DNA of 37,847 nucleotides from Candidatus Woesearchaeota archaeon (lineage in GTDB: Archaea > Nanobdellota > Nanobdellia > Woesearchaeales > UBA10216). The notes below the pieces were generated by a model that saw nothing but the letters and a program-made list of their open reading frames with translations, was not told where the DNA came from and did not search any database. The translations under genes and the position numbers were made by a program. Below are positions 1 through 37,847 of this stretch, piece after piece. Numbering within the stretch: position 1 is the first letter of the stretch; each line of letters begins with the position of its first letter. The DNA lies in NCBI GenBank assembly GCA_016192945.1, contig JACPTE010000016.1:1-37847 (forward strand), given 5' to 3'.

Positions 1-1321
1 AGTCACTGACATCAGTGATCATCTTAGGGTCAAAATAAAGCTCCACAAGGAAATAAAGCGGAATCCCAATCATTATTATTGAAATGCTCAGCCTCAGCAG
101 GTTGAATCCTGATGAATCAGCAAGGCTTTCAATAAGGATTGTTGAGAGCAGGAACAACGAGACAATAACAGGCCCTACCTTCCCGAAAGGCACCTTAAAG
201 GGCCTCTCAGCATTCGGACTCCTGTGCCTCAGGATAGTCACTGAAAGAATTACCGGGATATACATCAATGCTGCAAGCGGGACAAGTATGCTGAGCAGCA
301 GCTGATAGTTCCCAAGCACCATGAACAAGAGGAGAACAGTCACTATGGACTGGAAGATTATGGCCTTGTAAGGAGTGTTGAACCTGGGATGTATAGCCTT
401 CAGCTGCTCAATAAAGAGCTTATCCCTCGCCATTGCAAGAACCAGCCTGGGCATGGTTATAATCCCTGAAGCAGCAGAGCCGATTAATGCCAGCACTATG
501 CCTGCAATTATTAATGCAGCGCCATTGGAGCCGAACAGCTGATGAGCCAAAATGACTGTTGGCGACTCATTACCCAGTCCTGCAAGCCCCTGGTAGCCGA
601 TTACGCCCAAACTTATAATGAGCATGCCAAACCCAAGAACAGCAATAACAATCGTGCCGGCAACAATAGCCCTGGGGATTGTCTTCCTCGGATCCTTGGT
701 TTCCTCTGCAAGGTAAGTGGCTGACTCCCATCCAAAATAGGTCTCAAGAAGGAAGAACATGGTCAAAAAAATTGAAAGAGGGCTGTGGGTAACAAGAGGC
801 ATCAGGTTATCCAGATTCATTGCAAATAACCCCCGCCCGACCAGCGCGACAATCACGCTGACTATAGCAACAGCGAACCCTATTGAAATCAATGAAGTAG
901 CCTCCAGACCAAGCAGGGCAACAAGGTTCAGGGCAAGAATAATCCCCGAGCTTAGAAGAAACTTAACTGCAATTGAGGATTTAGGCATTATTATATTAAT
1001 GGAGGCGACAATCAGCACAGCAACACTTATGTTTCCGACAAGCCACGCAGCCCAGCCAGTCATGAATGATGTGAACCTTCCATAGGTCTGCTTGCTGAAC
1101 TCGTACACCCCTCCGCTTTTCGGAAACATGCTCACAAGCTCCCCGAAGCAGGCAGCTATGTAGATTGAAACAAGTGACAGGATTACCCATGCCACCAATG
1201 CCAGGTTGCCGGAATACCTAGCTCCTATGCTGGCTCCGAAAAAGATGGCAGTGCCCATTATTGAGCCTATTGACAAGGACAGCACTGTCCAGAACCCAAA
1301 TCCTCTTTTCAGCTCAACCAT
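1..1321 (-). CDS. APC-family amino acid permease (C-terminus cut by window edge)
   Basis: Reverse-strand frame reads MVELKRGFGFWTVLSLSIGSIMGTAIFFGASIGARYSGNLALVAWVILSLVSIYIAACFGELVSMFPKSGGVYEF..., continuous to position 1; GSIMGTAIFFG and P-x-SGGVYE motifs are typical of APC transporters. The ORF track lists only antisense frames here. Confidence 0.9.
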   Translation of the reverse strand, partial: MVELKRGFGFWTVLSLSIGSIMGTAIFFGASIGARYSGNLALVAWVILSLVSIYIAACFGELVSMFPKSGGVYEFSKQTYGRFTSFMTGWAAWLVGNISVAVLIVASINIIMPKSSIAVKFLLSSGIILALNLVALLGLEATSLISIGFAVAIVSVIVALVGRGLFAMNLDNLMPLVTHSPLSIFLTMFFLLETYFGWESATYLAEETKDPRKTIPRAIVAGTIVIAVLGFGMLIISLGVIGYQGLAGLGNESPTVILAHQLFGSNGAALIIAGIVLALIGSAASGIITMPRLVLAMARDKLFIEQLKAIHPRFNTPYKAIIFQSIVTVLLLFMVLGNYQLLLSILVPLAALMYIPVILSVTILRHRSPNAERPFKVPFGKVGPVIVSLFLLSTILIESLADSSGFNLLRLSISIIMIGIPLYFLVELYFDPKMITDVSD

Positions 1322-1431
1322 CAAAGTTCACTGGTGCCAACACAGACAGAACTATCTTATAAGGTTTGCTGTGCCAAAAAGATTTAAATAATCGGGTATC
1401 AATTGCCTGTTATGCCAAAAAGAGGTGAAAC

Positions 1432-2043
1432 ATGGCTTTAGGGCTCGGATTAGCATTCACAATAATCATTGCAATAGCGGCGATATTCATCGCCCACAAG
1501 CTCCTTCAGGAGGCTTTTGACTTCCTTCATCTTGGAATCTCAATAGTGGGCATTGTGATTGCAGTATGCTTTATTGCGGTTGCCTATGATGCCATAAGCT
1601 TCAGAAGCTCCTTCTCAAGCAACAGCAACCTGCTCGCGGTAAGGCAGGATTCATCAGTCACTTACGCAGCAACCATAACCAACGGAACAGGTATAGAGCC
1701 TGTTAGCAGCCAAGAGCTTGCGGAAATATCCGCGCAAATAGCAGGCAAGGACTACAAAAGCGCCCTTGGGAAGAACTACAAGCTTGTGATAGTGGAAAAA
1801 GAGCTCCTCTCAGGAGGTAACAACAGCTCAGGACTGCCTGGAAGCCCTGATAGCGAGATGCTTTACTCGTTTTCAAGGCTGATGGGAAACCCCGGGTTTT
1901 TCGCGGCATCATACAAATCAGGGAAAATAGAAGTGTATCCTGAGACCCTAATGTTCAAGGCAATCAGGATTGTTCCTGTCCCTGGATTTGACAACTTCTT
2001 CAACGCAGGCCTGGACAGGCTGAACGTGACAGCAGGTATCTGA
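1432..2043 (+). CDS. Membrane-anchored hypothetical protein, first gene of the surface-protein operon
   Basis: 203 aa, two N-terminal hydrophobic helices; SD-like GAGGTG upstream; stop abuts the start of the next ORF. Confidence 0.75.
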   Translation: MALGLGLAFTIIIAIAAIFIAHKLLQEAFDFLHLGISIVGIVIAVCFIAVAYDAISFRSSFSSNSNLLAVRQDSSVTYAATITNGTGIEPVSSQELAEISAQIAGKDYKSALGKNYKLVIVEKELLSGGNNSSGLPGSPDSEMLYSFSRLMGNPGFFAASYKSGKIEVYPETLMFKAIRIVPVPGFDNFFNAGLDRLNVTAGI

Positions 2044-2044
2044 C

Positions 2045-5000
2045 ATGAAAACGAAATTGATTATATGCATATTTGCGCTCATGCTTGCCCCAGCCCTGGC
2101 AGCAGCTGAAGAGCAGTCATTCAGCGTCTATTCCGGTGAATCAATCACCATTGACAAGCAGGTCATAACCATTTACCTGAGCGGGTTCAAGGAGGGCATA
2201 TTCGCGGAATACGGAGGAAAATACATCTCAATATCAAACAACAGCTGCGAGTCTACAGACTATTTCAAGCTGTGCCTGGACAACATAGAGCAGGATTACA
2301 CAGCAAAAAAGAAGAAAATAAGCATCAGGGGGATTTCAACCGTGCCATCAATCACGATTACCAGAACTGCCTCAAAATCAGACCTAATGGTCTGGGAGGA
2401 AAGCGTGCTCACAGTCCAGATAGCCAACACAGGCGGGGTTGCAAGAAACGCAACCTATCTTGACACATTCCCTGAAGACGTGGAGATAAAAGACATCATG
2501 GGGGCTCGGCTCAGAGGAAATTCTGTCTACTGGACAGGGGAGATTGGAGGCTCATCAACAAGGGATATAGAGTACAAGGTAAGGCCCAAGGCCAAGCTCA
2601 AGCAGGGGCTCAAGGCAAGCTTCACATATTTTGACGGCTACCAGATGAAAACAGCCTACTCAAGCGAGATTACCTTTGATGTTTCACATTCAGTTAAAAT
2701 AGATGCGACAGTTGGGAAAACGCCTGTTTACGTCGGGGAGAACAACACGCTTAAAATCAATGTCACCAACAGGGGAAACAACACGGCAAATGCCACTGTG
2801 AATATACAGTTCAGCCCGGACATAGAAGTAGTTGACTACCCCCACACATTTTACAAGGCTGGAAAAAACTCCTACAGCTACACAAGAGAGTTCAGCAAAA
2901 GAAACAAGAGCAATGACATCTATTACTCTTATGTATACAAATTTGATATCAAAAGCAGGAAAACAGGAAGCTCAGACACGACAATATCAAGCTCATACAC
3001 AGACATAGATACCCTGGAAACTGCAAATGCAGAAGACACGCATAAGTACATAGTGGCTGAAGACAAGGGGATTAAGATAAGGACCAGCCTTGCTGACAAG
3101 GTAATAGAGTCAAACCAGAGGTACACTGTACAGGTATTTGTCCAGAACCTGAACCCGTTTGATGAGGTGACAGATGTATTAGTCACTGCAAATACAGACC
3201 TGGGGTATGTGCCTGATGTGTTCCTTGACAGGATGAGCTCGCAGGCCCAGAAAAAGGTGATTGAAAAGGACTTCTTTGCGTCAAACACCACCACAACAAC
3301 AGGGGCATCACTGGTGGCAAATGTAACCTACAAGCTGGGAGGAGATAAAAAAACCTACACTTTCAGGGACACAATAACCATCTATCCCGTAAAAGAGCTG
3401 GTAATCAACCACCTGCTCTCCAAGACCACTGTAAACAGCGGAGAAGACTTCTTTGTCACAGTCACAGTGCAAAACCCGAGGACAACAGACATCAACAAGG
3501 TGAAAGTTTACGACACGGTTCCTGAAAACCTCACAGTAACCGGAAAAAACACTGCATTAGCCAGCATAACAAAGAAAAGCACTGCCACGATATACACCTA
3601 CAAGCTGACAGCGCCAAGGGTCAGCAAAGAGACAAAATTCAAGATAAGGACTGGCGCTGAATACTCTGATGCTGACTCTGAATTTGACTTCGCGGCATAC
3701 AACAAGTACAACTATTCCAAGGAAACAGAGTTCACAGTGCTTCCAGTCAAGTTCACATTAAGCCCGACAAGGCTAGTGAGGGAAACAGACACGTACAAGG
3801 GGAATGTCATCAGCATAGACTACACAGTAAAGAATGAAGACGACTCTATGACAGCAAAAGACGTTGTGCTGCACTTTCCCCTACAGCAATACCTGGATCT
3901 GGTAAACTACCTGAACTACTCGCTGCCTGAAATTGAGCCTGGAGAGGCCATACTTGCACCAGGAAAAGAACGGATAAGGGCAAAGACAAACGGAACCTAC
4001 AACCTGCTCAGCTCATATGTCACATACAAGAACCAGTATGGGGACTCATTCGCCTACAACGCATCAGGAATAGCCCTGAACCTGAAGGAAAGCCCGATTT
4101 ACGGGCCAGCAGTAATAGTGTCAAAGGACGCTCCTGACAAGGTCAATGACACAGACTCATTCATAGTGCAGCTTAACGTAAGCAACATAGGAGACCAGCC
4201 GGCAAGCGTACAGGTAAGCGACGGGGAAGTCCAATTCACAGCCATAGTAAGCCCGCAGTCATACACCACATACAGATACTCCACAACAATAAGCCAGCCC
4301 GGAACATATAAGCTTCCAATTGCAGTAGCCAGGTATTCATACAATAACATGAGCCTATACACAGGCTCAAACATAAAGGCAGTTGAAGTGGAAAACAATC
4401 CCCTGGTCAGGATTGAAAGGATACTGCCTGAAAAGGCAAACAATGTAGACAGCATTAACTCCACATTGAGAATCACAAGCCTCAGCCCGACACCGCTTAG
4501 CATAGGCGTAACAGACGGAGCTTACAACTGGCAGCTCGGGGCAGTCACAGGGCAAAAAGACATAAGCAGGGAAATCAGCTTTGACACAGCAGGGCAGAAA
4601 ATTATTGAGCCAGCTTACGCATACTATTCATTCATCAACCGGACTTACAACGTCTCATCAGGCACATATTTCATTGATATCAAGGAAAAAAAATTCGTAA
4701 CCATCAGGAAAGCAGTGCTGAAAAAAGACGTGAAGCTCGGGCAGAACATAACAGTAAACCTCACGCTGAAAAATGAGCAAAGCTATCCGCTAACTGTGAC
4801 AATAACTGAAGCAGAAAAGAAGTGGAATTACACCCTTGAGCCAGACCTGTGGCAGTCAACAACCTACAAAACTGAGGCGACCAGCAGCACGCTAGACCCA
4901 ACCACCATAACTGTTGAATACAAGAACAGGACATTCCAATACTATTCTGAAGAGCTCACGCTGGACATTCCGGGAGGCAAACTAAAAAAGGCAAAAAACG

Positions 5001-5128
5001 ATATAAAAAATGAAACAAAGAACGAAACCGCCACCCCTTCAGAGAGCCAGCAGAAGCCTGATGAGGGCATTTTGAAAAGAATTATAAACGGAATAGTCAG
5101 TATACTCTCATGGAAGAGGGCTTCCTAA
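2045..5128 (+). CDS. Large secreted surface protein with repeated DUF11/CARDB-like beta-sandwich domains
   Basis: 1027 aa, signal peptide MKTKLIICIFALMLAPALAAA; repeated modules such as LTVQIANTGGVARNATYLDTFPEDVEI, LKINVTNRGNNTANATVNIQFSPDIEV, FFVTVTVQNPRTTDINKVKVYDTVPENLTV; many N-x-S/T sequons. Confidence 0.8.
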   Translation: MKTKLIICIFALMLAPALAAAEEQSFSVYSGESITIDKQVITIYLSGFKEGIFAEYGGKYISISNNSCESTDYFKLCLDNIEQDYTAKKKKISIRGISTVPSITITRTASKSDLMVWEESVLTVQIANTGGVARNATYLDTFPEDVEIKDIMGARLRGNSVYWTGEIGGSSTRDIEYKVRPKAKLKQGLKASFTYFDGYQMKTAYSSEITFDVSHSVKIDATVGKTPVYVGENNTLKINVTNRGNNTANATVNIQFSPDIEVVDYPHTFYKAGKNSYSYTREFSKRNKSNDIYYSYVYKFDIKSRKTGSSDTTISSSYTDIDTLETANAEDTHKYIVAEDKGIKIRTSLADKVIESNQRYTVQVFVQNLNPFDEVTDVLVTANTDLGYVPDVFLDRMSSQAQKKVIEKDFFASNTTTTTGASLVANVTYKLGGDKKTYTFRDTITIYPVKELVINHLLSKTTVNSGEDFFVTVTVQNPRTTDINKVKVYDTVPENLTVTGKNTALASITKKSTATIYTYKLTAPRVSKETKFKIRTGAEYSDADSEFDFAAYNKYNYSKETEFTVLPVKFTLSPTRLVRETDTYKGNVISIDYTVKNEDDSMTAKDVVLHFPLQQYLDLVNYLNYSLPEIEPGEAILAPGKERIRAKTNGTYNLLSSYVTYKNQYGDSFAYNASGIALNLKESPIYGPAVIVSKDAPDKVNDTDSFIVQLNVSNIGDQPASVQVSDGEVQFTAIVSPQSYTTYRYSTTISQPGTYKLPIAVARYSYNNMSLYTGSNIKAVEVENNPLVRIERILPEKANNVDSINSTLRITSLSPTPLSIGVTDGAYNWQLGAVTGQKDISREISFDTAGQKIIEPAYAYYSFINRTYNVSSGTYFIDIKEKKFVTIRKAVLKKDVKLGQNITVNLTLKNEQSYPLTVTITEAEKKWNYTLEPDLWQSTTYKTEATSSTLDPTTITVEYKNRTFQYYSEELTLDIPGGKLKKAKNDIKNETKNETATPSESQQKPDEGILKRIINGIVSILSWKRAS

Positions 5129-5131
5129 GAG

Positions 5132-5494
5132 GTGGTCTTTATGGGAATATTCGGCAAGCTTATGTTCTGGAAAAAAAAGGATGACTTGGGTTTAGGCGAT
5201 AACCTGGGGCTGCCAGCCAACCAGCCGCAGCCATTCCAGCCAGGAAACTACCCTGGCGATGTAATCCAGCAGCCCTGGAGCCAGCCCCAAAGCCAGGGGC
5301 TTTATGCGCAGAACCAAACTGCCCAGTTTGAATCACTCCAAAGCTCAAGCTCGTATGCTGCCGGAAAGCAGCTTGAAGTAGTATCAGCAAAGCTTGACGC
5401 GCTTAAGGCAGCAATTGACAGCCTAAGCCAGAGAATGGCAAACATAGAAAGGATGATGGAAAGCGAGGAATACTTCAAGAAAAGAGGATGGTGA
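5132..5494 (+). CDS. Small hypothetical protein with basic/hydrophobic N-terminus, Pro/Gln-rich linker and C-terminal coiled coil
   Basis: 120 aa, likely start at 5141 (MGIFGKLMFWKKKDDLGLGDNLGLP...); C-terminal LDALKAAIDSLSQRMANIERMMESEEYFKKRGW; overlaps the lspA start by 7 nt. Confidence 0.7.
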   Translation: MVFMGIFGKLMFWKKKDDLGLGDNLGLPANQPQPFQPGNYPGDVIQQPWSQPQSQGLYAQNQTAQFESLQSSSSYAAGKQLEVVSAKLDALKAAIDSLSQRMANIERMMESEEYFKKRGW

Positions 5495-5952
5495 CAAAAA
5501 AAGACCTGCTGTACTTTGCAATAACCCTGGCTGTTTTTGCAGCTGACCAGGCTGCCAAGCTGCTAATCAGGCAGCTTGAAACCCCAATAATCCTGTCCAG
5601 CTTCTTCCAGATTGCCTACATCAAAAACACAGGAGCGGCATTCGGGCTTTTCCAGAACAGCTCAACAGCACTGGGAATAATAGGCATGATAGTGACAGCC
5701 ATAATAATCTACTCCTACAGAAGGCTTCCGGAATCAACAGCACTGAGGGCAGGGCTGGCCCTGATTCTGGCAGGAACAATCGGGAACATATATGACAGGC
5801 TTGCATATGGCTTTGTAACAGACTTCATAGGCTTCAGCTTCTGGCCTGCATTCAACATAGCAGATGCATCGCTGACTATTGGAGCTATCCTGATAGCCTA
5901 TTCTGCTGCAAAAGAAAGAATGCCTGAACAAAAAGCAACTTCAAAAGCATGA
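5488..5952 (+). CDS. lspA: Signal peptidase II (prolipoprotein signal peptidase)
   Basis: Four hydrophobic helices; motifs D-Q-x-x-K (ADQAAKLLI), KNTGAAFG, GNIYDRLAYGFVTDFI and FNIADASLTIG with both catalytic Asp present. Confidence 0.92.
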   Translation: MVTKKDLLYFAITLAVFAADQAAKLLIRQLETPIILSSFFQIAYIKNTGAAFGLFQNSSTALGIIGMIVTAIIIYSYRRLPESTALRAGLALILAGTIGNIYDRLAYGFVTDFIGFSFWPAFNIADASLTIGAILIAYSAAKERMPEQKATSKA

Positions 5953-5960
5953 GCTGCTGA

Positions 5961-6305
5961 CTAGAACTCCTCAAACTCCTGCATCTCCTTCAGGTGGCCG
6001 CTCTTTTTCAGCCACTGAATCTGGGCTTTCCTGTACTTGAAAAGAATGTCACCCTTCGCATCGCCTGAAAGCTCCCAAGGCTCTACAAGGACAGTATCCC
6101 CCTCCCTGACCCAGAGCTTCCTCTTAAGCCTACCAGGAACCCTGCATATCCTGTTCTTCCCATCAAGGCACCTTACCCTCATCCTGGTGCCGCCAAGCCT
6201 GAGCTCCACAATGCCAAATGTCTGGTTGCCCCTTGGAAGCTTGGTCCTGCTAATCTCCTGCTGCAACTCCTCCTGCTGCTCCTCCTGCTGCTTCTTCAAG
6301 CCCAT
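5961..6305 (-). CDS. Translation initiation factor aIF1A
   Basis: QTFGIVELRLGGTRMRVRCLDGKNRICRVPGRLKRKLWVREGDTVLVEPWEL is the eIF1A OB-fold. ORF track start is 6320; TATA at about 6330-6340 favours the second ATG at 6305. Confidence 0.92.
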   Translation of the reverse strand: MGLKKQQEEQQEELQQEISRTKLPRGNQTFGIVELRLGGTRMRVRCLDGKNRICRVPGRLKRKLWVREGDTVLVEPWELSGDAKGDILFKYRKAQIQWLKKSGHLKEMQEFEEF

Positions 6306-6388
6306 GAGAGGGCCAGACATAAAAACTGTATATAAATGTTTTGAAATGGGGGTGCAGCAAACTTTAAATACTCTGTTCTCAATGGTAA

Positions 6389-6736
6389 ATGAAAAAAGAG
6401 GCAGAGATGTTTCAGAATGTCATAGACTTGCTCAAAAAGGTAACATTCTTTGAGAAGGCTGTCCTTATCATAGGGCTTTTCACAATAGCAATCGGCTTCT
6501 ACTTCATCCAGAGAATATATGTTATTGACCAGCAGCTGAGCTGGCTGATGCTGATAGCCATCTTCAGCTGGCTTTCCCTGCTGCTCCTCATAATAATATC
6601 GAGCCTCAACGCAAATGTAAAGGAAGAGCTCTCAGAGGTGATAAGGGAAAGCGCAGACGAAACCAGGCTTCTCAAGGAAATCACCCACCAGCTGCTTGAT
6701 GAGATAAAGCTCCTGAGAAAGGGAGTAAAAAAGTAA
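6389..6736 (+). CDS. Small membrane protein, two TM helices plus C-terminal coiled coil
   Basis: 115 aa; hydrophobic AVLIIGLFTIAIGFYFI and WLMLIAIFSWLSLLLLIIISS; TTTAAATA box about 26 nt upstream. Confidence 0.65.
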   Translation: MKKEAEMFQNVIDLLKKVTFFEKAVLIIGLFTIAIGFYFIQRIYVIDQQLSWLMLIAIFSWLSLLLLIIISSLNANVKEELSEVIRESADETRLLKEITHQLLDEIKLLRKGVKK

Positions 6737-6740
6737 TATC

Positions 6741-7331
6741 TCAGATGTAATCCCTTATCTTCTTCTTGGAGCCCTCATACACCAGCCAGCTGAAGAACAG
6801 CACAGAGTCAAGGCCGACAAGCAGGGTTGTCTTGTACAGCTCCGGGGCTGCTGCAGAAGATGCTGGGACAAGATAGCTAATCAGGTCAAGCCCTGTTGAC
6901 CAGCTGCTTAAAGGGAAAAAGGGCATTAAAGCCCCTATTATCAGCCAGTCAAGCAGGATGTGGGTAAACGTGCCAAAGCTGAACATAATGGCATAAATAT
7001 GAAGGTTCCCCTGCCTCAGGAAGGCAAAGCGCTTCTTCCGGGCAATGGCACTTCTGGAAATCCTGTTCCTGAAAAGCCACAGCAGAAGGAAAACCGCAAG
7101 CCCAAAAGCCGGGAACAGCAATGAATGGGTTATTGTGCGGTGTATGTTGGGGATGTGCTGGAAATACGAGATAAACAGGAATATCGGAAGGTCAATGTCA
7201 GGAAGCAGCCCTGAAACGCCTGCAAAAAGCACCATCCCCTTGGAGAGGATTCTCCTGCCTTTCCGTGAAGAGTGCCTGTACAGGTCAGAAAGAATCAGGG
7301 GAAACAAGATGTGTGCAACGCCAAGCGGCAT
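6741..7331 (-). CDS. Membrane-bound metal-dependent hydrolase, YdjM/DUF457-like
   Basis: 196 aa; LLPDID, HRTITHSL and HILLDWL metal-binding motifs within hydrophobic helices. Confidence 0.8.
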   Translation of the reverse strand: MPLGVAHILFPLILSDLYRHSSRKGRRILSKGMVLFAGVSGLLPDIDLPIFLFISYFQHIPNIHRTITHSLLFPAFGLAVFLLLWLFRNRISRSAIARKKRFAFLRQGNLHIYAIMFSFGTFTHILLDWLIIGALMPFFPLSSWSTGLDLISYLVPASSAAAPELYKTTLLVGLDSVLFFSWLVYEGSKKKIRDYI

Positions 7332-7455
7332 AAGATAACCTCTTTCATCCGTTTTACATGCCTCGGCTTAAAAAGATTTCTATGCCCTTAGATTAAAAGA
7401 GAAATATTTATATATCCAGGGTATACATCTTAAATATATCTCGCTGGCGACATTC

Positions 7456-7684
7456 ATGGATTTCACTTACAAAGGAAAATCAATACTTTCAACTAAATTT
7501 GGAAAAAGGCTTTGAAGTCAGAAAAAGAGCGAAGAATATTGCTGAAAGAGGCATTCAGAGAGGAAACAAAGTAATAAATGTTGTAGTGGTTGATTTGGGA
7601 AATTACTATAAATTAATTCATGCTGGAGAATTTACCTTAAGTAAAAAGTTCAAGAAGCTAATGAGGCATAAAAATGGAATTTGA
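7456..7684 (+). pseudogene. Small toxin-like ORF interrupted by a putative 1-nt frameshift in an A5 run (7503-7507)
   Basis: ATG 7456 gives MDFTYKGKSILSTKFGKRL-stop; removing one A gives MDFTYKGKSILSTKFGKGFEVRKRAKNIAERGIQRGNKVINVVVVDLGNYYKLIHAGEFTLSKKFKKLMRHKNGI (75 aa), joining the tracked ORF 7499-7684. TTAAATATAT at about 7430 lies at leaderless-promoter distance from ATG 7456. Confidence 0.5.
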
Positions 7685-7991
7685 AAATTTAAAACTAAAA
7701 TGTGAATGTGGCGGAAAGATGGAAAAAATAAGAACAGAATGGAAAGGACTGGCAGTAAGAGGATGGAAATGCAGTAAATGTAATGAAGAAATCTTAAATC
7801 CCTCTGATGCACAAAAAGCTTTAGAAATGGAAAGAGCAAAAAGTAAAAATCTCCTTACAGTGAAGTTAAGGAAAGTGGGAAAAAGCAATGTTGTTACAGT
7901 GCCACAGCCGATAATAGAAGCTGAAAACTTAAAAGAAGGTCAAAAATTAGAATGGAAAATAGAATCTGGTAAGTTAATTTTGACTCTGTAA
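7674..7991 (+). CDS. Antitoxin-like protein: zinc-finger (YgiT/MqsA-like) N-terminus plus SpoVT/AbrB (MazE-like) C-terminus
   Basis: LKCECGGKMEKIRTEWKGLAVRGWKCSKCNEEIL zinc-finger pattern; LLTVKLRKVGKSNVVTVPQPIIEAENLKEGQKLEWKIESGKLIL is AbrB-like; 11-nt overlap with the upstream ORF. Confidence 0.75.
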   Translation: MEFENLKLKCECGGKMEKIRTEWKGLAVRGWKCSKCNEEILNPSDAQKALEMERAKSKNLLTVKLRKVGKSNVVTVPQPIIEAENLKEGQKLEWKIESGKLILTL

Positions 7992-8006
7992 ACATATATT
8001 CTTGAA

Positions 8007-8738
8007 TTACAACACCCCTGAATAAAGCGGGTATGGGTGCTTCTTCGCCTCTTTCTGCTCAGGGGTGAGGTTTCTTAGGAGCTCTTCAGCGTTAATCATC
8101 GGCTTGGGGAACTTGTCGTAGTCCTCCATAAGCCTTGGGCATGCCGTGTTTACAAAGCAGTCTATGAAAGTGAAATTCTGGAGCTCTGTGAAGTCAATCG
8201 TGTCGCACACCAGGAGATAGAAGTTCTTGTCAGGATATACCCTCTTAAGCGCCTCTGCAGCCCTGTTGTGAAGCTGCCCAGGCTTTGTTGAGATTATGAC
8301 CCCTATCTCTGTTGCATGCAGGAATCTGATGTAGCCTGCCTTTTTCTTCAATTCCTCCCTTTCTGCATCTTTCCTGTCAACTTCAAGGAACTGCCTGTTT
8401 ACAGGGTCATATATGAAAAGCCTTTTTTTGGAGTCAAATATTCCCCGCGGATGGAACTTTCCTGTCCCCACAAAAAGGACAGCATCAATTGAACCGTCAA
8501 TAACGGCAGGGAAATCGCAGCCATACATCTGGCCCTGATACATGGAGTGAAAGCCCTTCAGCACAGTAACCTTCTTCCCGGAACTTTCAAGCTGCTCCCT
8601 CAGCTCACCAAGCTTATGGATGTGCTGGATATTGGTGATTAGCCCTATTTTTTCAGGCAGCTGCCTGATGTGCTCTTCACTAAGAAGAATGGCCTCGCTG
8701 AGCCTGGCTTCAATGAAAAAGGTTTTCATATCATGCAA
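8007..8738 (-). CDS. dph2: 2-(3-amino-3-carboxypropyl)histidine synthase (diphthamide biosynthesis), lacking the N-terminal domain
   Basis: IQHIHKLGELREQLESSGKKVTVLKG...GQMYGCDFPAV, VLFVGTGKFHPRGI, IIVSTKPGQ-like IISTKPGQLHNRA and FVNTACPRLMEDY match Dph2 domains 2-3; only 243 aa. Confidence 0.88.
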   Translation of the reverse strand: MHDMKTFFIEARLSEAILLSEEHIRQLPEKIGLITNIQHIHKLGELREQLESSGKKVTVLKGFHSMYQGQMYGCDFPAVIDGSIDAVLFVGTGKFHPRGIFDSKKRLFIYDPVNRQFLEVDRKDAEREELKKKAGYIRFLHATEIGVIISTKPGQLHNRAAEALKRVYPDKNFYLLVCDTIDFTELQNFTFIDCFVNTACPRLMEDYDKFPKPMINAEELLRNLTPEQKEAKKHPYPLYSGVL

Positions 8739-8756
8739 TAGTAAAAGACGACTGAA

Positions 8757-9131
8757 TCAGACAAGAACCGCATTAACAGTGCCTTCCTGGCCCGGCCTGT
8801 TAGTGACCCTGGCCTTCCCAAGCTCTGTCTCTATAATTGTGCCTTTCGTGATTATATTTCGCCTGATGAAATGCTTGCTGGCAGGGTTATCAGCCACAGT
8901 CTTTATCTTAGACTTCTTGTAAGCTCTGGACCTGGGGTCAAGCACATTGGCAACATCTGCCTTTACAGCAGATATCTTCAAGCCGCCGCCCTTTATCCTG
9001 ACCCGCTTAACCTGCATCTCCCCAATCCTGGTATGTGTAGGAACACTGCCAGTCTCATAAAGCCTCTTATCCCTGGCCTTCTTGTATTTCGCGCCAGCAG
9101 GAGTCCTGTTTGACCTGTTTTGAGTTAACAT
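8757..9131 (-). CDS. rps8e: 30S ribosomal protein S8e
   Basis: LTQNRSNRTPAGAKYKKARDKRLYETGSVPTHTRIG...NIITKGTIIETELGKARVTNRPGQEGTVNAVLV. Start trimmed from 9179 to 9131 by homology and by ATTATAAAT about 26 nt upstream. Confidence 0.93.
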   Translation of the reverse strand: MLTQNRSNRTPAGAKYKKARDKRLYETGSVPTHTRIGEMQVKRVRIKGGGLKISAVKADVANVLDPRSRAYKKSKIKTVADNPASKHFIRRNIITKGTIIETELGKARVTNRPGQEGTVNAVLV

Positions 9132-9294
9132 AGGTGTAGCGTATTCAAGGGCATTTATAATATTTGCGGTTAACTGCATCTGGAACCAATCCGATTGCTT
9201 TGCTGCCCTGCGCAGCCAGCGAAATCCTCTTGAGCCAAGCCGTAAACTTTATATAGTCGCCTATCATCTTCTCTTTTTTTTGGAGGTTATTCTT

Positions 9295-9519
9295 ATGGAA
9301 TCTGAAAGGCCATTAGACGCCCTTAACTCAGCAAGGAACAAGAGAGTGCTGGTTGAGCTTAAGGGGGGGAAGCAATTTGTAGGAAAGCTAAAGGCATTTG
9401 ACATACATGTCAATGTAGTTCTGGAAGATGCTGAGGAAAGGTTTGAAGGCGAAACAAAGAGAAAGCTCGGCATAATATTCATCCGGGGCGACACGATAAT
9501 AATGATTTCTCCTGAGTGA
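9295..9519 (+). CDS. Sm-like (Lsm) archaeal RNA-binding protein
   Basis: MESERPLDALNSARNKRVLVELKGGKQFVGKLKAFDIHVNVVLEDAEE...IFIRGDTIIMISPE; GGAGGT SD upstream; start trimmed from 9280. Confidence 0.92.
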   Translation: MESERPLDALNSARNKRVLVELKGGKQFVGKLKAFDIHVNVVLEDAEERFEGETKRKLGIIFIRGDTIIMISPE

Positions 9520-9526
9520 GGCTAAA

Positions 9527-9688
9527 ATGTCAAAAGGAACACCCTCAATGGGCAAGAAGAGCGGCAAGAAGAACATGATTTATTGCCGACGCTGTGGCGA
9601 GCGCTCCTTCCAGCTCGGGAAAGACAAGTGCAGCAGCTGCGGATACGGGAAGTCAGCAAGGCTCAGGGGATACAACTGGCAGAAGTAG
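9527..9688 (+). CDS. rpl37e: 50S ribosomal protein L37e (53 aa, below the ORF-track cutoff)
   Basis: MSKGTPSMGKKSGKKNMIYCRRCGERSFQLGKDKCSSCGYGKSARLRGYNWQK; CxxC-x14-CxxC zinc ribbon; directly after lsm. Confidence 0.93.
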   Translation: MSKGTPSMGKKSGKKNMIYCRRCGERSFQLGKDKCSSCGYGKSARLRGYNWQK

Positions 9689-9765
9689 TGACTTTATTAC
9701 ATTGCCAAAATTTCAACAACATAATATCTGGATAAATTGGCGTACCTGTTGAACTGCACAGGAAA

Positions 9766-9921
9766 ATGAAGGAATTTTCTGAAATAAAGTGGAGTGAGGT
9801 TGCAAGAAAAGCCATAGAACAAAGAGTGGGTGACCTTGAGGAGCTAAATAGACTGAGTTTGAAAAGCAAGCTTAGCAGCAAGGACGTAGATGTTATAAAC
9901 AAATTAATGAAGCTTATTTAG
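9766..9921 (+). pseudogene. Decayed VapB-like ribbon-helix-helix antitoxin remnant
   Basis: Frame reads ...IGVPVELHRKMKEFSEIKWSEVARKAIEQRVGDLEELNRLSLKSKLSSKDVDVINKLMKLI; in-frame TAA at 9733 with no ATG/GTG/TTG start before the RHH strand, so only an internal ATG (9766) is available. Confidence 0.5.
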
Positions 9922-9922
9922 C

Positions 9923-10372
9923 CTAATCATACTTCTCAATATCAACGCCAGCCTCATTGAACAGCCTTATTGTAGCCTCGTCCATGGCAAACGCCTCATT
10001 GTAGAAAACCTTGATGATGCCTGCATTAACTGCTGATTTTGCGCAATAGAGGCAGGGACACAAGCTGGTGAACAGGACAGAGCCCTTGGTCACTATTCCC
10101 TGGTAAGCTGCCTGCACAATTGCGTTTTCCTCGGCATGGACGCAAAGGCATTCATGATAATTCGCTCCTGACTGGATTGCAGGGTTATTGCACCTCCCGC
10201 ACCCGCCCTGGTTGCAATTTTTGACTCCGCGGGGAGTGCCATTATAGCCTGAGGAGATTATCATGTTATCCTTTACTATGACTGCCCCAACCTGCCTTTT
10301 TATGCAAGAGCTCTTCTTTGCAACAAGCCTGGCAACCTCAATAAAATATTCTGTCCACGACAACTTTTTCAT
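9923..10372 (-). CDS. dCMP/cytidine deaminase family protein
   Basis: HAEENAIVQAA and CPCLYCAKSAVNAGI zinc deaminase motifs; extra Cys/His region typical of dCMP deaminase (CNQGGCGRCNNP). Confidence 0.9.
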   Translation of the reverse strand: MKKLSWTEYFIEVARLVAKKSSCIKRQVGAVIVKDNMIISSGYNGTPRGVKNCNQGGCGRCNNPAIQSGANYHECLCVHAEENAIVQAAYQGIVTKGSVLFTSLCPCLYCAKSAVNAGIIKVFYNEAFAMDEATIRLFNEAGVDIEKYD

Positions 10373-10920
10373 TTTTCACTCCCCAGCCTTCTTATCAGGA
10401 GGGATAGCACCTGCCTCAGGCTCTCTTTTGAGCCCTCATTTATCACTGTGAAACCGGCCATTGCAATAGTCTCTGTCTTGTGAAGGTTTTCTATCTCTGA
10501 ATAATCCCTGCTGACCGACTCATCCCTTGTAAGCGGCCTTTCCTCCCTCTGAGCAAGCCTCCTGTACCTTGTCTCAGGAGAGGCGTAAACCGCCAGCAAA
10601 ACCAGCCCCTGGAATTTTGGCTTCAGGTAAAGGTACTCCTGCCAGCTGTAAAGCCCGTCTATGACCACGTCAGAGCGCTTTAACGCATTCGCTATTTTCG
10701 GCTCGTTCAATTTTGCATAGGCATCCATCCCAAGCTCCAGCCTCAGGGTCTCCCGGATTACAGACTCATTCTCCTCGCATACAGGAATGTCCCTACTCTT
10801 CAGCTCATCCATAGTGACATCGCCGAACCTGACCTTTGCCCAGCCTTCCCTGACAAACGACTCTGCCGCAGTGCTCTTCCCAGCCCCAGGCATTCCAACT
10901 ATTGCGATGATATTGTGCAT
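10369..10920 (-). CDS. P-loop kinase of the archaeal UPF0200 / dephospho-CoA kinase-like type
   Basis: IIAIVGMPGAGKSTAAESFVREGW; VVIDGLYSWQEY; 4-nt overlap with the deaminase gene. Confidence 0.75.
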   Translation of the reverse strand: MHNIIAIVGMPGAGKSTAAESFVREGWAKVRFGDVTMDELKSRDIPVCEENESVIRETLRLELGMDAYAKLNEPKIANALKRSDVVIDGLYSWQEYLYLKPKFQGLVLLAVYASPETRYRRLAQREERPLTRDESVSRDYSEIENLHKTETIAMAGFTVINEGSKESLRQVLSLLIRRLGSEK

Positions 10921-10984
10921 TGAAGAAAAAGGAGCTTATATTTTTAAAAAGGTTGTGCAAAAGAGCAGATTATCCGGAAGACTG

Positions 10985-12421
10985 CTATTTCAGCTTCAAC
11001 GGCGCATCCTGCTCATACTCCAGATTTTTCTTAAGAGCCATCTCTGCCTTCATCAGCTCCTGCCCAATGTATAATGCGTGGCTTATGTCGCTGATTTTCT
11101 GCCCCAGAACAAGCCATTTTGATGCTTCCTGCGCTGTTTTTGCAGAAAATGATTCAAGCCTTTTCCCATCAGGAGCCATATGGGTGAGCCTGATTTGCCC
11201 TCCAGAGAGCTCAATATGGATGTTCCCCCTGGGATCAAGGTTTCCTGCGCTTCTTGGAAGGTCAACACTGACATTTTCACCCAGGGGATAATTCCGGATG
11301 ATTTCATCAGCTATCCTGAAATGCCTCTCGTAAATATGGGCGCTGGCTGATATTACAATCAATTCGCCCAGCTCTTTTTCTGATTCAAGGCACAGGTTTT
11401 TCTGCAGCTTCCTGAGCGCAAAGACATTCTTGGGCCAGGCGCCGTAAATGTCATTGCTGCGCAAATATGCCAGCAAAGACAGCTTTTTTCCCTGGACCAG
11501 CGCCTGCACCAGATTCAGGCATGGAGGATTGCTGCTGTCAGTGTCAAGCTCCAAATCCCATGTGACTGCGACCGCCCTCCTCGTATGGGGGGCTGCAAGG
11601 AGCTTTTTAGCCATTCCTGAAACCTGGTCTTTCCCCTTCTGCGAGCGGAGCCTCTGCCCATATGTGTATGAAAGCTCGCTAATCCTGCTGTCTGTCAACA
11701 CCTGGGGGTAATACTCATCAAGCTCCTCTTTTGGAAACGTGAAGTAGTCCTTCCAAGCAATGCTATCAGGGTCTTCGCCAGTGATGACTGCAACCATGCA
11801 GACAATCTCCTTCTGCCTTTCCTCATGCTCAGATGCCTTAAGCGCTCCGAACTTCATCACAAGATTAAGCGCCTGCAGCCAGGCCTCGCCTACAGTTGCA
11901 GACCTTATCTTGAAAACGCTGTCTGTTGGAAAATCCTGCGGAATATCAAAGCTGGCTTCAGGGAAGCTTTCAGGCTTGCCATAACTTTCCTTTTTCGGCA
12001 GCTTCCTTATAATTCCCCCCAGCTCCCCGTAATCAGCAATCCCCCTGCAATCAATCACATCCACATTTTGCCTGAAACGCTCAACTGATTCTACAGGTAT
12101 TTCTGTGTCAACCCTTGCTCCAGGGATGCCTATTATGTTCCTTTCAGGGTCAATTCCCCTTTCCTTCAGGTTTATCAATGCCTGCCCGCTTCCTGTCCTG
12201 TCCTGCCCACAGACAACTATATGCCTTATTTTCTTGTTGTGAAGGCAATACCTCAAGACAGCATTGAGCCCGGCGTCCTTTGAGTAAAGCTGCCCCATCA
12301 CAGCATAGTCGCCACTGCCCAAGCTCCTGCCCACTATCTCCAGCGGAGTCCAGAGGGTGCAGACAGCAACATTGCTTTTTTCATTCCCAAGCTTCACTGA
12401 ATTTTTCACAAAAGAAGCCAA
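10985..12421 (-). CDS. Thymidylate synthase with N-terminal MtrA-like domain and C-terminal DUF4346-like domain
   Basis: N-term AVMGQLYSKDAGLNAVLRYCLHNKKIRHIVVCGQDRTGSGQALINLKERGIDPERNIIGIPGA (MtrA-like); SSNPPCLNLVQALVQGKKLSLLAYLRSNDIYGAWPKN (ThyA active-site Cys); LDPRGNIHIEL...ISDISHALYIGQELMKAEMALKKNLEYEQDAPL (DUF4346-like). Confidence 0.85.
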   Translation of the reverse strand: MASFVKNSVKLGNEKSNVAVCTLWTPLEIVGRSLGSGDYAVMGQLYSKDAGLNAVLRYCLHNKKIRHIVVCGQDRTGSGQALINLKERGIDPERNIIGIPGARVDTEIPVESVERFRQNVDVIDCRGIADYGELGGIIRKLPKKESYGKPESFPEASFDIPQDFPTDSVFKIRSATVGEAWLQALNLVMKFGALKASEHEERQKEIVCMVAVITGEDPDSIAWKDYFTFPKEELDEYYPQVLTDSRISELSYTYGQRLRSQKGKDQVSGMAKKLLAAPHTRRAVAVTWDLELDTDSSNPPCLNLVQALVQGKKLSLLAYLRSNDIYGAWPKNVFALRKLQKNLCLESEKELGELIVISASAHIYERHFRIADEIIRNYPLGENVSVDLPRSAGNLDPRGNIHIELSGGQIRLTHMAPDGKRLESFSAKTAQEASKWLVLGQKISDISHALYIGQELMKAEMALKKNLEYEQDAPLKLK

Positions 12422-12455
12422 TTAGCGCTGTTTTAAAAATGTTTTTTAATAAAGT

Positions 12456-12587
12456 TCACAGATTGTTAAATGGCTGGTTGCCGCTAAAATCCACTTCCAG
12501 CTCGCACCACCTGCAAAGATCAGGGTCAAATCCGCCCTTGATAATTAAGGTGCTACATCTAGCACAGATTGCCTTTGAGCCTTTCAT
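12456..12587 (-). CDS. Tiny zinc-ribbon-like protein (43 aa)
   Basis: MKGSKAICARCSTLIIKGGFDPDLCRWCELEVDFSGNQPFNNL; two CxxC pairs; below ORF-track cutoff. Confidence 0.45.
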   Translation of the reverse strand: MKGSKAICARCSTLIIKGGFDPDLCRWCELEVDFSGNQPFNNL

Positions 12588-12772
12588 TATAACTCCTATT
12601 ATTATAAATCTTATTCTAACCCCTTCTCAAACCCTTATTAGCCCTTAATAGGTGAAGTGGTATATATATCTGACGTATATAGATTATAAAACGTTATATA
12701 GGATTTAACAGGTAATTTGAAAGCATCCTCAAAAGGCAATTTTTTTATAGTATCCTTCAGAATAAACAGCCA

Positions 12773-15352
12773 ATGCCTGACACTGCCGCTCCCAAGTCTC
12801 CTGAAAATAAAGCTGGAAATAAGCACCATGAATTGTTCTTCCTTACCTCGCCTGCTGATGAGCTGTTCACCAGCCTCGGTACATCAATCAGCGGGCTTTC
12901 AGAAAGGGAGGCAGAGAGGCGGCTGGATGCCTATGGCTACAATGAGCCTTCAAAAAAGGGCAGGAGAACAATCATTGGGCAGGTTCTCTCCAAATTTGCC
13001 AATCCTCTTGTAATTGTGCTGCTGATAATAGGCGCATTCTCATGGTTCTTTGGCGAGAAGGCCAGCGCAGTGCTTGTATTCCTGATGATACTTATCAGCG
13101 TGTCCCTTTCATTCATCCAGGAATACCGCTCAGGCAGGGAAGCAGAGAAGCTCAGCGAGATTGTCCATGCAACATCCACAGTCTACAGAAACGGAAGGCC
13201 GAGAGAGGTCAAGATTAGGGAAATAGTCCCTGGAGACATTGTTGACCTGTTTGCAGGCGACATGATTCCTGCTGACCTTAGGATAATCTCATCAAAAGAC
13301 CTGTTCATAAACCAGGCCTCCCTTACAGGAGAGTCATTCCCTGTTGAAAAATTCCCCGGGCAAATCAGGCCAAAAAGCAGCTCAATACAAGAATCAACCA
13401 ACATAGCGTTCATGGGCTCAAGCGTTGTAAGCGGAACTGCGCTTGGGCTTGTGATAAAGACCGGAATGTCAACAAAGTTCGGAGAGCTGGCGCACAGGCT
13501 CTCAACAAACCCGATAGAAACCGGATTTGACAGGGGGATAAAGGAATTCACCTGGCTCATGATACGCTTCATGTTCATCCTTGTCATTATAATATTTGCA
13601 ATAAACTCCATATTCAAGACAAACCTAATTGAGGCGCTTCTCTTCTCACTGGCAGTCGCAGTAGGACTTACCCCTGAGATGCTGCCTATGCTTGTTACAT
13701 TGAACCTTGCCAATGGCTCAATTGCCATGGCCAAGAAACAGGTCATTGTAAAGCACCTGAACTCAATCCAGAACCTTGGCGCCATGGATGTCCTTTGCAC
13801 AGACAAGACTGGAACGCTTACAATAGACCAGGTTGTCCTGGAGAAGCACCTTGATGTAAAGGGAAGGAATAATGAAGACGTGCTGAAGTATGCATACATA
13901 AACAGCTTCTACCAGACCGGGCTGAAGAACCTTCTTGACAAGGCAATCCTGAAGCACGAGCACATCAAGGTTGATAACTGCAGGAAAGTGGATGAAATGC
14001 CATTTGACTTCTCAAGAAAGATAATGTCAGTTGTGGTGGAGACTGACGGCAAGCATATGCTTATATCAAAGGGAACCCCTGAAAGCGTTTTCAGGATATG
14101 CGACAGGGTAGAATTAAATGGAAGGGTCAAAAAAATCAGGCAGCAGCAGATTGCAGGCCTCCAGAAAGAGGCGGACAAATTCAGGAGCCAGGGCTTCAGG
14201 GTTCTGGCTGTGGCATACAAGGCAATCAGGAAAAGGAAAAAAACATACTCAAAGGAAGACGAGAACAAACTGGTCCTAAAGGGATACCTGGCATTCCTTG
14301 ACCCCCCAAAGCCCACTGTGAAGAGGACAATAGAGGGCCTGAGGAAGCTTGGCATTGAGATAAAAATACTTACAGGCGACAATGAAGTTGTAACCAAGAA
14401 AATCTGCGGCGATGTAGGGCTGAATGTTACAGGGCTTATTACAGGCGACCAGATAGACTGCATGAGCAACAGGGAGCTGCAGGCAGCTGTTGAAAAAGCA
14501 AACATCTTTGCACGCCTATCCCCTGTGCAGAAGGAAAGGATAATACTCGCGCTCAACAGGAATGGCCATGTTGTAGGCTTCCTGGGAGATGGGATAAATG
14601 ACGCGCTCGCCCTAAAGTCATCAGACGTAGGCATATCTGTCAATAATGCAGTTGACATAGCCAAGGAATCAGCAGACATAATACTCCTCAGGAAGAGCCT
14701 GACTGTTCTTCAGGATGGCGTTATAGAAGGGAGAAAAACATTCGTAAACCTGTACAAGTACATCAAGATGGGCGCAAGCTCAAACTTCGGCAACATGTTC
14801 AGCATGATAGGGGCAAGCCTGTTCCTTCCATTCCTCCCAATGCTCCCCATCCAGATACTCCTTAACAATTTCCTTTACGACCTGTCCCAGATATCAATCC
14901 CTACAGACAATATTGATGAAGAGCACATCAACAAGCCAACCCCATGGAACATCGGATACATAAAAAAGTTCATGATGTTCTTTGGCCCGCTAAGCTCAAT
15001 ATTTGACTTCATCACATACGCCATACTGCTGCTCATATTCAATTCCTCCCCAAGCCTGTTCCACACAGGCTGGTTTTTGGAATCGCTCATAACACAAGTT
15101 CTCGTAATACACATTATCAGGACATCAAAAATACCGTTCATTGAAAGCAGGCCCAGCAAGCTGCTTATACTAACCTCTGTGCTTATCCTGCTGGCAGGCA
15201 TAACAATCCCATTCCTGCCAATGGCAAAGGCAATAGGCTTCGTGCACCCTCCAATAGGATACTTTGCAGTGCTTTTCGGAATAGTGGCAGCTTACCTCTT
15301 CACTGTGCAGGTAGCCAAGGGATGGTTCATAAGGAAATACGGGTATGAGTGA
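12773..15352 (+). CDS. mgtA: P-type ATPase, magnesium-translocating (MgtA/MgtB-like)
   Basis: CTDKTGTLTIDQVVLEKHLDVKGR phosphorylation motif, SLTGES, GDGINDALALKSSDVGISV, MgtA-like NPLVIVLLIIGAFSWFFGEKASAVLVFLMILISVSLSFIQEYRSGREAEKL. Confidence 0.9.
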   Translation: MPDTAAPKSPENKAGNKHHELFFLTSPADELFTSLGTSISGLSEREAERRLDAYGYNEPSKKGRRTIIGQVLSKFANPLVIVLLIIGAFSWFFGEKASAVLVFLMILISVSLSFIQEYRSGREAEKLSEIVHATSTVYRNGRPREVKIREIVPGDIVDLFAGDMIPADLRIISSKDLFINQASLTGESFPVEKFPGQIRPKSSSIQESTNIAFMGSSVVSGTALGLVIKTGMSTKFGELAHRLSTNPIETGFDRGIKEFTWLMIRFMFILVIIIFAINSIFKTNLIEALLFSLAVAVGLTPEMLPMLVTLNLANGSIAMAKKQVIVKHLNSIQNLGAMDVLCTDKTGTLTIDQVVLEKHLDVKGRNNEDVLKYAYINSFYQTGLKNLLDKAILKHEHIKVDNCRKVDEMPFDFSRKIMSVVVETDGKHMLISKGTPESVFRICDRVELNGRVKKIRQQQIAGLQKEADKFRSQGFRVLAVAYKAIRKRKKTYSKEDENKLVLKGYLAFLDPPKPTVKRTIEGLRKLGIEIKILTGDNEVVTKKICGDVGLNVTGLITGDQIDCMSNRELQAAVEKANIFARLSPVQKERIILALNRNGHVVGFLGDGINDALALKSSDVGISVNNAVDIAKESADIILLRKSLTVLQDGVIEGRKTFVNLYKYIKMGASSNFGNMFSMIGASLFLPFLPMLPIQILLNNFLYDLSQISIPTDNIDEEHINKPTPWNIGYIKKFMMFFGPLSSIFDFITYAILLLIFNSSPSLFHTGWFLESLITQVLVIHIIRTSKIPFIESRPSKLLILTSVLILLAGITIPFLPMAKAIGFVHPPIGYFAVLFGIVAAYLFTVQVAKGWFIRKYGYE

Positions 15353-15414
15353 AAAGAACATATATTGGACAAGCTTTAAATAGTCAGCAGCCAATATGGC
15401 AAGTGAGGGGGATT

Positions 15415-16122
15415 ATGAAGGGAAAGCTTGTAATTGCTGATGGACTAGACGGCTCTGGAAAGGGGGCTATTGTAGATGCACTTGGCGAATGGGCAGAATC
15501 AACCGGGATGAGCGTATTGGACCTTCGGGATGGAGAGCTTCCTGAACCTGAAGATGTATCCGGGTATGGAGCCATCCTTTCTGCAGAGCCTACACACTCA
15601 TTTGTAGGGAAGGCCATAAGGGATGAGATGGTCAGGGAGAACAACAGGAAGTATTCTGCATGGAGCCTTGCCTACGCATTCTCAATAGACAGGGAGATTC
15701 TGTACAAGAGGGTTATAATCCCTGCAATTACTGCAGGCAAGCACGTTTTTCAGGAAAGGGGAGTCATAACCAGCTTTGTTTACCAGCCTGTACAGGAAAA
15801 AATCCAGCTTAGCGAACTTATGAGGCTTCCTGGAAACAAGCTGGCAATGCAATATCCCCCTGACCTTCTAATCATCCCAAAGATAAAGCCAGAGACTGTC
15901 ATGGCAAGGCTGGGTGTGAGAGGCAAGAGGGACAACTCAATCTTTGAGAACATATCATTCCAAACAAAAATCAGCGACCGCTATTCCAGTGAATGGCTCA
16001 AATCACTGTTTGAGAAGTATGGCTCAAGGGTCGCTTACATTGACACAGACGAGCCAAACACGATACACGACACAAAAAAGAAGGCTGTTCAAGAGTGGAC
16101 TGAATTCCTGAACAAATCCTAG
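15415..16122 (+). CDS. Thymidylate kinase-like P-loop nucleotide kinase
   Basis: MKGKLVIADGLDGSGKGAIVDAL; FQERGVITSFVYQ (DR/ER-type motif); PPDLLIIPKIKPETVMARL. Start trimmed from 15349; GAGGGGG upstream. Confidence 0.75.
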   Translation: MKGKLVIADGLDGSGKGAIVDALGEWAESTGMSVLDLRDGELPEPEDVSGYGAILSAEPTHSFVGKAIRDEMVRENNRKYSAWSLAYAFSIDREILYKRVIIPAITAGKHVFQERGVITSFVYQPVQEKIQLSELMRLPGNKLAMQYPPDLLIIPKIKPETVMARLGVRGKRDNSIFENISFQTKISDRYSSEWLKSLFEKYGSRVAYIDTDEPNTIHDTKKKAVQEWTEFLNKS

Positions 16123-16226
16123 ATATCCTCTGCCACTGGCTCTTCAGCTATCTTGGCTTCCTCTGCCTTGGTTAAAGAATCAAAAAGCCTCTTGTTGCTC
16201 TTCATTGCCTTATAACTGACAGTCAT
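16119..16226 (-). CDS. Possible 35-aa small protein, convergent with and overlapping the stop of the thymidylate kinase-like gene
   Basis: MTVSYKAMKSNKRLFDSLTKAEEAKIAEEPVAEDI with GAGGTG SD 6-7 nt upstream; stop codons of both genes share the CTAG at 16119-16122. Confidence 0.4.
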   Translation of the reverse strand: MTVSYKAMKSNKRLFDSLTKAEEAKIAEEPVAEDI

Positions 16227-16351
16227 AACAAACACCTCTTTTCCAACCAATTTTCAAAACATTAATTTTTCGGCAAGCTAATATTTAAATTAGATGTTGA
16301 TGCAAAATATATTATTCAAAACAATTTGTTGCAAAGATTATGTCAGCGGAC

Positions 16352-16696
16352 TCAATTGGATGAATATGAGCTTGAAGAAATGACCCGCCCTACATCATAA
16401 TTGGGTTCAGAAGCAACAATAACAACGTCAATTATGGGCCCATAAGAATCGCGCCCAAGAAACAATTGGTACTCCAAGGCATTCCTGCTGCGAACCAGAG
16501 GCATGCCAACAAGGGGCAATAGGTATTCCACTAACTTATCAAGCCTGGCTGGATTGGCAAGGATTATCTCACCCTTCCGCTCAAAAAAAACTCCAGAGAA
16601 TTCAACCCTGACAGCCTTATTCCTGGCAGAAGCAACTTGAATATGGTCCAGGGATTTAATCCCGCCCAATATGCGGCTATACAGGCTTTTTTTCAT
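16352..16696 (-). CDS. Hypothetical protein
   Basis: 114 aa; palindromic TATA AATATTTAAATATT at 16717-16730 at leaderless distance. Confidence 0.6.
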   Translation of the reverse strand: MKKSLYSRILGGIKSLDHIQVASARNKAVRVEFSGVFFERKGEIILANPARLDKLVEYLLPLVGMPLVRSRNALEYQLFLGRDSYGPIIDVVIVASEPNYDVGRVISSSSYSSN

Positions 16697-16794
16697 GAAA
16701 AAAGGAACTCTGAACCAATATTTAAATATTCTTACTTCATAATAGTAACTACTTGTTGGTTAACTTTAAATAGTAATCAACCGAATGAAAACCC

Positions 16795-17805
16795 ATGCTT
16801 GACGTAATAACCCTTGGAAGCGCAGTGTATGACATTTTTGTATACACAGACCCAAGTGATACAGAGATAATAAGGCTAAAGCACCCAAAAGAGAAAAGGG
16901 AGCACATAGCCTACCCAACAGGGGCAAAGATACTGATAGATACTGCCTGCTTTGACATAGGAGGGGGAGCGACAAACACGGCAACAACATTCAGCAGGCT
17001 GGGATTCAAAACAGGAACCTTATGCAAAATCGGGAATGACTTCTATGGGGAGCAGATACTAAACTGCCTGAAGAAGGAAAAAGTCAGCTTCCTGGGAACA
17101 AGGGGAACAGAGCACACAGACTTCTCAATAATACTGGACAGCAAAGGGCACGACAGGACAATACTGGCATACAAGGGCTGCAGCAACATGCTAAGATACG
17201 CTGAATTAAAGTCAGGAAAAATCAAATCAAAATGGCTTTACATATCCTCATTAGTCGGCGAATCATTCAAGGCAGCTGAAAAGCTGGCAGCCCGCGCCAA
17301 AAGCAGCGGGACAAAAATCGCGTTCAACCCAAGCACATACCTTGCAAGCCACGGATATAACTACTTGAAGAAAATGCTGAAAAACACTGATGCGCTCATT
17401 TTGAACAGGGAAGAGGCAGCTATGATAGCAGGAAATCCAATAACCAGCCAAAAGGGCTGGAGCAACGAGGAGAGGCTGCTACGGGCATTATTCCATATGG
17501 GCCCTGAATACACGGTGATAACAGACGGTGCAAAGGGGGCATACGCACTGAGAGAGGGGGCTTTCTACAAGGCCAAAGCACACAAAAACACAAAAATAGT
17601 TGAGACAACAGGAGCAGGAGATGCATTCGCATCATCATTCATAGCAGGACTCATGAAAAACAAGGGAATTGAATACTCCCTGCAGATGGGAATAGCAAAC
17701 GCCGAATCTGTAATAAGCCATTTCGGAGCGCACAACAAGCTGCTGAACTGGAAAGAGATGCAAACAGCGATAAGCAAAAAACCTGCGAATATAACAAGTG
17801 CATGA
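16795..17805 (+). CDS. PfkB/ribokinase-family carbohydrate kinase
   Basis: GGGATNTATTFSRLGFKTGTLCKIGNDFYG and ETTGAGDAFASSFIAG signature motifs. Confidence 0.9.
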   Translation: MLDVITLGSAVYDIFVYTDPSDTEIIRLKHPKEKREHIAYPTGAKILIDTACFDIGGGATNTATTFSRLGFKTGTLCKIGNDFYGEQILNCLKKEKVSFLGTRGTEHTDFSIILDSKGHDRTILAYKGCSNMLRYAELKSGKIKSKWLYISSLVGESFKAAEKLAARAKSSGTKIAFNPSTYLASHGYNYLKKMLKNTDALILNREEAAMIAGNPITSQKGWSNEERLLRALFHMGPEYTVITDGAKGAYALREGAFYKAKAHKNTKIVETTGAGDAFASSFIAGLMKNKGIEYSLQMGIANAESVISHFGAHNKLLNWKEMQTAISKKPANITSA

Positions 17806-17818
17806 AAGAGGTATCACA

Positions 17819-20248
17819 ATGGAAAAGCAAAAAGAATTCATATTATGGTTTGACCAGATAGACATAGCTGATGTTCCTCTGGTAGGCGGGAAAAACGCAT
17901 CACTCGGCGAGATGTACCAAAACCTGACCAAGCTGGGCGTCAATATCCCAAACGGGTTCACGATAACCTCAGCAGCCTACAGGGACTTCATAGACAAGGC
18001 AGGGATTGAGGCAGGCATAAGAAACACGCTGAGAGACCTTGACGTGAAGGATGTTGAAGAGCTCGCAGAAAGGGGCCACAAGGTCAGGAACATAATAAAG
18101 AAAGCAGAGTTTCCTGAAGAGCTGAAGCAGCAGATACTCCTTGCGTATGACAAGCTCTGCAAGGAATACGGGACCCACACTGACGTGGCGGTAAGGAGCT
18201 CTGCAACAGCAGAAGACCTGCCTGGAGCGAGCTTCGCAGGGCAGCAGGAAACATACCTGAACATAAGGGGAGAGGCAGCGCTTCTGGAGGCGTGCAAGAA
18301 CTGCTTTGCATCACTATTCACAAACCGCGCAATAGTATACAGGACAGAGAAAAAATTCGACCACTTCTCAATAGCGCTGTCAATAGGCGTGCAAAAAATG
18401 GTGAGGTCAGACAAGGCATGCTCAGGCGTGATGTTCACCATTGACACAGAAACAGGCTTCAGTGATGCAGTGCTGATAAACGCATCATACGGGCTTGGCG
18501 AGACAATAGTGCAGGGGGCAGTAAACCCTGACGAGTTCTACGTGTTCAAGACAACCCTCAAGCAGGGATTCAAGCCCATCCTTTCCAGGAGGGTCGGCGA
18601 GAAGAAAATAAAGACAATATACTCCCACGAGGGCAACAAGCCGGTAAAGACAGTATCTGTGCCAACCCATGACCGCGAAAAGCTTGTCCTCAAGGACGAG
18701 GAAGTGATATCACTGGCAAAATGGGGCGTTATAATAGAAGAGCACTACACAAACAAGCTTGGAAAATACACCCCAATGGACATAGAATGGGCAAAAGACG
18801 GGGTGATGAACAAGCTGTTCATAGTCCAGGCAAGGCCTGAAACAATACACAGCCAGGAAGACCGGACAATCATACAGAAATATGTGCTGAACCAGAAAGG
18901 AACAACACTTCTTGCAAAGGGAAGCGCAGTAGGCGAGAAGATAGGCCAGGGAAAGGCGCACGTCATAAAGGACGTGCACAACATGAAGGATTTCAGGGAG
19001 GGAGAAGTCCTGATAACAGACATCACAGACCCTGACTGGGTCCCGATAATGAAGATAGCGTCAGCAATAGTTACAAACAGGGGTGGAAGAAGCAGCCACG
19101 CGGCAATAGTGAGCCGTGAGCTGGGACTGCCAGCAGTAGTTGGAACGAACAACGCAACTGAAAAAATCAGGACAGGCCAGCAGGTAACTGTAAGCTGCGC
19201 AGAGGGCGAAACAGGGCACGTGTACGAGGGAATCCTCAAGTACACCATAGAAAAAATAGACCTGAAAAAACTGCCCAAGACAAAGACGAAGATAATGATA
19301 AACATAGGAAGCCCTGAGGAGGCATTCAAGAACAGCCACCTGCCTGTAGAGGGCGTAGGGCTGGCAAGGGAGGAGTTCATAGTCAACAACTACATAAAAA
19401 TACACCCGATGGCGCTGGTGAACTACAAAACGCTCAAGGATGCCCACGTAAAAAAGCAGATAGACGAGCTCACGGCAGACTACAAGGACAAGCAGCAATA
19501 CTTCATAGACAAGCTGTCAGAGGGGATAGCAACAATTGCAGCAGCCTTTTATCCGAAAGATGTCATACTGAGGCTGAGCGACTTCAAGAGCAACGAATAC
19601 GCAAATCTGATAGGCGGAAGCGAGTTTGAGCCAAAAGAGGAAAACCCCATGATTGGCTGGAGAGGGGCGGCAAGATACTACAGCGAGAAATACAAGCCAG
19701 GATTTGCCCTTGAATGCAAGGCAATACTGAAAGTAAGGGAAGAGATGGGGCTTACAAACATCAAGGCAATGATACCCATGTGCAGGACAGTGGATGAAGG
19801 CAGGAAAGTAATCAGGGAAATGGAGCTGAACGGGCTGAAGCAGGGCAAGAACGGGCTTGAGATATATGTCATGTGCGAGATCCCTTCAAACGTCATACTG
19901 GCTGAGGAATTCTGCAAGATTTTTGACGGGTTCAGCATCGGAAGCAACGACCTGACGCAGTTCACCCTCGGAGTTGACCGCGACTCAGAACTGGTAAGCC
20001 ACGTCTTTGACGAAAGGAACGATGCAGTCAAGGCAATGGTGGCAAAGGCAATTGAAACTGCAAGGAAAAACAGCCGCAAAATCGGAATATGCGGCCAGGC
20101 GCCATCAGACTTCCCTGAGTTTGCTGAATTCCTTGTTGAATGCGGGATAGACAGCATCTCGCTGAACCCTGACGCCGTGATAAAGACTATACTGGTTGTT
20201 GACAAGAAAGAGAGGCAGATTTCTGCTGCGAAGAAGCCTTCATCATAA
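17819..20248 (+). CDS. ppsA: Phosphoenolpyruvate synthase
   Basis: VPLVGGKNASLGEMYQNL; AVRSSATAEDLPGASFAGQQETYLN; GGRSSHAAIVSRELGLPAVVG; IGSNDLTQFTLGVDRDS. Start trimmed from 17798. Confidence 0.95.
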   Translation: MEKQKEFILWFDQIDIADVPLVGGKNASLGEMYQNLTKLGVNIPNGFTITSAAYRDFIDKAGIEAGIRNTLRDLDVKDVEELAERGHKVRNIIKKAEFPEELKQQILLAYDKLCKEYGTHTDVAVRSSATAEDLPGASFAGQQETYLNIRGEAALLEACKNCFASLFTNRAIVYRTEKKFDHFSIALSIGVQKMVRSDKACSGVMFTIDTETGFSDAVLINASYGLGETIVQGAVNPDEFYVFKTTLKQGFKPILSRRVGEKKIKTIYSHEGNKPVKTVSVPTHDREKLVLKDEEVISLAKWGVIIEEHYTNKLGKYTPMDIEWAKDGVMNKLFIVQARPETIHSQEDRTIIQKYVLNQKGTTLLAKGSAVGEKIGQGKAHVIKDVHNMKDFREGEVLITDITDPDWVPIMKIASAIVTNRGGRSSHAAIVSRELGLPAVVGTNNATEKIRTGQQVTVSCAEGETGHVYEGILKYTIEKIDLKKLPKTKTKIMINIGSPEEAFKNSHLPVEGVGLAREEFIVNNYIKIHPMALVNYKTLKDAHVKKQIDELTADYKDKQQYFIDKLSEGIATIAAAFYPKDVILRLSDFKSNEYANLIGGSEFEPKEENPMIGWRGAARYYSEKYKPGFALECKAILKVREEMGLTNIKAMIPMCRTVDEGRKVIREMELNGLKQGKNGLEIYVMCEIPSNVILAEEFCKIFDGFSIGSNDLTQFTLGVDRDSELVSHVFDERNDAVKAMVAKAIETARKNSRKIGICGQAPSDFPEFAEFLVECGIDSISLNPDAVIKTILVVDKKERQISAAKKPSS

Positions 20249-20314
20249 ACCTAATGATGACCATCGCTCTAAATACTTTTTATCACGGTCATCGAAAAAA
20301 GTTATGAATTTAGC

Positions 20315-21598
20315 TCATATAAAATCTTTAAGTGACCTGTTCAGTATTTTTTCAACTTGTTCTTGCGCTTTCTTTTTCGACTCTTGTTTTTCTCTTTCTG
20401 AACGTTGCAGCTTCCACCATTTAATTACAGGGGTAACTTCATAATACCTATTTCTTCCATCAGCTTCTTTGAATCTTACTGCGCCCATTCGAGCAAGTTT
20501 CTGTAAATATTTTGAAGATATGTTCTGAATCGATTTCCCACTTATTTTAGAGAGTTCCGTAGGAGTTATATGACTGCCCTTATTTAGCATAATCTTAAGT
20601 ATTTTCTTATCTTCGGGGCTTAATTTGTTAATGTAATTTTCATTAACTTTTCTTGATAAGATATCACACAGAATATCTTCAGTTATTAAAATAGGCGAAT
20701 TTGAAGCGGCAGTTTCATTAATGCATTCTGTTAGGCTGTTTAGAATTTCTCTAAGATTTCCATCATGCAATTCAAATAATTTCTTAACAGCTTCTTCAGT
20801 ATGAGGGGGTATGACTGTTACATCACCAGACAATTTCATAAATTCCAGTCTTTGATTCAAAATTTTTAGAATATCCTCATAAGATAGAGACTTAACTTCA
20901 ACAGGCGTATTGACAAAAATCTGACTTATTCTGGGTCGAACATATACTATCGGTGGTAGAAAGTTATCTCCAACAAAAATAAATGTCACTTTTGTAGTCA
21001 AAAGGAAATCCCTTATATCCGATAAGAGTTCCAATATGTCATTTGGACTATCCATATTATCTAAATTATCATAATGAAGTATAACTCCTTTAAAACGGGG
21101 ATGAACAATCTTTCCTACAACTTCTCGAAATAGCTCCATAAGTTTCCCTCTATTAAGCTGGCTTAGGTTTGCTATTTCAGGTGTAAGTTCCCCATATTGT
21201 GTTAGTTCGTAAAGTGCATCAAGTTTCTGCATTAGTTCTGGTTCAATTTGTATTTTTCGCAATTTTATTTCGTCGTGAATAGCCCCTATTGTTAGAATAA
21301 TGAACTCATTGCCATCCATTGGCCTGTTTATTTCGATTTCCCTTGAAGGTGTAAAAAATTGGCTTTTAGACGCCTCTTGCCTAACAAAATTCACTAATGT
21401 TGTTTTTCCTACCCCAGGTTCACCAACTACAATGCATCTTGCTTCTCCTAACCTAATGATATTGCCCAATTTTCTCCTTTCTTCTTGTCTTCCAATGAAT
21501 AAAGAAAGAGGAAGGTCGCCTATATTACTCAGAGGGTTCACAAAGTAAGGATTATCTTTTAACCCATATCTGCGCCATATCACATTGTAATCAGACAT
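20315..21598 (-). CDS. AAA+ (Orc1/Cdc6- or STAND-like) ATPase with C-terminal winged helix
   Basis: LFIGRQEERRKLGNIIRLGEARCIVVGEPGVGKTTLVNFVRQ (Walker A), GVILHYDNLDNM (Walker B-like), wHTH-like KKILKIMLNKGSHITPTELSKISGKSIQNISSKYLQKLARMGAVRFKE; AT-rich composition. Confidence 0.8.
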   Translation of the reverse strand: MSDYNVIWRRYGLKDNPYFVNPLSNIGDLPLSLFIGRQEERRKLGNIIRLGEARCIVVGEPGVGKTTLVNFVRQEASKSQFFTPSREIEINRPMDGNEFIILTIGAIHDEIKLRKIQIEPELMQKLDALYELTQYGELTPEIANLSQLNRGKLMELFREVVGKIVHPRFKGVILHYDNLDNMDSPNDILELLSDIRDFLLTTKVTFIFVGDNFLPPIVYVRPRISQIFVNTPVEVKSLSYEDILKILNQRLEFMKLSGDVTVIPPHTEEAVKKLFELHDGNLREILNSLTECINETAASNSPILITEDILCDILSRKVNENYINKLSPEDKKILKIMLNKGSHITPTELSKISGKSIQNISSKYLQKLARMGAVRFKEADGRNRYYEVTPVIKWWKLQRSEREKQESKKKAQEQVEKILNRSLKDFI

Positions 21599-21650
21599 AG
21601 GAATATCAATTGCGAAGGTAATATAAAAAGGTTACTATAATAGCAAATAT

Positions 21651-21718
21651 GTATTATAATACCGAAATGTTTAAATAGTAGTAACATAGTATTATACTAA
21701 GAAAATAGTATTACAATA
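21651..21718. promoter_or_regulatory. Cluster of AT-rich palindromic operator-like sites upstream of the AAA+ ATPase gene
   Basis: Perfect palindrome GTATTATAATAC (21651-21662); TAGTATTATACTA (21687-21699); TAGTATTACAATA (21706-21718); related TTACTATAATAG at 21632-21643. Confidence 0.5.
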
Positions 21719-21735
21719 GTGATTCATTATTATGA

Positions 21736-21972
21736 ACTCATACTACTAAAGGTTACGCAAATGGAACAAGGCAAATACGCATCAAGGAAGCAAAGAAGTA
21801 TAATGAAAGAATTGACAGAGAAAATGAGCTTTGGGATGAAATTATAGATTTAGAGCAAGAAGTTTCTCAAAAAAGGATTGAGATATGTCAAAAACCACCT
21901 GTCAGAGACCGGTTGCATGCTAATGTTAGTGGTTTTGATTGTCATGTGGTTCCCAAATCACGTAAAGCGTGA
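21736..21972 (+). pseudogene. Start-less ORF fragment with charged helical composition
   Basis: Open frame reads THTTKGYANGTRQIRIKEAKKYNERIDRENELWDEIIDLEQEVSQKRIEICQKPPVRDRLHANVSGFDCHVVPKSRKA-stop; no in-frame ATG at the 5' end; runs into the hairpin array. Confidence 0.3.
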
Positions 21973-22129
21973 TTGGGCCCAATTGAGCTTTGCTCAATTT
22001 GGGTTTGTCGCTCAGAATTCCACTCACCGGTGGTATTTTGAGCACACAGATTCCACTTCGACCACTCATCAAAGATGAGTGGAATTCTGTTGTTTAAAAA
22101 AATGAAAATCCCAATCGCCGCAAGCGGCG
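21888..22129. repeat. Array of nested hairpins / inverted repeats (possible structured RNA or mobile-element end)
   Basis: TCAAAAACCAC/GTGGTTTTGA (21888/21938); CCCAAATCACG-TAAAG-CGTGATTGGG (21952-21977); CCCAATTGAGC-TTT-GCTCAATTTGGG (21978-22003); CAGAATTCCACTCA (22013-22026) with TGAGTGGAATTCTG (22076-22089); CCACTCATC-AAA-GATGAGTGG (22062-22082); CGCCG-CAAG-CGGCG (22116-22129). Confidence 0.8.
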
Positions 22130-22180
22130 GGGTATCAGACCCAGCAACAAATAAAGTGCGCTAATCAATCATGCAGCAGC

Positions 22181-22747
22181 TTACCTCTCTGGTTTGTATC
22201 TTTCCCCAAGCATCCTGCTCTGCCTTGACACCTGGCCATGCACAATGTCAAGCTCCTCAGGAACAAAAGAAATGTATGCAAGCCATGATGGCAGCTCAAC
22301 ACCCTCAATCAATGCTGACCACAACCTGCGCTGAAGAAATGAGCCATCCCTGACCTCTCCATCAACAACAACAGCAGCAGAATAAGCCCTGACAGCAGGC
22401 TCAGGAAATCCAAGAGCCAGACCCCTCTCTTCATCAGTTTTAGCAGAGGCAAGCCTTTCCAAGGCTCCATTGAAACCCACATAAAAATCTTTAGCACCAC
22501 TGAAATGATGATAATCCCTGCCAAGAACCAAGGCGAATTGAGAGTCTGCCATAAGCTGCCTTAACAAAAAATCACCAACACCCAAGTCAGGCGTGTCAGC
22601 ATAAACCCCGACAATAGATCCTTGCTTAACGCTCCTGACAGAATAGCCTTTAGCAACAGATACTATCGCAGCAGGCTTCAGCCCCTCTGCCACAAGATAG
22701 AGATTCAGCTCATCACAAACACCGACCCCGCGATGAATGAAAGCCAT
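22181..22747 (-). CDS. Hypothetical protein
   Basis: 188 aa, host-like composition, no recognisable motif. Confidence 0.65.
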   Translation of the reverse strand: MAFIHRGVGVCDELNLYLVAEGLKPAAIVSVAKGYSVRSVKQGSIVGVYADTPDLGVGDFLLRQLMADSQFALVLGRDYHHFSGAKDFYVGFNGALERLASAKTDEERGLALGFPEPAVRAYSAAVVVDGEVRDGSFLQRRLWSALIEGVELPSWLAYISFVPEELDIVHGQVSRQSRMLGERYKPER

Positions 22748-22864
22748 AAAAAAGGGGGTTTTGCACGCTTATTTAAGCTTTTTCTTATGTAACTACTCTG
22801 AAAGCGTAATTAAGTATAGAAAGCTTATTAAAACCAGCACAGCACAGTTGCCTCACTTAATAAC

Positions 22865-24127
22865 ATGAAAGCAATACTCATTGTCCTGGATGGGATGGCT
22901 GACAGGCCAGTGGCTGAGCTTGGGGGAAAGACTCCACTTGAGGCAGCAAGCACGCCTGCATTGGATTTCATGGCGAAGAATGGGGCTTGCGGAACCCTTG
23001 ACGTGCTTGGAGGCATTGCGCCTGAAAGCGACTCGGCAGTCCTAAGCATATTAGGATATGACCCGTACAGGTATTATACTGGCAGGGGCCCCCTAGAGGC
23101 TGTTGGAATAGGCATCAGGATGAAGCCGGGAATGCTGGCGCTAAGATGCAATTTTGCGACAACATCCAATGGAACCGAATTATTAGACCGGAGGGCTGGA
23201 AGAACCCTCACAAGCAAAGAGGCAGCAGAAATAGCCTACACAATAAACAGGAAAGTAAAACTTAAAGGCGCGAAATTCGTGTTCAAGGCGAGTGTGGCTC
23301 ACAGGGCCGTATTGCTAATCAAGGCGCCAAGCCCGCTTTCTGCAAAGATAACCAACACAGACCCTGCCTATGCTGTAGGCAAGGGGGGAGTTCCAGAGGC
23401 GCTTGCAAAATTTGAGAAACGAGTTATTGACTCAGAGCCGCTGGAGGAAACCGGGCCTGCAGGATTAAGCGCCAGGCTCCTGAATGAGTTCACAAGCCAA
23501 TGCTACAATGCATTAAGAAACCATCCTGTAAACAAAAAAAGGGCTGCAAAAGGGCTGCTGCCAGCAAACACAATAATCTCAAGGGATGCTGGAGACAAAC
23601 TCCCTGAGCTGTACGACATCTCCAAGCGCTATGGGAAAAAATTTGCAATACTTGCAGACATGCCCCTTGAGGAGGGCATAGGAAGGCTCAGCAGAATGGC
23701 AATAGTAAAGCTGCCCCTGCCCACTTTCGGAAAAGAAGACCACAAGATAAGGGTTCTCAAGACGATTGCAAGCCTTAAAAAATATGACTGCATCTACATC
23801 CACATAAAGGGGCCAGACCTTTTCGGGCATGATGGCGATTTCATGGGAAAGAAGAACTGCATAGAGGAAATAGACAAATACCTCTTTGCCCCGCTTCTGA
23901 AAAAGATTGACCTGAAAAAAACAATCATTGCAGTGACAGCAGATCACGCAACTCCATGCAGCATGAAGGGGCACTCAGGGGATGCTGTCCCATTCCTTGT
24001 TTCAGGAGGCAAAACAGATGCAGATGGAATCAGCCAATTCAGCGAGAGAAAATCAGCCTCTGGAAGGCTTGGCAATATAAAGGCAACAGAGCTCATGCCC
24101 CTTATCATGGGATATCTCAAGAAATAA
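22865..24127 (+). CDS. apgM: 2,3-bisphosphoglycerate-independent phosphoglycerate mutase, archaeal type
   Basis: MKAILIVLDGMADRPVAELGGKTPLEAASTPALDFMAKNGACG; HIKGPDLFGHDGD; TADHATPCSMKGHSGDAVPFLVSG. Confidence 0.94.
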   Translation: MKAILIVLDGMADRPVAELGGKTPLEAASTPALDFMAKNGACGTLDVLGGIAPESDSAVLSILGYDPYRYYTGRGPLEAVGIGIRMKPGMLALRCNFATTSNGTELLDRRAGRTLTSKEAAEIAYTINRKVKLKGAKFVFKASVAHRAVLLIKAPSPLSAKITNTDPAYAVGKGGVPEALAKFEKRVIDSEPLEETGPAGLSARLLNEFTSQCYNALRNHPVNKKRAAKGLLPANTIISRDAGDKLPELYDISKRYGKKFAILADMPLEEGIGRLSRMAIVKLPLPTFGKEDHKIRVLKTIASLKKYDCIYIHIKGPDLFGHDGDFMGKKNCIEEIDKYLFAPLLKKIDLKKTIIAVTADHATPCSMKGHSGDAVPFLVSGGKTDADGISQFSERKSASGRLGNIKATELMPLIMGYLKK

Positions 24128-24145
24128 GTGTTAAGTTACGGCTAC

Positions 24146-25276
24146 TTAATCCAGCCTGAACTCTTCCCTTGCAATATCCGAGGGTATTGCCATGTTAAGC
24201 CCTGCATCCCCTCCGAACCCTGTGCCGAATCCGAGAGTGATAATCCCAATTATTTTTCCGTTCTTATTCAGCAAGGGCCCTCCAGAGTTCCCTGGGTTTA
24301 CAGGGGTGTCTGTCTGAATCCAGTAATCGCCTATGTAAAGCGGGTCTGGCCCAACAAGAGTCTCATCCAGGTTCCTGTTTGTTGCAGATATTATGCCCTG
24401 CGTTGTTGTGAAGTCAAGAGACTCAGGGTTGCCTATTGCTATTACCTGCTGCCCGGCTTTCAGGCTGCCTGAGCTGCCAAGCTCAAGCACCCTGCCAGGG
24501 CTTAATGAAGTGCTCACCAATGCAAGATCATAGCTCTGGCTTTCACGGACTCTTAAAACAGGCGATGAGCTGCCATCATAGCCCCTCACTTCAGCCAGTA
24601 TTTCCCCTGCACACTGCCTGCCTAATGAAACAAGAATGAATTCACAGAAGTCATCCTTTTTCTCCAGTATTTCAGCAAGCCCCTCTGTGACATGCCTGTT
24701 TGTAAGAACAGCCCCATCTCTCGTGACAATTGAACCTGAGCCTATTGTGAAATGTGACTCAGCAGAAGACTCATCAGAAAGCCTCAGGTATCCTGCTGCC
24801 TTAAGGGATGGCTGGCCTGTCTGAATGCCTTCTGAGGAAATGTTTGCAGGAACTGTCGGGACTTTCACACCCAAAATGACAACGCCCTTGATAGACTGGC
24901 CTGCTGCCGAAGAAAAATCACCTGCCCTTGCATCAACATCAGAAATCTGGCTTTTCAGCTTTTTTGCCTGATTATTCCCGCCCTGAATCTGCCTTTCATG
25001 CCTTGACAGGCTGCTGCGCATAATAATGTCCTGCTCCTGCAACTCAGCCTCAAGCTCATTTATCCTTTTTGCATAAATAGAGCCTGATTCACCTGCATAG
25101 CCCTGAGCTGGTGAAGAGCTGGGCTGGGCTGGCTTGGATGGCTGTGCATCATGAAGCCTTTCCTTAAGCAGATTAATATCATTGCCCTGCTCAACCACCG
25201 TGAGCAGCAATGCAACTAGCAGGGCTGACAAGGCAATGGCAAAAAAAGATACAAGAAGCATACTGTCACGATTCAT
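24146..25276 (-). CDS. Membrane-anchored trypsin-like serine protease (HtrA/DegP family)
   Basis: N-terminal TM anchor and coiled coil; catalytic triad motifs VLTNRHVTEG, SYDLALVS, TPVNPGNSGGPLLNKNGKIIGI. Confidence 0.9.
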   Translation of the reverse strand: MNRDSMLLVSFFAIALSALLVALLLTVVEQGNDINLLKERLHDAQPSKPAQPSSSPAQGYAGESGSIYAKRINELEAELQEQDIIMRSSLSRHERQIQGGNNQAKKLKSQISDVDARAGDFSSAAGQSIKGVVILGVKVPTVPANISSEGIQTGQPSLKAAGYLRLSDESSAESHFTIGSGSIVTRDGAVLTNRHVTEGLAEILEKKDDFCEFILVSLGRQCAGEILAEVRGYDGSSSPVLRVRESQSYDLALVSTSLSPGRVLELGSSGSLKAGQQVIAIGNPESLDFTTTQGIISATNRNLDETLVGPDPLYIGDYWIQTDTPVNPGNSGGPLLNKNGKIIGIITLGFGTGFGGDAGLNMAIPSDIAREEFRLD

Positions 25277-25329
25277 GCAGCTGCAAAGATGCGACCGATT
25301 TATAAATTTATCGCTACTAACGAGTGATT

Positions 25330-25422
25330 ATGGCGGATTTTCAAAAAAGCGCTACAATGTCCCTGCTGAGTGAATTAGCTGTTATTGACGGCAGATATAG
25401 TGGATTAGAAAATGCGCTGTAG
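25330..25422 (+). pseudogene. Possible N-terminal remnant of adenylosuccinate lyase (PurB-like), or a 30-aa small protein
   Basis: MADFQKSATMSLLSELAVIDGRYSGLENAL-stop; LxxLAxIDGRY resembles the PurB N-terminus (e.g. bacterial SPxDGRY). Confidence 0.35.
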
Positions 25423-25468
25423 CCTACTACTTACAGTCTCTTTTTTATTTTTAATCGAAAGATTTAAA

Positions 25469-25489
25469 TAGTATATCTCAGTTATACTA
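25469..25489. promoter_or_regulatory. Inverted repeat overlapping the TATA box of the HTH-nucleotidyltransferase gene
   Basis: TAGTATA-tctcagt-TATACTA, perfect 7-bp arms, overlapping ATTTAAATAG; ATG at 25494. Confidence 0.55.
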
Positions 25490-25493
25490 ATTT

Positions 25494-26045
25494 ATGGCAA
25501 GTCCGAGCAAAGAAGAGAATATCTTGAAACTAATTTTGGAAAACAGTCCATTAAAAGAATGGCACTTTGAAGAAATAGTTAAATCTGCAAAAGTTACAAA
25601 ATCAGTCGCGAATAAATGGCTAAAAAAATATGTTTCAGAGGGATTATTGAAACATGTTAAAGAAGAAGGAAGATTTCCACATTACACTGTTGGAAGCAAC
25701 AATCCAGTTTATTACTCTCAAAAAAGAGTTTATGCTTTAGAACAACTCCATAAAAGTGGATTGATTCCTAAACTTTTATCTCTTAACACAGCTAAAACTA
25801 TAATAATTTTTGGAAGCATAATAAAAGGGGATTGGTACAAAGATTCAGATATTGATATTTTTATTTTCGGAGACATTTCAGATTTTGATAAAAAAGTTTA
25901 TGAATTAAAACTCTACAAGAATATTGAACTACATATTTTTGAGAATAAAGAAGAGATAAATGAAGTCAAAACAGGACTGATAAAAAATATACTTAATGGG
26001 TACATCTTGAAAGGACAGATACAAGATTTTGCAGGGGTAGTATAA
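25494..26045 (+). CDS. Winged-helix protein with minimal nucleotidyltransferase domain (MNT antitoxin-like)
   Basis: N-terminal HTH (WHFEEIVKSAKVTKSVANKWLKKYVSEGLLKHVKEEGRFPHYTV) followed by IIIFGSIIKGDWYKDSDIDIFIFGD (GS...DSDID NTase motif). Confidence 0.88.
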   Translation: MASPSKEENILKLILENSPLKEWHFEEIVKSAKVTKSVANKWLKKYVSEGLLKHVKEEGRFPHYTVGSNNPVYYSQKRVYALEQLHKSGLIPKLLSLNTAKTIIIFGSIIKGDWYKDSDIDIFIFGDISDFDKKVYELKLYKNIELHIFENKEEINEVKTGLIKNILNGYILKGQIQDFAGVV

Positions 26046-26519
26046 ATGAAACTTACAATAGATAATCTCGATAAAACTTACAAGATCTGTATGAGTACAG
26101 GAAGCGTAAAAGAAAAATCCATAGATGTTGAACTTATCAAATCATTAAAAATTGTCGCTGAAAAAGGACTTGAGTTTATTAATAGCAAATCCAAAGATAT
26201 TCCAAAAGAGAGTACCGATTGGACATTCGTTTTTCGAGATCATTATGAATCGCTCCGAGGACTAATAGAAGCATATTTGCTATTTGAAGAAATTGAAGCA
26301 GACAATCATCAATGCAAAAACGCATATATTTGCTTTAAACATCCTGAGTTAGAACTAGACTGGGAATTTCTTGAAACAATCAGATTGAAAAGAAACGCAA
26401 TCAATTATAGAGGACAATTATTGAAGTATGAAGACTGGAAACTGTTAAAACTGAAATTCGAATTACATATCAAAGCATTAAGAAAAGAGATTGAGAAAAA
26501 ATTGGAAAAAGATTTATAA
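26046..26519 (+). CDS. HEPN-like domain protein paired with the MNT protein
   Basis: 157 aa all-helical protein directly after MNT; FRDHYESLRGLIEAYLLFEEIEADNHQCKNAYICFK...FLETIRLKRNAINYRG resembles HEPN with a variant of the R-x4-6-H motif. Confidence 0.72.
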   Translation: MKLTIDNLDKTYKICMSTGSVKEKSIDVELIKSLKIVAEKGLEFINSKSKDIPKESTDWTFVFRDHYESLRGLIEAYLLFEEIEADNHQCKNAYICFKHPELELDWEFLETIRLKRNAINYRGQLLKYEDWKLLKLKFELHIKALRKEIEKKLEKDL

Positions 26520-26526
26520 ATATTGG

Positions 26527-26569
26527 GGCTTGTAGCGTTTCTGCGGAAAGTGCTATAGATGACAAGGCC
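26527..26569. other. Stem-loop downstream of the HEPN gene (terminator or small RNA candidate)
   Basis: CTTGT/ACAAG and AGCGTTTC-TGCG-GAAAgTGCT pairing, with 7-nt bulge ATAGATG. Confidence 0.3.
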
Positions 26570-26719
26570 AAAAATCTGGGTTTTTCTGTGTTCACGACGA
26601 TATTATGACATTTCAGCCATTATACATTTTTCCTTCGTTGACTACTTAAGAGTCATAAAGACAAAAGCAGAAACATTTAAATATGATTCATTATGAATGG
26701 CTGCCAGGGGGTGTTGATT

Positions 26720-28699
26720 ATGGTTGACATGTTAATCCTTGCATTTGCAAGCGGCATCATAGGGCTCCTGTTTGCAGCTTATCTCATATTCAGCGTTCTA
26801 AGGAGGGAGCAGGGCTCCAAGGAAATGACCAGCATAGCCCACCACATACAGGAGGGTGCTGTCGCATACCTGAACAGGCAGTACAGGACTGTCGCGATAC
26901 TTGTAGTTGCAATAGCAATAGTGCTTGGGCTTGCCACAGGACTGAACACTGCAATAACCTTTGTGATAGGCGCAGTGCTGTCAGCAGTAGCAGGATACAT
27001 AGGCATGATGATATCTGTAAGGGCAAATGTAAGGACAGCCAACGCTGCAAAATCAGGCCTGAAAGAGGCATTCAAGGTAGCATTTCAGGGAGGGGCTGTA
27101 ACAGGCTTCTGCGTAGTGAGCCTGGGCCTGCTGGGTGTTGTGGCGATGTACTATTATTACAGGGACCCTTTCACGCTCATAGGATTCGGCTTTGGAGCCA
27201 GCCTGATAAGCCTATTCGCAAGGGTTGGGGGCGGGATATATACAAAAGCGGCTGACGTAGGCACAGACCTTGTAGGAAAGGTAGAGGCAGGCATACCAGA
27301 AGACGATCCCAGAAACCCCGGCGTGATAGCTGACAACGTGGGGGACAATGTGGGTGACTGCGCAGGAATGGCAGCAGACCTGTTTGAGAGCTATACTGTA
27401 ACGATAATAGCCGCGATGCTGCTGGGGATTGCCCTTTCAACAAACGGGGTCATATACCCCCTTGCACTGGGGGCTATTGCCATAATTGCTTCAATAATAG
27501 GAAGCCTCTTTGTAAGCACATCAGACAAGCAGAAAATATGGTCAGCCCTTAACAGGGGAATACTGATAAGCGCCCTGCTGTCTGCAATAGGATTTTACTT
27601 CGTGACCAGCTTTATGTGGAATGAGCTGAAATACTTCTATGCCTCACTGGTCGGAATAGCAGTAACAGTGATTATAGGCTTTGTTACAGAATACTATACT
27701 TCACACACAAGAAGCCCGACAAGGGCAATTGCAGACTCTGCAAAAACAGGGCCTGCAACAGTCATAATAATGGGCCTGGCAATAGGGCTTGAATCAACGC
27801 TCGTGCCGGTATTAGCCATATCAGCAGGAATTTTTGCAGCATTTCATTTCGCAGGAGTATACGGGATAGCAATAGCAGCAGTTGCAATGCTCTCAATGAC
27901 TGGCATAATAGTCAGCGTTGACTCATTCGGGCCAATCACAGACAACGCAGGCGGCATAGCAGAAATGGCAAAGATGCCCCACTCTGTAAGGGGAATAACA
28001 GACCCCCTTGACGCAGTAGGAAACACCACAAAGGCAGTAACCAAGGGCTTTGCAATAGGCTCGGCAGCACTCGCAGCGCTGTCATTATTCGCAGCATATG
28101 GGGAGGCTGCAAAGCTGACTTCAATAAACCTTTTTGAGCCAAGAGTTGTTGTAGGGCTGTTCATAGGCGGGCTTCTGCCATTCATATTCTCATCGCTAAC
28201 AATGAGGGCAGTGGGCAGGACAGCATTCATGATAGTTGAGGAAGTCAGGAGGCAGTTCAGGGAGATTAAGGGCCTGATGGAGGGCAAGGCCAAGGCAGAC
28301 TACGCAAGATGCGTTGACATATGCACAAAGGCAGCAATAAAAGAGCTGATACTGCCTGGAATAATTGCGATAGCAGCACCCCTGCTGGTTGGGTTTATCC
28401 TGGGCCCTGCAGCGCTTGGGGGTATGCTTGCAGGCGCAATCATAACAGGCCTCCTGCTTGCAATAACAATGACAACAGGGGGCGCTGCATGGGATAACGC
28501 CAAGAAATACATAGAGATGGGAAACCTTGGAGGCAAGGGAAGCGATGCCCACAAGGCAGCAGTTGTAGGAGACACAGTAGGCGACCCGTTCAAGGACACA
28601 AGCGGGCCTGCACTTAACCCGCTAATAAAAGTCCTGAACACTGTGGCGCTAATCTCAGCAGGGCTTATTGTGCAGTATTACCTCCTGAAGCCTGTTTAA
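26720..28699 (+). CDS. hppA: Membrane-bound proton-translocating pyrophosphatase
   Basis: [56 protein letters not shown] and [21 protein letters not shown]. Start trimmed from 26693. Confidence 0.95.
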
Positions 28700-28714
28700 T
28701 TCAATAAGAACAGT

Positions 28715-29977
28715 TTAGAACTTAGCCAGCTTCAAGCCATAATCCTCTTCCAGGCGCAGAAGCTGGTTATACTTGGATGTCCTCTCTCCCCTTGCAACAG
28801 AGCCAGCCTTAATCTGGCCGCAGCCCAAGCTTACAGAAAGGTCGGCGATAAAAGAATCCTCTGTCTCTCCGCTCCTATGGCTGACCATCACCCTCCACCT
28901 GCTTTTGAATGCCAGGTTTGCTGCAGAGATTGCCTCGGAGAGTGTCCCAACCTGGTTGACTTTCAGGAGAAGGCAATTAGCGCTCTTCCTTGAGACAGCT
29001 GTTCTTATGCGATTCAAGTTAGTAACAGTGAGGTCGTCAGCAACAATCTGAATGCCTGATTTTTTTTTCAACTCTGCAAAGCTGCCAAAATCCTCCTGAT
29101 CAAAAGGGTCCTCCAGAGAAACAACAGGAAATGACCTTATCAGGCCCATATAGTAATCAATCAAGTCTGACGGCTGCAATATTTTTCCGACATCATAATA
29201 GCTTCCATTGAAAAACTCTGAGGCAGCTGCATCAATGGCAAACTTTATCCTGCCCTTATAGCCTGCCTTGCCAACAGCCTGCTCCAGAAGCACCAATGCC
29301 TTCTCAGCGCTGTTGATGTCAGGGGCAAAGCCGCCCTCATCGCCTACGTTAACAGCCCCCTTTCCATAAACTGTTGAGATTATGCCCTTAAGGGTGTGAT
29401 AAGTCTCTGAAAGCATGGTGACAGCATCCTTAAAACTGGCTGCCTTCACAGGAACAAGCATGAACTCCTGAAGCCTCAAGCTGGTTCCAGCATGCCTTCC
29501 GCCGTTGATGACATTGCAGAATGGGACTGGAAGAACAAACCTGCGGTTCCTGCTTATCTTGCCTACGACCTGATGCAGAGGGGTATTGGTAGCTGCTGAT
29601 GCCGCCCTTGCAGCAGCCAGGCTCACTCCAAGAATCGCGTTTGCGCCAAGCCTTGACTTGTCAGGAGTGCCATCCAGCCCTATCATCAGGCTGTCCAGCC
29701 CATGCTGGTTCCTGCAATCCATCCCAATGACTTTCCTGGAAATAATTGAATTAACATTTGAAACTGCCTTTGACACGCCCCTGCCAAGGAATCTTTTTTC
29801 GTTGTCACGCAGCTCAAGAGCCTCGTGCTTCCCTGTTGATGCGCCGCTAGGGACAATAGCAGAGGCACAGATGGAATTCCTGCCCTTGCCGGCTACAATG
29901 ACAACTTCTACTGTAGGATTGCCGCGGCTGTCAAGAACCTCCCTTGCAGCAACTTTTGAAATCTTATAACCAGGCAT
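28715..29977 (-). CDS. eno: Enolase
   Basis: AREVLDSRGNPTVEV; GANAILGVSLA; VGDEGGFAPD; SLEDPFDQED; VSHRSGETEDSFIADL. Confidence 0.96.
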   Translation of the reverse strand: MPGYKISKVAAREVLDSRGNPTVEVVIVAGKGRNSICASAIVPSGASTGKHEALELRDNEKRFLGRGVSKAVSNVNSIISRKVIGMDCRNQHGLDSLMIGLDGTPDKSRLGANAILGVSLAAARAASAATNTPLHQVVGKISRNRRFVLPVPFCNVINGGRHAGTSLRLQEFMLVPVKAASFKDAVTMLSETYHTLKGIISTVYGKGAVNVGDEGGFAPDINSAEKALVLLEQAVGKAGYKGRIKFAIDAAASEFFNGSYYDVGKILQPSDLIDYYMGLIRSFPVVSLEDPFDQEDFGSFAELKKKSGIQIVADDLTVTNLNRIRTAVSRKSANCLLLKVNQVGTLSEAISAANLAFKSRWRVMVSHRSGETEDSFIADLSVSLGCGQIKAGSVARGERTSKYNQLLRLEEDYGLKLAKF

Positions 29978-30057
29978 TAACTGAAAATGAGCTTATCAAT
30001 TAAAAAACTTTTCGCATTCAAAAACATTATATACAAAGCAGAAATCACCCCTATAAA

Positions 30058-30543
30058 ATGACAGCAATGTTTTATGGCAATTTATCAGGCTGGATAATTG
30101 AGGTATTGCACCGTCCAATCCATCAAGGCATCAGGGATACGAGAGTAGTGTTAGCTACAAAAGAGGGCAGGGAATGGAATGATGAATATGCAAATTCAAA
30201 AAACCCTGTGCAATGGCCTGTTGAATTCAGCAGGGAAATAGGGCCTGACTCGCCATTGGCAGCAGCGCCCCCAGACAAGCTGGTGGAATACGTGGATTTC
30301 ATGATACTGCACTTCTGGGGCAATACAACTGTGCATCCTGATTCAAGAGTAAATTCCTATAACGGCGTACTTCAGTCATTGCAAAACCCTCGCCAGGCAG
30401 CTTATTTCGGCGGCAGCAGACCATGCTACATTGAATTAAGCTATAATTCAAGAGGCCTTGCAGGCGGCATAAAAGGGCTGGCCTCAAGGCTTGAGAATCT
30501 CGTGATGCAGGGGATACCCGGCTTTTCTGAAATGCCTACATAA
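30058..30543 (+). CDS. Hypothetical protein
   Basis: 161 aa; TTATATAC about 27 nt upstream of ATG; no recognisable family. Confidence 0.6.
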   Translation: MTAMFYGNLSGWIIEVLHRPIHQGIRDTRVVLATKEGREWNDEYANSKNPVQWPVEFSREIGPDSPLAAAPPDKLVEYVDFMILHFWGNTTVHPDSRVNSYNGVLQSLQNPRQAAYFGGSRPCYIELSYNSRGLAGGIKGLASRLENLVMQGIPGFSEMPT

Positions 30544-31180
30544 GCGGAAGCACAGCCGGGGCAAGAAGCTTGAACCAAAGCACAGTCCAGGCGGCAGTTG
30601 TAACTATGTTGACAGTTCCCATTGTCTTGAGATAGCTGTCGCCTGAGAAAATCCTGATTGGCTCAGAAATCATGAACTGGGTTGCAATGCTGATGAAGCC
30701 GAGCCAGAAGAGAGGCACACCCATGCTGCTGAAGAAAGCTACAACAAATGCAGAAACAGGCAGCGAGATAATCCAGAAAAAGCTTGAAGGGTCTATAAGC
30801 TGCGGAATCACCTCTGCGGCAATGGACGACACAAAGCCAACCAGCGCGCCCACCATCGGGCCGTAAGCAACCGTAGTCAGGACTGTTGCAAAAGTCACCA
30901 GCTCAAAGCCAAGCGTGAACTTGACGTACTTCTTGTAATAAGTGGAGAATGAAGCCACCAAGATAAGGACGATAATCATCACAGAGTTCTTGATGGCAAC
31001 CCCCCTGATGTAGCCAAACAGAATAAGGCAGAAGCCCAGGATGAAAATCCACTTGTGCTTAAGAAAGTAAACCAGGGCCTTATTCGGGATGCCTGCAACC
31101 AGCTGCCTGCCCCTGGCAAGGCCGCTGTTCAAAAAAGGCCTGTTCACACCAGGATTCTTATCAGAGTGCTTAGACTGCAT
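30536..31180 (-). CDS. Polytopic membrane protein of unknown function
   Basis: 214 aa, about five to six hydrophobic helices; YGPMVGALVGFVSSIAAEVIPQLIDPSSFFWI. Confidence 0.7.
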   Translation of the reverse strand: MQSKHSDKNPGVNRPFLNSGLARGRQLVAGIPNKALVYFLKHKWIFILGFCLILFGYIRGVAIKNSVMIIVLILVASFSTYYKKYVKFTLGFELVTFATVLTTVAYGPMVGALVGFVSSIAAEVIPQLIDPSSFFWIISLPVSAFVVAFFSSMGVPLFWLGFISIATQFMISEPIRIFSGDSYLKTMGTVNIVTTAAWTVLWFKLLAPAVLPLM

Positions 31181-31186
31181 ATTCGT

Positions 31187-31969
31187 TTATCCGATGTAGC
31201 TCATATCATTCCCCATCTTGCCCTGAAGAGTCCTCAAGGCGGCAGATGAAATCCTGCCCTTCCTCTCCCCTATCTCTGCCTCAATATCCCGCACTTCCTT
31301 ATCAAGGGCTGCAAGGTCTATTCCCATTGACAGCTTCTTATCCAATACCCTGACCATCTCACGGGCACCCCTGATTCCGAGATACATCGGCCTCGCATAA
31401 GTCTCTGCGAGAAGGCTCACAGCCTCTATATTCCTCCTCTGGGCCAGCCCGAGAAGAATCCCGGAAACCCCGATTATGGGGCCTACAATCCCGAATAGGC
31501 TTGAATTAACATTAGTGCCAGAGCAATACCTCCTGACAATTTCCCTTGAATTACCAGTGCAATACAGCTTGGGCTTCTTTGGAATATGCGGAAGCCCTAT
31601 CCCGCCTAAAGTGATGACTTCCCGCCCATTGAACTGAGACAGGATATCCAAGACAGTGTCGCAAAAATCGTAGCAGGACACCTCATCAATCGGCTGGACA
31701 TCCCCTGCAAGGAAAAGCATGTCTAATTTTCCCTTCTTATGATAAATGCTTATTCCCGGAAGCTCAACCAGGTTGTTCTCATTCACAAACACTGAATGGG
31801 GGAGCGAATAGGAAAACAGGTCATAAAGCTTCTCAGCCTTGAGCTCTTCAACAATGAAATCAACAGCAACCTTCCCAACATTGCCGATTCCCGGAAGCCC
31901 TTCCATGAGGACAGGGCTCTTAATTGATGGAAGCCTCTTCGGAACCTGAGTGACAACCCACCTGCTCAT
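31187..31969 (-). CDS. PAC2 (proteasome assembly chaperone) family protein
   Basis: SPVLMEGLPGIGNVGKVAVDFIVEELKAEKLYDLFSYSLPHSVFVNENNLVELPG typical of archaeal PAC2 proteins. Confidence 0.88.
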   Translation of the reverse strand: MSRWVVTQVPKRLPSIKSPVLMEGLPGIGNVGKVAVDFIVEELKAEKLYDLFSYSLPHSVFVNENNLVELPGISIYHKKGKLDMLFLAGDVQPIDEVSCYDFCDTVLDILSQFNGREVITLGGIGLPHIPKKPKLYCTGNSREIVRRYCSGTNVNSSLFGIVGPIIGVSGILLGLAQRRNIEAVSLLAETYARPMYLGIRGAREMVRVLDKKLSMGIDLAALDKEVRDIEAEIGERKGRISSAALRTLQGKMGNDMSYIG

Positions 31970-32142
31970 AGCAAGCCAGCCCTCCTTAAAGCATCAGCCT
32001 TGGCAGCACGCCTGTAGCTGGCATAAGCATCCTGAGGGCTGAACTTGGCAGGACCAACCCTCAAGCTCTCAGAGCTGCAGGCAGGGCAAACATCCATGAG
32101 GGAATAAGCCATGCAGGAACTGCACTTCAATATGTGCCTCAT
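31966..32142 (-). CDS. nop10: H/ACA RNP protein Nop10 (58 aa, below ORF-track cutoff)
   Basis: MRHILKCSSCMAYSLMDVCPACSSESLRVGPAKFSPQDAYASYRRAAKADALRRAGLL; start and stop overlap neighbouring genes by a few nt. Confidence 0.93.
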   Translation of the reverse strand: MRHILKCSSCMAYSLMDVCPACSSESLRVGPAKFSPQDAYASYRRAAKADALRRAGLL

Positions 32143-32912
32143 TCTGCCCTCTCAAAGTCTCCTGAGCCCTCCTTTCCTGCAACATAGTTGATAGCATCCA
32201 TAGTAGCCCTTTCAATTATCTGCTCAGCCACCTTGTAATTTGCAGCCCGCACAGTCACCTTATACTTGCCTGCCCTGATGTAAGAAACCTCAGCCCCTGA
32301 GCCAGCAACCTTCCTCAGGGCATCCTTTACAACAGCCACTCCGTTAGGGGCATAACTGGTCAGCAAAAGGCTCCCGGTGATTGAAACCTCAGCAGGCTTT
32401 ATCCTGAGCCGGATGGCAGACTCCAGCTCCTCGGCAACACGCCTGTCCAGCCCCAGCTTCACGAGGGAAAGCCTGCCCTCAGCGACCTCAGAAAAACAGC
32501 TGAAAATAGAGCCATACTCCCTCAAAACCGCTGAAGCAACATCATCAAACATCTTCTTATTGTCAATGTTGAGCTTCTTGGCAGCCACCTCAACAATCTT
32601 TTCAGCCTTCTGCTCATGCTTAATCTCATTAATCTTGCTCCTCTTCTGGGCATCTGTCACCCTTCTTAAAGATAAGTCAACATGGCCCCTTTCCTGGTTA
32701 ACCCTCAGGACCTTGCAAACCACAACCTTGTCTTCCCTGACAAAATCCCTGATGTTCCTAATCCTTCCAGGGGAAACCTCTGAAATGTGAATCATGCCTG
32801 TAAGGTCATACTCCTCAATCCTGACAAAAACAGAATGGCTCTGGATGGATGTTACAGTACACAACACGAGCTCAGAATCCTCTGGAAACCCCTTTTTCTT
32901 AAGCAACAACAT
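32139..32912 (-). CDS. Translation initiation factor aIF2 subunit alpha
   Basis: FPEDSELVLCTVTSIQSHSVFVRIEEYDLTGMIHISEVSPGRIRNIRDFVREDKVVVCKVLRVNQERGHVDLSLRRV (S1 domain). Confidence 0.95.
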   Translation of the reverse strand: MLLLKKKGFPEDSELVLCTVTSIQSHSVFVRIEEYDLTGMIHISEVSPGRIRNIRDFVREDKVVVCKVLRVNQERGHVDLSLRRVTDAQKRSKINEIKHEQKAEKIVEVAAKKLNIDNKKMFDDVASAVLREYGSIFSCFSEVAEGRLSLVKLGLDRRVAEELESAIRLRIKPAEVSITGSLLLTSYAPNGVAVVKDALRKVAGSGAEVSYIRAGKYKVTVRAANYKVAEQIIERATMDAINYVAGKEGSGDFERAE

Positions 32913-33104
32913 TTACTCAAGCACTTCCAAAATCCTGGACTTAATCCTCGTCTTTCCCCCAGTGGGCTCGGCAATAACCTTGCCGCAGACCAGGCACTTC
33001 ACCTCAGTGGATGCCTTTCCAAAAAGAATTTGCTCATTCTTGCATTTCGGACAGCGAACCTTAACAAACTTTGAAGTCGGCTCCCTAAGTTTCATGGAAA
33101 ACAA
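32913..33104 (-). CDS. rps27e: 30S ribosomal protein S27e
   Basis: FVKVRCPKCKNEQILFGKASTEVKCLVCGKVIAEPTGGKTRI; directly upstream of aIF2-alpha in the operon. Confidence 0.94.
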   Translation of the reverse strand: MFSMKLREPTSKFVKVRCPKCKNEQILFGKASTEVKCLVCGKVIAEPTGGKTRIKSRILEVLE

Positions 33105-33130
33105 GAATGAAGTGATGTTTAAAAAGGTTT

Positions 33131-33442
33131 TTATTGGGCAAACTCAAGCTTCTTGGCCCTGAAGCCCTTTCTCTGGGAATGCATCTTCTTGCACACAGAG
33201 CACTCATACCTTAGGTCAGTCTTCTTTGTGGACTTCTTTCCAGTCATCTTCCACTTGGTGATAGCTGGCTTTGAATATCTGCCGAGATTTCCAAAACCCC
33301 TTGCCTTTCCACGCTTCCTCGCCCTAATCTTTGAGCCCTGGCTCAATGAGCTTGGAGCCCTCTTCTTTGACTGGAGAATCTTGTGCTGGGTATGCTTCCT
33401 GCACTTAGGGCAATACCTGCTGACTGACTTGGGCATTTTCAT
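33131..33442 (-). CDS. rpl44e: 50S ribosomal protein L44e
   Basis: MKMPKSVSRYCPKCRKHTQHKILQSKKRAPSSLSQGSKIRARKRGKARGFGNLGRYSKPAITKWKMTGKKSTKKTDLRYECSVCKK. Confidence 0.95.
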   Translation of the reverse strand: MKMPKSVSRYCPKCRKHTQHKILQSKKRAPSSLSQGSKIRARKRGKARGFGNLGRYSKPAITKWKMTGKKSTKKTDLRYECSVCKKMHSQRKGFRAKKLEFAQ

Positions 33443-33503
33443 TACTGAAAGGCAAAAAGAAGTAATATATAAATGTTTATGAGCCCCCGCATGCAGGAAT
33501 CCC

Positions 33504-34151
33504 CTATTCCTTCAACTCCACAGCATTTCCCCTGCTTATCAACACATCCGCAAGCTCAGCAGGAAGCTCAGCTGTCTGGCCAGCCTCAAAAGGCCCGTAA
33601 ACCTCAAGCTCCTTTCCCACGAAGCTTGAAACAAACTGAATAAACCTGATTTCCTTCAGACCAAACTCAGATGCAGGCTTAAACCCTGCATCTTCAAATT
33701 CCCCAAGCACTGGCTTAACAGAATCACTGGATTTTTGCACTGATTCAGCAGAAGGCCCGACAGAGGGCTCCTTAAGGCTCAAGGCGGTGTTGAGGACTGA
33801 TTTCCTGTAATAATCAAGCTGCCCCAGAAGCCCCTCAAACAGCTTCTTCTCCACAGACATCATGCTGGCAGAGTCAATAAAGCTTGGAGAGCTCCTGGAG
33901 GCAGCCAGGGCCATGTTTAGAATCTTCTTTTCACGCCTCTCATAAAGCTCCCTTAGCATCCTCCTGATGTTCTGGACCTGCTTCAGGATTTTATCATCAT
34001 CCAGGGAGCGTAGGGCGTTCTTCTCCTGGATATAGGATGCAACATCCCTAAAGAAAGATTCGTCAATCTTCTGAAGCTCCTCCCTGCCCTTCTCCCGCAT
34101 AACTACATCAAAAATAGTCTCATAAGTCAGGTTCAACTGCTGCACAGCCAC
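33504..34151 (-). CDS. GINS complex subunit (archaeal Gins51/15-like)
   Basis: Helical A-domain IRRMLRELYERREKKILNMALAASR and C-terminal B-domain FIQFVSSFVGKELEVYGPFEAGQTAELPAELADVLISRGNAVEL. Confidence 0.85.
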   Translation of the reverse strand: MAVQQLNLTYETIFDVVMREKGREELQKIDESFFRDVASYIQEKNALRSLDDDKILKQVQNIRRMLRELYERREKKILNMALAASRSSPSFIDSASMMSVEKKLFEGLLGQLDYYRKSVLNTALSLKEPSVGPSAESVQKSSDSVKPVLGEFEDAGFKPASEFGLKEIRFIQFVSSFVGKELEVYGPFEAGQTAELPAELADVLISRGNAVELKE

Positions 34152-34320
34152 GAAAATTCACCCCGGATTGTAAGAAAATGCCAGATATATAATGTTTTTG
34201 AGGCAGGCATCCCAAAAGAAAAGATTTTTATACCACTATAGAATGACTAAATTAAAGGCTTTTTATGATAATATATAACGATTCAAAAGTTTTATATCGG
34301 CACAAACAAACCCGTAAAAT

Positions 34321-35556
34321 ATGGAGCTGCACCCAGAAAATGAAAAGCCAGAGCTCAAATTCAATGACCTGGAGTTTGAGGAGCTGGATGGAAAGGTCAG
34401 GATTTACTTCCTAAGAAACTTCTATTTTGAAGCAGACAGGGAGATGCTCAGGAGAATAGGAGATTACCAGCTCAGAAAAAATTCAATCACCTTTTCAAAC
34501 TGCACTGAAAAAAGCGCAAGGGGCAAATTCAACCTCCTGCTTGATTACGGATTCTCAAACCTGAGGCACAGGATAACGCGAAAGCCTGCATACTACATAC
34601 ACAGCCGCTCAGGAATCCCGCTGATAGGAAGCAACGCCTTCGGGCTTGTGGACAGGAACACCAACCTGATAGAGGTAAAGCCCCTGACAGGCTGCAATGA
34701 GAACTGCAACTACTGCAGCGTGGACGAGGGATTGAGGACTAAAAAAACAGCAGACCTTGTTGTTGAGAAGGACTACCTTGTAAGTGAGTTCAGGAGGCTT
34801 GCAGAGTTCAAGGGCTGCGATGTTGAGGCATACATAAACTCGCAGGGAGAGCCTACGCTATACGGCCCGCTGCCTGAGCTCATAAGGGACCTGGGGAAAA
34901 TTGAGGGGTGCAAAAGCATCGTCATGAACAGCAACGGGAGCATCCTTGACGAGGAATACATTGACAGGCTTGCTGAAGCAGGCCTTAAAAGGCTCAACCT
35001 GTCCCTGAATGCACTTGACCCGAAAAAGGCAAAGATACTCTCAGGATGGGGGCTGTACAACATAGACAGGATAAAGCAAATGGCAGAATACGCTGCAAAA
35101 AAAATGGAGCTGCTGATAGCCCCTGTATGGGTGCCTGGATTTAACGACGGGGAAATACCCAAAATAGCAAGATACGCGCTGGAAATAGGCGCGAAGATAG
35201 GAATCCAGAACTACCTTTACTACAAAAGGGGAAGAAACCCTGCTACGCCGATGAAATGGGAGGAATTCTATGAAAAGCTGGGAAATCTTGAGAAGGAGCT
35301 TGGAGTCAACCTGACAAAGATGGACCTCAAGGGCGAATTCAGGATAATGCCAACAAAAAACCTTCCCAAGCCGTTCAGGAAGGGGCAGGTTATAGAGGCA
35401 GAGGTGATGCTGCCCGGAAGGTATCCCAATGAAAAGATAGGCGTTGCTGGCGAGAGGAACATAACCCTGCTTAACTGCACTCAGGAAAAGGGAAGAATAA
35501 GGGCAAAAATAGTAAGGACAAAGCACAACGTGTTTGACGCTGTTGCACTTGGCTGA
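34321..35556 (+). CDS. Radical SAM protein with C-terminal TRAM-like domain
   Basis: VKPLTGCNENCNYCSVDEG (CxxxCxxC), YINSQGEPTLYG, C-terminal FRKGQVIEAEVMLPGRYPNEKIGVAGERNITLLNCTQEKGRIRAKIVRTKHNVFDAV. Confidence 0.88.
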   Translation: MELHPENEKPELKFNDLEFEELDGKVRIYFLRNFYFEADREMLRRIGDYQLRKNSITFSNCTEKSARGKFNLLLDYGFSNLRHRITRKPAYYIHSRSGIPLIGSNAFGLVDRNTNLIEVKPLTGCNENCNYCSVDEGLRTKKTADLVVEKDYLVSEFRRLAEFKGCDVEAYINSQGEPTLYGPLPELIRDLGKIEGCKSIVMNSNGSILDEEYIDRLAEAGLKRLNLSLNALDPKKAKILSGWGLYNIDRIKQMAEYAAKKMELLIAPVWVPGFNDGEIPKIARYALEIGAKIGIQNYLYYKRGRNPATPMKWEEFYEKLGNLEKELGVNLTKMDLKGEFRIMPTKNLPKPFRKGQVIEAEVMLPGRYPNEKIGVAGERNITLLNCTQEKGRIRAKIVRTKHNVFDAVALG

Positions 35557-35600
35557 CTCGCATCAAAAGAATTTTAAAGCGCTGCAGGATACAAGCCCGC

Positions 35601-37007
35601 ATGAAGCTGAAATCCTGGCACCTGTTCGCTGCATTAAGCATAATATTCTTTTCAATCCAGGCAACACACTTCAGGTACGCAATCAGCGACGAGAACATCT
35701 ACTTTTACATGGCAAAGCTGATTGCACACGGGCAGATGCCTTACGCGGATTTTTTCCTTGCGCACCCGCCAATGCACATACTCATGCTATCACTCTTCTA
35801 CATTGCTTTTGGATTTAACATCATCCTGTTAAAGGCAACAGCGCCCCTGGCAATCATAGGCGCGGCATGGTTTACCTTCAAGCTGGCAAGGGAGAAGCTT
35901 GGCAGCACAGAGGCAATAATCGCTGCAATGCTTTTTTACTTCTCATATGATGTCATGCGGTTCAGCACATTCGCAGTCTGGATAACCCTCGCAACAATGC
36001 TCACAGCAGCAAGCGCCTATTATGCCCTGACAAACAGGCATCTTGCAGGGGGAATGGCAATGGCCGCGGCATCCATGACAGGGCTGCTTTCAATAATAGC
36101 CGGAATTGCAATATCAGGCTACCTGCTCATAACTGACAGGAAGGGCTTCCTGAAGTACGCTGCAGCATTCTTAGGGCTTTTAATCGTGCTAAACATGCTG
36201 CTCATCCTGCTGTTCGGAAGTGCATACATGAATGACACCTATTACTACCACCTTGAAAAGCCTGCAGAGGGAACAAACAAGGAGGGGATAATCACCCTGC
36301 TGCTGAAGTCAAACCCTCTGCTGTTCGGGACAGCTGCATTATTTGCAATCTCAAGGAGAAAATCCAGGCACATATTCCTCGCCTCAATAGCAATAATCAG
36401 CTCATATGCCCTTGTTCTGGGGCTACTGATGAGCTCCATATTCTCATACTACTTCATGCTTGCTATGCCCTTCCTGGCAATAATTGGAGCCAGGGGGGCT
36501 GCAGGGATTGTGGAGCTCACAAGGGAGCACAGGAGAACTGCCGTGCTTGCAGCAATCATCATAATAATCACGCTCCTAAGCGCAAAAAGCAGCTATGATT
36601 ATGAGGTAAACACATTCCAGGACTACGCAGAGGCGCAGGAAGTGGCAGGATACATCTCAGGGCACTCATCCAAAAGCGACCTTATATTCGGGGACGACTC
36701 TGTAACCCCCCTGATAGCCCTGCTGTCTGAAAGGGAGATAGCACTGAACATTGTGGACAGCAACAACCTCAGGTGGAGGGCAGGCCAGCTGAACGCCAGC
36801 GAAACAATAAAGTCGCTGAAAGAGAAGAAAGTAAAATTCATAATTGAAAGAAGGGTCAACGACGGGAAGGGAAGCTACATATACGGGCCATCATACCTTG
36901 ACGAGTTCAAGAATTTCATCAAAACAAGCTGCAAGCCAGTCAAGGTATTCAAAAGGCCTTGGGAGAAATACCAAATGGAAACATACATCTTTGACTGCGC
37001 TGCATAA
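35601..37007 (+). CDS. GT-C fold membrane glycosyltransferase (PMT/ArnT/GT39-like)
   Basis: 468 aa, multiple TM helices; SDENIYFYMAKLIAHGQMPYADFFLAHPPMHI resembles the first extracytoplasmic Asp loop of GT-C enzymes. Confidence 0.8.
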   Translation: MKLKSWHLFAALSIIFFSIQATHFRYAISDENIYFYMAKLIAHGQMPYADFFLAHPPMHILMLSLFYIAFGFNIILLKATAPLAIIGAAWFTFKLAREKLGSTEAIIAAMLFYFSYDVMRFSTFAVWITLATMLTAASAYYALTNRHLAGGMAMAAASMTGLLSIIAGIAISGYLLITDRKGFLKYAAAFLGLLIVLNMLLILLFGSAYMNDTYYYHLEKPAEGTNKEGIITLLLKSNPLLFGTAALFAISRRKSRHIFLASIAIISSYALVLGLLMSSIFSYYFMLAMPFLAIIGARGAAGIVELTREHRRTAVLAAIIIIITLLSAKSSYDYEVNTFQDYAEAQEVAGYISGHSSKSDLIFGDDSVTPLIALLSEREIALNIVDSNNLRWRAGQLNASETIKSLKEKKVKFIIERRVNDGKGSYIYGPSYLDEFKNFIKTSCKPVKVFKRPWEKYQMETYIFDCAA

Positions 37008-37011
37008 TGCC

Positions 37012-37847
37012 TTATTTAGAGCAGTCATAAACCAGGAAATCAGCCCAGTAATCGTCCTTGAAATCCCTCACAAAAGAGCAGTGGGCCTGAAGGAACAGGC
37101 TGGCTTTCTCAAGGCCTCCAATTCCGTATAAAGGCCTCACAATCACGAACTTGGGCTTTTTCGCCTTAACAGACTCAAGCTCCATGTCAAGGCTCCTGAC
37201 GCCTGATAGATACACAAGCTCATTTGTGTCAACAAGATTGCCCATTATTCTTCGGCCTGACAAAAGCGACACTAACGGGACTGAACCGACATCGCCATAA
37301 ATGACATCACCAGCACCCGAATTAGCCCTCACGAAATCAGCGATTTCCTGACCCGTCCTGAAATCAGCAAAATCAAATGACCAGAGCCTGATGGCAGTAT
37401 ATCCTGAGCTTGCCATAAAGACAAGAATAACAGCAGCTATTGCCACCTTCCTGTAATTCAGCTTTTTAAGCAGCGCATCAACATTGACACCAGCCATTAT
37501 AGCAATGAACGGGATTGCCATCAACAGGTAAAAATCAAAAACCTTATTCAGCCGGCTCAGGAACAGCAGGTAAAAAACGGGAATTGCAGCAAACAGGAGC
37601 AGCCGCCTGTTCCAGAAGAAAATTGAAAGGGCAGCGCACAACACAAGGATGAAATTCTGGGAGAAGAAATTGATGAAGACGCCTGCGTTCGCAGCATCAG
37701 CAGCAGGCTTTAGCAGGTGGAACTCATAAACAGAAACGACAAAGTCAGGCGATAAGAGGTATAAAATTATGTTAGCTGAAAGAAAAACAGAGAGAAATGA
37801 CAAAATGGCCTTTGAGAAATGCCTGAAGTTCTTCAGAAGCAGGAAGC
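37012..37847 (-). CDS. GT-C-like membrane glycosyltransferase, C-terminal part (N-terminus beyond window edge)
   Basis: Frame open to window end (FLLLKNFRHFSKAILSFLS...); C-terminal region parallels the neighbouring 35601-37007 protein. Confidence 0.75.
   Translation of the reverse strand, partial: FLLLKNFRHFSKAILSFLSVFLSANIILYLLSPDFVVSVYEFHLLKPAADAANAGVFINFFSQNFILVLCAALSIFFWNRRLLLFAAIPVFYLLFLSRLNKVFDFYLLMAIPFIAIMAGVNVDALLKKLNYRKVAIAAVILVFMASSGYTAIRLWSFDFADFRTGQEIADFVRANSGAGDVIYGDVGSVPLVSLLSGRRIMGNLVDTNELVYLSGVRSLDMELESVKAKKPKFVIVRPLYGIGGLEKASLFLQAHCSFVRDFKDDYWADFLVYDCSK

Follow-up and report, generated by a model that had tools for sequence, protein, structure and literature searches.

What produced the dense cluster of inverted repeats between two genes in this Woesearchaeota contig? 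The window, by which we mean the whole stretch of 37,847 nucleotides analysed here, has a mean of 0.26 starts of 8-base inverted repeats per 242-bp stretch, against 11 in the 242 bp from 21888 to 22129. A preliminary description of this region had listed several nested hairpins. All of them were found in place when the sequence was re-checked (Table 1), and the 14-bp pair and the 22062-22082 hairpin have GAGTGG (22077-22082) in common, so that the two pairings are indeed mutually exclusive. We find that the hairpins, rather than forming one design, are the remnants of three mobile elements. The stretch 21887-22152 is very probably a conglomerate of three non-autonomous elements, here called alpha, beta and M3.

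Table 1 Features of the hairpin array (positions are those of the window)
Feature	Position	Strand	Basis
Alpha: transposase-less, of PATE type, hairpin near each end, split by M3	21887..22095	+	related copies
M3: two single-bulge hairpins, inverted relative to each other (52 bp), that split alpha between GTGGTT and TTTGTC	21952..22003		homologous copies; fold z = -6.1
Single-bulge hairpins	21952-21977 and 21978-22003		coordinates confirmed
Palindrome ATTGGGCCCAAT	21972-21983		coordinates confirmed
Right part of alpha: 14-bp outer pair excluding the end hairpin	22013..22089	+	coordinates; alpha copies from other genomes arranged likewise
Perfect 14-bp pair	22013-22026/22076-22089		coordinates confirmed
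Hairpin CCACTCATC-AAA-GATGAGTGG	22062-22082		coordinates confirmed
AAAT bordering beta on the left and found again at its right border (22149-22152); presumably the target or cleavage site	22100..22103	+	
Beta: 49-bp terminal-only remnant, left end fused to right end ACCCAGCAACAAAT at shared GGCGGGGTATCAG	22104..22152	+	matches longer copies
GC hairpin (left end of beta)	22116-22129		coordinates confirmed

Folding and coding content of the array

As a single strand, 21886-22155 folds at -52.6 kcal/mol, compared with -31.3 (SD 3.6) for shuffled sequences (z = -5.97; none of 200 was as good). Folded by part, M3 alone gave z = -6.1 and 22011-22091 gave -4.5, the beta remnant only -2.4 and the first 66 bases -1.2. 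The array had been taken to end at 22129, which is too early: the structure reaches 22152 because the beta remnant continues past that point, and on the left alpha begins at 21887. It was correctly described as unexplained by any coding region, the sole open reading frame across it (66 aa, TTG start, 21878-22078) being without a Pfam match. The adjoining genes encode an AAA ATPase and a product without a Pfam match, and scans for Rfam families and tRNAs gave no match in the array.

Dispersed copies in the host genome

The host genome (G000) comprises 1.07 Mb in 41 contigs and is about 92% complete. Searching it with 21850-22180 gave 17 matches, the query included, which group into blocks. Far from there being no second copy, a case the preliminary description had allowed for, copies are many, and each of the three blocks is found again in this genome and in those of relatives.

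Beta has seven longer copies in the host genome, of 119-190 bp and one of them cut at its left end (contig and position C22:6105, C22:17937, C9:8490, C20:16018, C37:788, C38:9631 and C5:2012). They read AAAT-GAAAATCCCAAT-[CGCCGCAAGCGGCG]-GGGTATCAG ... TTGGGATTTTCA ... GTTGCTGGG ... [CCGCCCCAAGGGGCGG]-GGTATCAGACCCAGCAAC-AAAT. The window copy is identical to them at 42 of 42 bases in its left part and also matches at its right terminus, but beyond GGCGGGGTATCAG its left part passes straight into the right part. This 13-mer is present in both the left and the right parts of complete copies, and the window copy is therefore best explained by a deletion that removed the core from between the end hairpins and would have fused the ends of an element of ~135 bp. 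Single-hairpin forms of this kind, with the left end running straight into the right end, seem to recur in other archaea (L050, L068, L104 and L111).

AAAT or AAT stands at both borders of the complete beta copies and at most copies outside the host genome. It may represent the target together with a terminal cleavage site, or a 4-bp target duplication; the latter would point away from the IS200/IS605 family, whose elements make no target duplication (PMC7290912). One copy can be compared with its empty site. On contig C37 (L006, 788-970) beta with an M3 inside it lies exactly between the genes of ribosomal proteins L13 and S9, the start codon of S9 abutting the right end of beta. The gap between the genes is 175 bp there, whereas 19 relatives have the two genes overlapping or no more than 23 bp apart, and this uninterrupted arrangement is the empty site for the C37 copy. 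For the window locus an empty site was sought through the neighbouring 188-aa gene, and none was found, there being no usable relative. In five of the eight beta copies (L014, L015, L018, L019 and L020) the right end abuts the ATG of an open reading frame of 136-500 aa. One of the five is the copy inside the L13-S9 operon, so that insertion into an operon can leave every gene intact. The copies that end at an ATG look as if AAATG were a favoured target.

Alpha is about 157 bp long without M3. Its related copies in the host genome are at C41:75706 and C24:3701, its end hairpin occurs in 14 of the 59 genomes searched (host included), and the layout without M3 is seen in L211, L218 and L228. We infer the exact ends of alpha from these copies rather than from an empty site.

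Transposases between ends of the same design

The preliminary description had proposed, among other origins, an IS200/IS605-like or MITE-like end, and had suggested looking for TnpA and TnpB in relatives. This proposal is supported: in other genomes the same ends flank intact TnpA genes. For beta, a scan of the genome contigs with the pattern CCCARYCGCNGCAAGCNGCGGGGTAT, in which both partner bases of one stem position were left free, found at least 117 stretches. The matches listed come from Woesearchaeota, Pacearchaeota, Aenigmatarchaeota, Micrarchaeota, Methanothrix, Methanoperedens, Moranbacteria, Neomarinimicrobiota, Cyanobacteria and others. Among these, 106 distinct matches have A:T, C:G or T:A at the free position in 105 cases and G:T in one, and thus it is the hairpin itself that has been kept. 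Intact TnpA reading frames lie between two beta-type ends in Synechocystis salina (L129), Methanoperedens (L153) and a woesearchaeote (L102), and in two loci from the window's own order (L167, L168) TnpA lies between ends of the beta design with a different stem. The beta-flanked TnpAs tested match PF01797 and NF033573 in profile searches. The TnpAs of these five loci form one clade with support of 99/98, to which that of L171, a locus without clear ends, also belongs. The near identity of the beta end hairpin in archaea and bacteria fits a TnpA clade that crossed between the domains.

Alpha-type hairpins, including the right terminus GGTGGAATTCTG, are found on both sides of a TnpA in a genome of the same family (G008, L189). 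The two kinds of end flank two different TnpAs; alpha and beta thus carry the termini of two distinct IS200/IS605 elements but none of the genes. TnpB genes are also flanked on both sides by beta-type ends, in two genomes of the window's family (L192, G009:C3; L190, G016:C28).

No TnpA was found within the array or next to it; the host genome, about 92% complete, has two TnpA genes, on contigs C40 and C36 (L181, L182). These were considered as partners and dropped: they fall outside both the beta and the alpha clades, and their flanking hairpins are of the CTGCG..CGCAG type. A TnpB partner for alpha was likewise discarded, as the TnpBs of G009 and G016 have beta-type ends instead and no match to a TnpB domain was found in the host genome at about 92% completeness; the same result speaks against an omega-RNA relic, another origin that had been put forward. 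A literature search on insertion sequences of Woesearchaeota, whose coverage excluded most subscription journals, found nothing relevant.

Comparison with PATEs and a proposed history

Similar piles of elements have been described in the salt-loving archaeon Haloquadratum. The PATEs (palindrome-associated transposable elements) of Haloquadratum walsbyi have IS605-like ends, with a stated asymmetry in the distance from hairpin to border, and 52-bp terminal-only forms arise among them by repeat-mediated deletion; small mobile repeats, SMR-A, invade their palindromes without target duplication (PMC3119063). Target duplication aside, on which the AAAT borders can be read either way, alpha and beta appear on comparison of their sequences to share the described features. 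Complete copies of both have a hairpin near each end, with the window beta as the fused, single-hairpin form; the end palindromes are related to IS605-type ends; alpha and beta (49 bp in the window) are too short for a transposase and have no coding match; terminal-only forms of ~50 bp result from deletion between end palindromes; and the elements are often invaded by other small ones. The asymmetry is also the same: in the tnpA sense, the beta hairpin is separated from the left border by about 18 nt and from the right one by 12 nt. They differ from PATEs in belonging to another lineage with unrelated sequence, in the length of complete elements (only about 135-190 bp) and in the long palindromes that enclose the end hairpins. 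In their end hairpins and in border spacing they also resemble IS200/IS605 elements themselves, whereas the window copies have no tnpA of their own and no room for one. Our high confidence in the conglomerate as a whole extends to alpha and beta as probable PATE-type derivatives of two different IS200/IS605 elements.

We infer the following history. The near-terminal hairpins of alpha and beta, folded in single-stranded DNA, would be bound by a Y1 (HUH) TnpA acting in trans, which would cut beside AAAT or AAT in the case of beta and transfer the element in single-stranded form. The small mobile repeat M3 would have entered alpha without duplicating any target. Later, recombination between the end hairpins of the beta copy would have removed its core, so that 49 bp are left. 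By now the region most likely consists of inert debris, and a function for the host is not needed to explain it. A puzzling hairpin cluster can in this way be explained as layered mobile-element debris, and the comparison suggests that conglomerates of PATEs and small repeats, known from haloarchaea, also occur in tiny genomes of the Woesearchaeota type.

The M3 double hairpin

Homologous 45-bp forms of M3 interrupt the beta copies on C37 and C38 at the points that read CAATG^TTGCTGGG or CAAAG^TTGCTGGG in uninterrupted copies. These insertions are exact, with no added bases outside M3; for the M3 within alpha, L007 and other alpha copies served for the comparison in place of an empty site. Among 288 genomes of the order the exact M3 pattern occurs only in the host (three copies), G003 (one) and G014 (one), and the reversed pattern gave no match in the same set. 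The five copies are 45-54 bp long and all have the inverted terminal repeats CCCAAAT/ATTTGGG or variants of them. The feet CCCAA/TTGGG are present in each of the ten half-hairpins, as is a single unpaired purine, always in the same position (nine times A, once G). Of the 5 positions inside the feet, 4.7 are paired when both arms come from one half-hairpin and 2.8 when they come from different copies; since some copies are related to each other (the window with G003, C37 with C38), the counts are not independent. The window copy lies inside the outer stem of alpha, those on C37 and C38 between the halves of beta, the G003 copy in another palindromic stretch and the G014 copy in none that we could see. 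TT stands directly beside one border in all five copies (window, L006, L005, L185 and L265), a weak regularity since these represent four insertions at most.

M3 resembles SMR-A in having inverted terminal repeats, no gene and no visible target duplication, and in that three of its five copies are within PATE-type elements. It differs in its make-up, two hairpins that have fixed feet and an unpaired purine but variable stems, and in size and number, SMR-A being about 110 bp with up to tens of copies and M3 having only three copies in the host genome. Because it is shorter and rarer, we call M3 SMR-like rather than SMR-A. It is conceivable, though we think it improbable, that M3 represents a novel type of minimal mobile element, of which only the fixed foot and the unpaired purine would be recognised while the stem is free to change, and which would enter PATE-type elements without target duplication, moved by a novel enzyme. 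We also consider it improbable that M3 is not mobile at all and that the double hairpins are fold-back (template-switch) mutations inside elements rich in inverted repeats. Fold-back would account for stem sequences that vary between copies, for the small number of copies and for the lack of any enzyme linked to M3, but errors of this type would not preserve a foot, whereas the ten half-hairpins share both feet and purine in several unrelated contexts and the insertions in beta are exact.

REP-type repeats and competing folds

If M3 is compared instead with REP/BIME (REPIN) sequences, the inverted pair of imperfect hairpins is a common feature, and REP stems too need a bulge (PMC8266576). It is nevertheless quite unlikely that the short elements are REP- or REPIN-type repeats whose mobility depends on a domesticated REP-associated TnpA and not on one of the IS200/IS605 kind. 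The GTAG tag is absent beside the hairpins, copies are few and no REP-type TnpA is linked to them; the flanked TnpAs fit the IS200/IS605 model, the beta clade passing its cut-off, and fall below that for REP transposases; and alpha and beta have the paired ends of elements.

The overlapping pairings had first suggested an attenuator or switch, and a structured non-coding RNA had also been considered. In the long palindromes, bases are shared with the end hairpins and the folds are therefore mutually exclusive, a property known from IS605 ends in Halanaerobium, for which competing end structures have been reported (PMC7290912). We looked at this in 12 beta-type elements, most from different genomes, which were picked by hand after the outer stems had been seen, because an automatic search for two-hairpin elements was too strict for the right ends of the host genome; the statistics are thus descriptive. 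In 11 of the 12, an internal stretch pairs with the right terminus (at most 2 of 500 shuffles as good), with differing stem sequences, and the left outer stem is supported in six. Strong folding, truly exclusive pairings and outer stems kept with different sequences speak for a regulatory RNA controlling a neighbouring gene. We regard this as very improbable all the same, and have dropped the switch: the overlapping pairings belong to the ends of dispersed elements, whose copies in the host genome adjoin unrelated genes with no fixed gene downstream, parts of the array are found separately elsewhere, the ends match those of transposase-bearing elements, and the Rfam scan gave nothing. Integron attC sites were also considered; by eye, the R box did not fit. 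The beta hairpin motif can be used to annotate other remnants that otherwise resemble regulatory RNAs.

Nested elements in other genomes

Elements similar to alpha are also seen in nested arrangements elsewhere. In a nanohalarchaeote an alpha-like element has split an IS200 tnpA (L078, 6880-7410), and in an aenigmatarchaeote an alpha-like element lies inside a beta-like one (L160, about 1397-1700), of which L054 is an uninterrupted copy. The middle of the alpha-like elements L214, L226 and L196 (G010, G012) is filled by short hairpins with conserved feet and unrelated stems, much as in M3.
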